NCBI GenBank assembly: GCA_008690995.1
Contig: VRMN01000002.1
Location: 744,001-808,000, forward strand
Source: Porphyridium purpureum
Taxonomy: Eukaryota; Rhodophyta; Bangiophyceae; Porphyridiales; Porphyridiaceae
Direction of reading: 5' to 3'
Length of the DNA stretch: 64,000 nt
A program made the position numbers and the translations under genes. Shown one piece after another: positions 1 through 64,000 of this stretch. The first letter of the stretch is position 1, and every line of letters begins with the position of its first letter. The notes under the pieces were generated by a model. The model saw nothing but the letters and a program-made list of their open reading frames with translations, was not told the DNA's origin and ran no database searches.

Positions 1-1590
1 AAGACCGGTGTGTACGTAGCGGGCTCCATGTCGATCCAGCACCTCGACTCACTCTCGAACGCAGCGGTGGGTACGTCCCAGGATGCGTTCCTGATGTTTG
101 TCAGCGAGTCAAACTTTGAGCCGCACTGGGTGCACCAGTTCGGGAGCACTGGTGACGACTTTTTCGGTGACGTGGTGGTCAGCAGTTCCGGCGACGTCTA
201 TGCTTTCGGATGGACACGCGGGACCTTTGCCAGCTCGCCAAACCCCAACGCGGGCGCAAAGGACTGCCTCATGGTCAAGTTCAATGAGAATGGCCAGGTG
301 CAGACTGTACGCACGTTTGGCTCTTCCGGCGACGACTACATTACGCGTGTGCACTATGATGCCGACGATGATGCCTTCTTTGTGTCGGGCCACTTGGGCG
401 GCGACGAGATGCTCGCAGATTTCAAGGCACTGGATCCAAGCTATCCACAAGGGCGCGGCTTTGTGGCGAAATTCGATTCGCAGCTTGAGCTTGTTGTTGG
501 GTTGTACACAGGTCATACAAAGCACGACGTGGGCACAGGCATAACATTTGATGGGAACGGCGGCTTCTACTTTTCGTTTGCGACGTTCAGTCCGCGCGGC
601 ACGGTATACTCTGTCGTCCAGAAAATTGACAAGCACGGAAACACGTTGTGGACTGCCGACACGAGTTCAATGACTGTGGCACCGGCGCACGGGCTGTCGA
701 TGTGGTACGATGAATCCACGACACCTCCGCGCCCTTTGGTGGTGCTTTCTGGTGCCCTATATGCGAACGAAGCGTACAAGCTGAGCATCATTGCGTTGCG
801 TGCAGATGATGGCGGGCTTGTGCAAGTGGTGAGCGGCTGCTGCGAGTCTGGCTTTGCCAAGGCTTCTGGTGGAATGGTGGTCACTTCAGGCAACTACATA
901 GTTGCTCTTGGTCACCATGCCGAGCAGCAGAATGGGCTCGGCGAGAAGAGCCCCGTACTGGTTTCTGTGACTCCCACGGGTCATGCAGTGAGCAAAAAGC
1001 TAAGCTCGGTGGTCACTGAGGATCACGACGTGCGCATGAGTCATCCCATTGTGCTGAATGGCACCATCTACTTTGCGTCCACAAAGGGCGCCGACTTTAC
1101 TCTGCACGCGTATGCCATCGCAGGCGTGTTTGACAACGAGACAATCGACGACGCCGAAATTGGAGGCATACTGGTGGATGGTGCTGGAGCAGGAGAGAAT
1201 GCTGGCGCCGGGAATAGCCCAGGGTCACAAACGGGAGGCGGTGAGGGTGAGCTCGGGGTTGGTGCGATTATTGGCATTGTAGTTGGCGCGGCAGCCGTGG
1301 CTTTACTGCTTGCAGGGCTGCTGATTCTTGGCTTGTATGGAGGTCGTAACGGGTCTGAAAGAGACCGTCGCAACGTGCGACCCGAAAACCCACCCCCGAC
1401 ACCATTCGATGTTCTTTCCCTGGACGATAACATGGATGCGGACAGTCGCGGTTCTCATGCTTCTCTTCTGACCCCAGGACGAAGCAGGGAAGACTCTCAA
1501 GAAGAGCAGGATGATATCGACGCCAGTCAAAGCAATGACGGAACGATCGAAGACGGAACGACAGTCGTCTACAGGTACGATCCCATTTGA
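1..1590 (+). CDS. Cell-surface protein with SBBP-type beta-propeller repeats and one membrane span (5' partial)
   Basis: The frame is open from base 1, so the start lies outside the window. About 400 residues carry repeated units of the kind WVHQFGSTGDDFFGDV...GDVYAFGWT and RTFGSSGDDY...FFVSGHLGG, which match the SBBP/beta-propeller repeat of extracellular proteins. Then comes an acidic Gly/Asn-rich linker (about bases 1165-1245), one hydrophobic segment of about 30 residues rich in Gly, Ala, Val and Leu (about 1249-1345), a basic stop-transfer patch (GGRNGSERDRR) and a polar, acidic tail of about 80 residues. This fits a type I plasma-membrane protein with an outer propeller and a short cytosolic tail. 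Ligand and role are unknown. The 166-bp gap to the next gene is convergent (3' ends face each other). Confidence is good for the architecture and low for function. Confidence 0.75.
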   Translation, partial: KTGVYVAGSMSIQHLDSLSNAAVGTSQDAFLMFVSESNFEPHWVHQFGSTGDDFFGDVVVSSSGDVYAFGWTRGTFASSPNPNAGAKDCLMVKFNENGQVQTVRTFGSSGDDYITRVHYDADDDAFFVSGHLGGDEMLADFKALDPSYPQGRGFVAKFDSQLELVVGLYTGHTKHDVGTGITFDGNGGFYFSFATFSPRGTVYSVVQKIDKHGNTLWTADTSSMTVAPAHGLSMWYDESTTPPRPLVVLSGALYANEAYKLSIIALRADDGGLVQVVSGCCESGFAKASGGMVVTSGNYIVALGHHAEQQNGLGEKSPVLVSVTPTGHAVSKKLSSVVTEDHDVRMSHPIVLNGTIYFASTKGADFTLHAYAIAGVFDNETIDDAEIGGILVDGAGAGENAGAGNSPGSQTGGGEGELGVGAIIGIVVGAAAVALLLAGLLILGLYGGRNGSERDRRNVRPENPPPTPFDVLSLDDNMDADSRGSHASLLTPGRSREDSQEEQDDIDASQSNDGTIEDGTTVVYRYDPI

Positions 1591-1756
1591 GCTTCCCATT
1601 CGGATCCTGCCCATGTGTATATAACTAAAGGAAAAACACACGAGAATGTATGATTGGAACAAAGCAATGCGACTTTCAGAGTAACCGCTGAAGCAGGCTC
1701 CAACATATCCTCAGGAATCCCTATCGAGCGTCTCCAGCAGATCTTAGCGAAAATAT

Positions 1757-3484
1757 TCACAAACTATGCGCGCGCGCATATGCTTGGATGGAGCTTTGGC
1801 GGATTGCTCGAGATCTCATGGTCAAACTTGTTGCCGATTCGACCACGACTTCGACGTAGTCACCCGCCACAGCCCGCTTGAGCGTCTGTCCAAATTCGCC
1901 AGCCTGAATAGGCACGTCCTTGAAAAATACTCTTTTGTTTGTATCTGTGCGACCCGTCAGAAACCCAGGCAGTTTCTTCGCTCGCGCCTGTCCCTCCACG
2001 AGGACAAGATGCGATCTTCCTATTTCTGCTTGGTTCTTTTCTTCCGCCCTTTTGTGGAAAACAGAAATAATCTCCGCCAAACGACGACCTTTTTCTTCCT
2101 CACTCACTGTATCGACCAGGTGCACCGCCGCTGGAGTTCCGCTGCGCACGCTGTACGCGTACATGAAAGCATTCTCAAAGCCCACCTCTTGCATGAGCGA
2201 AACAGTCTCGGCGTGTTCGTCCAGCGTCTCGCCACAAAAGCCGGCTATAATGTCTGTCGAAAGCGCAACGCCAGGCAAACGTGAGCGCAGAGTATCCACG
2301 AGCTCTAAGTAAGCTTCTCGACTGTAACCCCGATTCATGCGCGCGAGGACCGGCGTAGACCCGCTCTGCGCGGGTACGTGCACCTGCTTACAAATGTTGG
2401 CGCGCTTCGACATGATGTCGATCATTTCGTCAGGATAGTCCTTTGGATGCGGACTCGTAAATCGAATGCGCATCTCTGGATCCACGGCACTTACTTCGCT
2501 GAGCAGATCCGCAAACACAAGGCCTCGGTCGCGCCGAGGGTATCGCGTCTCGAAACCAGCGGCGTACTGTACCTTGCCCGCAATCTGCACCGTCACTGGT
2601 CGTGCGGAAGCGGAGCCCAGCTGCAGCTGCGAGACGTCATTGTAACTGTTCACATTCTGGCCTAGGAGCACCACCTCCTTGAAACCCTGCTCGCTGAGTT
2701 CTCGAATCTCCCTCACCACAGATTTTAAGTCCCTCGATCGCTCAGCGCCACGTGTGCGCGGGACCACGCAGAAGGAGCAGGCGTTTGCACACCCACGCAT
2801 CACGGTCAGAAACGCCGACACATTGCCATCCTCGCCTTGCACGTCTCGCACGGGAGAAATCTCTGCGTAGGTATCCTCAGCAGACAGCTGAACATTATAT
2901 GCGGTCATATCGCTACCGTCACTTGCGGTCACAGCACGCAATGCGGACGGCAGCTCACGGTACGCGTCTGGACCCATCACAATTTGGCACAGCTTATCGT
3001 CGAGCAGCGAATGCTTGAGGTGTTCTGCCATGCATCCCAGCACCGCCACCACGGGACGATCTTCCTTGGGTCTCCTGCTGCCTATAGTGCGCAGATACTT
3101 TAGTCTCTGCATCACGCGCTGTTCTGCATTTTCTCGAATGGCACACGTGTTAAGAAGGAATACATTTGCCTGGTTCTCATCGGTGGTATATTCCACCTCG
3201 GTTTTCAACTCTTTCGCAATCAATGCGCGAACGACTTGAGTATCTGCGATGTTCATTGCACATCCATATGTCTCCTCAAAGATAACAAGCCTGCGAAACT
3301 TGGGCGCATTTCTCACCGTTGTCGTGACAGGCGTGACGGCAAGCGACGACGAGCCACCCATTGTCTCTGCCGCGGTCATGTCGACCACCGTTCGCGCAGT
3401 CTTGCACACGCGTCGAGCCGACTTACCGCTTCCATGGCGGGCAGTCGCCGCGGCAGACGAGGCCCACGCAAATACAAACGCCAT
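1757..3484 (-). CDS. tRNA methylthiotransferase, MiaB/CDK5RAP1 family, probably organellar
   Basis: Product of 575 residues. An N-terminal methylthiotransferase domain opens with ETYGCAMNIADTQ, followed by a radical-SAM core with the CxxxCxxC cluster motif RGCANACSFC (Cys232, Cys236, Cys239), and a C-terminal TRAM domain. In this family, two iron-sulfur clusters and SAM are used to add a methylthio group at C2 of i6A37 in tRNAs reading U-starting codons. The longer frame upstream starts with TTG, so I use the ATG at 3484. It gives the N-terminus MAFVFAWASSAAATARHG, which resembles the Phe-containing plastid transit peptides seen elsewhere in this window; mitochondrial targeting cannot be excluded. 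It could belong to the MiaB or the CDK5RAP1 branch; the CDKAL1/MtaB type is less likely. Confidence 0.9.
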   Translation of the reverse strand: MAFVFAWASSAAATARHGSGKSARRVCKTARTVVDMTAAETMGGSSSLAVTPVTTTVRNAPKFRRLVIFEETYGCAMNIADTQVVRALIAKELKTEVEYTTDENQANVFLLNTCAIRENAEQRVMQRLKYLRTIGSRRPKEDRPVVAVLGCMAEHLKHSLLDDKLCQIVMGPDAYRELPSALRAVTASDGSDMTAYNVQLSAEDTYAEISPVRDVQGEDGNVSAFLTVMRGCANACSFCVVPRTRGAERSRDLKSVVREIRELSEQGFKEVVLLGQNVNSYNDVSQLQLGSASARPVTVQIAGKVQYAAGFETRYPRRDRGLVFADLLSEVSAVDPEMRIRFTSPHPKDYPDEMIDIMSKRANICKQVHVPAQSGSTPVLARMNRGYSREAYLELVDTLRSRLPGVALSTDIIAGFCGETLDEHAETVSLMQEVGFENAFMYAYSVRSGTPAAVHLVDTVSEEEKGRRLAEIISVFHKRAEEKNQAEIGRSHLVLVEGQARAKKLPGFLTGRTDTNKRVFFKDVPIQAGEFGQTLKRAVAGDYVEVVVESATSLTMRSRAIRQSSIQAYARAHSL

Positions 3485-3909
3485 GCTGAGAACACTCACA
3501 ACTTCGCACACACGTGCTGCGCCCCGATCTCTTCGCTCCACCCCGATCGAGCTGCTCAAACGTCGGCCGGGCGGAGTACAGCTGTGATAGGTGTTCAGTG
3601 GGGTTCAGTCAATGTCAAGGAACTTTAAACGCCAGGGCAGCGACATGTTGCACGTTCAGCAGCAACAGCAGCAGCCTTTCAGCAGATGGCCGAGCCGTCC
3701 AGTACAGAGAAGACGCCGCCTTTGCGGTAAATACGGGACGCCAGTTATACGACCAAGCCGAACACCATGGATGACCTGAGATGGTCTGCAGCGTCTTCTG
3801 CGAACGGCTTTATCTCGTACCAATCGGCAGGTGAGTAGATGCACGGTGAAAGGGTGATATAATTTCTGAAGCGCAGAGCTTTATCATGCAAAGGTGCGAG
3901 CCTGTGTCG
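3485..3909. other. Intergenic spacer with short CAG/CAA tract
   Basis: This is the upstream region of the tRNA methylthiotransferase and the downstream region of presenilin, both on the minus strand. It holds a short CAG/CAA tract at about 3657-3677 and a TATAA-like stretch near 3860. Small open frames here have no recognisable protein features. No RNA gene is apparent. Confidence 0.5.
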
Positions 3910-5247
3910 TCAAGTAAATAGACCAGTTTCAAACAAATGAAGAACAAAAGGGCGCAATGATAGTGCTGCCATGATATAAAATATCATTCCAAACGTGAGA
4001 GAAATCGGAAGCGCAGGAAGAGGCTTCTGGAAGACAAGCAGCAAAAATAGAGTGCACAACAGGCCAAAAACAATGGCTACAGCAGTCACCCAAAATTCAA
4101 GCTGGCCACCGCTGCGCAGGCTGGTCCCCGTCAACACAGAATAAAATACGAAATCACCCAGACCCAATTTTAAATGGTGCTTCACTTGAAGGTCGGCTCT
4201 GCCTTCTATCTGACCAGAAACCACCGCAACGAGACTTGACGATGATGATGATGGTATTTGTGATGAAGCAGGCAAAGATGATGAGGTAGGGGGTTTTGTG
4301 TCCTCTTCATCTGAGTCGCCAGGATCAGTCGATACTTCACTGCATTCATCATCTGTGTCTGTCATCGGTAAGGTCTGGTATCCGTCATCGGCATGGGATC
4401 GGATGCTTGTGCGGCGCCTCGTACTGGTAGACGTAGGCCTCGCGTCTCTAATGTCTTGCACTCGATTGGACCCCGACCTGATCGTTTCGCGACCCGCATC
4501 ACTCGGGTCTGTATCGTACACGAGCGCCGGAAGACTCTCGTTACGTTCTGCCGCAATGTCGACCAGCCACTTGAGCGGTCCGTACGGCGACAGAACAGCG
4601 AAGAGATCCCATACCACGAGTCCGCAAAGAAGGAGCCACGTTGCAAGCGTGCCGACTGCGCGAAAGATCGTGCTCATAAGCGCTGCTACAAGTACGAGGT
4701 AGAGCTGATTGAACCACCTGGGTGCTTTCCAGAAAATGGCGAGCCAGCCAGTCAATGTCAAGTTCCACACAAGCAGCACGAATGTGATCCAGTCGACTGG
4801 CACGCAGCGGCTGACCAAAAGCACGCGCAAGTACGAACCGCCGTTGTACCCGAGAACAAGCAATATGCTGCCGCCCATCCATGCTTTAATAGCGCGGCCA
4901 AAGCGCATCTTGTACGCCATCGCCACACAGAATGTAAAGAACACGATAAACACGAGAAAGCTCCCTACAAACACCACGGCCACCTGCCTCTGCAGTTGCT
5001 CGTGGGCAAGACGATACCGCTCCGCGCGCTGCTCGGCACTTTCCGGCTGCTTTGTCAGCAGGCCGTCGAGCTTCCAAGGGCGATAATGCCGCAGCGCCGC
5101 GCGCTCGTCTTGCTCGTCGTGGACACACGTGAATGAGTAGTCAGGCGCACCTGCCAGAATCGCGCTCAACGCAATGCAACCCATGATTGGGTACACCACA
5201 CTAACCACGGCACTCGCCGCATCTTGCACGCTCTGCCGCTTGCCCAT
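3910..5247 (-). CDS. Presenilin, catalytic subunit of gamma-secretase
   Basis: Product of 445 residues, a polytopic aspartyl protease of the ER and endosomal membranes. Both catalytic aspartates are visible: Asp214 in VVWDLFAVLSPYGPL and Asp365 in LGLGDFVFYSVL. The C-terminal PAL motif is at 411-413 (LPALPIS). A long acidic, Ser-rich cytosolic loop separates the two catalytic helices (about residues 245-355), as in animal and plant presenilins. An SPP protease is ruled out by the order of motifs and the NESLPALVYD stretch before the loop. The open frame extends 201 residues upstream but overlaps the divergent gene, so I start at the ATG at 5247 (MGKRQSVQDAAS), just before the first membrane helix. 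Oddity: Trp, not the usual Tyr, precedes the first catalytic Asp. NCT, APH-1 and PEN-2 are not in this window. Confidence 0.93.
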   Translation of the reverse strand: MGKRQSVQDAASAVVSVVYPIMGCIALSAILAGAPDYSFTCVHDEQDERAALRHYRPWKLDGLLTKQPESAEQRAERYRLAHEQLQRQVAVVFVGSFLVFIVFFTFCVAMAYKMRFGRAIKAWMGGSILLVLGYNGGSYLRVLLVSRCVPVDWITFVLLVWNLTLTGWLAIFWKAPRWFNQLYLVLVAALMSTIFRAVGTLATWLLLCGLVVWDLFAVLSPYGPLKWLVDIAAERNESLPALVYDTDPSDAGRETIRSGSNRVQDIRDARPTSTSTRRRTSIRSHADDGYQTLPMTDTDDECSEVSTDPGDSDEEDTKPPTSSSLPASSQIPSSSSSSLVAVVSGQIEGRADLQVKHHLKLGLGDFVFYSVLTGTSLRSGGQLEFWVTAVAIVFGLLCTLFLLLVFQKPLPALPISLTFGMIFYIMAALSLRPFVLHLFETGLFT

Positions 5248-5404
5248 CCTAGACAGAGGCGACACACACCGCCGAATACGCTGCGCGTCTCCTGCCTGCG
5301 CACCTGCTGAAGACGTCACGGCGAACGCGCCAAACGCTTGAAAGCGAGTCTGGGCACATGCGCGCACACGAAGTCGAGTGCTCAAGAAGGAGCGCAGAGC
5401 GCAG

Positions 5405-6097
5405 ATGGGGAATATTTTGTACCGCGTGTTCAAGCGATATCGCCTGCGGTACCACGTGCGAGCAAAACTTGACGAGGTGAAGGAGCTTGTCCGCACCACG
5501 TACGAAAACTTTGAAGTGGTTCCTTCTTTCGGGATCTCCAGTGGTGAACATGCGGCTCCCGGTTCGCGCGAGAGCGTCAACCAGCCAAAGCCTGGTCTAC
5601 AACGCGATGCCAGCAATAAGCGTGCTGGAGATGGTACCGGTAAAGAACACATGGGGCCCGCCACGGCGCTGCGGAGTTGTACGGTGAGCGTGCTGTTGGA
5701 CACTGGCGAATTTCTAGCGCATGAAAAGAAGGACGTAGAGGCCAACCGCATACCGTTGAAGCTGGCCGCGAGGAACGTGCTGCTCGTGCGCCAGGCGGCG
5801 CGCCAGGTGGCGCAGGAAATGGGACTTGATTGGGGCTCCAGCGGATTCATTCACGTTCGGGGGCTTGACGCCATCGTGTCGGTGTATGAGGTCGGACATC
5901 ACTCCTTAATACTACATCTGCGAGTGTCACGCGCGCACGAAGCATATCACGACCGCATTTTGGCGTCCGTGGACGCAGCATTGGGGGTCAAGGGCTCCCA
6001 CATGTTTACTTTGGAGAAGCGCGAAACCTGCATTCTCAACGACCTCAAAGAGCTCCTGAGCGAATACGACCGCTACTTCTTCACGCGTCTCTCATAA
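5405..6097 (+). CDS. Conserved-looking protein of unknown function
   Basis: Product of 230 residues; the ATG at 5405 is the first in frame (the longer frame starts with GTG). The N-terminus MGNILYRVFKRYRLRY begins Met-Gly-Asn, which could be N-myristoylated, and is followed by basic residues that could aid membrane binding. The middle (about residues 45-85) is polar and probably disordered. The C-terminal half (about 90-230) looks folded, with predicted helices and the segment LEKRETCILNDLKELLSEYDRYFF at the end. I do not recognise a family. It shares a 157-bp divergent promoter region with presenilin and converges on MED31 with 56 bp between stop codons. Codon use is like its neighbours, which supports a real gene. 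Confidence 0.7.
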   Translation: MGNILYRVFKRYRLRYHVRAKLDEVKELVRTTYENFEVVPSFGISSGEHAAPGSRESVNQPKPGLQRDASNKRAGDGTGKEHMGPATALRSCTVSVLLDTGEFLAHEKKDVEANRIPLKLAARNVLLVRQAARQVAQEMGLDWGSSGFIHVRGLDAIVSVYEVGHHSLILHLRVSRAHEAYHDRILASVDAALGVKGSHMFTLEKRETCILNDLKELLSEYDRYFFTRLS

Positions 6098-6153
6098 CTG
6101 GCGGAGCACGAGCCGCTGTTCCATGTCATTTTGTCTCTTGAATGAGGTTGCGC

Positions 6154-6567
6154 TCACAGCGTACTGGATACGCGGTATTGCCAGAAGTAGCCCTGCTGCT
6201 GATGCAGGTACAATGTATAGTCCGGTCGCTTCAGCGCCGCGCGGAACGAAGCGTCCTGCAGTAGCTCTAAGAAATGCAGCGCGTGCGGGAACTGGATGTA
6301 TTTGCAGTAGTCGGGCCTTTTCCAGTAGGTTAAGTATTCCAAATACCGAACAAAGTCCGGGTCATCAAGATACATGTGTTGTGCTAAAAAGTGTAAATAG
6401 GCCGGCGAAGCAAGGCACTGAACCAATTCCAGCTCCACCTGGAATCGGTCTTTTTCCTCTAGGCCCGGCGCCGCCTTCTCGTCGCGCTCGAGCTCGGCGT
6501 TGGTTCCGATTTCTACATCCGCATCCGCTGAAACGTCCGGACCTTTTCCCTCTCCATCGTTTGCCAT
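6154..6567 (-). CDS. MED31: Mediator complex subunit 31 (SOH1)
   Basis: Product of 137 residues. After an acidic leader of about 42 residues comes the complete Med31 core: FQVELELVQCLASPAYLHFL, then DPDFVRYLEYLTYWKRPDY and PHALHFLELLQ, near invariant in eukaryotes. Med31 sits in the middle module of Mediator and bridges activators to RNA polymerase II. Length and single-domain form are normal for the family. The start is a clear ATG; the 214-bp spacer upstream, between it and the 3' end of LSG1, must hold the promoter. Confidence 0.95.
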   Translation of the reverse strand: MANDGEGKGPDVSADADVEIGTNAELERDEKAAPGLEEKDRFQVELELVQCLASPAYLHFLAQHMYLDDPDFVRYLEYLTYWKRPDYCKYIQFPHALHFLELLQDASFRAALKRPDYTLYLHQQQGYFWQYRVSSTL

Positions 6568-6781
6568 GGGGCGCAGCTAGCGCGACAGACGAGTCGACAC
6601 ACGGCGCTTTCTCCACGCGTTTCGGTGTTCACTTGCACAAAACTCTAAATCCTCGCTCCCCCGTCCTCTGCCCTCGTCATGGTCAGTCCCAGTTCCCATT
6701 CACGAGGATGAGAAGAAAATACGCTGCCGAGAACTTTTTACTTGCTACCACATCCCACATCTATGATGTCATCATGAGTCT

Positions 6782-8914
6782 CTACAGTCCGGTCTGACCG
6801 GCGTACGCACGGTCGATACGAGTTCCCGTGTGCGCGCCCTGTGCCATGTGCGGGCCGCGAATCGTGACACCGTTCGAAAAGGACTTTTTGGCTTTGTGAT
6901 TCATTTTCTGTCGCGGCGCTCTGGATTCGTGCGGTGTTAATCCGTGCTCCTCTTTCCGCATTTCGGGATCTGCGCTGATGGGTCCGTCCAATCTGGCCGC
7001 AGATGATGATGGAGAGTCCGAATGTGGGGCTGGAACGGCAGGAATCTTCTTCTGAGTCTGCCCCCGGTTTCTCACGTTCGGTCCGGCAACACTGTAGGCG
7101 CCTGCCTGCGCGCTGCCAGGTGGGGCATGGCAGTACACAAGCTTTCCCTTGGCATAATCTTTCAGGATTATTCTAGCAGAGCGGTGCACATCGGGCTTTC
7201 CGTGGTCGGACATGAAACCCCGCGCCCTTGCATGCGCCGCCAGCACTCGGCGCGCAAGGGACTCCTGATCGTCCAAGCCCGCGTTCAATGTATGAGGGTC
7301 GAGCGCTGTTCCTTTCGGCACACGAATCCCGTACACCTCCTCAAAGGTTTCAGTGGGGATTCGTGTCACGATCAGCTCAACCGGACTTACCGGGTCGCGC
7401 ATCTGGTCTATGGGAAGCACACCGTTGCATACCAAGTCCGCGCGACTGGTGGAAAAGTTGGGAAATACGAGTCCAGGACAGTCACAGAGCACAACGTGGT
7501 CATCGAGTACAAAACTCTGAAAGTGCTTCGTCTTGCCCGGTGTCGCCGAAACAGCCACGCGCTTTGATCCCATGATGGCATTGATTGTTGAGCTTTTTCC
7601 GACGTTCGGGTAGCCCACCATACCAACAACACACCGAGACTCCATTGGATTCCGTGACTTGCCCGGCAATGCCGTCTCATCATTCTCTGAAAGTTCGTCG
7701 TCGTTGCGTGACCGACGGTGCAGCTCTGCGTATGCTTCCGACTTGTGACTTGGCGTCCACTGATGAAACAAGTCCAACAGTTCGTCTAGGCTCAGCACCA
7801 GGCCCGCAGATTCAGAGTCGTTCGAGGCTGAGCCAATTATTTTCTCTCCTTGGCCAGACGCAGCATTGTCGTCGACGACAGGAGTTTCCGCTGGATGCTG
7901 CGATGAATTTTGGCCATTCCGCTGCGCGTCAGCGTGGCTGCTGTTGTTTGAGTCCGACTGCAATTCCGCCAAAGACGCATCGGAACCTTCGCCATCATCG
8001 TCGCTGGCGTCAGAACTACTCTGGGATGCACTGTCGCTCAATTTGCGATCAGATGCTTCACTATCTTTTTCCGATGCCTCTGCGGCCCGAACAGCCGAAA
8101 AGAAATAGAATTCAATGTTTCGCTCGCGCAAGTAATCGGCCCATGCGCCGAGCATGTCGGGCGATAGGTAGTCTGCCTTGTTCAAAAGCAGTACATATTT
8201 CTTGGCGGGATGCATAAATTCAGACACGTATGTGGCAAGATCCTCGCAAAAGTACAAGAGCGGATTCCTGGCATCGACAATCTGGCAAACTACATCACTG
8301 CGCTCGACGACGCGCCACAGCTGGCGCCAGATTTCTAGATTCTTTTCGAACGGCGTGAAAGCGCGCCGACTGAAGTGGCTCGCGAGTCCGAGTTCGTCCT
8401 CCACCTGAGCGAGCGCGCGCCTCCATTCAAGAAAAGCGTTCCGTTCCATGAGTTCGAGCTGTTCTGGCGTGGTTGTGTCATCCCACTGGGGGCGTCGCGG
8501 AATTCTCAGAACGCTCTCACGCGTGCGCAGTCTCTCAGCCTGTTCTCTTTCCAGCGCGCCCGCGCGCGAGAGCATTTCTCCTTTCGTAGTCACGCCAGCG
8601 GTCATTGTGGAGCCGAGCGCGGCCGCGGCGGTATCGCCAGCCACAACCACCATGTTCCCTGCGCCTCGCGCCGCGGCGCGGCGCTCCGGCACAAAGTCGC
8701 GCTGCCCGAGCTCTGCACTGAGCATGAATTCCGTCAGGTCATTGACGTCCAGCACGGACGTAAACGTCGCGGCGCCGGCGGACTCATCGAGCGTCGTGTG
8801 GTGCAACGACGACCTTGCGCGGCGCTCCTGCCGTCCAGACGTCTCCTTCGCCCTGTTACTCACCAGCGACCGTCCCAACGACGCAGCGCCGCCGCCTGAC
8901 TTCTTCTTACCCAT
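6782..8914 (-). CDS. LSG1: Large-subunit GTPase 1 (LSG1), cytosolic 60S maturation factor
   Basis: Product of 710 residues with the circularly permuted GTPase order of the YlqF/LSG1 family: the G4 motif LLLNKADYL comes before the G1 P-loop GYPNVGKSSTINAI, then the G2-like SATPGKTKHFQ and G3 DCPGLVFP. Between G4 and G1 lies an acidic, Ser-rich insert of about 150 residues, a known feature of LSG1 that is probably disordered. The N-terminus is basic (MGKKKSGGGAASLGRS) as in yeast Lsg1, and the C-terminal tail is basic too. In yeast and human the protein acts on pre-60S subunits after export and triggers release of Nmd3. The NOG2/GNL3 relatives have a shorter insert, so LSG1 is the best call. 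Confidence 0.93.
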   Translation of the reverse strand: MGKKKSGGGAASLGRSLVSNRAKETSGRQERRARSSLHHTTLDESAGAATFTSVLDVNDLTEFMLSAELGQRDFVPERRAAARGAGNMVVVAGDTAAAALGSTMTAGVTTKGEMLSRAGALEREQAERLRTRESVLRIPRRPQWDDTTTPEQLELMERNAFLEWRRALAQVEDELGLASHFSRRAFTPFEKNLEIWRQLWRVVERSDVVCQIVDARNPLLYFCEDLATYVSEFMHPAKKYVLLLNKADYLSPDMLGAWADYLRERNIEFYFFSAVRAAEASEKDSEASDRKLSDSASQSSSDASDDDGEGSDASLAELQSDSNNSSHADAQRNGQNSSQHPAETPVVDDNAASGQGEKIIGSASNDSESAGLVLSLDELLDLFHQWTPSHKSEAYAELHRRSRNDDELSENDETALPGKSRNPMESRCVVGMVGYPNVGKSSTINAIMGSKRVAVSATPGKTKHFQSFVLDDHVVLCDCPGLVFPNFSTSRADLVCNGVLPIDQMRDPVSPVELIVTRIPTETFEEVYGIRVPKGTALDPHTLNAGLDDQESLARRVLAAHARARGFMSDHGKPDVHRSARIILKDYAKGKLVYCHAPPGSAQAGAYSVAGPNVRNRGQTQKKIPAVPAPHSDSPSSSAARLDGPISADPEMRKEEHGLTPHESRAPRQKMNHKAKKSFSNGVTIRGPHMAQGAHTGTRIDRAYAGQTGL

Positions 8915-9353
8915 TCCACAACGCCAACAGACCTTGCCTACCTACTGCCACAGCCCGCGCGCTCCCTGTTTCTCGCACGCTTCCGCTTTCGTTTTCCCCC
9001 ACCTGCCCCCGCACCGTCGCCACCACCAAGTCTCGTAACTCCACACCGGCTAAAACGGTTCGGTTCATGTGGCAACCCCAAATCGGTTCGGTTTCCACGC
9101 TGTACCCATCTGACCTGTACACAACAGTACAGTGATGAAGTACAGTGATCCGAAAGTGTCAGTCAGACTCGGTTTCTATTAAAACAGGTCCGAATTGTGA
9201 TTTTGTGTGCGTGAGATATTGAGACATGGTTTTTGGTGGAGAAAGTGGTTTAAAGGGCGAGAGAAAGAGAGAAAGAGACAGGAGACAGAGAGGGAGAGAG
9301 GGACAGAGGGACAGAGGGACAGAGGGACAGAGGGAGAGGATTGATACGGCAGG
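8915..9353. promoter_or_regulatory. Divergent promoter region with four GTAC-core motifs
   Basis: This 439-bp spacer separates the start codons of LSG1 (minus) and the SNARE gene (plus). GTAC occurs at 9102, 9117, 9127 and 9140, and GTACAGTGAT appears twice, 13 bp apart, at 9127 and 9140. A near-repeat CGGTTCGGTT sits at about 9056 and 9093. A purine-rich tract follows and forms the likely 5' leader of the SNARE gene. Regulatory role is inference from position and recurrence elsewhere in the window. Confidence 0.45.
9299..9335 (+). repeat. 8-bp tandem repeat (GAGGGACA)n in a purine-rich leader
   Basis: About 4.6 copies of the unit GAGGGACA lie 19 bp before the ATG of the SNARE gene, inside a wider GA-rich tract (about 9258-9342). 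It is probably transcribed as part of the 5' leader. Confidence 0.85.
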
Positions 9354-10259
9354 ATGGAAGAGGAGTTCGAAGTGGTGGAGGACTCGCGCGCGAAGAAGCA
9401 GAGCACTGCGCGCGGGTCGTTGTTTGGAGGGGGAAGGAGGAAGGCGAGAGCGGCTGCGGCAGCGGCGGTCGTGGAACTGGACATCGTCGAGACAACGGGC
9501 TCCAGTAAGCACACACAGTATGCGTCGTACGGAGACAAGTCGCGGCAGGAGTATGTGCAGGAGCTAGACGCTATGGATGCCGAGGCCTTGCGCCTGGCGG
9601 AGGACTCGGCCTTGTCCACTAAGCGGACAAGGGCGCTTGTGCACGAGACGCGCGAAGTCGGTACCGCCACCGCAACGGCTTTGAATCAGCAGTCGGAGCA
9701 GCTCGAGCGTATTCAGGATGATTTGGTCGAGACAAATGCGACAATTGACCGGACAGACAAGATCATCCAAAAGCTCGCCAGCCCATGGACATACAAACTT
9801 CAGCCAGGCGCGCGCAGAAAAAAGGAAGACCAGCTGAAGAGCTCCGGCATGAACCGCGGCCGCGTGATCGACCTCGACGAGAGTACCGGGCTGGAAATTG
9901 TGTCAGAATCCGTGTCTCCAAGAGGCAGCGGCGGCGGGAAGAAGAAAAAGGACGCGAAGGTCCTTGAGCAGGAAGAGCGCGAGGCGCTGTTGTCACCACG
10001 AACTCGTGCAAAGCAGGAAAAAATACGCAAGGATACCGCACACATGACAGAGACAGAGCGTAGACTATACATATTGGAGCAGGAGCAGGACGACGACTTG
10101 AATGACATTGGTAAGGTCGTAGGCGACCTCAAAGGCCTTGCCCTGGCGATGAACACCGAACTAAACTACCAGACTGAGATGATTGTTGCTGTCACTCACG
10201 ACGCAGGTGTCACGAGCCGCAGGCTGAAAGAGAATAACAGAAAAGTCAAGAATATATAA
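9354..10259 (+). CDS. SNAP-25/SNAP33-like Qb+Qc SNARE
   Basis: Product of 301 residues with two SNARE motifs and no membrane span, the plan of SNAP-25, SNAP-29 and plant SNAP33. The first (Qb, about residues 75-140) includes TATALNQQSEQLERIQDDL, with Gln at the ionic layer. The second (Qc, about 240-298) includes LNDIGKVVGDLKGLALAMN and then ELNYQTEMI, again with Gln. The linker is basic and Gly/Lys-rich and lacks the Cys cluster used for palmitoylation in animal SNAP-25, so it is more like SNAP29/SNAP33. Such proteins bridge a syntaxin and an R-SNARE to drive fusion at the plasma membrane or endosomes. It converges on the FAD synthetase gene with a 127-bp gap. Confidence 0.88.
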   Translation: MEEEFEVVEDSRAKKQSTARGSLFGGGRRKARAAAAAAVVELDIVETTGSSKHTQYASYGDKSRQEYVQELDAMDAEALRLAEDSALSTKRTRALVHETREVGTATATALNQQSEQLERIQDDLVETNATIDRTDKIIQKLASPWTYKLQPGARRKKEDQLKSSGMNRGRVIDLDESTGLEIVSESVSPRGSGGGKKKKDAKVLEQEEREALLSPRTRAKQEKIRKDTAHMTETERRLYILEQEQDDDLNDIGKVVGDLKGLALAMNTELNYQTEMIVAVTHDAGVTSRRLKENNRKVKNI

Positions 10260-10386
10260 AGTTCGGAAAACGAATGAGAATCGCACGAAGCTCTACACGA
10301 ACACGCGGCCGCTTCACAGCAACCAATGAAGGGCAAGAACGGGAACAAGGCGCTTCGAACCAAAAGGAACGTCGAACTTGTTCAAG

Positions 10387-12201
10387 CTACGTCTTGTCCT
10401 CGGCCTTCTTTGTCTCGGATGGATTTGAGTACGCGTGTTCGAGGTGCAGAGATACAGCGCGGCCAAACTCTTTGCGTAAGCTCTCTGCACTATCTAGTTG
10501 CGGACCCAGTTGCAAGCTTTCACTTGTCTCATCGAGCTCGAAAAATATTTGCGCACTGGAGTTCATTTGCGGCGTAGGCGGTGCGGTGAGATCGTTGCCC
10601 TTTTCGATATTGATAATTTTGTACGGTTCAAGCTTCCCGCGAAGCCAAAGTAGACATTTTTGGAGCTCAAGCGCCTGCTCAGACTCCACCGTAATGATTG
10701 TTCGGCAGTCTTCTCGATTCAGCATGGGGTAACTCCCAATGTGGACAGGCAAGAGCCTTGCCGCCTCCTTGAGGACATTTACCACTTCGCGCTCGTCCAC
10801 CCCGAGGTAGATTTTGACGCAGTAAAAACGCCGCGTGCTTCGATGTTTTTCTAGGACCGCTTTTAGCCCAATCTCAAAGTACTCCGGTATGCCCGGCAGC
10901 GCAAAGACACGATCTCTTATGCAGACCACCGGGAAGTCATGTCCGGTGTACACAAGCGCGCTTGTCGATGGAATATCTGACATCTTGAGCGAGCTGGAGC
11001 CGCAGTACTGCATAACTACCTTTTCCAATGCCATATTTCTGACAATCACATCACCGAAAGCATCCGCTATACCTTCATAGGTTAAATCGTCGTGCGTCGC
11101 GCCCACACCTCCGCTTGTAAACACGAGGTCATACTTCAGATTCACAAATCTCGCCACCTCACGCGCAATTTCCTCGCGTGAGTCACGAACCATGCTTACG
11201 CGCTCGAGCGAAACGCCCGCGTCGCGCAGCATCTGACTCGCTCCGAACAGGTTTTTCTCGGGCATCTTGCCAGAGAGCAGCTCATCACCGACCAAGATGA
11301 TTGCGCAGGTATTGACGTGCGACACCGGTGCGTGTTCCACTTGAGCTTGTATTTCAACACTGGACGTCGAAGCCACCGCGGCTGCCGCTTCGCCTTTACC
11401 TCTGCCGGAGCGCTCATGCTGCTCATCAAACAGCTTGTACGCCGGCATGTAACTTCCATCCGGAAGCAAGAGCGACGGGTTTTTCCTCGAGTCGGCGCGC
11501 GAACCAAGTGACGTGAAACCAGCGTCGTAAAGCTTGCAGTAAGGAAGCTGCATACCTCTCAAAAAGCGCCAAACGTCACCATACCGCCACTCCAAAATTG
11601 GATTCACGCGCATGAACGGGACGTAGTTCTTAGTCGAAGGCGCGAACAAGGTCAGATTTTTGCCATCCGGGTCTGTCCTGCGCGTGCCGAGCACAAACGC
11701 CATCACGCCGGTGTTTTTGACGTACTCCTTCAATCCGGCCTTGTACCCGCCGCGTTGAAAGACGATATTGAGCTTGTACTTGTTCGCACACGAGCGGACA
11801 AAGTTCTCGATTTCCGGGAAATCATCCTGCCCCGACAAGTATACTGCGTTCATGATCGGCGGCACTCGCTTCTCGTTGCTCTGATCCTCACAGGAAATTT
11901 CTTCGTCGCCATCTCTGCCAAGACTGTAGTTGGCTATTGCAGCGCGATACAAGTGCAGTACGCACGTGATATCCTTGCCGCCATTAAACGCCAGCGACAC
12001 GCGTTCCGGGGTATACACGTGCAGCGCTGATTCCAAAGTGTCCAGACTTGCATTCAAGCGCTCCGCAAAGCCTCTGTCTACGGTATCTTCGCGGTCCTCG
12101 TAGGAGCGAATCGCCGAGTAGAGCGCCAACCCTTGAATCATCGTGTCGTCATCAGTCCCGCCACCCACGGACTCTGTTGCCGCCGTCGCTGCAGTGGCCA
12201 T
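10387..12201 (-). CDS. FAD synthetase: PAPS-reductase-like adenylyltransferase fused to a MoCF domain
   Basis: Product of 604 residues. The N-terminal half holds the FAD synthetase fold: SLAFNGGKDITCVLHL (PP-loop-like), VYLSGQDDFPEIENF, then LGTRRTDPDGKNL and MRVNPILEWRYGDVW, the family signature for FMN adenylylation with ATP. The C-terminal half is a molybdopterin-binding (MoCF/CinA-like) domain: AIILVGDELLSGKMPEKN, VFTSGGVGATHDDLT. The order FADS then MoCF is that of plant proteins and opposite to human FLAD1. The longer open frame runs into the divergent epimerase gene, so I start at the ATG at 12201 (MATAATAATESVGGG). The start codons of the two genes are only 6 bp apart. No clear organelle signal is present, so cytosol is likely. 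Confidence 0.9.
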   Translation of the reverse strand: MATAATAATESVGGGTDDDTMIQGLALYSAIRSYEDREDTVDRGFAERLNASLDTLESALHVYTPERVSLAFNGGKDITCVLHLYRAAIANYSLGRDGDEEISCEDQSNEKRVPPIMNAVYLSGQDDFPEIENFVRSCANKYKLNIVFQRGGYKAGLKEYVKNTGVMAFVLGTRRTDPDGKNLTLFAPSTKNYVPFMRVNPILEWRYGDVWRFLRGMQLPYCKLYDAGFTSLGSRADSRKNPSLLLPDGSYMPAYKLFDEQHERSGRGKGEAAAAVASTSSVEIQAQVEHAPVSHVNTCAIILVGDELLSGKMPEKNLFGASQMLRDAGVSLERVSMVRDSREEIAREVARFVNLKYDLVFTSGGVGATHDDLTYEGIADAFGDVIVRNMALEKVVMQYCGSSSLKMSDIPSTSALVYTGHDFPVVCIRDRVFALPGIPEYFEIGLKAVLEKHRSTRRFYCVKIYLGVDEREVVNVLKEAARLLPVHIGSYPMLNREDCRTIITVESEQALELQKCLLWLRGKLEPYKIINIEKGNDLTAPPTPQMNSSAQIFFELDETSESLQLGPQLDSAESLRKEFGRAVSLHLEHAYSNPSETKKAEDKT

Positions 12202-12207
12202 CGTACA

Positions 12208-12723
12208 ATGTTCCACGCGTTGTCTCCAATGTGGCGCGGTGCCGCAAAATGCTGGGCACGCGCTCTGCCAACGCTGAGCAAGACAAGCAGCCTGCCGTCG
12301 CGCTTCTTTTCGGAGTGGAAATTGGGCAAGCTCAATCACATTGCCATCGCTACGACGGACGTGAACAAGGCTGGAGCGTTTTACAGAGACGTGCTAGGTG
12401 CAACGGTTTCGCCCGTACAACCACTGCCGGAACACGGTGTGTCCGTGGTCTTTGTGGAGCTACAGAACAAGTCGAAAATCGAGCTGCTGGAGCCCTTGGG
12501 TGACACGAGTCCAATCCAAAACTTTCTCAGCAAAAATCCGGGAGGAGGCGTGCATCACATTTGTCTCGAAGTGAGCGATATTGCAAAGGCAGTGGCGCAT
12601 TTGCGCAAACAGAACGTGCGCACGCTCACGGAGACCACCAAAATCGGCGCTCACGGAAAGCCAGTGATGTTTCTGCATCCAAAGGACTGCAACGGTGTCT
12701 TGATAGAGATCGAGCAAGAATAG
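12208..12723 (+). CDS. Methylmalonyl-CoA epimerase, mitochondrial
   Basis: Product of 171 residues. A basic, Ser/Arg-rich presequence (MFHALSPMWRGAAKCW to about residue 37) fits mitochondrial import. The rest is a VOC-superfamily epimerase: KLNHIAIATTDVNKAGAFYRD with the first metal His, GGGVHHICLEVSDI with the second, and a terminal GVLIEIEQE with the Glu ligand. The enzyme interconverts the D and L forms of methylmalonyl-CoA in the propionyl-CoA to succinyl-CoA route, upstream of B12-dependent mutase. Length is typical. A later ATG at 12229 would also give a usable presequence. The gene converges on the RHL1-like gene with 18 bp between stop codons. Confidence 0.92.
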   Translation: MFHALSPMWRGAAKCWARALPTLSKTSSLPSRFFSEWKLGKLNHIAIATTDVNKAGAFYRDVLGATVSPVQPLPEHGVSVVFVELQNKSKIELLEPLGDTSPIQNFLSKNPGGGVHHICLEVSDIAKAVAHLRKQNVRTLTETTKIGAHGKPVMFLHPKDCNGVLIEIEQE

Positions 12724-12741
12724 GCGAGCCAATTTCCACCG

Positions 12742-14019
12742 TCAAGGCACAAAGCTCTGATCACTATCATTGTCATCATCCGCGTCGTCGGTGCCAGACG
12801 GCTCCTCTTCGTCAGATGTGTCAGACCGTTGTTCGCCGCTTGGCGACGCACTGGAAGCGCTTGATTTGGGTCTTCCCGTTCTTGGCCGAGTCCCCTGCGA
12901 GACATTCGGTGTGGACACTTGTCGCTTTGGCCCTCTTCTCGTTGCTGCCACGGTAACTCTGTTGCCTTGGATACTATGACCATCTTCGCTGGAATCATCC
13001 AAGGACACCACTTGAGGCGCTTTGCGCTTTGCTGTCTTTGGTGAGATAAAACTCATTAGGGAAGACTGAATAGGTGCTTCAGCTTTGCTGTTTTGCTTCA
13101 CACCTACTCTTGCATCTTTGCGCGCGTCGACGGCGCCTTTCTTTTCGTCGGTGTGGGCGCTTTTCCCTCGCGATCGCGACTTCTGCGTGTTCTCGCCGTC
13201 ACTCACATCCATTCCGTCATCGTCTCGCTCCACGTCGTCAGCCTCCTCGTCATCATCCTTACCCGAACTGCTTTGATCCATGGAGATGCGGCGATGAGCA
13301 GCCCTCGGCTTTCTTGCTGGTCTACTTTGTGGTTGGACTGCCTCGTCCTCTGAGCTTGACTCAGTGTGAGACTCGACGTCCTTGGCCTCCTCCTTCACGA
13401 CTTCCTGAAGACTGCGAGAAATCCAGGATTCGCCAAGCTGAGTATCTGTCGGCACCACTCCGCTTCTAGAGCTCTTGTCGCCACTCTGCGGTGCAGACTC
13501 AATCCACTGCCACTCCGACAACAACAGTACGTTGTGCAGCACGTCCTGGACGCGCACATGCGACTTTATACTCTTGGCGCGCCCCACCTTTTTCATCGTC
13601 AGGTATGTGTTGGCCGTCCGCACGAGCGTGCCGCGCAGCAGCAGCGTGCCTTGGCCGGGCACGTGCAGTTCCATGCCGGGATTGGGCGTATCGAGGTCGA
13701 TAATCTTTCCGACATTGGCGCAATCATCTGGCAGCGAGATGGCACCGGGCAGCATGACAAGGTAGCGCGCCTTGCGTGGCGCGTTCTTCTTGACAACATC
13801 GAAGCCTTCGCTCTTTCGAAGCGCGTGAGGCGCGTGCGTGCTCTGCAACGCCGCGCCGTGCCGGCTCCATAGCACTTGCGAGTCGGTTATCACCACGCGG
13901 TTTTCCGCGACCTTGCGCAGGCGCTTGCTCTCTGCGCGCACATCTGCCAGCGCCTGCTCATCCATCTTGTCCAACAGCCTGTCCACACCCGAATATCCAT
14001 TCCCTTCTTTTCTCGACAT
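12742..14019 (-). CDS. RHL1-like subunit of the topoisomerase VI complex
   Basis: Product of 425 residues. The N-terminal 175 residues match the plant RHL1 (ROOT HAIRLESS 1/HYP7) pattern as I recall it: helix ESKRLRKVAENRVV, basic VVKKNAPRKARYLVMLPGAI, then GKIIDLDTPNPGMELHVPGQG, LRGTLVRTANTYLTMK and LLLSEWQWIES. The remaining 250 residues are acidic, Ser-rich and low in complexity, with a PIQSSLMSFI segment near residue 318 that has the Qxx(hydrophobic)xx(aromatic) look of a PCNA-binding motif (inference). In Arabidopsis, RHL1 binds the TOP6A (SPO11-3)/TOP6B enzyme and is needed for endoreduplication. Presence here suggests a plant-type topoisomerase VI in this alga. Confidence is moderate because the call rests on remembered motifs. 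Confidence 0.72.
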   Translation of the reverse strand: MSRKEGNGYSGVDRLLDKMDEQALADVRAESKRLRKVAENRVVITDSQVLWSRHGAALQSTHAPHALRKSEGFDVVKKNAPRKARYLVMLPGAISLPDDCANVGKIIDLDTPNPGMELHVPGQGTLLLRGTLVRTANTYLTMKKVGRAKSIKSHVRVQDVLHNVLLLSEWQWIESAPQSGDKSSRSGVVPTDTQLGESWISRSLQEVVKEEAKDVESHTESSSEDEAVQPQSRPARKPRAAHRRISMDQSSSGKDDDEEADDVERDDDGMDVSDGENTQKSRSRGKSAHTDEKKGAVDARKDARVGVKQNSKAEAPIQSSLMSFISPKTAKRKAPQVVSLDDSSEDGHSIQGNRVTVAATRRGPKRQVSTPNVSQGTRPRTGRPKSSASSASPSGEQRSDTSDEEEPSGTDDADDDNDSDQSFVP

Positions 14020-14179
14020 CGCGGCCAGGCGTCGTGCGCGTCCGTGCTTTCATATGAAAGCAACCACGTTTTGTTATAAGCTTGCGCGGGACCCAAAAGC
14101 TGGACCGTGAAGGGTTGCGATTTTGGCGCGAAAGCGGGCGTGTTGTTGACGGGCGAGACGGAGGAGAGCCAGGCGAACG

Positions 14180-14773
14180 ATGGACGGCCGTCACTTGCAG
14201 AATGGAAGGGTCGGGGAGCCGTCTTCGGCAGTGGCGGCAGTCGTGAGAACGGCCGTGCCTGCGCGCGTGAGCCGGATCAAGCGGGAGCTGGAGATGTTGC
14301 GGAGTTCGCCGCCAGCCGGGGTCGCCGGTTGGCCGGCGCGAGATCGCCACGGCGACGAGCTGCTTGGCGAAATCGAGGCGCGCATTGTGTCCAGCGAGGA
14401 CAGTGCGTACCGAGGCGCCGAGTTTAGTCTCTACGTCACCCTCCCACAGAGGTATCCGTTCGAGCCTCCCAGCGTGCGCTTCGAGACGCCGGTGTACCAC
14501 CCAAACATTGACGCTGATGGGCGCATCTGTCTCGACCTGCTCAACATGCCACCAAAGGGCGCGTGGAAACCATCGCTAAACGTGCCTACCGTGCTGGCTA
14601 GCATACAACTGTTGCTCGCAGAGCCCAACCCAGATGACCCGCTCGTCCAGGACATTGCCGCACAGCTCGTGGCCGACCCAGCTGCGTTTCGGGACGCCGC
14701 GTTCAGGCACGCGCGCGCGCATGCCACGTTTCCAGAGAAGCCGAAGAAGCAAAAGTCCGACGCAGGCACGTGA
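14180..14773 (+). CDS. Ubiquitin-conjugating enzyme E2, UBE2T-like
   Basis: Product of 197 residues with a complete UBC fold: LYVTLPQRYPFEPPSVRFETPVYHPNID, catalytic Cys117 in GRICLDLL, then PPKGAWKPSLNVPTVLASIQ and LLAEPNPDDPL. The insert PPKGAW after the catalytic Cys and the following segment match animal and plant UBE2T, the E2 that works with FANCL to monoubiquitinate FANCD2 in interstrand crosslink repair. A 35-residue N-terminal leader and a basic Lys-rich tail (KPKKQKSDAGT) flank the fold; the tail could direct nuclear import. The divergent promoter shared with the RHL1-like gene is 160 bp. Confidence 0.88.
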   Translation: MDGRHLQNGRVGEPSSAVAAVVRTAVPARVSRIKRELEMLRSSPPAGVAGWPARDRHGDELLGEIEARIVSSEDSAYRGAEFSLYVTLPQRYPFEPPSVRFETPVYHPNIDADGRICLDLLNMPPKGAWKPSLNVPTVLASIQLLLAEPNPDDPLVQDIAAQLVADPAAFRDAAFRHARAHATFPEKPKKQKSDAGT

Positions 14774-15140
14774 AGGGGACTTTGCGCGTCGTTGCGACAT
14801 CCATCACTGTGCGACCTGCAGATCAACACCCATCACGCCGCAACCTATCTCGGCGTCCTGCGTACCACGCAGTCATCACCACTGGGAGATTCTGGCGCAT
14901 TGTGGAAAGCAAGGAGCCTGTCCATTCTTGTCTTTGGTCCGCTCCGACCCAATGGTGCATTGGCAGACGGTCTCAACAACCTTCAGCCACGCACGTGCAT
15001 CCTGGTCTTCTTGTTTGGGGGTTTGAATCCACCAACTAGCCGGAGCTGATCAGCTGTGTTTATAGTAAAACGAGCATGATTTCATACGAAATCTTTGTTA
15101 ATGAGGATACGAGGTGTACAGTTGGCGTTATGGAGACAAA
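14774..15140. other. Intergenic spacer, 367 bp
   Basis: This separates two same-strand genes. One GTACAGTTGG motif occurs at 15117, 24 bp before the next ATG. I see no RNA gene; a B-box-like string near 15020 was examined and rejected. Small frames look spurious. Confidence 0.45.
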
Positions 15141-16328
15141 ATGCGCGAATGTTTGCCCAGGACAAGAAGACGATGGGTGAGATGCTTCGAGGCGTCAGCG
15201 TCAGCGCCAGTAGCAGCGGTGGCGGCGTTGGCGATTTATGTGGAGAGCCTCGCACGTCGCTTTATGTACAGTGAGGAAACGACAGGCGCGATGGTCGTAG
15301 CTCTGCAGACGGCGCTACTGGCGCTGCTGTTCCTGGCAACAGGGTACATGATGGGTGTGTGGTATGGGCCTGGCACCGCTCCGCTCGGTGCCGGCGAGAC
15401 TGACATGAGAACCGCGCTCGTGAGCCGCGCACCAGCGGGGTCGTGGGGTGCGCGCGAAAGCGAGAAGGAGCTCGTGTACAATAGCCCGGCGCGCCAGGCG
15501 TTTAAAGGGACATCCACACAGTTGCCGATCAGCTGGGGCGTGTTCCATTCGATGCTGATCTGCGGCCCGCTGCCGGATGTCGAACAGAGAGATCGCTGCG
15601 TCGATCAATACGCCGATATTTCGGGTGCCTGGACAGATACAGTCACCACGTTCACGAATGCGCTGTGCCCAGATTGCGATCTGCCAGACTTTGCAAAGCT
15701 GCTCGCGATGCATGAGGCCGAGCAAAACCGCAGCTTATTCGTGTTTGTGGTGGACGGAAGCTCGCGGCCGGACGTCGTGCAAATATTTCTAGACCTTGGC
15801 CATCACATATGGAATTGTGACCACAACGAAACGGCTGGCTTGGGGCTGTCGCACGAGAGATTGGAAATAGTCCAGCCAGTCAACGGCATTTGCAACGCTG
15901 ACGAGTCAATGCGCCACAAGGTGATGGACTTTTTACTGTTCCTGAATCCAAAGTTTACGGCGTCCAGTCTCTTTGCTGCCGAAAGGCACCTGTCTGTTGC
16001 GTGGTTTGTGCTGATGGACCTGGAAACAGTGGCGCTGCGCATGGCCAAAGTGAAACCGCAGCAAATTCTTGCAATGCTCGAGCGCAATGAGTTTGGCATC
16101 GCCGAGGTGAACCGCGCGACACTTGTGACGCTGAACTTGCGCGTGACCAACACCATTTCGCACTCGACCGACCAAAGCTACCTGCGAAACCCGCAGTCGT
16201 TTCGCACGTACGAGTATCTGCTCATGGATAACCGTCAGGATAAGCTTGAGCTGGGTCGCCTGCTCGTGCAAAACAGAAGATCCACGCTCTTTGCCTTCCG
16301 CTTTGCCGAACAAATTTCGCGACTGTAA
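15141..16328 (+). CDS. Membrane-anchored protein of unknown function
   Basis: Product of 395 residues; the ATG at 15141 is the first in frame. A basic N-terminus (MRECLPRTRRRWVR) precedes a weak hydrophobic stretch (about 22-34) and one strong membrane segment (about 50-74, VVALQTALLALLFLATG). This gives a type II topology with a luminal region of about 320 residues, as in Golgi enzymes. The luminal part has six or more Cys, including the pair CPDCDLPDF, and alternating strand-helix patterns (LFVFVVDGSSRPDVVQIFLDLG) that could be a Rossmann-like or glycosyltransferase-like fold. I cannot assign a family. It resembles the gene at 48361 only in overall plan. An internal ATG at 15264 would shorten the cytosolic tail. 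Confidence 0.68.
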   Translation: MRECLPRTRRRWVRCFEASASAPVAAVAALAIYVESLARRFMYSEETTGAMVVALQTALLALLFLATGYMMGVWYGPGTAPLGAGETDMRTALVSRAPAGSWGARESEKELVYNSPARQAFKGTSTQLPISWGVFHSMLICGPLPDVEQRDRCVDQYADISGAWTDTVTTFTNALCPDCDLPDFAKLLAMHEAEQNRSLFVFVVDGSSRPDVVQIFLDLGHHIWNCDHNETAGLGLSHERLEIVQPVNGICNADESMRHKVMDFLLFLNPKFTASSLFAAERHLSVAWFVLMDLETVALRMAKVKPQQILAMLERNEFGIAEVNRATLVTLNLRVTNTISHSTDQSYLRNPQSFRTYEYLLMDNRQDKLELGRLLVQNRRSTLFAFRFAEQISRL

Positions 16329-16490
16329 AGAAAAACAAAAACCAAAAAGAAAAACCCCAGCAAGCATACTTGGAATCACGACAAAATTGTTCTTCGGCGC
16401 GGGATCCGAGTCGAGCCCGACGCGTTGTGGGGAAAGTCTCCTCGCGCCGGACGTTGAGTTCCTCCCTTCCTTCTTACTCCGTGTTCCGTC

Positions 16491-18392
16491 ATGGACATCT
16501 GCGCCTTCGTGTCCTTTGCGCCATGTGCACGGAAGGTGTTGGCGCGGGGCGAGTCGACATGCTTGGTTCCTTGGCACGTGAACGCGCCGACGTGGCCCGC
16601 TCGAACCAGCGCGGGCGCCGTGAAGCGCTTTGCGCAAAACGCTGCGGGCGGTTCCAGCAGAGCTGAAGCGGACGAGCCGCCTGTACCGACCCCATTGCCG
16701 CCACCGGAACTGATCGCTTCAGCCGTGAGCACAAAGCTGTCGCTCGAAGAAGCCCTGGAGGACGCCACGTCGAGGGCTCTGCTCAAGCTGAAGCTGGCAG
16801 AGGGCCAAGCACCGTCGCTGGCAATTGTTTATGTATCCTCACTGTATACGGATCTGGCCACGAGCTTTTCCAATGCAAGCGATAGTGGAACAGGACGAAC
16901 TGCGTCGCGTTCTGGTGGCTCAGCATACTCGCCGGACGCCAGTCCGAATGGTGCGGCTCCCATGGCAAACCTGGTGCCTCTGCTTAGAGAGCTCGTGCCT
17001 GGCCTCCAAAATATTGTTGGATGCACCGTGAGCGGAGTCATCGGGTCACGTGGAGGCCGGGACACGGTTCCTAGTGATAATGAGCTCCGTGAGGGGCCAT
17101 CACGCTCAAACATTAGCAGTGCAGGCGCTTTCAGTGCGGAAGCGAGGCGGAAGCGATACTCGAAACCAGTTCCATCCGCTGAAATGCGTCTCGTGGATGA
17201 AATTGAGAAAGAGCCGGGTGTGTCTGTTACATTCTTGAACATTCCAGGCATTGGGTGCACAACTTTTGCCGTCACCGAGGACACACTGCCAGATTTAGAC
17301 TCATCTCCGGAGGTATGGGAGCAGCTGGTTTTCACGGGTCAGTCCGTGACCAACCAGGTGGATGCTGCTGAGACCGTTCCCACACCCGCAGACGTTTTTG
17401 CATTTCTGGTTTTAACGGAAAGCGACTCGGTGCAAACAGATTTTCCGAATAAGTTGCTACAGGGCCTTGATTACGCGTTCCCGCGCGCCGCGAAGCTGGG
17501 CGGTGAGGCAGCAGGGTTTGGAACCAGCTCCGGGAGTCTGATCTGCACGTTGCCGCGTGATGTCTTGCTTCGCACAAGCTCTGGTCTGCGTTCCAAAGGT
17601 GCAGTGGGAGTAGCGATACACAGAAGTGGACCGGCTCCTTCTGCTGCGGCAGAAACCGGTTCCTCAGCGAAGACGGAAAGGCGCCCCATCCTTCAATTCG
17701 AGACGCTAATTTCACATGGCTGTCGAGCGGTGGGGCCGGTATTCGTCATCGAAGGCGCTACGCGTCGCGGGTTGCTTCGAGTCCGCCCGGAGGGTGAAAC
17801 CAGCGCTTCGTCGTCCATGACGGCCGGTGGCAGCTTGAAATACTTGTTTGAGCGGGCTTCAAAGGCGGAGCAAACGCTCATTCAAAGCAGTTCGTTGTAT
17901 GTGGGCGTTATGCAGGACACATTCCAGCAAAAGTGGAACGACGACGACGTTGTTCTCACGCAAATGCTTGGGGTCGATGCGAGAGAAGGAAGTATTGAGC
18001 TCGGAAACCCTGTGCGCTCCGGGCAGCTGATGCGCTACTTTGTGGTCGATGCGTTCGAGGCCAAAGAGCGCCTGCAACGGCGTCTGAGCGGTTTCAAGGC
18101 GAGACAGCTGCAAGAGACGCTGCTACGCACATCCGGAGCAAACGACATGCGCGTGATTGGGGTGTGGGTCATTGCAGACAGGCTGCGTGGGAAGGCTCTG
18201 TATCGAGAGGAGTGCTGGGAAACGGATCGCGTGGCCGAATTTGTAGGGGGGAACTCGGGCCTTTCCATAAGTGGACTTTTCAGCGCTCATGAGTTGGGAT
18301 CATGGAAAGATGGATCGGGCATGTTGATTTCGTCACTCGGTCATAGTTTCAGCACCATTATTGGCGTTGTCCGCTATGGTCTCTCTGATTGA
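16491..18392 (+). CDS. FIST-domain (sensory) protein, probably plastid-targeted
   Basis: Product of 633 residues. The N-terminal 60 residues (MDICAFVSFAPCARKVLARG onward) are basic and Ala/Arg/Cys-rich with an early AFV motif, like other likely plastid proteins here. Next is a FIST_N domain (about 85-360) with LVPLLRELVPGLQNIVGCTV, AFLVLTESDS and AAKLGGEAAGFG, then FIST_C (about 395-610) with GDPVR-like ELGNPVRSGQLMRYFVVDA and ISGLFSAHELG. FIST proteins are thought to bind small ligands such as amino acids; in bacteria they are often fused to signalling domains, and stand-alone forms are found in algae. A Ser-rich insert splits FIST_N (about 205-230). No F-box is visible. Function in algae is unknown. 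Confidence 0.85.
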   Translation: MDICAFVSFAPCARKVLARGESTCLVPWHVNAPTWPARTSAGAVKRFAQNAAGGSSRAEADEPPVPTPLPPPELIASAVSTKLSLEEALEDATSRALLKLKLAEGQAPSLAIVYVSSLYTDLATSFSNASDSGTGRTASRSGGSAYSPDASPNGAAPMANLVPLLRELVPGLQNIVGCTVSGVIGSRGGRDTVPSDNELREGPSRSNISSAGAFSAEARRKRYSKPVPSAEMRLVDEIEKEPGVSVTFLNIPGIGCTTFAVTEDTLPDLDSSPEVWEQLVFTGQSVTNQVDAAETVPTPADVFAFLVLTESDSVQTDFPNKLLQGLDYAFPRAAKLGGEAAGFGTSSGSLICTLPRDVLLRTSSGLRSKGAVGVAIHRSGPAPSAAAETGSSAKTERRPILQFETLISHGCRAVGPVFVIEGATRRGLLRVRPEGETSASSSMTAGGSLKYLFERASKAEQTLIQSSSLYVGVMQDTFQQKWNDDDVVLTQMLGVDAREGSIELGNPVRSGQLMRYFVVDAFEAKERLQRRLSGFKARQLQETLLRTSGANDMRVIGVWVIADRLRGKALYREECWETDRVAEFVGGNSGLSISGLFSAHELGSWKDGSGMLISSLGHSFSTIIGVVRYGLSD

Positions 18393-18576
18393 GCAGTCGA
18401 CTTGCAGACCTAGACGGAAATTGTGTCTTGCTTCACCATCGATTGCCCAACTTTGAGATCAGCGCAGACTCGTAAAAAAGAAATGGCAACGCATTTTTTT
18501 TTGTGCAAAGCAATCCTACAGTGAACGCATAGAAAACAAGTGGAAGACTGTATTCTGCGGCGGCTATCAACTATCA

Positions 18577-20667
18577 CTACGCGGTCTGAGGGTAGTTGTA
18601 GGCCAGCAGGGAGTCTGGATCGAAACGATTTTTCTCGTGACAGACGTGCCCAAGCGTCAGTTCCTCAATCCGGTCCACTTCCATACTGCTGCCCACATAC
18701 AGCGGAACCGCCATATCCAGCGACCACGCACTAAGCTCCAAGAGTGGACGCTTACCCACACTGGCGCGACCTCCGGCGTGGCGTGCAATATAAGCCAGCG
18801 GCGCGGCGACGCTCAAGAACTGAGCCAGGTCCTTCTTGTGCGGGCCTGGCAACATAAGAATTCCTCCATTGATCAGCACCTTGTGAAAGTCGGAGACCAG
18901 GTTGTGCTCGTACCGCAGAATTCGACCGGAGCCCTCGGCTTCCAGCTCGGCCACGAACGCATTCACACCCTCTGGCGCATTCGGAAGCACCGAGGAGTCA
19001 ATCGAGTACACGGGTCCAGTTTCAGGGATGCGCACATGCTCTCGGCTCAGCACAAAATGCCCCGATGTGCGATCGAGCTTGAAGCCATGTACGCCGAACC
19101 CCATGCTGAACACAAGCTCAGCGGATGGTCCAAAAACACAGTAGCCTGCGGCCACTTGCTCGTAGCCTGTCCGCTGCAGCAAATCTGAAGAGTCGCCTGG
19201 TTTTCCAGGGGCCGACTTGCGATAGTACACTCCAAATATGTTCCCCATGCTGATACCCGGCGTTCCCATGAGCGGGTTGAAGACAACAATGTAGTTGCCC
19301 ACGTCCAGTCCGTCCTCGAGCGGCATTTCAGCCGACTCGGAAGAGAAAATGACGCAGCAGAGCCCGGAGGACGACAGCGAAGCGTGCAGCTGCGAGTTGG
19401 CGAAGTGCGTCAGCGCCGCACTGCTCATGTGCGGGTGGTCCGAGATGTATGCGGAGATGCACTTGCACGCAACACCGACTTCCGAAATGAGCAATGATAA
19501 ATCGTTCGAGTCGTGCGGGAACTTGCGCTGCTGCTGAGTGCAAAATCGCTTGATCGTCATCATCGAAATAGTCGGCGCAATCTCGGAAAACGACGGCGGG
19601 TCGATTTCAGTCATGTCCAGCATGCTTGAGGTTTTCTGCAGGCCCTTCTTGAACGCACCGAGTGCGCTAATAGGGCCACCGTACTTGGCTGATTCCTCGT
19701 CGATAATTTTCTGAGCTTGAGCGACTTCGATGTGCTTGTATGAGCCATCAATGGTTGTGTTCTGCACGTCGTGGTTCTTGTGCTGCACCTTGCCATTGAT
19801 GAGCTTACGCCACGCGTGGTAGCATTCGTCCACGATTTCCATGGCATAGTCGCGCGTCTGCACTTGCTCGCGGAACGCAAACATGTTGAGCGGTTTGCCG
19901 TCAGGTACCTTGTACGTGCGGAACCACGAGAACGTGGCGTGAATGAGCCCTGGCAAAAGCGTGTAAAGATCGTCCTTGTCGTTCAGCTTTTCTGCGATGG
20001 GATCCTTCACGTCAATGACCAGCACCTTCCAGTCCATCTCACCTTCGTCGATCATCCCGAGCACGCCAATCACCTTGACCTGCTTAACCTGACCGACGTA
20101 GCCGGCTTCCGAGCCCACCTCGCACACGTCCAGCGGATCGCCGTCACCGAGCGCGCCCGTCTCCATGTGGACCTGTGTCGGGTCCTCCCACGTCTGCGGG
20201 AAGCAGCCGTAGTTCCAGATGTAGCCCTTGTACGGATAGACGTTGTGCACGTAGCGCTTTTTCCCCTTCTTCTCATCCTGCACGATCGGCGCGAGCGGCT
20301 CCTTTGTCTTGAGCTCGAGCTTTGCGTTTGTCCAGCGCGGGATCTCGACAATCATGTTGAGGATGCCCTTCTCCTTGTCGACCCAGAGCGGAATATCATG
20401 CAGCGGGTTGACTGGCCCAAAGCCCTTCTTCATCATGAAGCTCTTGTAATTATCGCCCGTCCCGACGGGCAGCATCTCATACTCTGACGCCGCGGCGGTT
20501 GCCGGCAGAAGCGCAGCGCCGTCGCCATTCGGAGCCATCTGTCCGTTTCCGTCTGCGCCGTCCATCTCCCGCAGCCCCACTGCCCGACTCTTCTTCTTCT
20601 CCACACCGCTGTTGTCGTGACTGTTCTGCCCTTCACTCAATCCAGACGCCCGCCGCTTACTCGTCAT
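18577..20667 (-). CDS. Soluble inorganic pyrophosphatase fused to a degenerate fructose-1,6-bisphosphatase domain
   Basis: Product of 696 residues, one uninterrupted frame. Residues about 45-310 are a eukaryotic family I pyrophosphatase with an intact active site: KKRYVHNVYPYKGYIWNYGCFPQTW, the metal motif GDGDPLDVCEVG (Asp175, Asp177, Asp180) and VLVIDVKDP. After a linker of about 50 residues, residues about 355-690 follow FBPase along its whole length: FPHDSNDLSLLISEVGVACKCIS, GNYIVVFNPL, AAGYCVFGPSAELVFSMGFGV, NLVSDFHKVLINGG, VPLYVGSSMEVDRIEEL. Key metal ligands of FBPase are lost: the DPLDGSS motif reads NPLMGTP (Asn464, Met467) and the Glu of the YE(x)xPM motif is Val620. The FBPase half is probably non-catalytic. 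No organelle signal is seen, so cytosol is likely. The longer frame starts with GTG at 20703; the ATG at 20667 is used. Confidence 0.93.
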   Translation of the reverse strand: MTSKRRASGLSEGQNSHDNSGVEKKKSRAVGLREMDGADGNGQMAPNGDGAALLPATAAASEYEMLPVGTGDNYKSFMMKKGFGPVNPLHDIPLWVDKEKGILNMIVEIPRWTNAKLELKTKEPLAPIVQDEKKGKKRYVHNVYPYKGYIWNYGCFPQTWEDPTQVHMETGALGDGDPLDVCEVGSEAGYVGQVKQVKVIGVLGMIDEGEMDWKVLVIDVKDPIAEKLNDKDDLYTLLPGLIHATFSWFRTYKVPDGKPLNMFAFREQVQTRDYAMEIVDECYHAWRKLINGKVQHKNHDVQNTTIDGSYKHIEVAQAQKIIDEESAKYGGPISALGAFKKGLQKTSSMLDMTEIDPPSFSEIAPTISMMTIKRFCTQQQRKFPHDSNDLSLLISEVGVACKCISAYISDHPHMSSAALTHFANSQLHASLSSSGLCCVIFSSESAEMPLEDGLDVGNYIVVFNPLMGTPGISMGNIFGVYYRKSAPGKPGDSSDLLQRTGYEQVAAGYCVFGPSAELVFSMGFGVHGFKLDRTSGHFVLSREHVRIPETGPVYSIDSSVLPNAPEGVNAFVAELEAEGSGRILRYEHNLVSDFHKVLINGGILMLPGPHKKDLAQFLSVAAPLAYIARHAGGRASVGKRPLLELSAWSLDMAVPLYVGSSMEVDRIEELTLGHVCHEKNRFDPDSLLAYNYPQTA

Positions 20668-21517
20668 CGCCCACACACATTCCCCCCTACTCCCCCTTCC
20701 CACTCACCACCCCACACCACCATCTCTCATCCTTTTCCCCCTTCACCCTTTCCCTATCCCTTTTCTCACTTGCTACGGCTTTGTAATAGTTCCTTCTTAC
20801 TCATTCCTCATCCACAAACATAACACAAGCTTTATCTCCCACCCACTACTACTAATAAAACACCCAATATCCAATACTAAACACTAAATACCAAATACTT
20901 GACTACTAGTAACCATCCAATCACATCGGCCACCACCTATCAAAACGTGTGTTCTTCCATCATACGCACCGCACCGCACAATACAAAAGTGACGCGGGTT
21001 TGCAAAGGTACACTGAGAATAGCGCGCTGTACATCTAACAGAACACACGTGATGGCGGGGTGAGTACAGTTCGGCAAGGCGATGGCACGCGGTGGTGTTT
21101 GACTGGTTAAGCGGGAAGGAATCTGGTCGCAGCGCATGGTTGTTTGGATGGTTCCTGCAGCCGGCTACCTTTCGCGGCCGAGGACGACAAGCGCAGGGGC
21201 CGCGTGCGGCGTCGAGCGTCGCGTCCCGGTCGTGCATTATCGCAAAGCGCTGGTTTGCGGCCGGTTGTGAGCGAGCGGCCGTGGTCGTGCCCGCCAGCAG
21301 TCGCGCGCTTCAAACTTATCGGCTGCAACGCTTATCGGTTACAAAACGCGCCGTGAGCATGTGAGCCGGTCTGGATGCAGCGCGGGTGTACAGTGCGAGT
21401 GGACTGCAGGGTGTACTGTTGGGTGTACGGTGTGGGTGAGGTGGGTTGGGATTTGGGGAGCGGACGTTGGAGCTGAGCGAAGCGGTTGGGAGAGTTCGCG
21501 CTTGGAAGGAGCGAGCG
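20668..21517. promoter_or_regulatory. Divergent promoter region, pyrimidine-rich, with GTAC motifs
   Basis: This 850-bp spacer lies between the pyrophosphatase fusion (minus) and the NUMOD3 gene (plus). Bases 20680-20880 are C/T/A-rich, which on the minus strand gives a purine-rich leader for the fusion gene. GTACAGT occurs at 21064 and GTACAGTG at 21388; GTACTGT at 21413 and GTAC at 21425. Small frames have no protein-like features. Confidence 0.4.
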
Positions 21518-23491
21518 ATGCGTGATGAGAATGAGCGTGCGCGTCGCGGGATGGAATGTTTCGGGTCTCCGCCTGTGCCTGCGTCCGAGGCACTGAGTGG
21601 GTATGTGTCTATGAGAAAGGCGCGCGTGGTGGCTGGGCTTCATGGATGGAACGCAAGAACGGCCGCCGTCGCTCGCGTCTTGCGGCAGCGTGCGTTGAGC
21701 AGCGCGGTTGACACAGCTCGGTTGGGTGGCCGAGACGGCTTGCGTTCGGCGTCCTTTCTGAACGCCAGAGACAGGCGGCGGTCAAGTTGTGGAACTGCAA
21801 GACTTGCGGTCGCGCGAGGCGAGCAGGGCTCGTCCTCTTCACCGTCACCCTCGCCCACAGCACCCACAGCGCCTACAACACCCACAGCGCCTACAACACC
21901 CACACCAACCGCCGCACGGATAGATGAACCACCCCAGGTGTCGCATGTTGTGGAAGAGCAAGGCCCTTCCAGAAAAAGCATACCCTCATGCCGAATGGCG
22001 CGCGACGCTTTGTCTCGGGCCCACGCTGGATCGAGTTCGTCTGAAACCGAGAACGGGATAGAGGTCAAAGACACTCGGGACGTGGAGCATGCGGAAGATT
22101 TTGACAGCGTGGACGATGCAGAAGACTCGGACGGCTTGGACGATGCAGGAGACTCGGACGGCTTGGACGATGCAGAAGACTCGGACGGCTTGGACGACGA
22201 GGAAAATTCGGATGGCTCGGGCAGTGCCGAAGATTCTGATGACGTCAGCTGTTCATTGCAGGCAAAGCCGGTACGGCGAGGTGGACCAGCAAGGGGCCGC
22301 CAACTGTCTGCCGAGACAAGACGGAGGATCTCCCAGTCCATGATAGGGAAAGTGGTCCCGGAAGAATTGAGACAGAAAATCTCAGCCAAATTACGAGGAC
22401 GCGTGCCATGGAACAAGGGTAAGAAGCTATCACCGGAGACCCGCGCAAAGATGTCCGAGGCTCGGTATGGCAAACGGCCCTGGAACTATGGCGGAAGGCT
22501 GTTGGAAGAGCACCGACGGCGCATTTCGATGGCGATGCAATCTGGGCGGAAGCGTATCTCGGACGAGACGCGCAAGAAGCTGCAAATGGCGCGACGCTTG
22601 CCAGTCGACCCAGTGATAACTACTTCGCATGATGGCGGCGCTGAGTCGCTGCGCGGCCGCGATAAGGGCAAGATCATCGATTACCCGCTGGTCGATACGA
22701 AAGACATTCATCAGTTTGTGATGCTCCGCCGTGAACTCGAGGCCTGGTCAGGTGAGTTCTATTCACGCGTGGGTCGGCGTCCGACGATGACGGATATTCG
22801 CAGGCTTGCGCCCATGGACTTGCTCAGAAAATTTGAGCGATACACAAAGCTACGCAAAAGCATCAGAGGCCTAGCGGTGAATGTGTATGGGGATGTGTTC
22901 GACTTTAATGCTATTCGGCCGGACCCTCCGGGCTTTTCAACGCCTCGTTCGCAAGACTGGGTGTCAATGGCAACGACCCAGCGTGGCCACAAGCCAGGTG
23001 GTGGCGACGTTTCACTGGGCGACCCGGGCTCCATGGCGATGAATCGCTGGTCTGGAACTCCCGGTGCACTGCCACCACCGCCTGGAGATGAGCACTCGAA
23101 AGAAACAACCCCCAAGACATCGTCCGGTCTGTCTGCGAACGAATTTCGCGCGCTCGGCAAGTACCGCTTGATGGAAACGTACGACGTGCATCGCATGATG
23201 CAACTTCGCCGGGAAGCCGAACCGTGGCTGAACCGTTTTGCGCGTAAGCACGGCGCCCGTGCTGAATTGCGTGATTTAGACCTGATCGATGACGCCGCGC
23301 TTCCCGAGACAGAGAGGCGCGAGCTGCGTACGGTGAAGAATTATCTGGAACTGAAGGCCAAGTCGAAGGGACTCCTGAGTGACGTGCTCAACATCGATCC
23401 GGACGACCCGCAAGCGCTCGAGAAATTTGCCGAAAAGGGCGAAAAGCTGTTGCGCAAGGTCCAGGACGCTGGCGAGCATCCGGAAAATTGA
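21518..23491 (+). CDS. NUMOD3 DNA-binding-motif protein with an acidic repeat and a duplicated C-terminal module
   Basis: Product of 657 residues. Residues about 259-330 hold tandem NUMOD3-type motifs (LSAETRRRISQSMIGKVVPE, LRGRVPWNKGKKLSPETR, MSEARYGKRPWNYGG), short modular DNA-binding units known from homing nucleases and plastid-targeted algal and plant proteins. No GIY-YIG or HNH nuclease is visible. Before them is a PTAPTT-rich stretch and an acidic tandem repeat of DDAEDSDGL. After them a module of about 60 residues occurs twice: D(I)HQFVMLRRELEAWSGEFYSRVGRRPTMTDI near 22693 and D(V)HRMMQLRREAEPWLNRFARKHGARAELRDL near 23179. Basic, Ala-rich N-terminal residues (MRKARVVAGLHGWNARTAAV at 21611) could be an organelle signal. 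The longer frame starts with TTG; ATG choices are 21518, 21551 and 21611. Function is unknown, perhaps organelle nucleic-acid binding. Confidence 0.75.
   Translation: MRDENERARRGMECFGSPPVPASEALSGYVSMRKARVVAGLHGWNARTAAVARVLRQRALSSAVDTARLGGRDGLRSASFLNARDRRRSSCGTARLAVARGEQGSSSSPSPSPTAPTAPTTPTAPTTPTPTAARIDEPPQVSHVVEEQGPSRKSIPSCRMARDALSRAHAGSSSSETENGIEVKDTRDVEHAEDFDSVDDAEDSDGLDDAGDSDGLDDAEDSDGLDDEENSDGSGSAEDSDDVSCSLQAKPVRRGGPARGRQLSAETRRRISQSMIGKVVPEELRQKISAKLRGRVPWNKGKKLSPETRAKMSEARYGKRPWNYGGRLLEEHRRRISMAMQSGRKRISDETRKKLQMARRLPVDPVITTSHDGGAESLRGRDKGKIIDYPLVDTKDIHQFVMLRRELEAWSGEFYSRVGRRPTMTDIRRLAPMDLLRKFERYTKLRKSIRGLAVNVYGDVFDFNAIRPDPPGFSTPRSQDWVSMATTQRGHKPGGGDVSLGDPGSMAMNRWSGTPGALPPPPGDEHSKETTPKTSSGLSANEFRALGKYRLMETYDVHRMMQLRREAEPWLNRFARKHGARAELRDLDLIDDAALPETERRELRTVKNYLELKAKSKGLLSDVLNIDPDDPQALEKFAEKGEKLLRKVQDAGEHPEN
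22112..22219 (+). repeat. 27-bp coding minisatellite (DDAEDSDGL units)
   Basis: Three near-exact 27-bp units at 22112, 22139 and 22166 and a diverged fourth at 22193 encode an acidic repeat within the NUMOD3 protein. A second short coding repeat of 18 bp (PTAPTT units) lies at about 21855-21905. Confidence 0.9.
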
Positions 23492-23638
23492 GTCCTCTAT
23501 TTATCTCGCGTCGCCCTGGGAGCAAGACGTGAGCGAAGGCCTTGCCTGCTGATCTATTTATTTAATTCTACGGGGCGGGAATGCGGGCGTCTCGCGTGAC
23601 ACCCACTATGGCACCATCCTGTAGCCTCACTTGTATTC

Positions 23639-24517
23639 TTACATGCGCGATGACCAATCCAACCACTTCCACTTACCCCTGAGTTTGGGCGCATCTTTTG
23701 GGTCCATTTTGAACACAAAGTAAAAGGCGTAGCACGCCGCCAGAAGCACCAAGTCACCGCAGTAGATCACCCATGGGTCTTTGGTAATAAAGGGGGCCGC
23801 GACGTTGGCGATGGGCACGGCGGCAAAGGCCATGTTGAGCGCGGCCTTCTCCGTGCGTGAGGGCTTGCGCGCTCGGAGCGACGGGATCGTAAACATCCAA
23901 ACGAGCCAAAACCCAAGCGCGCGCGCCACAAGTGGGATCTCGTTTCCCTGAAAGAATGCGGCAGATAAAACATTCGAGTCATGCGCAAAGTCACCGCCCT
24001 TGGCCAGCGCACCGCCCACGACCAGACCCAACACACCCTGGACGGCAAACGTGGTCTTGAGCCATTCGAACATGACCTGGCGCTTCTCGTCTTCAGACTG
24101 CTTCTCGAGCTTGCTGATCTCTGTCGTTAGCGCGAGGGCACGCGCGGCGTCGTCTTGCAGTGCCGCAAGCTCCACTTTCTTGGACTCAATCTTGCGCTCC
24201 AGGTTGATCACCTTGGACGGGTTCAGCAGCTCCTCGAGGTCAATGCCGCGCTGCGCAAGTTCATTCACGACTCGCTCTTCCACCGACGTGCTCACATCCT
24301 TCGGCTGTGCGGGCTCTGCGGTGTCCACGCCCGCGACAGCCGCATGCTCATCGTCCTGCCTTGCCCTTCGCGCGCTCCCGCACGCGCGCGTCACGGCGCG
24401 CTCGCCCACACGCCCAAACCGCACGGCTGCTATGTTCATTACCGCTACCTCACAGCATGCCCTCCGCGCGGCCACCTGTGTTGCCGCACATCCATCGTAT
24501 ACCGTACTAACAAACAT
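23639..24517 (-). CDS. Four-helix membrane protein, probably plastid, unknown function
   Basis: Product of 292 residues from the ATG at 24517; the longer frame starts with GTG, and an internal ATG at 24439 is possible. The N-terminus MFVSTVYDGCAATQVAARRA has the early Phe-Val seen in other likely plastid proteins. Residues about 75-160 are charged and probably form a coiled coil (LERKIESKKVELAALQDD, LTTEISKLEKQSEDEKRQ). Four hydrophobic segments follow: FAVQGVLGLVVGGALA, ARALGFWLVWMFTIP, LNMAFAAVPIANVAAPF and GDLVLLAACYAFYFVF. The tail is basic (LRGKWKWLDWSSRM). This fits an inner-envelope or thylakoid protein with a stromal coiled coil. I do not recognise the family. The 147-bp gap to the NUMOD3 gene is convergent. 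Confidence 0.75.
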   Translation of the reverse strand: MFVSTVYDGCAATQVAARRACCEVAVMNIAAVRFGRVGERAVTRACGSARRARQDDEHAAVAGVDTAEPAQPKDVSTSVEERVVNELAQRGIDLEELLNPSKVINLERKIESKKVELAALQDDAARALALTTEISKLEKQSEDEKRQVMFEWLKTTFAVQGVLGLVVGGALAKGGDFAHDSNVLSAAFFQGNEIPLVARALGFWLVWMFTIPSLRARKPSRTEKAALNMAFAAVPIANVAAPFITKDPWVIYCGDLVLLAACYAFYFVFKMDPKDAPKLRGKWKWLDWSSRM

Positions 24518-25435
24518 CCTCTCACACACGCTCCCACACCTTCCCCTTCCACCCTCCTCCCATCCCCCACTTCTCCCGTCAACCTCCCTCCCTCCCGCCC
24601 TCTAAACCATAAACTCTAAATCGTAAACCATAAACCGTAAACCGTAAACTCTAAATCGTAAACCATAAACCGTAAACTCTAAACCGTAAACCATAAACCA
24701 TAAACCATAAACCATAAACCATAAACCGTGAACGTCAAGCCACCATTACACAACAGTACCCAGCGTAGATAAGGTACAGCGCATTCTCTGTCCTTATTTT
24801 GCTGAGCTGACATTCCTCGCTGCGTACGTGTATGCGTGTGCGGGGCGGGGGAAGGAGGGGGGAATGCACGGCGGAACGCGCGCGCGGAACTTGCATTCGG
24901 GAAAGATTAATTCAGCTTGCACGGTCACACATGACAGCAGCACCTTACACGATGTAGAAAGCACGACGACCTACTAAAACAACGTCGCGTGCATAGACGC
25001 TTTGGTACGGGTGGTAGGTGGGGGGTTGTTGGGTTTTGTGCGCACACACAAAGCACACACACATACACCCCGTGTATGCGTATTTTGGCGTCGTTTGGAT
25101 AGGAGGATTCTCAAGTGGCTTGCAAAGAGTGAGTGACAAGAGTGGCAAGAGTGGTAAACGTGGGCCAAAACGCAAACGCAAACGACGCGTGCGCGAAGAA
25201 TCAAGTATCGCCGGGAGCAACTTTTGCTCGACTCGTGAACTAGGTGGTGAGAGGGGAAGAAGTAGTAGGCTGGAGCATATTGCGAAGGAGGGCGGCAAAG
25301 GCAGACGTGCCGGAACGCGAACGAAGGGGCGGATTGAGCGGTGGGGGAAAGAGGCAGGGGAAGGGGGGAGTGAGGCGGCGGCGCGGCGGGTGGGCTGGAA
25401 ACGGAGGGGCGAAGGTCGGGCGACAGCGTGGCGCT
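24518..25435. other. Divergent intergenic region with a telomere-like array
   Basis: This 918-bp spacer lies between divergent genes. It contains a C/T-rich stretch (24520-24602), the 7-bp telomere-like array described separately, GTAC motifs at 24749 (AGTACCC) and 24771 (GGTACAGCG), and A/C- and G/A-rich segments up to 25435. The open frame that continues upstream of 25436 (basic, Gly/Arg-rich) is probably leader sequence. Confidence 0.45.
24602..24727 (+). repeat. Interstitial 7-bp tandem array resembling plant-type telomere repeat
   Basis: Eighteen consecutive 7-bp units fit NTAAACC or NTAAAYY without a phase break. Units at 24602 and 24679 are CTAAACC, an exact rotation of the plant telomere unit CCCTAAA; most others differ by one base (ATAAACC or GTAAACC). 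Runs such as five identical ATAAACC units at the right end show local expansion. It lies in a divergent spacer, not at a chromosome end. Confidence 0.9.
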
Positions 25436-26116
25436 ATGATAGTTCCCACACTCGCGCTTGCGCGCACGCAAGATCAGTATGCGCAGCACATCTCGCAAAA
25501 GACACAAGCAAGCTTTGACCGGCTGCGTATCGAGATCCAGCAGCGGAAGAGGGAGCTCGAACTGCAGCGAAGGGCGGCTCAGCAGCAAGCGCAGCAAACG
25601 GCGGCGACCGAGGCCGGCAATAGCATTCCAAGCACGCAGGCAGTCGCAGAGCCAGTGGCGGGATTTGCGCCGCCGGTCTCGCCGACGGCCGGCATGGAGT
25701 CTACGGTTTGGTCTGCGGTGTCGAACAGGGCCCATGAGTATGACGGCGCGTCAAGTTCGGAGGCCTACGGGGACTCAAGTTCCGAACCGTTTATGTTGGG
25801 CGGCCGCCACACCCCAGCAGGATATCAAAGGATAGAAGAGTCTTCAAAAATGTTCGAGCTCGTGGCCGAGGATGAGAGCCACTCGGAATTCTCGTCGGGT
25901 CTGGGGGGCACCACAGGGATGGTAGCATCCTACATCGAAATGCAGAACGCGCTGGCAACGCGCAACCGAATATCCAAGTCGACGAACGCGCGACGAAGAA
26001 AAGTGAACGACGCAAGTGCGTCAGTTTTGAAAGCACATTTAGAAAAGAAGCAGAAGGAAAAGGCAGCTGAATCAGAGCAGTTATCGAGACTGAAGGACCT
26101 TGATGTGGCGCAGTGA
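25436..26116 (+). CDS. Coiled-coil protein of unknown function
   Basis: Product of 226 residues from the ATG at 25436 (MIVPTLALARTQDQYAQH). Residues about 15-55 are predicted coiled coil (TQASFDRLRIEIQQRKREL, then Gln/Arg-rich), the middle is Ser/Gly-rich and likely disordered, and the last 60 residues form another basic helix (SYIEMQNALATRNRISK, VLKAHLEKKQKEKAAESEQ). The two helices separated by a loop recall small trafficking or adaptor proteins, but no family is recognisable. An upstream in-frame extension to 25244 starts with ATG but is Gly/Arg-rich low-complexity sequence and probably not translated. Converges on the ZIP transporter with 174 bp between. Confidence 0.6.
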   Translation: MIVPTLALARTQDQYAQHISQKTQASFDRLRIEIQQRKRELELQRRAAQQQAQQTAATEAGNSIPSTQAVAEPVAGFAPPVSPTAGMESTVWSAVSNRAHEYDGASSSEAYGDSSSEPFMLGGRHTPAGYQRIEESSKMFELVAEDESHSEFSSGLGGTTGMVASYIEMQNALATRNRISKSTNARRRKVNDASASVLKAHLEKKQKEKAAESEQLSRLKDLDVAQ

Positions 26117-26290
26117 CGGTCACAGCCTGTGTGCCTCTTGAGCAATGAAACAAAGGATGTATACAGCTTCCATATTTATTATTTTGAGTAAAACACTGAC
26201 GTATGCTGGAACTGCTCTGGCTTCTCCGAGAATCCGACAACATATGGCGAGTTTTTCGATGGCCGTGAACCACGCGTCTCGCACCATAGA

Positions 26291-27190
26291 TCAGCTGGAG
26301 AGCGCGTGCACGAGTTCAAGAAGTGCATACATGAGCACAGCAGTAAATAAGACGGCAAGAAGCGTACTCTTGGTGCCAGAGAGTCGGTACGCACTGGGAA
26401 GAAGCTCAAAACATGAGATGGCCGCCATGATTCCCGCAACAAGCGCAAGCATATCCGAAATGATATCTGGACCAAATACGTCCTTGGTCAGAAGCGCAAC
26501 GACGCCGACGCCCAGCGGCTCCGTCAGGCCCGAAACGAGCGACATGAGCACTGCAATCGAACGACTGGAGGTCGCTGCGTATGCAATCACGGCGACACAG
26601 ATCCCTTCTGGAATGTTATGTAATGCAATCGCGACAGCCAGGGGGATACCGAACTCTTTACGGTCCATGCTGGCCACGCACACGCATATGCCTTCAAAGA
26701 GATTGTGCGCGGCGATTGCAACCGTCGTCAGGAAACCGGACTTGAGGATGGCGAGCCGGCTAGCACGAGTGTGCTCATTCGCGCGATCGCCAGCAGAAGG
26801 ATCCTCAGTGTCGCAGCCAGTCGCCGCTGGCGCGATGCCACCGTGCGAATACTCAGAAGCCTGTTTGAGGAAACGCTCGAGATCGGGTTCGGGGAGCACC
26901 TTTCCGAGCGCAATGAATGCTATCACGCCGCCAAAAAAGTAAGCGGCCGCGACCAGCTTGCTCGATGCTGTTTCAAAAACCTCTGGGATCAGGTCGAACG
27001 CGGTGACTGAAAGCATGAACCCAGCGGCAGCTGCCTGGTAGATGCCAAGGCTATGCTGCGTCACCGCGTCCTGCGCTGCAACGATGAAACCTCCCAAAAC
27101 GGTCGCGAGTCCCGCCAGCGTCGTCAACGTCAGCGCGTAGCCATAATCAAGACTCCGAGTCACGGTCTCGGCAGCGAGGTCGCTACCCAT
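26291..27190 (-). CDS. ZIP-family metal (zinc/iron) transporter
   Basis: Product of 299 residues with about eight membrane helices. The ZIP signature is clear: helix IV has TTVAIAAHNLFEGICVCVA and helix V has AVAIALHNIPEGICVAVIA, each giving the His-Asn-x-x-Glu-Gly metal site. The loop between helices III and IV is short and lacks a His-rich stretch, and the overall form is like bacterial ZupT and the GufA branch rather than animal LIV-1. These proteins move zinc, iron or manganese into the cytosol. Membrane location cannot be set from sequence. The longer frame starts with GTG; the ATG at 27190 gives MGSDLAAETVTRSLDYG before helix I. Confidence 0.92.
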   Translation of the reverse strand: MGSDLAAETVTRSLDYGYALTLTTLAGLATVLGGFIVAAQDAVTQHSLGIYQAAAAGFMLSVTAFDLIPEVFETASSKLVAAAYFFGGVIAFIALGKVLPEPDLERFLKQASEYSHGGIAPAATGCDTEDPSAGDRANEHTRASRLAILKSGFLTTVAIAAHNLFEGICVCVASMDRKEFGIPLAVAIALHNIPEGICVAVIAYAATSSRSIAVLMSLVSGLTEPLGVGVVALLTKDVFGPDIISDMLALVAGIMAAISCFELLPSAYRLSGTKSTLLAVLFTAVLMYALLELVHALSS

Positions 27191-27693
27191 TCTACTTGGC
27201 GTTGCGCTCCGCCGCCAAGCTACCGAACGCGTCTGCACGAGCGTCGGCGTCGTTGAAAGATATGTTACTGCTGCCGACTGCAGCGTTCGAAGACGAGGAG
27301 AAGATGCACAGTATTACTCGGTCGCTGCGATTTGATGGGAGGGGGCGCGTTTGGGCCATGGGATCACGTGTGGCCGACATGTGGACGGCGAGCCGCCCGG
27401 CGCGGCCGAGCGCGCACGCCCCTCCCCCAAATGAGAGAGAATCAGAGAGTGTGCAGTGGTGGACTAAGATGAGATTTGAGCGGAAGGGTGGTGTGAAGGA
27501 TCACAAAGTTTGGGGTCAAAAAGCCGAAACAGCAAAGCTTGCCGGCGTTCCGAATGCCCTGAACCTTTGGCTAAGAGTAGTGGAGCAACGATCAGCCGCC
27601 GTAAACCAGCCGACTTCAGTGAAAGTGACCCGGTTTTCTTTATCTCTTTTTAAATATTATAAAATAGACTATTTTCGCCTGAGCGCCCATCGC
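27191..27693. other. Intergenic spacer, 503 bp
   Basis: Lies upstream of the ZIP gene and downstream of the carrier gene, both on the minus strand. A frame crossing it on the plus strand has no protein-like features and runs into the carrier 3' end. An AT-rich stretch at 27640-27675 could serve the carrier's 3' end formation. No RNA gene seen. Confidence 0.4.
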
Positions 27694-28803
27694 CTACGCC
27701 GTGCCGGCTCTGGCTGCAACGAGTTGCCTGTTGTGCAGCACACGGCCCCACTCCTCTGAGAAGAAAAAGAAGGCGCCCGAGTTCGCGGCTTCCCACACCA
27801 TCTTTGCGCGTGTGCCGCGGAAGAACGCACCGACCCCGCCTTCTCGCCACATGGTCGCGACAGTCTGCCGGATTCTGCCCGAGCAAGAAGGGTTACTAAG
27901 CACGCGGGAGCGGATGACGTCAAAGGGAGATGTCAGGACCCCGACCAAACTCCCGCACAGCATGCCAAGCGCCAGGCACTCCCAGCGCGTGAGCTCTCGC
28001 TTTCTGAATCGCTGCGCAGCGCCTTCAAGCTGATCGTACGTCGCAAATTCAAGTGCGTCGAACGGCATGGACTGGAGCAGGTTCGACTTGAAACCAGTGA
28101 ACAGTCCTGGTACGCCGCGGCTCGCCAGCACGCTGCGGAATGCATCCGACACTGTTGCATTCACTCCGGCCTGGACACGTCCCTGCATGAGGTTGAACGG
28201 TGTATCGATCAGGCTAGACATCAGGTTGGCGACGGCACCCGAACCAACGCCGGCCGCAAAATGAAACCGAGGCGGCAATTTTCGCTCACTAACGCGTTTC
28301 ACAGCATAGTACACCATTGCAAAAATAGCCGCGGTGGGAACCGCCGCCACCACGGCCTGACTGACTCCGGCGTAGAGGCCGCGCATCTTCAGCGCCATGC
28401 CCCGGGTACCGGTTTGCGGGAAGCCACAAAGCGTTGTAGAGAGCTGGCGGCGCACCTTTATGGTTTCGAGCGGATAGAGCAGCAGCGCAATCGACATTTC
28501 CGCCAGCGCGTTGGACAGAATCCTGCGACCTATACTACCCTTGCCGCTCGTTGCGCTGTCGCTTGTCATGGTCTGCGCCGCTCGCGGCGTCTCATCGCGG
28601 GCCAACAAGTGCTTTTGGTCCTGCTCGTGCCGATTTTGCTTCGCAGACGCATTCTGCGCAGGCTGCCTCACTTCCCGTTGTATTGACGGAGCGCTCTTTG
28701 TCAAAGGCAGAGGCAGCACCATAGACCCGTTCGCCGCGGAGGCATTCGTAGCCGGCGGGGCAACAAAAACGATTGAGCTCTTCATAGCGGAGTTAGCCGT
28801 CAT
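27694..28803 (-). CDS. Mitochondrial carrier family (SLC25) protein with a long N-terminal extension
   Basis: Product of 369 residues. Three carrier repeats are present: repeat 1 with PLETIKVR (about 111-118), repeat 2 with a changed motif PFNLMQGRV (Asn in place of the acidic residue) and repeat 3 with PFDVIRSRV. The spacing and LLYPLETIKVRRQ start resemble the S-adenosylmethionine carrier group (inference). About 90 residues precede repeat 1, unusual for an inner mitochondrial carrier, and contain MKSSIVFVAPPATNAS, a Phe-Val segment like the plastid signals here. This suggests a plastid-envelope carrier, as for plant SAMT-type proteins. The longer frame starts with GTG, so the ATG at 28803 is used; 28785 is an alternative. 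Confidence 0.88.
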   Translation of the reverse strand: MTANSAMKSSIVFVAPPATNASAANGSMVLPLPLTKSAPSIQREVRQPAQNASAKQNRHEQDQKHLLARDETPRAAQTMTSDSATSGKGSIGRRILSNALAEMSIALLLYPLETIKVRRQLSTTLCGFPQTGTRGMALKMRGLYAGVSQAVVAAVPTAAIFAMVYYAVKRVSERKLPPRFHFAAGVGSGAVANLMSSLIDTPFNLMQGRVQAGVNATVSDAFRSVLASRGVPGLFTGFKSNLLQSMPFDALEFATYDQLEGAAQRFRKRELTRWECLALGMLCGSLVGVLTSPFDVIRSRVLSNPSCSGRIRQTVATMWREGGVGAFFRGTRAKMVWEAANSGAFFFFSEEWGRVLHNRQLVAARAGTA

Positions 28804-29739
28804 GTGACCTAAATTTTGCTCAGACGAAGCGTCTGTCACCTCTTGCGTCGCGTTCCCACACCCCGGAATCTTCCACTCGTCGACGTGCGCCTCTGTCCAA
28901 AGTACGCAAACAGAGCGATCACATCACGCCCGTGGCCGCGCGGTATTTTTTTCGTTTTTGTTTTTTGCATCTCGCACACAAAACAGACGACCACAGAGGA
29001 GCAGCTGAACACACTCCCACTCAGCAGCACCTCCTGCCAATTCGTAACCGCGCCTCGGCGAAAAGCCGCGATTTAGATAAGGAAAGTGCGTGGGTACAGT
29101 CATCACGGTGAACGGTGGGCGTCACGCCTGGAAGCACACTTGTGCACCGCGAGCGCACCGCGTCGGCCGCAAGCCGCAAGCTTAAAAACCGGTGTATAAA
29201 ATAAAGTGTTTTACAATGTTAAATAGGTACAGTTGTGGGAATGGAGACGTACAGTGATTTTCGAGGTTTGTGTACGATGCGGTGCGTCCGGACGTCGGGG
29301 AAGGTTTGCAATGGTTTCAGTGGCGCGTCAGCAGGCTTGGTGTCAGGCGAGGTCGTACGTCAGGCGATGCGAGCATGTCTGAATATTGCGGGTAGTGCCG
29401 CGGCGCGCGCCCAGGCGCAACGGTTGACTTGACCATGTCGTGGTGGTATCTCTCCTGGAAGCGCTGAACTTTCCGTGCCTCGGGGTAGGACTGGCAACGA
29501 TGCGGCCGGTCGTCCGAAGGATACACTGCTGCTGATGGAATACATGTTGCAAGACGATACGGGAATGGACGCGAAGAGAAAAAAAGGCGCTTGTTGTCCT
29601 GGCAACATATAAAGAGTTCGGCTCGTGCGTGTGTGTGAGAGAGGGAGACACACAGAGAGAAAGAGAGAGAGTCGCACGAGAGGCAGCGCGCGTCGTAGAC
29701 CATTCTGTGCGAGCAAACAAGCCCTGCAGGCTGCGCACC
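28804..29739. promoter_or_regulatory. Divergent intergenic region with GTACAGT motifs
   Basis: This 936-bp region separates the carrier (minus) from an unknown gene (plus). GTACAGTCATCACGGTG is at 29094, GTACAGTTGTG at 29227, GTACAGTGATTTT at 29249 and GTAC at 29272. An AT-rich TATAAAATAAAG-like string sits at 29203. A GA-rich tract (29638-29672) lies just before the unknown gene and may be its leader. Small open frames look spurious. Confidence 0.4.
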
Positions 29740-30261
29740 ATGTCCAACGAAGCTTCACTGTACAGTAGCAGCAGCAGCATTGATACTCTGGGTCCTGCCA
29801 GGCACCGCAGCAAGCAGGCGTGTTTCGACGGCTCGTCCGTGTCGGATGATCTGCTCTGGGTCGTGTCGGTTTGCAGTGACGACATTTTGCGCATGTGCGA
29901 GCTTCTTCAGCGCACCGAGGTGCTTGCCACCCACGAGTCTGCGCGTCGGCGTGCTTCGAGAATCAAACGCCGTGCCCAGCGACTGCAGACCAAATCGCGT
30001 GCCTTGTTGTGCGAAGACTTGACGCTTGGTCGGACGTCCATGCCGGCCGGACAGCGTGCTGTAGCGAGAAGTGGCGTGCGCAGTTTGGGCTGCACTCGGT
30101 GTCTGCCTGAAGAAGTTCTCGAAATGGGCATCGTTGACGCTCCGCAATTTGAACGCTTGCAGCAGCACCTTATGGACATTCGTATGGAGTTGGTCGCGCT
30201 CCAGTCTTGGAAAATCGAGATGAGCGATGGCATCCACCACACAGGGGACCCGATGGAATGA
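29740..30261 (+). CDS. Small protein of unknown function
   Basis: Product of 173 residues from the ATG at 29740 (MSNEASLYSSSSSIDTLG). The N-terminal 30 residues are Ser-rich. The rest has helical heptad patterns, a basic block (ARRRASRIKRRAQRL) that could be a nuclear signal, and a C-terminal helix QFERLQQHLMDIRMELVALQ that could be a coiled coil. No family is recognised. An overlapping minus-strand frame of 225 codons is less protein-like (His/Thr repeats from a TG tract). Confidence is moderate because only composition supports it. Confidence 0.55.
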   Translation: MSNEASLYSSSSSIDTLGPARHRSKQACFDGSSVSDDLLWVVSVCSDDILRMCELLQRTEVLATHESARRRASRIKRRAQRLQTKSRALLCEDLTLGRTSMPAGQRAVARSGVRSLGCTRCLPEEVLEMGIVDAPQFERLQQHLMDIRMELVALQSWKIEMSDGIHHTGDPME

Positions 30262-30621
30262 TTTTGGAACCAGCGTTTCCGCCTTGTCGGTTCTATTCGT
30301 GTGGTTCTGATGCAGATAACCGTCTAAGAGTCCTGACGGTTCTGTGTGCGGTCTCATTGTAAAGGAACAATGAAAGCGTCCTGCGTTCTGTGTGTGTGTG
30401 TGTGCGTGTGTGCATGTGCATGGCTGCAGCATGAGCCTCGCTCGCTCCGTAGTTCTTCACAGCAGACGACCTCATGCAGCTGAGAACGAGCAATTTGCCC
30501 TGAGGACAGGAAGAAGGGCCTCCGAAGAGGAAAGAAATTCTTTTAAAATAACACGGGATTTCGACCCAACAAAGTGATACAAGAGTCTGCTGTCGAACAA
30601 GACTCGAAAAGGACATCTGTA
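30262..30621. other. Convergent spacer with TG microsatellite
   Basis: This 360-bp spacer between two 3' ends holds a TG/CATG tract at about 30390-30422 and nothing else that I can name. Confidence 0.5.
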
Positions 30622-31671
30622 CTAGTTCCATAAAGCTGCTGGTGGCAGATAACCGCGCGCACTCTCGTGCAAGTCTGCGCTCAGCATCGATACATTCTCG
30701 CCCAGCTTTACACTGTTTTCCCAAGATGGCGCCGAGGACGCTAGCCCGGCGAAGAGCGTATATTCAGACGAATCTTCTGATGCGGAAATTCCAAACGCAT
30801 CTTCTTCGCACAAACCAGCCACCGATTCCAAGCGCGATAGCACTTCATCGTCCACGTCCGTAGCAGACATCTGTGGCACGAGCCCACCATGCTCGTCAAC
30901 AGAGCGGAACAGCGCCCAGAGCTCTTCATCCACAAGGCCTTGACCTTGCGCGGCTTCGTGATACTCAAGCGGTCCATACTGTGGCAGATGCTGGGACGGC
31001 TGCTGCGCATTCACCTGGAGATTTTCATCAATGAGAAGCGCTTGCTGCTGCTCGTTCTGCTGCAGATTCTGGGAAACTTCTGTTGCTTGGAAATCGTGCG
31101 CTGCGGTCCACGAGCCAGAGCACGGTGAAGGAAGCTGCTGCTGCTGCTCGCGTGTCTCGACTGTATCGCTGAGTATCAGTGTCGGTGGGCGATGGAAGCC
31201 GACGTGAGAAGCGCCTGGGATGCCGCGCCGTTCTGGCCCCGCCGAGTACGAGACTGCCGGGCTCTGGGGTGACATATGCCTGTGGACTGCAGAGTGCAGC
31301 TTTGAAGGCGCGGCTCGAGTTTCAGGCACACCTGCAGGGCGCGACTGGCACGTCGGCTCGGCCTGGTTTGCCGGGCCGGGAGCCGCCGGTGCGGCGGAAT
31401 CTTGCGACGAGGCGGTCGCCTCGAGCGCGTCTGTTTTCCTGAGCTTGAGGAAGAACTTTTGGGCGTGGCTGCGCACTTGCACAATGTCCTTTGTGCCAAC
31501 ATGCTCTGTGACGCACTTCCAATTGCGGTCAAACAATTTCAGCGCCTCGAGAAAGCGCTCGTGCTCGCTCTCGGTCCATGCCTCGCGCACCTTGGTCCTT
31601 GTGTACTGCTTCCGGACCTTGTCACTCTTCTTATTCACGCGTCCCGCGCGCGGCGCCGGAAATACCATCAT
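30622..31671 (-). CDS. MYB-related transcription factor, SHAQKYF class
   Basis: Product of 349 residues. A single MYB repeat at about 27-80 has the Trp residues of [20 protein letters not shown] and [12 protein letters not shown], and the signature [14 protein letters not shown] (SHAQKFF at 68-74). This class binds GATAA or evening-element-like sites and includes LHY/CCA1/REVEILLE clock proteins of plants and similar factors of algae. A basic stretch before it ([17 protein letters not shown]) is likely a nuclear signal. The rest is Gln-, Pro- and Ser-rich with an acidic C-terminal quarter ([21 protein letters not shown]), a plausible activation region. The longer frame starts with GTG; the ATG pair at 31671/31668 gives [10 protein letters not shown]. 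Confidence 0.88.
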
Positions 31672-34087
<2,416 letters not shown>

Positions 34088-34433
34088 CCCTTCCATCCTT
34101 TGCTAAGACATGTTCAGATAAAACGAAAGCGAGCCTGCGTGGTCCTCCCTCCTTTCATTGAGAAAGACGACGCGCGAAAGAAGCTGTGTCTCGCGTCTGT
34201 GCCACGGGTCCAACACGGCCAGAGCACTTCAAGCTCTTTGCTGGCGGTTGCTGGGCGTGCGCATTACGGATGCAACACCGTGAAAAGCATGCGGCCGTCC
34301 TGAAAACAGGTGGCACGAGCCAGTCGTCGCATGCATCAACGCTGAACACGGATCTGCACCGAATCATTCAATGCACTGAGTCTCCCTCAAATGCCTGCGC
34401 AACGCGAATTCAACACGCGGTTTCAGCTCCGCT
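34088..34433. other. Convergent spacer, 346 bp
   Basis: Lies between the 3' ends of UDP-glucose epimerase and MLH1. Nothing recognisable is seen. Confidence 0.4.
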
Positions 34434-36764
34434 TCAGCACCGTTCAAAGACCTTGTACAATTTGTCCAGCGTCGACAGTATCACAAAGTGACTTCCTTGC
34501 TCAAGCTGTCGAGGTACTGAAAAGTCTTGCCGCATCAACGCAAGCGCACTGTAGTTGAGCATCCGCTCGTATTCGCGAAACGGCGCGCTCGCGCGGGTAG
34601 TGAGCGATTCGCCATTTGGCAGAGCGTAATAATTCGCCAGTGTCTCCGCGATGGCGTGCAAGCACGGCTTCTCAACCGAATAGTCTATCATGAAAGCCAG
34701 GTCGTGCATCAAGTCAGGCCACCAAGCCGGGTCTGGCGAGTGCAAAGGCAAAACACTTGGCATCGACACCAGATGGCCGTCTCGAATTTCGATCGAAAAA
34801 TAGTCCGACAAAAGGCCTGCACGCTCATTGAGAATTCGGAGAGCGTCAGCAACAGACGCACTCTTTTCTCGCTCTGTGTCTCTATCTCTGTCGGCGGTTC
34901 CGTCGCGCAACCGCAAAAGATGCTCGACCGACAGTGCAGGCTCTAGTTGCATCTGGTCTAGGTTTGAGAAGCGATGCAGTATGATTTGGTACACCAGCGC
35001 GCGCAAAAGCGAATACACCCTTAGCAGCACCACCCGAGACTGGTGCTGAACAACACAGAACCATTGCTCGTCTTGCACGAACGCACCGACAAAGACGTGT
35101 TCCCGGAGAAGGCGCTCGAGCTCGGCGCTCGAATCTGCCCGGCTCTCATCCAATAACTCGTGGATACTGTCAAGCAGCGGCGGTGCGCCGCTCGTGCGCA
35201 AGCGGGCCCTTTTCACGGCGGCACTGCTACTTATCACATCATGATTGCTGCCTGGTTGGCACTCCCGATCACCATCGCGTTCAGGTGCATCGTTTTCTTC
35301 CTCTGCATCTGCGTCAAGACCTTCCGGGGTTGCTGCGTTCGTATAGCTCCTGCAATGTCTAGTCTTCATGGAAAGCCGCCCGGTATCGTGCGATAAGTAG
35401 GGCTCAATTGATCCCAACGGATTCTTCGAGTCTGTGCGGACGCGCAAGTGCGCCGGAACGTTCTCTACGTGCTGTTGCCGTTGCTGCGAAAGACTCAAGT
35501 TCGAAGCCTTCTTTTGGGGCTGAAAATCCGCTTCTTCGTCATCCGCACCTTCCGGGCACGCAGGATTGGAAAGCTGTCTCTTCTGCTGAGCTGTTTGCTC
35601 GGCGCGAGTCCCGGTGGGCAGCGGTTGAGTGAGGACACCCTGGACCAAATATGTCCGCGACGTCTGGGCAGACTTTAAGCGATCGCTTACTTTCTGTGAC
35701 AAGCTCTGAAGGAGCGCGTTGAGGTGTAAAAGCTGCACCTCGCTCTTTGTTGGATGAATATTTGCATCCACGTCTTCCGGAGGCATACTGACGTCCAAAT
35801 ATGCAAACGGGTACGTACCCTTGGGCAGCAAGTCCCCGTAGACCGCCAGCAGCGCTCTCTTGATCGGTGCACAGTTCACCAACCGCCCGTTTATGAAGCA
35901 CACAAAAACAAATCGCTTGGCGTTGTAGTTGGCGTTTGACACCAAACACGAGCCCGAGATGTGTACTTCTGGGAGCACGACGGACAGTTCGGTCAGTTCC
36001 TGAGCAATAGAGGACCCGTACACCGTACGCACCACGCTTCGCGCATCATCACATCCAGTAGTGCGTAAATCAACCAGAACGCCTCCACTTGCGCCGCCAC
36101 CAGCCCCTCCGGATGTCACAGCACCAGTCTTCTTGCACGTGAACGACTTGCGGTGATGTCGAATGGCGTATTTGCCAACTACATCCAGCACAGCTCGATA
36201 TTCCTCACTAGCTGGCCGCATGCTCCGGCGTCGAGTGGGCATATTGTAGAAAAGGTCTTCAACAACGATCGTTGTGCCTGGGTTACCGGCGACCTTCTTC
36301 GGAAATCCGGCCACCAATTCGCCGTCATGGTATGCCGCCTCAAGCGCGTGCGTGTGCTCTCGTACCATACTGACCACCTTGACGCGCGCCACTTGCGAAA
36401 TACTGGCGAGTGCCTCGCCGCGAAAGCCATACGTATGCGCAGTGCGGAGATCCTGAAGCGACGCGATTTTCGAAGTCGCGTGGCGTTGGCAAAGCAGCGG
36501 CAAATCGTACGCCGCAATGCCTCGCCCGTCATCGCTCACATGCAGAGAAATATGCATACCTGCTGCGCGGACACACACAGACACATTCACCGACGTTGCA
36601 TCGGCATCCAGCGCGTTCTCGAGCAGCTCTTTGACTGCACCGGCGAGATCGACCACCGCCTCGCCCGCTGCGATGCTGCGCACAACATCTTCTGGAAGCA
36701 CCCGAATGGGGCCCCTCGCTCTTTCGTGCACTGGAGCTGCGCTTGGAACGCCACCAGAGCTCAT
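34434..36764 (-). CDS. MLH1: DNA mismatch repair protein MLH1
   Basis: Product of 776 residues. The N-terminal GHKL ATPase is complete: KELLENALDADATSV, VSDDGRGI, RHATSKI and YGFRGEALASISQ, followed by the transducer domain with SFTCKK and NGRLVNC. A variable acidic linker (about 370-520) leads to the C-terminal dimerisation domain. The last residues are KLYKVFERC, the FERC end that identifies MLH1 and contributes to the endonuclease site of the MLH1-PMS partner, so PMS1/PMS2 and MLH3 are excluded. MLH1 with PMS1/PMS2-type partners acts after MutS proteins in mismatch repair. The longer frame starts with TTG; the ATG at 36764 gives MSSGGVPSAAPVHERARG. Confidence 0.95.
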   Translation of the reverse strand: MSSGGVPSAAPVHERARGPIRVLPEDVVRSIAAGEAVVDLAGAVKELLENALDADATSVNVSVCVRAAGMHISLHVSDDGRGIAAYDLPLLCQRHATSKIASLQDLRTAHTYGFRGEALASISQVARVKVVSMVREHTHALEAAYHDGELVAGFPKKVAGNPGTTIVVEDLFYNMPTRRRSMRPASEEYRAVLDVVGKYAIRHHRKSFTCKKTGAVTSGGAGGGASGGVLVDLRTTGCDDARSVVRTVYGSSIAQELTELSVVLPEVHISGSCLVSNANYNAKRFVFVCFINGRLVNCAPIKRALLAVYGDLLPKGTYPFAYLDVSMPPEDVDANIHPTKSEVQLLHLNALLQSLSQKVSDRLKSAQTSRTYLVQGVLTQPLPTGTRAEQTAQQKRQLSNPACPEGADDEEADFQPQKKASNLSLSQQRQQHVENVPAHLRVRTDSKNPLGSIEPYLSHDTGRLSMKTRHCRSYTNAATPEGLDADAEEENDAPERDGDRECQPGSNHDVISSSAAVKRARLRTSGAPPLLDSIHELLDESRADSSAELERLLREHVFVGAFVQDEQWFCVVQHQSRVVLLRVYSLLRALVYQIILHRFSNLDQMQLEPALSVEHLLRLRDGTADRDRDTEREKSASVADALRILNERAGLLSDYFSIEIRDGHLVSMPSVLPLHSPDPAWWPDLMHDLAFMIDYSVEKPCLHAIAETLANYYALPNGESLTTRASAPFREYERMLNYSALALMRQDFSVPRQLEQGSHFVILSTLDKLYKVFERC

Positions 36765-37028
36765 GGAGACCGAGTGCAATCGCCGTGGTTCATATTCCGC
36801 GATACAGACTAGCTACCTTTCGTAAAGTCGAATTTTTCTTGCTGGGCGCGCAAAAGGTCGAGCGCGAGCCAAACAAAGCCGATGAGGAGTGTTCGTTTTC
36901 CTTTTCTTTTAATTGATATGTCCACATCTGCCCTTACCGGCAAGCGAGTAGGCAAGTGAGTAACAGCCTACGGCAGCGGCGCCGAACGGCGCGCAACCCA
37001 GGTTGGGTCTCCGTCTTGGCGCTGGGGG

Positions 37029-38576
37029 TTACATGTATACATATTCTCGAAGTGCCGCATTTCTGTTCGGGTGTCTCAGCTTGCGAAGAGCCTTGGATTC
37101 AATTTGTCTAATCCTCTCCCGTGTCACCGAAAACATGTTCCCGATTTGTTCCAGCGTCTTCATCCTGCCGTCGTCGAATCCAAAACGCATGCGCACCACA
37201 TCTCGCTCGCGCGGGGTCAGTGTCTCCAAAACTGCCTCCAAATCTTCTCGGAGCAGCGATTTTGTAACATCCTGCTCGGGTGTGTCCCGGTCGCACTCGA
37301 TAAAGTTGGCCAGCGTCGAGTCGCCGTCATCACCGATAGGTGTTTCGAGCGAAACCGTGGAGCGAGCTACACGCATCATAAACTGCAGCTTCTCCAGCGG
37401 TAGGCACATTCTTTCGGCAAGCTCCTCCTCTGTCGGAGCGCGTCCAAGTCCCTGCTGAAGCTCCTTCGAGTACCGGCGCACGTGCGCCAGCGTGTCATTC
37501 ACGTGCACGGGGAGTCTGATCGGGCGCGAGTGGTCCGAAATGGCGCGCGTCATTGCCTGGCGAATCCACCACGTGGCATACGTCGAAAATTTGAATCCCT
37601 TGTCTGCATCAAACTTTTCTGTGCCACGAATCAGCCCCACCGAACCCTCCTGGATTAGGTCTTGAAACGTGAGGCCTCGATTCAAGTATCGCTTGGCGAT
37701 TGAGACCACCAGCCTCAAATTGGCCGCCACCATTTGCTCCTTTGCGCGACGACCCTGGTGCAGCGCTACGCGGAACTCGGACAGCTCGACGTTGCAACGC
37801 GCCGCCCATTCCGGCTCGGTTGGCTCACGGTCGAACAGCTCCCGGAACTCTTCAAATTCCCGCTCAAATTTGAGCAGCTGCTTGATTTTGCTGCATAAAG
37901 CCGACTCGCTCTCCGAGTTGAGCAGCGTGTACTCGCCGATTTCCTGCAAGTACGCCTTGACCGAGTCCTGCTGTCCCCGAGATCGCCTCTTGATCTTCCC
38001 ATTTGTCGTCTCTGATGAGCTGCTGCTCTTTTTCTTCTTCTTCAGCTTCTTCAAGCTCCCCGGTCGGGCCGTCGTGATCGTCGCGGACGCCTCCTCGAAG
38101 TCGTCATAGTCCACGTCCGACTCTGAATCTTCAAGAGGTGCAGGGGCGGTCACGACCGCGCCCGCGGCCCTCGTGCCAGTCCTTAATTTTGGAACGTCGT
38201 CCTCGGTCAGGCGCAGTCTCCTTTCCAGACGCAAGCGCTCGTTCCGCAGCTGCTCGTCCTCGCGCGCCGGCACGATGCCGCCGGGCGAGGACGAGACAGC
38301 AGTGGCCTCGCGCTCCTGCGTGACCGCGGCGCTCATGACCTGATCGACCTTGCGGCGCAATTGGCGCGGCTTGGGCGCCTGCGCGCCGCCTTTACTGTTG
38401 CGCGACAGCGGAATGCGCTTGCCCATGCCGGCTGCCTGCACCATGACGACGCCATTCTGCAGACCCGCCGCATCGCACACAGTTGCCACCGACACGGCCA
38501 CCACGGGCGCGCCCCAACTTCTCCTGCCGGCCACGCTCACATGTGAGCTACTCACATACGCCGTCATCTCGCCCAT
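37029..38576 (-). CDS. Plastid RNA polymerase sigma-70-type factor (nuclear-encoded)
   Basis: Product of 515 residues. The C-terminal 320 residues contain sigma regions 1.2 to 4.2: [13 protein letters not shown] (1.2), [34 protein letters not shown] (2.1-2.2), [21 protein letters not shown] (2.3-2.4), [16 protein letters not shown] (3.0), and [20 protein letters not shown] (4.2 helix-turn-helix). It directs the plastid-encoded polymerase to -35/-10 promoters. The first 190 residues are Ser/Ala-rich with basic, Lys-rich patches; [17 protein letters not shown] is a likely transit peptide with Tyr-Val where others have Phe-Val. The open frame continues upstream through a Glu/Arg-rich stretch, which is a purine tract and not protein-like, so the ATG at 38576 (or 38567) is used. 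Confidence 0.93.
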
Positions 38577-39609
38577 GCAGCGCACGCTCCTTCCACCCCA
38601 GCCCTTCTCTCTCCCCACCGTCCCCAACCCTCCCCTTCCAACCGCCGTTCGTTCCCCACCCCAACCCCCCGTTCCCACCCCACACCCTCTCCACTCCCCA
38701 GCACGCCGTTCTCCCCTTCCCTCTTCCCTCCGTCTCCCTCCCTCTTTCTCTCTCTCCACATCTACCCGTCGTCGTCCCCCCCCCCTCTCTTCTTCTTCTT
38801 CTTCTTCTTCTTCTCTCCCATGTAGCCAACAGCAGCTACACACGGCGATGCACACTACACAACATCATCACGTTGGTTCGGCCGGCTTGCGCGAGAGAGA
38901 GAGAGCGTGCTCGCATGGCTTATTGGCTTTCTTGCTTTCTTGTGCTGGCTTTCGCATTCTTTTCCTATTCAAAACCCCCCACCACATCAACCACGCCAAC
39001 AAGATCACATTCATCCATTCACCCAACAGATCGTGTGTGTTTATCAAAAGGATCAAAGAACAACAAGACCAAGAAAGCGGGGGAAATGGGGGGAACGTGC
39101 AAAGAGCCCCGCAAAAAAAGGTGAGAATCATCATCACGCCACGCGGCCATGTGGTGATTGTCGGCGGCATGTCGGGCGAAGCTTTGGAGGGCGTCGGCCG
39201 CGCACAGCAGTAAGCTGCCGCGCTACCAAAACGGGCGCGTTTGGCTACGAAGCAACAGTTAGGCAATCACGCGCTTTCCACCCGGGGGGTTTTGGCGCAC
39301 GCGCCGCGCGCGCAATACGGCATTGCATTGCCATGCCGCCCAAAAATACACAGCAGCGCACGCGCAACGGGCTACTTGGTTCTCGCCGCAGGTACAGCAG
39401 CGCGGCACGCACTGTACTTGTGCGCGGTACTGTGTGCGTCAGAAGAAGTGTACACCCTCCGGTAGGGTACAGTTTGGATGTACACTGATTCTCGCGCGGA
39501 ACCCTACGTGAGCAAGAAAAGGCACGAAGGGGAGAGAGAGCAGGCTGGTGGTTCACGGGGGTGATGGCATGGAAGCACGGAAGCGCGGAAGCGGGACAGA
39601 GTAAGGACC
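38577..39609. promoter_or_regulatory. Divergent intergenic region: pyrimidine tract plus a six-motif GTAC cluster
   Basis: This 1033-bp region separates the sigma factor (minus) and an unknown plastid gene (plus). Bases 38580-38815 are almost pure C/T on the plus strand, ending in (CTT)n at 38789-38813, which gives a purine-rich leader to the sigma gene. At 39392-39483 there are six GTAC cores (39392, 39414, 39427, 39450, 39467, 39480), several with the AGT or ACT arm. The frame of 287 codons across the pyrimidine tract is Pro/Ser low-complexity and was rejected. Confidence 0.45.
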
Positions 39610-40620
39610 ATGTACGTGGCATTTGTTGGCGCGCACGCAGCAGCGAGGATACCCCGCCACGAGGTGGGAAGATTCGGCTGCGCGATCTCGGTGCGGAATG
39701 GCCGCGCAGCGGATTGTGCGCGCTCCGGCGTCCCGCGGCTCCGTCGGACACGGCATGCGCTGCGATTGAGCATGCACGATGGCGCCGAGAACACGGCTGG
39801 CCGCGTCGACATAGACGCGCCCCCGCAGCTGACAGAGTTTGACGCGGAGCGCGATTTTGCGTGGGTGGGCCAGCAGGTCCAAGCTTGGCTGGACGCCGAG
39901 TTCATCCCTCAGACCTGCCACGCTCAGATTGGGTCGGCATGCACGGAGATTCTGCAGAAGTTTGTGGCAGACGCTTCCGAGCCGCAAGCCTCGGACATGG
40001 ACACGGACATGGCTGCCGCGGTCCTCCACGTCGCCGTCTCCCTGCAGGAACGGCCCGTGTTTGCTGATGCGTTTGTTGGTCCTTTCGACGTGGCAAACAA
40101 GGTTTCCGAGCTCTTGTTTCGGCGCGCGAATCGAGAAGTGTGCTCGTGCGACCAGTCAGATGATGAGCGTGACCGCGCACACACCGAAACCGTGATCCGC
40201 AAAATTCGCGTCGCGCAAAGCGATGCGCTTCAACGAATGCTATTTATGCGAGAGATTGTCGAGTGCTTGCGCACAGATCACGCGGATTTTGAGGTGCTCA
40301 ACATATGTCTGTGGCTCGCACTGGGTTTCGAGTACGATGCGTCGACCGGAGCTTGGGACGGCGCACGCGTAGAAAGACAAGAGGTCCTCGATCTCATGGC
40401 GAACAGTGCAACGCCGCCCGACTTTATGCGCAGCAAACCCGCGCTCGCTATTCTCGAGCGCGATATTGAGGAAGACGACCGCGTCGAGGAAGGCATTGCC
40501 GAATACATGGAGACGCTGGCTGGTCGGGACTTGGTCAAGGCACTCGAGAAGAAAAATACCGAGTCCTTTGCCCTTCGATCAACTGCGGTTGGATGGCTTC
40601 ATAACTTTGGCGACTGGTAG
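39610..40620 (+). CDS. Probable plastid protein of unknown function
   Basis: Product of 336 residues. N-terminal MYVAFVGAHAAARIPRHEV to about residue 60 is basic and low in acids with an early AFVGA, almost the same as the start of plastid uL15 (AAFVGAS) in this window; a transit peptide is likely. The mature part is helical and acidic: FAWVGQQVQAWLDAEFIPQTCH, AAVLHVAVSLQERPVFADAFVG, PFDVANKVSELLFRRAN. I believe a conserved plant/algal plastid family with WLD.EW and DVAN motifs exists, but I cannot name it with confidence. No membrane helix. An internal ATG at 39772 would remove the presumed signal. Confidence 0.75.
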   Translation: MYVAFVGAHAAARIPRHEVGRFGCAISVRNGRAADCARSGVPRLRRTRHALRLSMHDGAENTAGRVDIDAPPQLTEFDAERDFAWVGQQVQAWLDAEFIPQTCHAQIGSACTEILQKFVADASEPQASDMDTDMAAAVLHVAVSLQERPVFADAFVGPFDVANKVSELLFRRANREVCSCDQSDDERDRAHTETVIRKIRVAQSDALQRMLFMREIVECLRTDHADFEVLNICLWLALGFEYDASTGAWDGARVERQEVLDLMANSATPPDFMRSKPALAILERDIEEDDRVEEGIAEYMETLAGRDLVKALEKKNTESFALRSTAVGWLHNFGDW

Positions 40621-41461
40621 GTCCAGCAAAGCCGTCATCTGGGGCGAGTAGACGGATCCGGTCTTGTCTCGTGTTGGATCAAGGCGCCGCCAGACGCGGC
40701 CGCGCGCGGGTGGCGGAAAGCAGTGGAAGAAACGAGCTGCACCGCAAGTGTTTGCCGTTTCAGTTGATGCATTGGGGGATTCAATTTTTTTCAAATGCTG
40801 GATGGTGACTTGGGGGTCATTTGAATTTGAACAAAAGTGTACCCGTCGACCCGGCAGTGTTCAAGCCATTCCTAGAGCGGCCTGGATAGACGGGATGTTC
40901 GTATGTGCCATGCCGACCAAGGAAATGAACGGCTCTTTCGTGGACAGGATGAGACCTGTTCATGGTGCCAACGTGACGAGATGCATGCGTGTCGCGCGGA
41001 TCTGACAGATGCCATTCGTGTTGCCGCGGTGGCGATCCGGCATTAGAGCCTATGCGCCTGCCTGGTGAATGCTTCGTCTGGCTAAAATTAGCTATGCTCT
41101 GCGGGGCGTGGCCGTCGTGGGCAAAGGTGAAAATGCCATGGCGCGCCACGCAGGGCGACGTCGGTTCTTTAAATAGATCACGCACGTCAAGCTGCTGGCC
41201 GCTTCTGCTCGCCGCATCCGTGGACGACTGCATTTTCAAACTTGCCGACCCTGCGTGCTTCGCGGCAGGTATGTGGGTATATAAGCGGCGCACGCGGGCA
41301 GATGTGGTCCCAGTCTTGCGCCAGACAGCTTTCTAGACCCAAGGACAATCAAAATAAGAACGCATCGAGAGCTGTCGGTAACGAGGAGGAATCACGGAGT
41401 GTTTGGAGGGGCAGTGATTGCTTCCGCGACAGGAATCCGTTTACCGATCAGCCGATTCATC
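40621..41461. other. Intergenic spacer, 841 bp, with a TATA-like element
   Basis: Separates two same-strand genes. GTAC occurs at 40840. TATATAAGC at 41279-41287, about 180 bp before the CAP-protein ATG, is a plausible TATA box. Frames on both strands (for example 40817-41293 minus) have no protein-like features. Confidence 0.4.
41279..41287 (+). promoter_or_regulatory. Candidate TATA box of the CAP-protein gene
   Basis: The string TATATAAGC lies in GC-rich surroundings at a sensible distance upstream of the gene. Evidence is position and match only. Confidence 0.3.
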
Positions 41462-42316
41462 ATGTCGATGTCTTTCATGTTCATCGTCCTGTCTGTCCTG
41501 ATCGTGGGCCTGGGAGGTCTGGATCCTGCAGGGGCCACTCCCATATCCTTGTCTCATGTTTTCCGCAAGGCAGCTGATGTTGCACCCACGGATGTCTGGC
41601 AGTCGACAGTGAACTACAGCAAGGTGATGGCCGAGGACATGATTGGATTTTTCTTGGACAATGGAGACGCCCGACTGTACCCCAGTCTTGGCTCTGAAGA
41701 TGGAATGCCGGCAAGTCGATGGGCATACGCGACTTTGACACCTCTGGTGCCACAGGCGCCACAGGCGCCACAGACACCGCAGCTCTCGGACGTTCCGGCA
41801 GAACCGGTTCACAACCCTCAATTCTCCGGCAGTCCGCAGCAGCCGGATACACCAGCTACCCCGCCGCAGCAGCCCGGCACACCAGCTACCCCGCCGCAGC
41901 AGCCCGGCACACCAGCGCAGGAAGAGCCGACTGGAGCGGGAAGTGGTGATGCGGAGGGCATGGCTCAGGCTGCTCTGCAGTACACCAATGATTTTCGCGC
42001 GCAGCAAGGTATGGAACCACTTGCATATGACGCAACGCTAGTGAGTCTTGCGCTTGCTCATTCGCAAAGTATGCCGTCGACGGGTTTTCAGCACTCGGAT
42101 TTGTCCAGCCTGACCGCGCCAGGTCTGTTTGTAGCAGCTGAAAATATTGCAATGTCCTCTGACACAAGTGACCCCGCTCGAGGCTCCGTCGACCAGTGGA
42201 TTGGAAGCCCGGGGCATGCGCAGAATATGGCCGGCCCGTATACGCACTGCGGGGTGGGTATCTTTATTGATGGATCTGGATACTGGGCGACCCAGATATT
42301 TGGAACGGCATCGTGA
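41462..42316 (+). CDS. Secreted CAP/SCP-domain (PR-1-like) protein
   Basis: Product of 284 residues. MSMSFMFIVLSVLIVGLGGL followed by DPAGATP is a good signal peptide with cleavage after about residue 26. A Pro/Gln/Thr-rich region (about 95-160, with PQAPQAPQTPQ and two exact TPATPPQQPG units) is a probable extracellular linker or O-glycosylated stalk. The C-terminal 125 residues are a CAP domain: ALQYTNDFRAQQGMEPLAYD, LALAHSQSM, AENIAMS, VDQWIGSPGHAQNM and THCGVGIF, with the His and Glu of the CAP cavity. CAP proteins of algae and plants are secreted and bind sterols or act in defence or cell-wall functions. The longer frame starts with GTG, and the ATG at 41462 places the signal peptide at the start. 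Confidence 0.9.
   Translation: MSMSFMFIVLSVLIVGLGGLDPAGATPISLSHVFRKAADVAPTDVWQSTVNYSKVMAEDMIGFFLDNGDARLYPSLGSEDGMPASRWAYATLTPLVPQAPQAPQTPQLSDVPAEPVHNPQFSGSPQQPDTPATPPQQPGTPATPPQQPGTPAQEEPTGAGSGDAEGMAQAALQYTNDFRAQQGMEPLAYDATLVSLALAHSQSMPSTGFQHSDLSSLTAPGLFVAAENIAMSSDTSDPARGSVDQWIGSPGHAQNMAGPYTHCGVGIFIDGSGYWATQIFGTAS
41851..41910 (+). repeat. Exact 30-bp tandem duplication in the CAP-protein linker
   Basis: Bases 41851-41880 and 41881-41910 are identical and encode the TPATPPQQPG unit. Identity without synonymous change suggests recent duplication. Confidence 0.95.
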
Positions 42317-42948
42317 GGATGCCGGCCACGCAGGTGATACACCGTGACGCGCGTTTCCGGTTTTGCGTCGCGGGAAAATTATCCAGATGTACTGGATAGG
42401 ACATGTGCGGTGTACAGATACGTGCGCGCGCATGCGCTTGGAAGATTATGAATCAAATGAAACGAATTGGAATGAAATCGACGGCTTGCCAGGAAATAAA
42501 AACATGGAAAAGAAATGGACGCTACTGGAATTGACGAGACCGGATGAACTCGGAAGTATGCGAAAACGCACGCTGAATCTGGCATCTCTGCTCGCCCTTC
42601 CCGGGCCTGCGGTGGCACGGTTCGTCATGCAACGACAACAACCACCTCTACCAATGCAGCACCGGCAGCTTTGCTTCGGCGCAACCAGGACTCCCGTAGC
42701 TGTACTCCCTTCGACAGCGACGCACTGTACCGCACGCGCGGTACACTTGCTGTTCTAGTAAAGCGACGCTGATTTGGTAGAAACGCCAGGCACTATATGT
42801 TTGCGGCAAGTTCCACATGTAATCTCCCGTGATCCAGAAGAGACGGATGAGGAGCGGGTGGCAGAGACGTTGTATGGGTTGGAGCAGGCAGGCGAGCACG
42901 AGGCGGTCAGGGCTTGAGGTTGCGGATCATAGAAAAGTAGAGGCAGAG
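42317..42948. promoter_or_regulatory. Upstream region of the peroxiredoxin gene with GTAC motifs
   Basis: This 632-bp spacer lies between same-strand genes. GTAC is at 42413, 42702, 42727 and 42741, the last two within ACTGTACCGCACGCGCGGTACAC, an almost perfect inverted repeat (CGGTAC...GTACCG type) at about 42724-42746. Small frames look spurious. Confidence 0.4.
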
Positions 42949-43674
42949 ATGGCGTTTGTGAGCTCTGGGATCTGCGCGCCTGGCGCGTCGGCGATGCGCG
43001 GCGCGGCGCTCGTTTCGGGCCGTGGCGCCTCCGCCGCGATTGCGTCCGCAACGCACCGTCGCGCGCACGTGGCCAGAGTCGGCGGTCAGGTGAGCCGATC
43101 CTTGGGATCGCAGCTGAACATGTCGATCTCCGAGGGCGAGCGCATCAGCATGAACGGCAAGTTTGGCTACATGGACGCGAGCGGCAACATGCAGGAGATC
43201 TCGTACGAACAGCTGTTCGGGAATAAGAAGGTCGCCCTGTTTGCCGTGCCCGGTGCGCTCACGGGCACGTGCACCAAGGCGCACGCGCCCGGTGTGGTCA
43301 AGGTGGCCGCGGACCTTAAGAAGGCTGGCATCGATGAGGTGGTTGTCACCGCAGTAAATGACGTCTTCGTCATGAAGTACTTTGCGGACGTGGTCGGCGC
43401 GGGCGACGTCATGTTCCTGGCAGACGGAGACGCCTCCTTTGCCAAATCGGTTGGCCTGACCAAGGACACCGGCAGCTTTGGCGGTCTCCGTTCGCTGCGC
43501 TACTCCATGCTGGTAAGCAACGGCGTCGTGGTGAAGAAGAACGTCGACCTGGGCGGTTTGGATCAGTCGTCGGGTGAGGTGCTGCTCAAGCAGGTCACCG
43601 AGGCCATGGACCCGCTCGAGAAGTACTGCCAGGACAACGAGGCTGCCGACGAGTGCCGCGTGTACGATAACTAG
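42949..43674 (+). CDS. Type II peroxiredoxin, plastid
   Basis: Product of 241 residues. The N-terminus MAFVSSGICAPGASAMRGAAL to about 55 is a transit peptide with the early Phe-Val. The mature part is a PrxII-type thioredoxin fold: KKVALFAVPGALTGTCTKAHAP with peroxidatic Cys108, AVNDVFVMKYFADVV, and MLADGDASFAKSVGL-like segments of the family. The resolving Cys of plant PrxII, in the strand before the VND motif, is Thr here (EVVVTAVND). Two extra Cys (227 and 236) lie in a C-terminal extension that plant PrxII proteins lack. The enzyme reduces hydrogen peroxide and alkyl hydroperoxides with thiols. The ATG at 42949 is the best start; the open frame before it is basic non-coding-like sequence. 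Confidence 0.93.
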   Translation: MAFVSSGICAPGASAMRGAALVSGRGASAAIASATHRRAHVARVGGQVSRSLGSQLNMSISEGERISMNGKFGYMDASGNMQEISYEQLFGNKKVALFAVPGALTGTCTKAHAPGVVKVAADLKKAGIDEVVVTAVNDVFVMKYFADVVGAGDVMFLADGDASFAKSVGLTKDTGSFGGLRSLRYSMLVSNGVVVKKNVDLGGLDQSSGEVLLKQVTEAMDPLEKYCQDNEAADECRVYDN

Positions 43675-43902
43675 GCCGGAACAAGCAACAAGTGTAGCCT
43701 GATAGCCAGCTGGATTAGCCCCGTGTTTGCGCTTGTTTTCATCTGGGTGTGTGCTTTGTGTGCCTTGTGTCGTATGTCTCACACTTGATTAAAAGGCAGG
43801 AAACATTGATGCTTTTTCCCCTGACCTTCCATGGTTGGAAAAAATCTGTCAAAATAGGCTAGGTAGCGGAGAAAGGTTGGAGAAAAACGAAGGGAAGGAT
43901 AA

Positions 43903-44262
43903 ATGGGTGGCGTGTCCAAGCGAAAGAGCAAGGGCAATAACCGTGCGGCGCGCCACGAGCGTGCCACGCGGCGGTGGCCGGACCAAATTCGGGCCGACTT
44001 GGACGACGGCGAAAGGGCGCGTGTGTTGCGGGAGGAACAGCCGGTGGATTTTGATAAACCGGCGCTCGGTCAGTTTTATTGCGTGGAGTGTGACCGGCAT
44101 TTTGAGTCCGGTGCGACACTGGACAGGCACAGCGCGACCAAGAAGCATCGGCGGCGCGTGAAGGAGCTGCTGGACTCGCCGCCGTACACGCAGAAAGAGG
44201 CCGAGGCCGCGGCCGGCATGGGCGCGGTCGACACCGGGATTCGTGGTGCCGACATGGAGTAG
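43903..44262 (+). CDS. BUD20/ZNF593-type C2H2 zinc-finger ribosome factor
   Basis: Product of 119 residues. N-terminal MGGVSKRKSKGNNRAARHER is basic, as in yeast Bud20 and human ZNF593. PDQIRADLDDGE and ALGQFYCVECDRHFESGATLDRHSATKKHRRRVKELL form the U1-type/C2H2 finger with the CxxC and HxxxxxH spacing. In yeast this shuttling protein rides pre-60S subunits out of the nucleus. Length is normal. It is a second 60S-export factor in this window, with LSG1. Confidence 0.92.
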   Translation: MGGVSKRKSKGNNRAARHERATRRWPDQIRADLDDGERARVLREEQPVDFDKPALGQFYCVECDRHFESGATLDRHSATKKHRRRVKELLDSPPYTQKEAEAAAGMGAVDTGIRGADME

Positions 44263-45148
44263 GCGGCGCGCAGGCATGCGCAGATGAGGGCTTCGGAGCA
44301 CGCTGAACCTCGAGCTTCTGCAGCGCGGCGCACAATGCCTGTGTGGAACCAATGGACATCGATGTGCTCGAAGCGCGGCGGTCTCGATGTCTGTTTCTGC
44401 CTGCGCGTCCGATTCCATACCGGGGCGCTGTTGGCGACAAGGAACGTGCGGCTATTCCACTAAAGTGTAGTCACGACAGCATAGTTCTGGTCGTCCGCGG
44501 AATCCCGCGCGACGTATGCGGTGGATGATGAGCACATACGCATGCGTGCCACAGTAAGAACACAAGAACACCACCACCACCCACGCATCCCGCGCCTCCC
44601 CACGTGCGCGTCCACCTGCGTCGGCGGACAACGAGGTACAGTACAAACTGACCTTCCGGAGTTCAGTGAGTTCAGTGAGTTCAGTGAGTTCAGTGCGTGC
44701 AGGGTCATGCTTGCAGTACCTCAGTGTGGGGCGCGACTGTACCTTGTGTTGGGTGGGGCCAGTTCCACGCAGCTGCGTTGCACGGTGTTGGCGCGCGTAT
44801 AAAACAGGAGTGATTTACTAGACGTGAGTCACGCGTTTATACACACGGCCCCAAGCGGCGTGGTGGTGATTGGGGGTGTGGCTTGTTGCGTGACAAAATT
44901 CAGTGCGCGAGCGCGTGTGTCGGTGGCTTTGAGCGGAGCGCATGTGGAAGATTTGAGACGCGCGGCAGCAACTGTGGCGGGCAATGCGAAGAAGCGGGAG
45001 AGAGAGTGTAGGAGAGGTTGTGCTTGGTGAGGAGCAGTGAGAGTGGGTGGGGGGTGCGAGACGACGTCGAGGTGGAGGTCGCGCACGTCGACAGCGCGGG
45101 GGAGAAGCGACGGGAGAGGCATTGGACACATACAGAGGCGCTCACGCG
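44263..45148. promoter_or_regulatory. Upstream region of the MsrB-like gene with GTAC motifs, short repeat and TATA-like string
   Basis: This 886-bp spacer lies between same-strand genes. GTACAGTACAA at 44636 holds two overlapping cores; GTAC is also at 44715 and 44739. TATAAAA is at 44799. Segment 44821-45148 is G-rich, with frames that look spurious. Confidence 0.4.
44659..44694 (+). repeat. 9-bp tandem repeat (GAGTTCAGT)4
   Basis: Four exact copies of a 9-bp unit lie between GTAC motifs. The unit contains TTCAGTGAG, related to the AGTGA arm of the dispersed GTACAGTGA motif. Confidence 0.9.
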
Positions 45149-45787
45149 ATGTCGTTCTTCCGCGCGAAGAACAAGTCCAAGGACCCGGTGGTCGCAAAGA
45201 CTCCGGAAGAGGAGCCCGCGCCGAAAAGCGGCCTGCTGAGGAATCTGTCGAGAAAGAAGACCGGCGATGTAAAATCGTCCGACTCGTTGATCAAGCGCTC
45301 GTCATCGGCAAAGTCCGGCAGCGGGCCGTCGCGCGGCCTGAGTAGGTCCGGCAGCAAGAACTTGGAGCGCACGCTCACGCCGGACCGCGTGGAGAAGACA
45401 AATTCAGAGTGGAAAAAGACGCTCAAGCCGCAAGAGTACAACGTGCTGCGAAAGAAAATAATGGAAAAGCCCTACGAAGGTGACTTTGTGTACTACCAAG
45501 TGCCCAAAAACATGGAGGCCATTTTCTTCTGCAAAGGGTGTGACACGCCTGTATTCACGGGCCGCGCATTGCGCACAACGGCCGAGGGCTGGGCCACGTT
45601 TGAAAGGAGCATTCCCGGGACGGTGGAGCAGAGTCTGGAAGACTTTAAAAACGGCTCGCGCCTGGAGCTATTATGTAAGGGATGCGACGGATTTTTAGGA
45701 ATCGTGAATCAGTTTCTAGAAGTTAACTCAGCCGTGCTGCAAGTGCGGGAGCTCAGCAAAGAAGAATACAAGTTGATTTTGGGCTAA
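45149..45787 (+). CDS. MsrB-like protein with catalytic residues lost (putative pseudoenzyme)
   Basis: Product of 212 residues. After a Ser/Lys-rich basic region (1-85), residues 90-212 follow methionine-R-sulfoxide reductase B: SEWKKTLKPQEYNVLRKK, EAIFFCKGCDTPVFTG (first zinc CxxC), AEGWATFERSIPG, ELLCKGCDGFLGIVN (second CxxC), and FLEVNSAVLQV. The zinc Cys are intact, but the active site is not. The HLGH pair is FLGI, and the catalytic RYCINS motif is FLEVNS, so Glu191 stands where the catalytic Cys (or Sec) should be. The loop between them is also short. It probably binds zinc without reducing methionine sulfoxide; a role as a Met-sulfoxide reader or a yippee/Mis18-like fold is possible. 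The ATG at 45149 gives MSFFRAKNKSKDP. Confidence 0.75.
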   Translation: MSFFRAKNKSKDPVVAKTPEEEPAPKSGLLRNLSRKKTGDVKSSDSLIKRSSSAKSGSGPSRGLSRSGSKNLERTLTPDRVEKTNSEWKKTLKPQEYNVLRKKIMEKPYEGDFVYYQVPKNMEAIFFCKGCDTPVFTGRALRTTAEGWATFERSIPGTVEQSLEDFKNGSRLELLCKGCDGFLGIVNQFLEVNSAVLQVRELSKEEYKLILG

Positions 45788-46090
45788 TCGGGCGAGCGCG
45801 GTGACTGGCGCTCTGATTTCCTCGTGGCCTATGTGAACGTCAGCGTTGAAGTCGAAATCACATATGAAGAGACGGACGCAAAAGTTGCTGACCCTTTTGC
45901 CGTGTGGGGATCGACGTTTGCGTTGATTTCGAGTACGTCTCATGTCTTCAACTGCGCTGCAATGCGTTTGGTGAGCAGCGCTTAAAGATATTTGTAGAAA
46001 GACTTTATAAAGAAACGAGCTCAGCTACCACTATATTCTTTATCGCACGCCCCGTCCGTGACGGTCCGTGACAATCCGCAGCCCCATATC
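45788..46090. other. Convergent spacer, 303 bp
   Basis: Between the 3' ends of the MsrB-like and coiled-coil genes. AT-rich strings such as CTTTATAAAGAAACG (about 46003) may serve 3' end formation. Nothing else recognised. Confidence 0.4.
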
Positions 46091-47875
46091 TCACCGTGCC
46101 GTTGCAGCCCCCAGGCGCTCTTCGAGTTCGTACTTTTCGACACTTAGCGCCTCAATGGCGCCCATGTATTCGTCCAGCCACTGCGTCTTTTCGCGCTCCA
46201 TCGCCTCGCGCTCGAGTTCTGCCTGCCGTACTCGCTCATGCATGACATCAAGCTCGGCCGTGGTGGCTTGAAGTCGCTTGTTCAGCTCGGCGTTGCGCTG
46301 CGAGGCAGCGGCGCGGTCGAGGGTGATACTCTCAATCTCGGACCTGAGCGTATCCGTTTCCGTTTTCCACTTGGTCCGCTCGGATTCCGAGTACTCGCGC
46401 ATGACATCCAGCTGCTGCCTCTGCGTGCGCAAATCCGCCTCGAGCTCCGACTTCCGCACAGTCAACTTGCGAATCTCTGTGCCCAACTCTTCTTCGCGAC
46501 GTGACAGACCATCAACCGTTTGGAGCAACTGCTCCACCCGCCCTTCAGCAAGGCTGCGCTGCTGCACCGCCGCCTTGAGCTGATCATCAGTTTCTCGATT
46601 CCGCACGAGCATGTGGCTCCGTTCCCGTTCTGCTACCGTCGCGCGCTCCATCTCCTCATTCATTCGCTTATATAGCGTGTCGCGTTCGCTCTTCAGTGCC
46701 GCAATGGCGGATTGTCCGTCCTTCAATTTGAGCTCTAAGACCTGACTGTTCCTCTCTTGAGCTTCGGTGTATCGCGCCAGTTCAGCCTGCACCTCTGCCA
46801 GCTGTCTCGACGTCTTCTCGTAAGAAAGCGTCAACGAGTCGCACATATTCTTTTGCAGTTCCAGCTGTTCCTCTAAAGATGCCTTTGCAGACTCGAGGTT
46901 TGAAATTGCACGCTGCTGTTCGTTTCTCGTTTCTTCTATCGACGCGAGCTTCTTCTCCAAAGCCTTATTGGCGATGACCACCTCCTGGATGCGCTTGATG
47001 TGCACGCTGGCCATCTCGGATCGAGCGCGGCTGGAGCCGGATGCTGCAGCCGAACTGTAGCTTGACGAGGAAGCGGCGCTGCTGTAGTGGGATGAGTACA
47101 ACGATCGACGTCGTTCGTCGTCAAGCGAGCCCTTGAGCGAGTTCACCTGTTCCTGAAGGGCCGCTTTTTCGTTCCGAAATAATCCAAGCTCAGACTGCAA
47201 CATTTTGTTTTCGTTTTCGAGCTCATTGAGACGACGCAGCGCTTGCGAATGTGAGATGCTGGGTGTGGAAGTACCCGAATACCCATTCCAAGGGTGATCC
47301 TGGGCATGTGCGCCCAACACGCCTGTCCCAGCCAGCAGATCGCGCTCTCTGCTGCTCCCCGTGCTCCACGCGCTCAACGAGCTGATGCTAGGCGATGGCG
47401 AAGGCCCGTGGCTTGATGAACCAAGCGCGAGCGTTTCTTTCAGCCGGGCCAGAAGGTCTATGAGCGTATTCATGGCCGGAGATGTGTCGTTCAAAGCGCC
47501 CGCATGCGCTTCGGCGTTCAGGACCACGCTCGAGATGTGTGCAAGCGTAGCCCTCATGTTCTTCGCGATATCTGTGAGCGTTTTGCAGTCGCGCTCGAGC
47601 GTCTTTTTCGTGAAGACGAGCTTGCCCGTGTTTCGCTTGAGCATGTTAATTTCCGCGACCAGCTCTGCGTTTCTGCGCTCCAGGTCGTGCACGTCCACAC
47701 CCGCGCCCGCCAGCGAGCGCGGGCTGAGGCACGGCGACGACATGGCCGGTGATGGCATCACGGACGATACGGCAGGCGTGGACTGCGCGGACGAAAAGCG
47801 CGTCTTTGTCGCGAGCTTCCGCTCTATTTCATCGATGAAGCTGGAAAGCTCCTTGATGGCATCCTTTCCACTCAT
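46091..47875 (-). CDS. Long coiled-coil protein of unknown function
   Basis: Product of 594 residues. The N-terminus MSGKDAIKELSSFIDEIERKL is helical; a Ser/Pro-rich stretch (about 33-60) and a second helix with ERRNAELVAEINMLKRN follow. Residues about 210-590 are an almost continuous predicted coiled coil (heptads such as LNELENENKMLQSELGLFRNE, LEKKLASIEETRNEQQRAI, and the end SVEKYELEERLGAATAR), broken by a Ser/Tyr-rich patch near 265-285. No motor, kinase, membrane or known cytoskeletal domain is visible. It could be a Golgin, centrosomal-type or trafficking scaffold; coiled coils match many families, so I do not assign one. It shares the GTAC-array promoter with the divergent gene. Confidence 0.8.
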   Translation of the reverse strand: MSGKDAIKELSSFIDEIERKLATKTRFSSAQSTPAVSSVMPSPAMSSPCLSPRSLAGAGVDVHDLERRNAELVAEINMLKRNTGKLVFTKKTLERDCKTLTDIAKNMRATLAHISSVVLNAEAHAGALNDTSPAMNTLIDLLARLKETLALGSSSHGPSPSPSISSLSAWSTGSSRERDLLAGTGVLGAHAQDHPWNGYSGTSTPSISHSQALRRLNELENENKMLQSELGLFRNEKAALQEQVNSLKGSLDDERRRSLYSSHYSSAASSSSYSSAAASGSSRARSEMASVHIKRIQEVVIANKALEKKLASIEETRNEQQRAISNLESAKASLEEQLELQKNMCDSLTLSYEKTSRQLAEVQAELARYTEAQERNSQVLELKLKDGQSAIAALKSERDTLYKRMNEEMERATVAERERSHMLVRNRETDDQLKAAVQQRSLAEGRVEQLLQTVDGLSRREEELGTEIRKLTVRKSELEADLRTQRQQLDVMREYSESERTKWKTETDTLRSEIESITLDRAAASQRNAELNKRLQATTAELDVMHERVRQAELEREAMEREKTQWLDEYMGAIEALSVEKYELEERLGAATAR

Positions 47876-48360
47876 CCTGTCACTTTAGGCTCTCCCGCTA
47901 CCCCTTTCCGTGTCGACCACAATCCTATCTCACGTGTTGACTCTCTGTCTCTCTGTCTCTCTGTCTCTTCTATACCTTCCTCCCAACCATCGATCCCGCT
48001 TTGGCTCCAAAAACCCGGCTCTTCAATTTGATACGGGTACAGCTGCGTACAGCTGCGTACAGCTGCGTACACTAGAGTACACTGGAGTACACCGGAGTAC
48101 ACCGGAGTACACCGGAGTACACCGGAGTACACTGGAGTACACTAGAGTACACTGGAGTACACCGGAGTACACCGGAGTACACCGGAGTACACCGGAGTAC
48201 AGACAAGTACAGCTGCGTGTTTCTGGCGACTGTACTTTCCCCGTCTTGATCCTTTATGGTGTCGGGCAGTGGCGGTGGAGCTCAGACGTGTCGGAGCGTG
48301 AGGATGCGCGACCGAGGCTGCGACATTTGGGTGTGTGTGACCACGTCGACAGCATTCGAG
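47876..48360. promoter_or_regulatory. Divergent promoter region containing a phased GTAC array
   Basis: This 485-bp region separates the start codons of the coiled-coil gene (minus) and the membrane methyltransferase-like gene (plus). Its centre is the 10-bp repeat described separately; one more ACTGTAC lies at 48228. CT-rich repeats (TCTCTGTCTC) at 47943-47970 form the likely leader of the minus-strand gene. Some 5' extension of the plus-strand gene (ATG at 48256 or 48304) could fall inside. Confidence 0.6.
48031..48210 (+). repeat. 10-bp tandem array with 18 evenly spaced GTAC cores
   Basis: GTAC occurs at 48037 and then every 10 bp exactly to 48207, 18 in all. The six bases between vary: AGCTGC (first three), ACTAGA, ACTGGA, ACCGGA (four times), ACTGGA, then ACTAGA, ACTGGA, ACCGGA (four times) again, then AGACAA and AGCTGC. 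Units 48071-48140 and 48141-48200 show a higher-order period of 70 bp. The 10-bp step is close to one helical turn. Confidence 0.97.
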
Positions 48361-49467
48361 ATGGCGTCATCTGCGTCGCAGCAGTCGCTCTTTCGGACAG
48401 ACGCTGTGGTGAGACGCTTTGCGCGCTCAGTGCGACGGCGGAAAGATGTCAGGCAGGTGCTGCTCATCTTCCTCGTGTTCGCGGTCGGCGTTTTGATCGG
48501 GTTGGTCGTGTTTCTGGAGGCGGTGGTCGCCGCCGACAAGCCGCAGCCATCGCCAGGCGCTAGTGGCGCTGCAACGAGTTCCGACGACGCGGCAAATCAG
48601 AGCGCGCCGATGCGTGCAAGTGGGTACAGTGAGGGCGATGTGGATGAAGCTCACGGCACAAAGCGCAAGTGGACGCTGGCCGAAAAAGTGGACGCCAAGT
48701 CGGGCAGGTCGTCGTTCTTAGAAAATAGCGCAGTGAAGGACGACCTCGAGCGCATGCGGTCCGCAGATGGTGATGAGCACGTGCAGCAGGATGTTCGCGT
48801 GAATGAGCTCCTGTTCACAGACGCAGAGACCAGCAAAATTATTTCGTACTTGGAAGCGGCTCAGACACGCCGCTACCTAGAGTGGGGCTCGGGAAAGAGC
48901 TCGGTGGCGTTTGGCGTGCGCCGCTCTCGCTCAGGCGTTTCTATTGAGCACGACGGACTGCAGTGCAGGAGAACAGAGTCTCTTTTACTGGAAGCCTTGC
49001 TGGTCGATGAAGAGTCGACAACAAAATCAGCTTTGGAAAACGGCGGGTTTGACTTCACCATACAACACTCGCGCTTGCTGTGTGTTGTTGACGACCAAGA
49101 TACCAACAGATGGAAGCATTCTGTCTCAGAAGGAAACTATGCCCAGTATCGAGCGTACGTCAACGCAGTTGATCTGGTGAAGTCCAAATTTGATACTGTG
49201 TTGATTCATGGAAAGGCGCGGCTGGCGTGCGCTCTGAAGGTGCTGCCGTGGTTGGCACCCAAATCTGTTGTCATTATTGCTGACTACATGAATCGACTCG
49301 ACTTGTATGGTCGGGTCACAGAGTACCTCGAAATGATTGACGGGGCTGGACGCGTGGGTATTTTCCGAAAACGAGCCAACGTGACTGACGAAATGCTTCC
49401 CCTAGCTGAAGACGTGCTGCTGAGCGTATATGAGGGCCTTCCGGACCGGCCCGGAGCCATCTTATAG
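48361..49467 (+). CDS. Type II membrane protein with a methyltransferase-like luminal domain
   Basis: Product of 368 residues from the ATG at 48361; in-frame ATGs at 48256 and 48304 would add up to 35 residues. A basic cytosolic tail (FARSVRRRKDVR) leads to one membrane helix (about 31-57, VLLIFLVFAVGVLIGLVVF), then a Ser/Asp-rich stem and a luminal domain. That domain has RYLEWGSGKSSVAFG (Glu174 to Ser180), a motif-I-like loop of Rossmann methyltransferases, GVSIEHDGLQC (acidic residue after strand 2), FDTVLIHGKARLACALKVLPWL and PKSVVIIADYMNR. This resembles sugar O-methyltransferase-like proteins with the E(Y/W)GSG motif. Location is probably the Golgi. A role in methylating cell-wall polysaccharide, which is known to contain methylated sugars in Porphyridium, is inference. 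Confidence 0.7.
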   Translation: MASSASQQSLFRTDAVVRRFARSVRRRKDVRQVLLIFLVFAVGVLIGLVVFLEAVVAADKPQPSPGASGAATSSDDAANQSAPMRASGYSEGDVDEAHGTKRKWTLAEKVDAKSGRSSFLENSAVKDDLERMRSADGDEHVQQDVRVNELLFTDAETSKIISYLEAAQTRRYLEWGSGKSSVAFGVRRSRSGVSIEHDGLQCRRTESLLLEALLVDEESTTKSALENGGFDFTIQHSRLLCVVDDQDTNRWKHSVSEGNYAQYRAYVNAVDLVKSKFDTVLIHGKARLACALKVLPWLAPKSVVIIADYMNRLDLYGRVTEYLEMIDGAGRVGIFRKRANVTDEMLPLAEDVLLSVYEGLPDRPGAIL

Positions 49468-49541
49468 GACCATTGTACAGCATGTTGAACCACGTTCAAC
49501 ACTAACATTCAGATCTTCTGCAACGCCCTGAGCACGTATGC

Positions 49542-50408
49542 TCATCGAACTGTTCCCGCCTTGCCAGAGGAAACATCCTTTTCGGGTCGTCCCTGCGCCT
49601 CCAGAACAACCTGGCGAGTCGCGTTGGCGATATGCTTAAACCTTACTGGGCCCAACGGGGTCCCACCATACCACCGTGAGACCACCACCAGCGCATTTTC
49701 ACATCCGAGCATTTCTAATACGTGCAAAATGTGCTTCCCGGCGGCCTTTTCGCCGTCGTCGTCACAGTCTGCGACAAGCGCGTTCTGCGTCTCGGCACTA
49801 CGGATTCGATATGCGAGCATATTGTGTGTTGCGTTCGCAACTTTCGAATTCTGTAACAAAGTCGAGACAACCTCTTCCACGTGCTCTTTGCTATAAACCG
49901 CTGCGTAATGCGCTTGGAAAACACTTTTTCGGTCCGTAATGATTTCACCGTGCAGAAGATCGCCGAGGACTGCGGCTGATGACAATACCTTTGGCACACC
50001 GTCCGTTTCTTCTTGTGCAAGCTGAGGAACGGTGGTGTCGAAACCTTCATGTTCTGGTTGGTTGGAAGCCGTGTGCTGCGTCGTTCTTTCCGTGACGAAA
50101 GTGACGCAAGAAAAGAGCACTGGGAAGCCGACCTCATTCTGAATGTGGGCAATGAGATCAGCTAGCAGTACGCGCTGCTCGTTTGAGTTCAAAAAGTTCG
50201 CATATACCTCGAGTTCGGGAAGCTTCGCTGGGTAGTTTTGTGATACATCAGCACGAAGCAAACACTGTCCCCGGCCTGCCACTTCGATTCGAACAGAAAT
50301 CTGAGTAATGCGCCCACCTTCAAGCTTGCGAGACACAGTATCCTCACCGTAAATAGCGAGAAGTGCTTCATACTCATTCTGCACTTGCTCATCGCAGAGG
50401 CCGTCCAT
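49542..50408 (-). CDS. IMPACT homologue (RWD + UPF0029/YigZ domains)
   Basis: Product of 288 residues. The N-terminal RWD domain has EQVQNEYEALLAIYGED, YPAKLPELEVYANFL and the following helices. The C-terminal UPF0029 domain has ITDRKSVFQAHYAAVYSKEHVEEVV, ATHNMLAYRI, DCDDDGEKAAGKHILHVLEMLGCENALVVVSRWYGGTPLGPVRF. This is the plan of mammalian IMPACT and yeast Yih1, which bind GCN1 and block activation of the kinase GCN2, so it is expected to tune translation under amino-acid starvation. The gene lies only 44 bp downstream of the TRAPPC2 stop codon on the same strand, an unusually short space for a promoter. Confidence 0.93.
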   Translation of the reverse strand: MDGLCDEQVQNEYEALLAIYGEDTVSRKLEGGRITQISVRIEVAGRGQCLLRADVSQNYPAKLPELEVYANFLNSNEQRVLLADLIAHIQNEVGFPVLFSCVTFVTERTTQHTASNQPEHEGFDTTVPQLAQEETDGVPKVLSSAAVLGDLLHGEIITDRKSVFQAHYAAVYSKEHVEEVVSTLLQNSKVANATHNMLAYRIRSAETQNALVADCDDDGEKAAGKHILHVLEMLGCENALVVVSRWYGGTPLGPVRFKHIANATRQVVLEAQGRPEKDVSSGKAGTVR

Positions 50409-50452
50409 GTTGAGCGCGAGAGCCGGGACGTCAACGTGGAACTTTCACACCA

Positions 50453-50854
50453 CTATCCCAGGTGCTTCGCAGCGAGCGCCTGCACGCGCTCGTCAAACAC
50501 TTTCGACTTGACCGGTAAGCCGCGATCGTACAGCGGGTTGAGCGTGACCTTGACAAAGAGCTCGTACAATTCCAAGAAAAACCACAACACGCCGTCCTCG
50601 TGACGAGAACTGTGCAGGAGGAGGAAGCGGTAGTTGCCCGCAGTCACGAACGCCGAGATCAGCTGGTCGTTGAATCGATCCACCGCCTTGAGAAATCGGT
50701 TGCGCGTCGTCCACATTACCTCATCCACCATGTCCAGCGCCGAGCCGAGCACCAACTGTGCCACGACGAGCTGCTTGCCGTGCAGTGTCGTCGATCCGAA
50801 AGTGGTCTGGTAAACAACCTGGTCCCGCTCAGTCACCACCGCCAACAGGGACAT
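50453..50854 (-). CDS. TRAPP complex subunit 2 (sedlin, Trs20)
   Basis: Product of 133 residues, near the usual 140. The longin-like fold reads MSLLAVVTERDQVVYQTTFG, VVAQLVLGSALDMVDEVMW, KAVDRFNDQLISAFVTAGNYRFLLLH, GVLWFFLELYELFVKVTLNPLYDRG and VFDERVQALAAKHLG, matching sedlin end to end. It is a core subunit of TRAPP complexes, the Rab1/Ypt1 exchange factors for ER-to-Golgi traffic. The open frame upstream of the ATG at 50854 has no similarity and would be too long for the family. A 300-bp region (50855-51154) upstream has no gene that I can support. Confidence 0.94.
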   Translation of the reverse strand: MSLLAVVTERDQVVYQTTFGSTTLHGKQLVVAQLVLGSALDMVDEVMWTTRNRFLKAVDRFNDQLISAFVTAGNYRFLLLHSSRHEDGVLWFFLELYELFVKVTLNPLYDRGLPVKSKVFDERVQALAAKHLG

Positions 50855-51154
50855 GCTGAACGCACCCCTCTTGACTCTTTGGAATGGGGAGATACAAACC
50901 ACACAGCGACCACGCAGCCTTTCCGCCCGGATGATGATTTCGCGCACAAACTTTGTACGCTTGCTCGTCAAAAGGCGGTGTCTTGCCTCCGTGGTCACAA
51001 AATCAAAGTCATGTTTACTGTTTGGGAACACCTAATTGTGGTGTTTGTGGAGGAGAGGCACGAGCTTGCCCCGCTCGCTCTTTGTACATGTGCAAGTCGC
51101 TTCATAGGCCGTCTTCTGCTGTCCAGGGCGCGCGTCGAATGGTGACTAGGGCTG

Positions 51155-51706
51155 TCAGATTTGTCCACCTGTCAAGTGCACGTGGCTGGTCACAAATGCG
51201 GTCACAAACACGCAGGCGAGGATGACTGCGGTCCACACGCGCGCGTCGTCTGCGCTCGCTTCGAGCACCTGCCGCGCGTCCATGCTCCTGAGCTGGCGCA
51301 GCGCCTTGCGCGCCTCGACGAGCGCGGGCGGGAGCGGGCGGATGCCTCTTCCCGCCTGGCTGCGCATTCCTGACCGTACAAAGTCGACCCACTCACTGTT
51401 CCAGTCCACCACACACCCTTTCGGCCAGTTCTTTGCCTGCTCCGAGCTCCAGAACCGCGACGACAGCGGCTGCTGGCGGAAGTTGCCCGCCGCCGACGCG
51501 TCATCGTCGGGCTGCTGCGCGCTATCTCCCCAGCTCGCTCCGTCCGACGACGACGCACTGGCCATGCGCAACGCCACACGCGACCCCGACGCCACGCGCA
51601 GAGCCCCAGCAGCCGTCACCGCCGCCGCGGCGTCTGCCGCGCCGCGGTTTCGCGCGCTCGCGCTCTCGCACGCCGGACGCCCCACAAACCCAGACACAAA
51701 TGCCAT
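51155..51706 (-). CDS. Probable plastid protein with a C-terminal membrane helix, unknown function
   Basis: Product of 183 residues from the ATG at 51706. The N-terminus MAFVSGFVGRPACESASARN to about 55 is Ala/Ser/Arg-rich with the early Phe-Val, a likely transit peptide. The middle is Gln/Ser/Asp-rich, followed by a conserved-looking stretch SSRFWSSEQAKNWPKGCVVDW and NSEWVDFVRSGMRSQAGRGIRPLPPALVEARKALRQL. It ends with one hydrophobic helix (about 162-178, VWTAVILACVFVTAFV). A tail-anchored stromal protein of the thylakoid or envelope is suggested. No family recognised. Confidence 0.7.
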   Translation of the reverse strand: MAFVSGFVGRPACESASARNRGAADAAAAVTAAGALRVASGSRVALRMASASSSDGASWGDSAQQPDDDASAAGNFRQQPLSSRFWSSEQAKNWPKGCVVDWNSEWVDFVRSGMRSQAGRGIRPLPPALVEARKALRQLRSMDARQVLEASADDARVWTAVILACVFVTAFVTSHVHLTGGQI

Positions 51707-52676
51707 CACGCTCTGTCGTTCTCTGGCCACCAACCCCAGCTCCCACAGACCCACACACTCGACGTGTCCCGTCGACCAGACCACTGCCTCACCTCCCGTA
51801 TCCTCACCTCTGCTGAGCTCCCTGCCTTCCTCAGCCCGGCCCGAGTGCACCCCCAAAATAATACCCCGCCCCGACTCCACACACACTTGGTGTCACGCCT
51901 TCTCTCGTTCACACTCCGGACTTCCCCGAGTCGTCGAGTTCTCGCGCTTCCCGTTTCTACCTAAACAACCCCAATTTCCCATAAATCACAAGAAAGCTGT
52001 TCACCCAAAAAAATCTCCTTCACCAAAAAAAACAAAACACAAAACACGTGTCTCCCAAGTGCGCTCCCGCAACTTGTATGTGTCCCCCACATCCGCTCTC
52101 GCCCTCTGCTTCTCTCCCTCCCGCTCCCTCTCGACAACAACAAAATCACAAGTTCGAGCGTCTATCGCGCTCCTTCCTCTGTTCATACCAAAAAACCCAG
52201 AGAAAGCGGTGAACAGGCCAGAGTGACGAACACGCACTCGGCCATCAGCGTTGGACGGTCAACCCTGAACATAACTGAGCGGAATGGTTAGTTCGAGGGT
52301 TTGTGAAGGCGCGAAGATGGAGTGTACGTTAGGTACAGCTGGGCAGTCGTGGACGGCACGCGCGCACTGTACTCTCGCCACAATCTCGGCTGGACGCCGG
52401 CGAGTGCGTGCACGAGTTTGCTGGGGGGGGAGGGTTTGAGTCTTCGGGAAAATGGTACCGTGAGGCTGCTTTGGTATGAAACGGAGGGGCGAAGGGGGGA
52501 TTAGATAGGTTCAGCGTGGTTTTCGGATATGGAGGTGGATGGATGAATGGAATGAGGAAGAGCGGAGAGGCATAATTACTAGGGAGAGGGCGGGCGGGGT
52601 TGGTTAGTTGGACAGGGGTGTTTGCGGGGGAGGGGAGGAGGCGGAGAAGGTGTGGGAAGCAAGGAATTCGGGCGCG
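51707..52676. promoter_or_regulatory. Divergent intergenic region, A/C-rich, with GTAC motifs
   Basis: This 970-bp spacer separates the plastid protein at 51155 (minus) from plastid uL15 (plus). Bases 51707-52200 are C/A-rich with runs of A; GTAC is at 52324, 52333 and 52369 (GTACGTTAGGTACAGCTGG and CACTGTACTC). The last 150 bp are G-rich. A 334-codon frame in the A/C-rich part is low complexity and was rejected. Confidence 0.4.
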
Positions 52677-53357
52677 ATGGCGGCATTTGTAGGTGCGTCC
52701 GGCTCGGCGTTCTTTGCCGCGCAGAGAACAGCGTCGGTGAACGTGGCGGTATGCGGGAAGGCGGGCGTGCGTCGCGCGGTCGCGCCGAGCATGAAGGTGT
52801 TTGATTGGAAGAAGCGCGGCGCAGAGGCGTACTCGGGGCGTGCGGAGATGGGCGAGATGTCCGTCACCACCGTGATTCCGGCGCCGGGCTCGCGAAAGCG
52901 CAAGACGCGAAAGGGCCGCGGTGTCGCTGCCGGCCAGGGCCGCTCGTGCGGGTTTGGTATGCGCGGCCAAAAGTCGCGCTCCGGTAACCCGACGCGCCCG
53001 GGCTTTGAAGGAGGCCAGACCCCGCTGTACCGCCGCCTGCCCAAGTATGTGGGACGGCCAATGGGTCCTGGCCACACAAAGACCATGTACAATCTCGTCA
53101 AACTCGATATTCTGAACAAGTGCGCAGAGGGCGAAGTCGTGACCTTTGACGCGCTCGTCGAGTCGGGCAAGATGACCAAGGGCAAGTTCAAGCTCGCCAA
53201 GATTATGGGAGGCGCAGAGCTCACGGTTAAGAATCTGACGGTCAAGGCACACGCATTCACCTCCTCCGCAGTCGAGGCCATTGAGGCCGCCGGCGGCAAG
53301 TGCGTGCTCCTCTCACCGACCACGGGTGAAGATATCAACATGGAAGAGCTGGAATAG
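52677..53357 (+). CDS. Plastid ribosomal protein uL15 (L15)
   Basis: Product of 226 residues. A transit peptide of about 55 residues begins MAAFVGASGSAFFAAQRTAS. The mature part matches bacterial/plastid L15: RKRKTRKGRGVAAGQGRSCGFGMRGQKSRSG, RPGFEGGQTPLYRRLPK, then the C-terminal domain with VTFDALVESG, KIMGGAELTVKNLTVKAHAFTSSAVEAIEAAGG. It assembles in the plastid 50S subunit near the 23S rRNA core. This gene is nuclear in most plastid lineages. Start by ATG at 52677; upstream in-frame sequence is Glu/Gly-rich and not protein-like. Confidence 0.95.
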   Translation: MAAFVGASGSAFFAAQRTASVNVAVCGKAGVRRAVAPSMKVFDWKKRGAEAYSGRAEMGEMSVTTVIPAPGSRKRKTRKGRGVAAGQGRSCGFGMRGQKSRSGNPTRPGFEGGQTPLYRRLPKYVGRPMGPGHTKTMYNLVKLDILNKCAEGEVVTFDALVESGKMTKGKFKLAKIMGGAELTVKNLTVKAHAFTSSAVEAIEAAGGKCVLLSPTTGEDINMEELE

Positions 53358-53390
53358 GAGGCACGAGTAGACACATTGACGCCCAACAAA

Positions 53391-53430
53391 GAGAGAGAAG
53401 AAAAAAAAAAAAAAAAAGAGAGAGAGAGAG
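53391..53430 (+). repeat. Poly(A) plus GA tract after uL15
   Basis: A GAGAGAAG start, a run of about 18 A and then (GA)7, located 33 bp after the uL15 stop codon. A run of A directly downstream of a gene may be a 3' end signal or a scar of retroposition; no copy of a gene is linked to it. Confidence 0.85.
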
Positions 53431-53507
53431 ATTCGTAAACTGACGCTTCATAAATATATGTGTCACCCAGACTATGTTCGTGAAACGTTTCGCTTTATCG
53501 TTGCTGC

Positions 53508-54407
53508 CTAGACCATCGCGAGCACAAGATCATCAATATCGTCCCCACGGTAGCCCATTTTGCCACCCTTTGTGAAGGCCTTGTAATCTGTTGGTCGCAG
53601 TCGCCGATGGTCGCGCGAGGTGGATGGCAGCGAGAGGCGAAAAGGCAGCAGAAACCCGCGGCACACATCAAAGTCACTGCCGCCGGATGCAATTTCCTGT
53701 ACGATATCCTCTATGCACACCAGACCTTCCTCGCCGAGTGCGTCTTCCACCATGACGTTGTTCGACAATGACGTGCGGATATATTTGTCACCTGCCGCCT
53801 TTCGATTCGCATACACCACCTGCGCTCCGGGATCTGCGTCTACTGCACCCGTACGCACAAACGCGCGCTTCTGAATTAGCGAGCGTATGGTCTGCACCGT
53901 GGGCCGACCGTACGTGACATAATTCTGCACGCGCCTCAGAAGGGCGAGATTTTGTTGTGTGCGCTTAACGAAGACTGCGGTCTGATTCTGGCCGAGACCC
54001 AGCATTTTCAGAATTCGGGTCTGACGTGAAGGAATGCTATCCTGGCGGTTTCCTCCCAGCCTCACGACCAGAAATACATTGGCTCTGACTTGCGTGTCTT
54101 GCATCGCATCTTCTTCCTGCAGCGCCGGCGGAGCGCTGGCAATCATGCGCAGAGGTACATCTTCCGCCACCTTTTCCAGCGTTTTCGATATCTTGGCATT
54201 TCTTACGCGTACGCGCGACGCCAGCGTAAAGCTCTGTGGCGACCTGAACCTTTTCGATTTCCCGGCGGTCTGTTCGCGACTCGATTTACGTGAGCGCAAG
54301 TTTGCCGCAGCGCGCTGTGCTTGCAGCTTCTCATTCACTTTACGCCGCTTCAGCACTGTTTCCGCTACGCGCGGCGCGGTGCTCAGGTCAATGCCTCCTC
54401 CTTCCAT
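53508..54407 (-). CDS. RLP7/RPL7L1-like ribosome biogenesis factor (uL30 family)
   Basis: Product of 299 residues. The N-terminus (VAETVLKRRKVNEKLQAQRA) is the basic helix of the L7 family. The core shows VFLVVRLGGNRQDSIPSRQTRILKMLGLGQNQTAVFVKRTQQNLALLRRVQNYVTYG, then SNNVMVEDALGEEGLVCIEDIVQEI and FLLPFRLSL. Inserts of 25-40 residues and divergence from canonical L7 point to RLP7/RPL7L1, the pre-60S factor that holds the place of uL30 and binds ITS2 region RNA in the nucleolus. A diverged L7 itself is the alternative. The end KGGKMGYRGDDIDDLVLAMV is typical. Confidence 0.85.
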   Translation of the reverse strand: MEGGGIDLSTAPRVAETVLKRRKVNEKLQAQRAAANLRSRKSSREQTAGKSKRFRSPQSFTLASRVRVRNAKISKTLEKVAEDVPLRMIASAPPALQEEDAMQDTQVRANVFLVVRLGGNRQDSIPSRQTRILKMLGLGQNQTAVFVKRTQQNLALLRRVQNYVTYGRPTVQTIRSLIQKRAFVRTGAVDADPGAQVVYANRKAAGDKYIRTSLSNNVMVEDALGEEGLVCIEDIVQEIASGGSDFDVCRGFLLPFRLSLPSTSRDHRRLRPTDYKAFTKGGKMGYRGDDIDDLVLAMV

Positions 54408-54743
54408 TCTGCTTTTCCCTTTCTCCTTCTCACTCGCTTGCTCCCTGAATGTCTCGCCGCGGTGCCTCGTCCACCTCTCGGTCTGTTCCTTCGGCCGTAC
54501 CGCAATGCGACCGGACGAAGACGCGCACTGTACTCCTTAGTGTACTTTTGTGTGAAAAATCTGTTTAAATATTATTTTATTTAATTCTTCATTTAACTAT
54601 TAATTTAACGATGAATGCGTCAGGTGCGGTGCAGCTCGCGTTGGGTCCGGGTGTTTGTGTAGCTCGGCAATGTTGACTAGCTTTCGCGAGCACGCTCTGA
54701 TCTTCCTGTGTGAACAAAAAGGCACGGTGCTGTTTTGTTTCCG
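54408..54743. promoter_or_regulatory. Divergent promoter region with GTAC motifs
   Basis: This 336-bp spacer separates the RLP7-like gene (minus) and the DUF1995 gene (plus). GTAC is at 54497, 54530 (CACTGTACTCC) and 54542. An AT-rich block of about 50 bp (54555-54612) is centred between the genes. Confidence 0.45.
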
Positions 54744-55887
54744 ATGGCAGACGCCCAGCCCTTCTATTCGCATCAGAACCTCGCGTTCCAGGCGCAAGGG
54801 TCGCCTGGGTCGTTCTGTGGCGTTGCCGGTGGTGGAAAGGCGTTGATGTGTTCGACAACCGCAAACCGACTTGGTTCAGCCACATCCACGCGATGTCGCG
54901 CACGTGTAGCAGGGAAAGCAGGTGAAGGGGCGTCTGTGGAACGTTCAGAGGAAGGGCAGGCAGACTTGCAGCGTCTCGTGGCCGACTTTCCCAAGCTTTA
55001 CGACGCATGGTTTGACGGACAGTTGAAGCGCCTGCTGACGGAGAGTGTGATGCGCGCACAGGATCAGGGCATACGTGGAATGGAGGTGAGCTTTCCGGCG
55101 GTCCCAAATTTGGACGAAATCGACTTTGGTACCGCGACGAACCAGAAGTTTGCCGAAATGCTTGCCGGCGATGAGTTGATGACTGGGTATCGCAAAGTGC
55201 GCAAGTACTTGCTTGCGTATGCGAACGTTTTTTGGGCGCTGCAAGTGACTCAAACAGCACTGAAGCCGGAAGAAACCGCCATTATTCTCAGTACGGATGG
55301 CGTTGATAAATCTGACCTCACCACCGTGCCGCCAAACGTACGAGTCATGTCGCTGACCGCCGCGGCTAAGCTCGGAGGACCACTTTCCGAAGATATGGTC
55401 ATTATGGTAGACCCTCGGAGCACAGAAACCTGGAAACAGGTCGACAAGCTTACAAAGCCGGGCGCGCGCGTGATTTTCATGAACTCGAGTTTCAACGAGG
55501 TACGTTGGGCAGGACTTTTTTCGTGCCATTGTGCCTTCTTCTCTTGGTTTCCTGCATTGGACCAGTTTTGTGTTCTAACACGACTTGCTTCCTTGTTTCT
55601 GTTCTGCCTCGCCTTCCTTTCAGACCTATGGTCTTACCGGTCCACTGAAAGAGCTCGAGCCGGTGTTATTCATGCGGCGAATCTCCAAAGGCTGGATCTT
55701 CCGCTCCTACCCATCGACATGGGTCGCAATTCTGGAGCTCCCGGATGGCTCGATCGAAGCCCTGAAAGACATGGGTACGCAGACGCCTGTGCTCGGAAAG
55801 ACCGCGGCAATTGTTCGCGACGAGTCGTTCAAGCGGTTCGGTATATTTAATGACAGGTATGCGAAGGGCTTTGGAGCGCGCTTGTAG
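54744..55887 (+). CDS. DUF1995 protein (LPA3-like family), spliced
   Basis: Two exons, 54744-55499 and 55624-55887, give 339 residues. The family pattern is clear: YDAWFDGQLKRLLTESVMRA, MEVSFPAVPNLDEIDFGTATNQKFAEMLAG, VMSLTAAAKLGGPLSEDMVIMVDP, and after the intron YGLTGPLKELEPVLFMRRISKGWIFRSYPSTWVAI and a short end. Plant members include LPA3, a factor for photosystem II accumulation, and are plastid proteins. The N-terminus MADAQPFYSHQNLAFQAQG is followed by Ser/Thr/Arg-rich sequence to about residue 60, a likely transit peptide. The intron splits the gene at a codon boundary. The longer frame starts with TTG. Confidence 0.88.
55500..55623 (+). other. Spliceosomal intron (phase 0, 124 bp)
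   Basis: GAG|GTACGTTGGG at the 5' side and CTTTCAG|ACC at the 3' side fit GT-AG splicing. The pyrimidine-rich tract (TTCCTTGTTTCTGTTCTG...) precedes the AG, and CTAAC-like TTCTAACACG at about 55574 could be the branch site. Reading through gives hydrophobic Cys/Phe residues unlike the family; removing it restores a continuous DUF1995 sequence. Confidence 0.9.
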
Positions 55888-55901
55888 ATTGACAAGTAAA
55901 C

Positions 55902-56324
55902 ATGGATAACGGCGCCGCCGGCATGGACGCAAACAGCGAGTTTGAGGCGGGGCCCAGTTTTGTCGTAGAGGACTCTGCTGCGGCGCCGAATGCGCCGTCC
56001 TCCTCAACACGCGTTGAAGAGGCATGGACACCGTGGTCCGTCAAGGCAAGCGACGGACGGAGATACACCGTTGAGCCGGCGCACGGAAGTGACCCCACAA
56101 AGTCCGGCGGTGTGCTGATTCCAGAAGGCGGCTTTATTGAGACACAGTTCAAGAAGAAGCCGCAAGCGCGCCCGTGTAATCCGCAGGTGGAGGAACTGAT
56201 GGTTGCCCTGGTCGAAGATTGGCCTCGAATAGGTACTTCGCTCGGCGGGATATTTCGTTGCTTCCGAGAGCAACGACGCTTAAGGCAGCAGGGCAGCGAT
56301 GGCAGCGACAATAATCCGCCTTAA
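55902..56324 (+). CDS. Small protein of unknown function, 14 bp downstream of the DUF1995 gene
   Basis: Product of 140 residues. The N-terminal 40 residues are acidic and Ser/Ala-rich. The middle reads WTPWSVKASDGRRYTVEPAHGSDPTKSGGVLIPEGGFIETQFKKKP, a possible small beta fold, and the end has a helix NPQVEELMVALVEDWPRIG. No family recognised. Its ATG lies 14 bp after the stop codon of the preceding same-strand gene, so it may be expressed from a dicistronic transcript or with its own start inside exon 2. An overlapping minus-strand frame is less likely. Confidence 0.6.
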   Translation: MDNGAAGMDANSEFEAGPSFVVEDSAAAPNAPSSSTRVEEAWTPWSVKASDGRRYTVEPAHGSDPTKSGGVLIPEGGFIETQFKKKPQARPCNPQVEELMVALVEDWPRIGTSLGGIFRCFREQRRLRQQGSDGSDNNPP

Positions 56325-56404
56325 TATGCACTCGCTCCGGCGGCAAAGCGTTGGGGGAAGAGTTCCGGAACGATCCAGTAGACCAACCTGCACAGCTTAG
56401 ATCT

Positions 56405-57052
56405 TCATTCTAAAGCCATGGACCAGAACGCATCTTCAAGAAGTAGAACGCCTCGAATCAACCCTTGAACGTTGCCAAGCTGCGCTGGCGAGCTACTGCT
56501 TTCAGAACTTGAGCGCTGTGGAAGGGTCTCCAAGGCATTCTTTGCTGTGCGGTCGAGTGCGGCAACGTACTCTGAAAAGGCATGATTTGCCCAGCGCTCG
56601 ACCCACTCCTTGTACGGTGAATGGGCGTCCCGACACGAGGACCACGCTTGGTTGTACACGTTCTCGATCGCCCAGAAAACGCTGATGAGCTCGGGCCACG
56701 TGAGACTAGTCGCCCACACACGAAGCTGCGTTGTGTATTGTTCTGTCGCTTTCAATGGCGTCGCGTCGCGAAAGGCGAGGCCACGTTCATCCAGCGCGCG
56801 TTCAAAGTGCTCGATCTCGTCGGTCAGCGCGCCGATACCCGCTAAGAGAAGCTTCACATCGGACATGTTTGGCGCGCGTGACAGCACACTGCCCGCAAAA
56901 CGAACAAACTGCTGCACAAATAAGTAGTCTTGCACAAGCCATCGCTCAAACTGCGCTGGGTCAATCGTGCCGCTGCGCACTGCAACAAGAAACGGATGAC
57001 TGACGGCAGCTCGATCCCATTCTTTCTCCAGCCCTATCTTCAACGAATCCAT
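56405..57052 (-). CDS. TENA/THI-4 family protein (thiamin salvage type)
   Basis: Product of 215 residues, a normal length for TenA. The helical bundle reads EWDRAAVSHPFLVAVRSGTIDPAQFERWLVQDYLFVQQFVRF, LAGIGALTDEIEHFERAL, YTTQLRVWATSLTWPELISVFWAIENVYNQAW and VERWANHAFSEYVAALDR. The usual TenA_C active-site Cys is absent; the family branch without it (TENA_E, with Glu, as in plant TH2-related and PM36 proteins) fits. Such enzymes act on pyrimidine breakdown products of thiamin. The gene converges on the 55902 gene (80 bp) and has its own 145-bp upstream region. Confidence 0.88.
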   Translation of the reverse strand: MDSLKIGLEKEWDRAAVSHPFLVAVRSGTIDPAQFERWLVQDYLFVQQFVRFAGSVLSRAPNMSDVKLLLAGIGALTDEIEHFERALDERGLAFRDATPLKATEQYTTQLRVWATSLTWPELISVFWAIENVYNQAWSSCRDAHSPYKEWVERWANHAFSEYVAALDRTAKNALETLPQRSSSESSSSPAQLGNVQGLIRGVLLLEDAFWSMALE

Positions 57053-57197
57053 GCCCGTTTCTCTGTTTACTCCTCAACCTAAACCAGTCTAAATGATGTG
57101 CCAGTTTATACAAAGCAACACGGATCCTAGTGCGTCAAAAAGGAGCGCCACAAACGGGAACGAAGGAGCAATGGAAGGGGATTTGGAGGAGTTCTGA

Positions 57198-58217
57198 TCA
57201 TCTAAGGTCCACCTCCAACAGTTTCTCAGCCATGGCCAGTTGTACCTGCGTCAGCTTGGCACAGTACATGACCATCAGGTGATCCCGAAGCGAGTCGCTG
57301 ATCATTTTCTCAAACTCGATGGGATTCACAAGCGGCACGCTGGCAAGCGTCTCAGCCAGACAACGTCCGACCTTGATGTCGCCCTTGTCCTGCCCAGAAA
57401 CCACACGGTCTACAGACTCGCCCACAATTTCCACCAACTCCCGAAGGCGGACAAGAGAGCGCTCGAGGTTCTCGACCTCAGTCGGCATGGCGTACTTTTT
57501 ACGCAGGCGGCGCAGCTTTCTAGACTCTGCGGTTGTCTGGTGGTCGGTTTGGAAAAATGACGGGACACTTTCGGCAGCAAGCACGGCGTTTGCCTCCTCT
57601 TCTTCGTCATCTTCTTCGTCGTCGTCATCGTCATCAGCGTCCTCGCCCAGCGCTTCGCGGCGCTTCAGATCCGTAGACAGCGCGTCGAGACCGACTTTTT
57701 CGCTGCTGGAAACTTCTAGCAGCACGGGCACCTGTCTAAACTCTGACGACAGGGGCATTTCATTAATACTACAAGCGGTCGTGACGAACGCCACGGGGTG
57801 GAAGTTGTCACCCTCTAGGTCGGCGTCGACCAGCAAGTGCACAGGGCACGCGCAGCTTCTGCCAAAGAACTCATGGAAGACAACAGAGTTGGCGTCAGTC
57901 ACGCGGCCCGTGCCATACCAACCAACAATCTGCTCGTTCGGTGACACTTTCGAGTGCAGGTCAAGCATGGTCGCAAAGTACTCGTCATCGAGCGCCGCCT
58001 CGCCGTTCGGCTCCGAATGGGGAACCGGGAACGCCGAGCGCACGTCTACGGAGAAATCATCGTGCAGAGTCCCGATCAGCGCGCCGATCACGCGGTGGTT
58101 TGTCTCAGGTCTGCGGATAAAGTGGTCCAGCACGCTGAACAGCACGACCGGCGACACGCGCACGCATTTCACGTCGTAGCCTTCTCCGCCCAAAAAGATA
58201 TCCGTGGTGTCGTCCAT
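57198..58217 (-). CDS. Translation initiation factor eIF3 subunit f
   Basis: Product of 339 residues. The MPN domain reads VRVSPVVLFSVLDHFIRR, RVIGALIGT, VDVRSAFPVPH, EQIVGWYGTGRVTDANSVVFHEFF, and VHLLVDADLEGD. It lacks the JAMM metal motif (ExnHxHx10D), as expected for eIF3f, so it is not a deubiquitinase. The C-terminus has helices LRELVEIVGESVDRVVSGQ and ISDSLRDHLMVMYCAKLTQVQLAMAEKLL. An acidic insert DDDDDEEDDEEEEA near residue 195 is unusual and may be a loop in the eIF3 complex. eIF3h is excluded by the C-terminal sequence. Confidence 0.92.
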   Translation of the reverse strand: MDDTTDIFLGGEGYDVKCVRVSPVVLFSVLDHFIRRPETNHRVIGALIGTLHDDFSVDVRSAFPVPHSEPNGEAALDDEYFATMLDLHSKVSPNEQIVGWYGTGRVTDANSVVFHEFFGRSCACPVHLLVDADLEGDNFHPVAFVTTACSINEMPLSSEFRQVPVLLEVSSSEKVGLDALSTDLKRREALGEDADDDDDDEEDDEEEEANAVLAAESVPSFFQTDHQTTAESRKLRRLRKKYAMPTEVENLERSLVRLRELVEIVGESVDRVVSGQDKGDIKVGRCLAETLASVPLVNPIEFEKMISDSLRDHLMVMYCAKLTQVQLAMAEKLLEVDLR

Positions 58218-58527
58218 ATTGGGCTCCGACCGTTCGCTCTGCCCGCCGCCGCCACAAAGCCGAGCGCAGTTTCTCCCCGTTCGTGATGTGCCGCTCGCCC
58301 GTCGCGCTCCTAACCAGCGGTGGTCTGCGCACAGCCTCTCTTCCTGGCGCGCGGTGTCAAAGAGACGACCGCCGCGCCGCGAGACACCTTTGTACTAGAT
58401 TGTCGATTTCTAGTGGAGACAGTGGCAATCCATAACAAATTCCATTCGATTTACTATTTAATAGCTGCCCCTTAGGTACAGTGAGTACAGCGAACGCTCG
58501 AGTGAGTTCGGAGCGGTGCGCGCGTGC
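58218..58527. other. Intergenic spacer with a double GTACAG motif
   Basis: Lies between eIF3f (upstream region) and the 3' end of carbonic anhydrase. GTACAGTGAGTACAGCGA at 58476 holds two copies of the motif, 9 bp apart. AT-rich sequence at 58420-58465 may mark the carbonic anhydrase 3' end. Confidence 0.45.
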
Positions 58528-60405
58528 TTAGACAAGCGCCTTGGACCTATACAGCTTGGAGATATCGTCCGACTTGTTCGCCACCACACCCATGTCGCGG
58601 AGAATGCCGTCGCCTACGCCGTACACGACGCCTTGCACCTCGACGTTCTGGCCACGGTCCCAAGCCTCCTGGATGATGCTCGTGGAGCACACGTTGTGCA
58701 CCTGCTCCAGCACGTTCAACTCAATCAGACGCGACAGCTCCTCCTCTGCGTCCTTGCACTGCGACAGCTCGGCCTGGTGCCAGCGGCGCACGTCGCGCAC
58801 GTGGCGCAGCCAGTTGTCGATCAGACCCAGGCGCGCGTCGCCCAGCGAGGCGTTGCAGCCACCGCAGTTGTAGTGGCCGCAGACCACAACCTTCTTGACC
58901 TTGAGGTACTCGACGGCGTACTGCAGCACCGACAGGAAGGACATGTCGCTGTGGATGGCCATGTTGGCAATGTTGCGGTGCACAAACACAGCGCCCGGAG
59001 GCATGTCGAGCAATTGGTTGGCTGGCACGCGGGAGTCGGAGCAACCAATCCAGAGGATTTCTGGCGCCTGGCTTGTGGCGTTCTTCATAAAGTAGTCCTT
59101 GTCCTTGGCGATCATCGCCTTGCGCCACTGCTCGTTCATTTGGAAGTACTTGTCGGTACCCGCGGCGAGGTCACCAGCCTTCTGCGAGTAGATCTTGTCG
59201 TACATTGCCGCGAACTGGTTGGTCAGTCGGCCTTCAGACAGCGCAAGAATCGGCGTATCGGCAATGACCTCGCTCACCTTTGAAGTGGGTGACAGCGTGC
59301 GGTACACTGGTGGCACGTCATCCAAGCTGTTGGCAACCACTCCGATGTCGCTCAGCTTGCCGTTCGCCACCTGGTAGACGACACCCTGCACAATCAACTC
59401 CTGTCCGGCGTCCCAAGCATCCTGAACGATTGTTGTGCTCACGACCGAATGGACGCTCTCGAGCACATTCAACTCAATCAGGCGGTTCAGTTCCTCATCC
59501 TTCGACTTGCACTCAGACAGAGCCTTGGCGTTGTTGCGGCGCACGTCGCGAATGTGGCGCAGCCAGTTGTCGATCAGGCCGAGGCGGTCGGAGCCCAGAC
59601 CGGCCTTGCAGCCACCGCAGTTGTAGTGACCGCAAACCATAATCCTCTTGACTTTCAGATACTGGACGGCGTACTGGAGGACAGAAAGGAACGAAATGTC
59701 AGTGTGGTTGCACACGTTGGCAATGTTACGATGCACGAAAACCTCACCAGGGCCCAAGTTCAGCAGCTCGTTGGCAGGTACGCGCGAGTCGGAGCAACCA
59801 ATCCAGAGAATTTCTGGGGTCTGGCCAGACGCAAGGCGGCTGAAGAATTCTGGATCCTGCTCGAGCATCGCCTCCCGCCACGCAATGTTGTTGGCAAACA
59901 TAGAGTCTCGGCCCGGCGGCGCGGCGCCCACTGGGCGGGACATCAGATCCTCCTCGAGCTTCTTGAACTGCTCATCCAAGTCACTGCCTACGCCCATGCC
60001 ACTTGTCAGCTTAACGAGCGTCGGCGCCGATGGGTCGCGTGCCCGCACACGCTGCGAAAATTCGCGCTCCATGGTCGAGTCCTGGGTAACCACCCTCGGC
60101 GGAGCTCCCATCTGAGCCGGTGGCTGATCTGTGACATCCTTCTTTGACGTCGCCTTGCCGATCACCATGGCTGGAATCAAGCCGAGTGCCACACCGAACA
60201 CGCCCGCAATGAGGCCAGCGTTCATGGAGACATCGCCCTTTCGCACGGAGCCCGGGGCCGCACCCACCACGCGGCGGCTTTGCGCGACAGCAGCACCGGC
60301 GCCTACGCTCGGGCGCGACACAAACGAGGACTGCCTGTTCACCACGCCCGTGCACTTTGCGCATGGCGGGCACCCCGAGGGCGCCAGCACAAACCCAGTC
60401 GTCAT
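58528..60405 (-). CDS. Beta-carbonic anhydrase with two tandem catalytic domains
   Basis: Product of 625 residues. Two homologous domains each hold the full active site: Cys204, Asp206, His260, Cys263 in IGCSDSRVPANELL and HYNCGGC, and Cys455, Asp457, His511, Cys514 in the second copy with the same words. The copies are 251 residues apart and highly similar, as in the well-known Porphyridium enzyme. It interconverts carbon dioxide and bicarbonate for photosynthetic carbon supply. The N-terminal 60 residues (MTTGFVLAPSGCPPC...) are Ser/Arg/Cys-rich with an early Phe-Val, and about 61-85 is a hydrophobic, possible anchor MNAGLIAGVFGVALGLIP. An alternative start at Met61 would drop the signal but keep the hydrophobic segment. 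Confidence 0.97.
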   Translation of the reverse strand: MTTGFVLAPSGCPPCAKCTGVVNRQSSFVSRPSVGAGAAVAQSRRVVGAAPGSVRKGDVSMNAGLIAGVFGVALGLIPAMVIGKATSKKDVTDQPPAQMGAPPRVVTQDSTMEREFSQRVRARDPSAPTLVKLTSGMGVGSDLDEQFKKLEEDLMSRPVGAAPPGRDSMFANNIAWREAMLEQDPEFFSRLASGQTPEILWIGCSDSRVPANELLNLGPGEVFVHRNIANVCNHTDISFLSVLQYAVQYLKVKRIMVCGHYNCGGCKAGLGSDRLGLIDNWLRHIRDVRRNNAKALSECKSKDEELNRLIELNVLESVHSVVSTTIVQDAWDAGQELIVQGVVYQVANGKLSDIGVVANSLDDVPPVYRTLSPTSKVSEVIADTPILALSEGRLTNQFAAMYDKIYSQKAGDLAAGTDKYFQMNEQWRKAMIAKDKDYFMKNATSQAPEILWIGCSDSRVPANQLLDMPPGAVFVHRNIANMAIHSDMSFLSVLQYAVEYLKVKKVVVCGHYNCGGCNASLGDARLGLIDNWLRHVRDVRRWHQAELSQCKDAEEELSRLIELNVLEQVHNVCSTSIIQEAWDRGQNVEVQGVVYGVGDGILRDMGVVANKSDDISKLYRSKALV

Positions 60406-61342
60406 ATTTTTCAGAGGAAAGCAGCGGCCCTTGTCCCTTGCTAAACTTGGCGCCCTACTGCCCTGCCTCGCCCCTTCTCTGCCTCGTGTCTTGCCTGCTT
60501 CTGTGCCTTCATCTCCTTGCCATTGGACGAGACGAATGGGAAGCCACTCTTATACCCAGCCACATGTGAGATCAGCCGTTTCACACAGCCACAAAATCGA
60601 GATTGTACGTCAATGCCATGATGCAATCTGCTCGGCTCTTAATTCTGTTTGCGCTTGCCATCTCATACAAAGAAAAAAACACCAAAAAACAAAACGCACA
60701 CGCAAATGGAAGTGATGGGAGCTGCTCGGCTCTATAAAAAGAAGCCCGTTTGGCTACGAACGATGTACTGTCAAGACTGTACCTCGTGCATCCGCACACA
60801 CACACACGCCCTCCGCTCTGCCTCCTACTCGAACCACAACGAGCGACTGCGGCTGCGGCTGCGGCTGCTGCTGCCGCTTCGTACTGAGGATGACATGGCT
60901 TTTGCAGGATGGACAGCGATAGCAGCCGGCGCAGGTGCGACGGAAGCGTCAGAAAAGGGGGGCTGGGCGATCCCATTTTGTCGTGAGGGCATGGTGAAGA
61001 AGGACCGAGGGCGCGTGTTGTGGTGCTGCGTGGGTGCATGCTTTTGGGGTCTCGCAGTCTGAAGATGGCAAGGTACAGTGAAACGGCTCTGACCGTACCT
61101 CGCACACAGACCGTTTCACCTGGCGTGCCGACGTGCGTGGATGGCCAGAAACTCGCCGGCCCGGCCTGCTTTGTCGAATTCTGCTGCTGCCCAAACGCAG
61201 GCGAGCGCGATGGCATTGCATTCGGCTCACCGCGCTCTTTGCACGAAGCGGTGTCATGATGACTCTTGATTGAGGCGCACTTCGATCAAGTCGCGTCAAT
61301 GGCACGAGCGCTTGCAGTGTCTTTGCGCGCGCGTACGCGTGC

Positions 61343-61375
<33 letters not shown>

Positions 61376-61640
61376 ACGAGTCACGGCCCTGGCCGCAAGC
61401 TTTCTTTGCGGCGGATGTCGGAATGACGGCGCTGCTCGCAATCTGACGTTTCCCGAATCTCTCAGAGTCTGCTCCGCTCAAGCTCAGTGTGCGCAAGCCC
61501 TTGCAGCGCTTCAGGCAGAAGCTCCCGCAATCTCTCGGCACGCGTGCGAAGCGGCGCCATCCACAGACGCGAGCAGCGTGCCGTTTCGGTGATTGGAACG
61601 TTGCAAAAAACCCATTCCATGTGAACCAAAGAGACGTAGT
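60406..61640. promoter_or_regulatory. Long upstream region of carbonic anhydrase with GTAC motifs, hairpin and GT tract
   Basis: This 1235-bp spacer lies upstream of carbonic anhydrase and downstream of the membrane protein gene, both minus. GTAC is at 60765 (GTACTGTC), 60779 (ACTGTACC), 61073 (GGTACAGTG) and 61094. A CGG/CTG repeat (GGCTGC units) is at about 60849-60876, and (GT)n at 61347-61374. The 211-codon frame here has a poly-Ala run from the repeat and was rejected. No RNA gene seen. Confidence 0.45.
61347..61374 (+). repeat. GT microsatellite
   Basis: Fourteen or so GT units in the spacer between the carbonic anhydrase upstream region and the small membrane protein gene. Confidence 0.9.
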
Positions 61641-62108
61641 TTACTTGTCCTTCTTGGTGTCCTTGCTCGCTGACTTGGCGGGCGCGGTCGATCGCATGGG
61701 TCGCGTGCGCTCGACACGGAGCATCACGAGCACGATCAGGACCGCTTGATGCAGCACAATCTGCATCGCATAGTATTTGAACAAGAAGTGGTCCTTTGGC
61801 AAAAGCCATGTCACATAGCTACGCACCAGAAAGTAGGCCACGTACGCTTGCTCCATCACCATGGCGAAAATCTCGAACACTTGTGTGCGCAAATACTTCT
61901 TGTCATCCGGGCGCACCGAATCAATGTCCTTGCAGAACGCCGCACAGATCCCCAAAATAGCCGCAAAGCCTTGCGCAACGTACAGATTCCATACCTTGTA
62001 CCGGAAGAAATCCTCATCGAACATCCTATCGCTGAACGCCAAGGCGCCCAGCACCAACTGTGCCATGGCCGAAAAGAACAGCACTTCGGGTGTCTGCACG
62101 CCCGCCAT
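61641..62108 (-). CDS. Four-helix membrane protein with a C-terminal dilysine signal
   Basis: Product of 155 residues. Four hydrophobic segments are visible: EVLFFSAMAQLVLGALAF, NLYVAQGFAAILGICAAFC, QVFEIFAMVMEQAYVAYFLV and FKYYAMQIVLHQAVLIVLVML. The tail is basic and ends KDTKKDK, where Lys at positions -3 and -4 makes a KKxx-type ER retrieval motif, so the ER or cis-Golgi is the likely home with both ends in the cytosol. I do not recognise a family; the form recalls small TMEM proteins. The start MAGVQTPEVL is the first ATG. Confidence 0.75.
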   Translation of the reverse strand: MAGVQTPEVLFFSAMAQLVLGALAFSDRMFDEDFFRYKVWNLYVAQGFAAILGICAAFCKDIDSVRPDDKKYLRTQVFEIFAMVMEQAYVAYFLVRSYVTWLLPKDHFLFKYYAMQIVLHQAVLIVLVMLRVERTRPMRSTAPAKSASKDTKKDK

Positions 62109-62471
62109 GCCGACAACCCGTGTACGCCAAACCTCCTACCCGACTCGTAAATTTTACGCACAAGCTCGTCGACACGAGTAGACGCTCGGCTCCAACTAGG
62201 GCCCGCCGCCAATCTCAGCGACCGTAACCCAGGGCGTACTAGAGTGCGCTCCGATCCCGTCTTCCACCCACGCCCATCACAAGTTAACGCCTATGCCCGC
62301 CTGCGCGCGCGCGTCCAGCTCTTTCAGCCTTGCGGTGCACTGTACTTAGACGTACAGTCAATTTGTACAGTTAGACGGTACACTCGGACGCGGGTTGCTT
62401 TCGCGTCTGCACAAGGCAGGCAGGCGGCGCTCGGTGAGAGCTGAGAAGGGCTATGTCTTGCTCGGCAGACG
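62109..62471. promoter_or_regulatory. Divergent promoter region with four GTAC motifs
   Basis: This 363-bp spacer separates the membrane protein (minus) from mitochondrial uL22 (plus). GTAC occurs at 62342, 62352, 62365 and 62378 within CACTGTACTTAG, GTACAGTC, GTACAGTTAG and GTACACTC. Spacing is 10, 13 and 13 bp. The TTAGAC string repeats on either side of the middle pair. Confidence 0.5.
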
Positions 62472-63836
62472 ATGAACGTGTACCGAGGAACAAGGGACAC
62501 GCTGCGCGTGCTGCGCGCGCGCGCGTCTAGTACGCACGTGTACTGGGTCCTGGAGCCTGCCGAGAGAGCAGGGCGCGGGCTTCTTGGTCCCGAATGGAAT
62601 CGTGCGCGTGGCTTGGTCGGGCACACGCAGTGCGAAAGAAGTGCGTCGATGGTCGTGACATCTCGAGATCGGCGGACGGAAGGCGATCATCAAGGTTTTT
62701 TGTCAGCTATCCGTCGCCGTAGGCATGAAAGTGGTTGCCTAGGCGCAGCGGACAGCCGTTGGGGTAGAAGGAATATTAGCACCAATCGCACCAGCAGCAG
62801 TCCTTCTAGCCCTGACGGCACGGATTCAGGTACTACCTGGACAACGATTGGCAAGGACCAAATGCTGCCGTATGACTTGCCACTTATAGAAACTCCAACT
62901 CCTGGTGAGGGAAGCGAGAGTGATTCAAAGGTGTACTCCACGCGTGAGATGAAGGAAAAGTTCGTGAGGACAAAGCAGGGGCTTTTCCTGCGCGACAAGG
63001 CGATCGATGACGAGTATTTGCACAAGTATACCCGAAGCATGAGACGCAAGGGCTTCCAGCTTGCAGATTACGCAACCAATCCTCGGCGCGGAAGGTGGAA
63101 AGTGGATCACCCGAAAGTCGCAGTCGCGCGCCAGATGCAAATTCAGTATTCGCCCAAGAAAATGAACTATGTGTGCATGCTGATCCGGCGAAGACCTGTT
63201 GATTTTGCTTTAGCACAGCTTTCGGTGCTGAACAAAAAGGGATCGCCGTGGGTGCGCAAGGCACTTATTCGTGCGAAGGCCACCGCCTTGTTCACCAAGA
63301 AATTGAAGCGCGACCGGCTCATTGTGAGCGAGTGCTGGGTCACCAAGGGTCAGTATGGCAAGAAGCTCGTCTACCACGGGAAAGGTCGAGCTGGGCGAGC
63401 GTATGAGTACTATTGCCATGTGACAGTGGTCGTACGCGAGCTCGATGAATATGAGTGGAACAAACTGTTCGTGCCCCCGAAGCCATTTGGCCAAATGCGC
63501 CCGAGCAGTGAGCCTCGCGCGAAGTTGACGCGACCCCTGCCTAAAGTGTGGCTTGTCCAGTCACAGCTGGAGGCAACTGTGCGTGAAGGCTTCCAAGAGT
63601 TCTTTGGGGATAACAAGTACTTACAGCTCTACAACTCACATCGACATCCGAACGCGCCTACTTTCAACTCGAAACGACTTCGCAAGAAAGGCCCGAAGCC
63701 CGCAAAGTCGACAAAGGTGAGAATCGGCCCACCGAAGCCTGTCAAGTTTGTCAAGGTGCGCAGAGAAAAACGGCAGAAGAGCGAGGCGTGGGAACGGTGG
63801 GTCAAGATGCGGGAGAAGGTGAAAGCGAAGATGTAG
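62472..63836 (+). CDS. Mitochondrial ribosomal protein uL22 (L22) with long terminal extensions
   Basis: Product of 454 residues. The L22 core is at about 225-345: SPKKMNYVCMLIRRRPVDFALAQLSVLN, KGSPWVRKALIRAKATALFTKK, LIVSECWVTKGQYGKKLVYHGKGRAGRAYEYYCHVTVVVRE. This gene is nuclear; plastid rpl22 is usually plastid-encoded in red algae, so a mitochondrial protein is the better call. The N-terminal 60-100 residues are Arg/Ser-rich (MVVTSRDRRTEGDHQG, RRRRHESGCLGAADSRWGRRN), a plausible presequence. The C-terminal 100 residues are Lys/Arg-rich with KPXKFVKVRREKRQK-like motifs and probably bind rRNA. Starts at 62472 or 62649 are both possible. Confidence 0.85.
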   Translation: MNVYRGTRDTLRVLRARASSTHVYWVLEPAERAGRGLLGPEWNRARGLVGHTQCERSASMVVTSRDRRTEGDHQGFLSAIRRRRHESGCLGAADSRWGRRNISTNRTSSSPSSPDGTDSGTTWTTIGKDQMLPYDLPLIETPTPGEGSESDSKVYSTREMKEKFVRTKQGLFLRDKAIDDEYLHKYTRSMRRKGFQLADYATNPRRGRWKVDHPKVAVARQMQIQYSPKKMNYVCMLIRRRPVDFALAQLSVLNKKGSPWVRKALIRAKATALFTKKLKRDRLIVSECWVTKGQYGKKLVYHGKGRAGRAYEYYCHVTVVVRELDEYEWNKLFVPPKPFGQMRPSSEPRAKLTRPLPKVWLVQSQLEATVREGFQEFFGDNKYLQLYNSHRHPNAPTFNSKRLRKKGPKPAKSTKVRIGPPKPVKFVKVRREKRQKSEAWERWVKMREKVKAKM

Positions 63837-64000
63837 CTGAAGGAACTGAAGTCGCATGCGCGAATTCATGTGTTTTAAATCCCGAAACGCACATCTCATG
63901 AACCACTTCAAACTTTTTTCTTAAAGACGCGGGCTTCGAAGGCGCGCTTGCACACCTCGACTCCAGACCTTTGTGCGCGCCTAAATTAGTACCTTGATTC
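63837..64000. other. End of window, no gene seen
   Basis: Downstream of uL22m the last 164 bp hold a short AT-rich string (TTTTTTCTTAAAG near 63914) that could mark a 3' end and nothing else recognisable. Confidence 0.4.

What the first reader, a model, noticed from the sequence alone, without database searches (positions are those of the whole stretch)
18577..20667. Active pyrophosphatase fused to a catalytically dead fructose-1,6-bisphosphatase
One unbroken 696-residue frame joins a complete soluble pyrophosphatase to a full-length FBPase-like domain. The pyrophosphatase keeps its metal Asp triad. The FBPase half keeps the scaffold and the substrate-side NLVSDFHK-type segment but loses metal ligands equivalent to pig Asp118, Asp121 and Glu280 (Asn464, Met467, Val620). 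I know of no such fusion as a described enzyme. A pseudo-FBPase could sense sugar phosphates or AMP, or tether the pyrophosphatase near gluconeogenesis and UDP-glucose-based floridean starch synthesis, where PPi is released. The regulatory idea is inference.
Basis: partly seen in the sequence, partly recalled or inferred. Interest (0 to 1): 0.85.

Follow-up and report, generated by a model that had tools for sequence, protein, structure and literature searches.

The report
Pyrophosphatase fused to dead FBPase
In red algae, and apparently also in glaucophyte algae, an enzyme that clears pyrophosphate carries a permanently attached, catalytically dead copy of a sugar-phosphate enzyme; the pairing is old and well conserved and looks like a built-in regulator rather than an accident.

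Summary
One uninterrupted 696-codon frame on the minus strand (18577-20667) encodes a eukaryotic family I soluble pyrophosphatase, a disordered linker and an FBPase fold. It is no local freak: 49 of 73 hits to the FBPase half (the window protein included) carry both domains. Those with a readable name are red algae; one more has a Cyanophora-style gene identifier. Several are transcripts. The PPase keeps all 13 catalytic residues wherever covered. The FBPase half is dead in all 50 members: Glu97, Asp118 and Asp121 are gone, a catalytic loop is about 14 residues shorter, most substrate contacts are lost. Glu280 is kept in 41 of 50, but not in the window protein. The former AMP effector pocket is the reverse: altered but nearly invariant (block-shift fraction 0.010; its excess over unfused FBPases only marginal, 0.063). 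The divergent linker holds a near-invariant Ser/Thr (50 of 50) with Arg/Lys at -3 (48 of 50), an SnRK1/CDPK-type site. My reading: a regulatory pseudoenzyme controlling PPi hydrolysis. Identity and conservation are shown; regulation is inferred. Two database annotations name the fusion; four paper searches aimed at it listed no description.

The parts
18577..20667 (-). Whole fused gene, single ORF, 696 aa (P0001)
20458..20667 (-). N-terminal extension, residues 1-70, mostly low confidence/disordered; no obvious plastid transit peptide (inference, no predictor run)
   Evidence: AF2 pLDDT below 50 for residues 1-3 and 5-57
19723..20451 (-). Family I soluble pyrophosphatase, residues 73-315; E108, K116, E118, R138, Y153, D175, D177, D180, D207, D212, K214, Y252, K253 all present
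   Evidence: yeast PPase alignment 73-315, E 4.5e-88; residue counts
19567..19722 (-). Linker, residues 316-367, 15-43% identical to the six relatives compared
   Evidence: pLDDT below 50 at 343-354
19612..19641 (-). SnRK1/CDPK-type motif LQKTSSMLDM, residues 343-352, candidate phospho-Ser348
   Evidence: consensus from PMC4992866 passages
18643..19563 (-). Pseudo-FBPase fold, residues 369-675
19495..19518 (-). Effector-loop segment PHDSNDLS, residues 384-391 (pig AMP-site residues 24-31)
   Evidence: modelled with only moderate confidence (pLDDT 64 for 381-390)
19255..19278 (-). Former metal motif DPLDGSS, now NPLMGTPG, residues 464-471

Best explanation
It is a eukaryotic family I soluble pyrophosphatase with a C-terminal regulatory pseudoenzyme derived from fructose-1,6-bisphosphatase. 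SHOWN (sequence and comparison): one ORF; an intact PPase active site; an FBPase fold whose metal and catalytic residues, most substrate residues and dynamic loop are lost in every member compared; strong conservation of an altered AMP effector pocket; and a near-invariant basophilic-kinase-type serine in an otherwise divergent linker. INFERRED: the protein is the cell's main cytosolic soluble PPase; its pseudo-FBPase half assembles into an FBPase-like dimer or tetramer, binds a metabolite (AMP or a related phosphate ligand) in the old effector pocket and, together with phosphorylation of the linker serine (Ser348) by an SnRK1/AMPK- or CDPK-type kinase, raises or lowers PPi hydrolysis. That would let the cell keep PPi for PPi-using enzymes (PPi-type PFK, H+-PPases) or remove it to drive UDP-glucose and floridean starch synthesis.
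For: Both domains in 49 of 73 hits, the window protein included, plus P0111. The 13 PPase catalytic residues are present in every member covered, 44 to 49 of 50, the rest being gaps. E97, D118, D121 and D74 are changed in 50 of 50 (D74 to Glu in 2), E98 in 49 of 50; K274 is L in 48 of 50. Weighted entropy, 50 fusion members versus 57 unfused hits: metal/catalytic 1.94 v 0.00 bits; substrate 1.81 v 0.47; AMP pocket 0.47 v 1.53. With the literature AMP set and a block-shift control, 1.0% of placements are as conserved as the pocket; 2.9% and 2.6% are as variable as the catalytic and substrate sets. Linker: S 49 and T 1 of 50 at Ser348, R/K at -3 in 48 of 50; strict motif in 46 of 50, against 4.6% expected per shuffled linker. 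Two family I PPase genes were found in the genome, the other (L002) with an N-terminal stretch that looks like a presequence (inference). The genome also has 3 H+-PPase loci, a PFK with GGDD plus PKTIDND (L098), two 6PF2K loci and one AMPKBI locus. Model: ten-residue blocks of the FBPase half from 391 to 680 have pLDDT 84-97.
Against: No ligand binding, oligomer, phosphorylation or activity data exist here. K112 to N and R140 to Y remove two usual AMP contacts, so the ligand may not be AMP, or the conservation may reflect the subunit interface near the same helices. The pocket's extra conservation over unfused FBPases is only marginal by the block-shift control (fraction 0.063). The effector loop is modelled less well than the rest of the half (pLDDT 64 for 381-390). 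The linker motif is absent in strict form in 4 of 50: both Rhodosorus and both glaucophyte-type sequences, so phosphorylation cannot be universal. Members are not independent: 50 sequences weigh as about 11 at 80% identity. Cytosolic location and the presequence of L002 were judged by eye.
Confidence: 0.55

Rival explanations
1. Structural scaffold only: the dead FBPase half is an oligomerisation or docking domain (with itself, with genuine FBPase, or with the second pseudo-FBPase L009) that places PPase near gluconeogenesis and UDP-glucose synthesis; no ligand is sensed.
For: R243, whose equivalent in FBPase reaches the neighbouring subunit's active site (PMC5639204 passages), is invariant in 50 of 50 although the site is dead. 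A second stand-alone pseudo-FBPase, L009, exists in the same genome. The conserved windows 383-396 and 474-485 include the effector loop, which lies toward an FBPase subunit interface.
Against: A pure scaffold need not keep effector-pocket polar residues such as N458 (49 of 50), Y459 (50 of 50) and S387 (S 48, T 2 of 50).
Confidence: 0.28
2. The FBPase half retains or has gained another catalytic activity (for example another phosphatase) using a different metal arrangement.
For: E280 is kept in 41 of 50; L120 (50 of 50), G122 (48 of 50) and R243 (50 of 50) are nearly invariant. The window protein has Glu at the E98 position.
Against: E97, D118, D121 and D74 are changed and the dynamic loop is shortened in all 50, and the remaining site is more variable than most of the domain.
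Confidence: 0.07
3. Degenerating passenger: the FBPase half is a functionless fused remnant in slow decay.
For: Three unlabelled PPases carry what looks like a strongly eroded remnant of about 165 aa.
Against: In the six relatives compared, from the other Porphyridium and more distant reds to the Cyanophora-type protein, the half is 51-73% identical to that of P0001, with specific invariant sites.
Confidence: 0.05
4. Two genes joined by assembly or gene-model error.
For: Other long PPase-containing proteins (for example P0130, P0134) look like merges with unrelated genes (my guess).
Against: No N bases, a single ORF, a 2.4 Mb contig, and the same architecture in 48 other database clusters, transcripts among them.
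Confidence: 0.01

Closest known systems
Eukaryotic family I soluble pyrophosphatase (yeast IPP1, human PPA1)
   Same: Whole PPase half: about 50% identical to yeast, E 4.5e-88, all 13 active-site residues
   Different: Carries about 380 further C-terminal residues with an FBPase fold; each of the 60 PDB sequences shown (of 80 matched) matches one half only
Class I fructose-1,6-bisphosphatase (E. coli Fbp 2gq1, mammalian FBP1, plant FBPases)
   Different: Metal ligands, catalytic loop and most substrate contacts lost; effector pocket altered but conserved
CBS-domain pyrophosphatases of bacteria (family II)
   Different: Different catalytic family (family II, PMC7226116 abstract start) and an unrelated regulatory domain (CBS)
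Trypanosomatid acidocalcisomal PPase (5cuy, 5c5v)
   Same: A family I PPase with an extra domain (PPase match at 198-405 of a 414 aa chain)
   Different: The extra part is N-terminal; I recall it as an EF-hand domain, unrelated to FBPase
Papaver pollen soluble PPase p26.1
   Same: A soluble PPase that is inhibited under signalling, with phosphosites that alter activity (PMC9796540 passages, incl. the title of its reference Eaves 2017)
   Different: No fused FBPase known to me (recalled)

Membership tests
Family I soluble pyrophosphatase | Pfam PF00719 above cut-off and yeast active-site residues E48, K56, E58, R78, Y93, D115, D117, D120, D147, D152, K154, Y192, K193 (list recalled, mapped through the alignment) | tested here: met
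   all 13 present in P0001 and in every member covered
Family I soluble pyrophosphatase | Hydrolyses PPi | not testable with these tools
   needs assay
Class I fructose-1,6-bisphosphatase (active enzyme) | FBPase fold | tested here: met
Class I fructose-1,6-bisphosphatase (active enzyme) | Metal ligands E97, D118, D121, E280 (roles from PMC3785478 and PMC5639204 passages) | tested here: not met
   S443, N464, M467, V620
Class I fructose-1,6-bisphosphatase (active enzyme) | Dynamic catalytic loop 52-71 with D68 (PMC5639204 passages) | tested here: not met
   segment 12 instead of 26 residues in 49 of 50, 10 in the other
Class I fructose-1,6-bisphosphatase (active enzyme) | Substrate residues N212, Y215, R243, Y244, Y264, K274, R276 (list recalled; the R243-equivalent role is in PMC5639204) | tested here: not met
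   of these only R243 and Y244 are kept in P0001
AMP-regulated FBPase effector site | V17, T27, E29, L30, T31, K112, Y113 (PMC3785478) and R140 (PMC5639204) | tested here: inconclusive
   T377, S387, D389, L390, S391, N458, Y459, Y482: conserved in the family, but K112 and R140 are changed; binding not tested
SnRK1/AMPK substrate | Motif [MLVFI]x[RKH]xxSxxx[LFIMV] (PMC4992866 passages) | tested here: met
   LQKTSSMLDM at 343-352; the same paper notes that CDPK motifs look alike
SnRK1/AMPK substrate | Phosphorylated in vivo | not testable with these tools
   needs phosphoproteomics

The most novel reading that the evidence does not exclude
A metabolite-sensing pseudo-FBPase, phospho-gated through its linker, sets cytosolic pyrophosphate in red algae and glaucophytes, where it sits on the only soluble cytosolic PPase. 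The fusion, with its FBPase half already dead in the common ancestor of these algae, is a rare genomic character that unites them (or was ancestral to Archaeplastida and lost in green plants), and stripped-down versions survive in other eukaryotes.
Probability: 0.3. Interest if true: 0.87.

Novelty: new variant of a known kind. Interest (0 to 1): 0.72.

Why it matters
Pyrophosphate removal drives biosynthesis, and I know of no description of how red algae control it while making starch from UDP-glucose outside the plastid (pathway: PMC8703398 passages). A built-in dead FBPase on the soluble PPase gives a concrete, testable control point linking gluconeogenesis, energy status and starch. It is also an old and clean case of an enzyme turned regulator: the active site decayed while the effector pocket stayed nearly fixed. 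As a shared fusion with shared active-site loss it may serve as a rare marker for the disputed branching of red algae, glaucophytes and green plants (dispute recalled).

Tried and rejected
Assembly or gene-model artefact: rejected on relatives and transcripts. Loss of E280 as a family trait: rejected, 41 of 50 keep E. Sugar sensing at the old substrate site: disfavoured. P0111 as sister to red algae is weak (83/68), so its lineage is not claimed.

Remnant FBPase in P0172, P0167 and P0180: the three-sequence profile matches the FBPase half at 95.2% probability, E 2.7e-8, reversed control 0.1%. Singly, P0167 (18.2 bits) and P0172 (9.2) beat every shuffle that got a score (375 and 331 of 500 made), P0180 does not (4.1 against a best shuffle of 4.4). 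Pfam sees no FBPase in them, and Foldseek with the P0172 model listed only PPases in the 50 rows shown, so the fold claim is unconfirmed. Absence of the fusion from other lineages is not shown: one search scored only 7999 candidates and listed 120 of 184 hits.

Papers: ten searches ran. Four aimed at the fusion; one at setting; five at side topics. No listing showed a paper on the fusion; most subscription journals are not held.

Full report
WHAT WAS CHECKED. The frame 18577-20667 lies on the minus strand and encodes 696 aa without a stop. The region has no N. The genome held is 22.16 Mb in 46 contigs and carries no name. The closest relative is a transcriptome protein under taxid 2792, Porphyridium aerugineum, 70% identical over the FBPase half, so a Porphyridium is likely; the species name purpureum would be recall.

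ARCHITECTURE. Pfam places Pyrophosphatase at 105-286, the FBPase N-terminal domain at 370-542 and the FBPase C-terminal domain at 547-670, all far over cut-off. Yeast PPase aligns over 73-315. The AlphaFold2 model (79-row alignment, mean pLDDT 81.3, pTM 0.75) gives a well-ordered FBPase half from residue 391 on, only moderate confidence at 381-390 (64, the effector loop), weaker stretches inside the PPase half (about 141-150 and 241-270), and a disordered N terminus and linker. Foldseek finds both folds; the VIA-align list covers only the FBPase half.

NOT A LOCAL FREAK. A search with the FBPase half returned 73 proteins, the window's own included; the first 50 form one group, and 49 of the 73 carry both PPase and FBPase domains. 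The exception among the 50 is P0045 from Cyanidiococcus, a 401 aa FBPase-only model. Readable names are Porphyridium, Agarophyton, Gracilaria, Rhodosorus, Galdieria and Cyanidiococcus, red algae (Porphyridium and Rhodosorus looked up; the others recalled). P0048 has an identifier of the style used for Cyanophora paradoxa in PMC12449267 (one passage; a glaucophyte), and P0047 is 77% identical to it over the FBPase half. Most of the rest are unlabelled contigs. A search with P0048 gave no further fusion. A search with a full-length profile (120 of 184 hits listed) added P0111, an unlabelled transcript with both domains. Several members are transcripts, which argues for one mRNA. The fused halves form one clade, with glaucophyte-type and red sequences as separate supported groups (13 and 17 of the 50 used, plus P0111).

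THE FBPASE HALF IS DEAD IN EVERY MEMBER COMPARED. On an alignment of 116 rows (50 fusion-family members, 59 other hits, E. coli Fbp, six own-genome paralogues): E97 is S/T/A in 50 of 50, D118 is N/T/S in 50 of 50, D121 is another residue in 50 of 50, D74 is not Asp in 50 of 50 (Glu in 2), E98 is lost in 49 of 50 (kept in the window protein as E444), K274 is L in 48 of 50; E280 is kept in 41 of 50 and is V in the window protein. The dynamic-loop segment is 12 residues in 49 of 50 and 10 in one, against 26 or more in the 57 unfused hits compared (two further unfused hits, P0073 and P0108, were set aside because they are themselves pseudo-FBPases). Roles of metal and AMP residues were read in passages of PMC3785478 and PMC5639204; substrate residues are recalled.

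WHERE SELECTION ACTS. Weighted entropy in the fusion family is 1.94 bits at metal/catalytic positions and 1.81 at substrate positions, above the all-column mean of 1.20, but 0.47 at the AMP pocket. With the AMP set as given in the literature and a control that slides the same blocks along the domain, 1.0% of placements are as conserved as the pocket, and 2.9% and 2.6% are as variable as the catalytic and substrate sets. Against this: the gain in conservation over unfused FBPases at the pocket is only marginal by the same control (0.063), the 50 members weigh as about 11, and the same loop lies toward a subunit interface. The pocket is not an ordinary AMP site: K112 is N in 49 of 50 and R140 is Y in 48 of 50. 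In Leishmania FBPase K112 is also replaced and R140 no longer binds AMP, yet AMP still binds, more weakly (PMC5639204 passages).

LINKER. Linker identity of P0001 to six relatives is 15-43%, yet the column of Ser348 is S in 49 and T in 1 of 50, with R or K at -3 in 48 of 50. The strict motif, which fits the published SnRK1 target motif (a motif that the same paper says resembles that of CDPKs; PMC4992866 passages), is present in 46 of 50; both Rhodosorus and both glaucophyte-type sequences lack it. An AMPKBI domain (PF04739), part of AMPK/SnRK1 beta subunits (recalled), occurs once in the genome.

SETTING. Six-frame searches found two family I PPase loci, this one and L002 (302 aa with a presequence-like start, judged by eye), three H+-PPases, two 6PF2K and three PFK loci, one of them (L098) with the GGDD and PKTIDND motifs that I recall as PPi-type. 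Six other FBPase/SBPase-family loci were found, five with an intact DPLDG motif. So the fused protein is probably the only non-plastid soluble PPase of family I; that is inference.

MECHANISM. I commit to a regulatory pseudoenzyme (0.55). Shown: domain make-up, loss of FBPase catalytic residues, preserved PPase catalytic residues, conserved altered effector pocket, conserved linker serine. Inferred: ligand, direction of control, kinase, cytosolic place, oligomer. The strongest rival is a ligand-free scaffold (0.28).

REDUCED RELATIVES. Three unlabelled proteins (P0167, P0172, P0180) are PPases with a roughly 165-residue C-terminal stretch; their joint profile matches the FBPase half at 95.2% probability, the reversed control at 0.1%. 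The aligned parts are the first helices with the effector loop and the central strands. Single-sequence support is good for P0167, fair for P0172 and absent for P0180. Pfam and the 50 Foldseek rows shown did not detect FBPase.

KNOWN OR NOT. Two annotations name the fusion (P0004, 'inorganic pyrophosphatase fused with fructose-1 6-bisphosphatase', Gracilaria domingensis; P0018, 'fructose-1,6-bisphosphatase/inorganic pyrophosphatase'). Of ten paper searches, four aimed at the fusion and none listed a paper on it; the library lacks most subscription journals. The domain fusion is thus recorded in databases; I found no description of its family-wide deadness, the conserved pocket or the linker motif in those searches.

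Noticed in passing
L009 (G000:C43:5430639-5431136, minus): A second, stand-alone pseudo-FBPase of 343 aa: E97 is K, D118 is S, D121 is S, while E280 and a TGEL effector-loop sequence are kept. P0108 and P0073 are its kin. It groups with the fused half in trees, possibly by long-branch attraction.
   Followed up: partly
P0167, P0172, P0180 (database proteins): Pyrophosphatases with what looks like an eroded FBPase remnant at the C terminus, from unlabelled sources.
   Followed up: partly
P0068 (773 aa, 49 member sequences): FBPase domains together with PF01937 in one protein, another FBPase fusion.
   Followed up: no
P0110 (602 aa): Two PPase domains in tandem in one frame, judged by reading the sequence.
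   Followed up: no
window 16491-18392 +: Neighbouring 633 aa ORF with a FIST N domain (E 3.4e-08) and a FIST_C match under its cut-off.
   Followed up: no
window 21446-23491 +: 681 aa ORF with three NUMOD3 motif matches (E 1.3e-17), a motif that I recall from homing endonucleases.
   Followed up: no
E. coli K-12 fbp region, L010: fbp lies a few kb from ytfQ; I recall ppa next to ytfQ, so the two genes would be near neighbours in E. coli. The PPase half here is of eukaryotic type, so probably coincidence.
   Followed up: no
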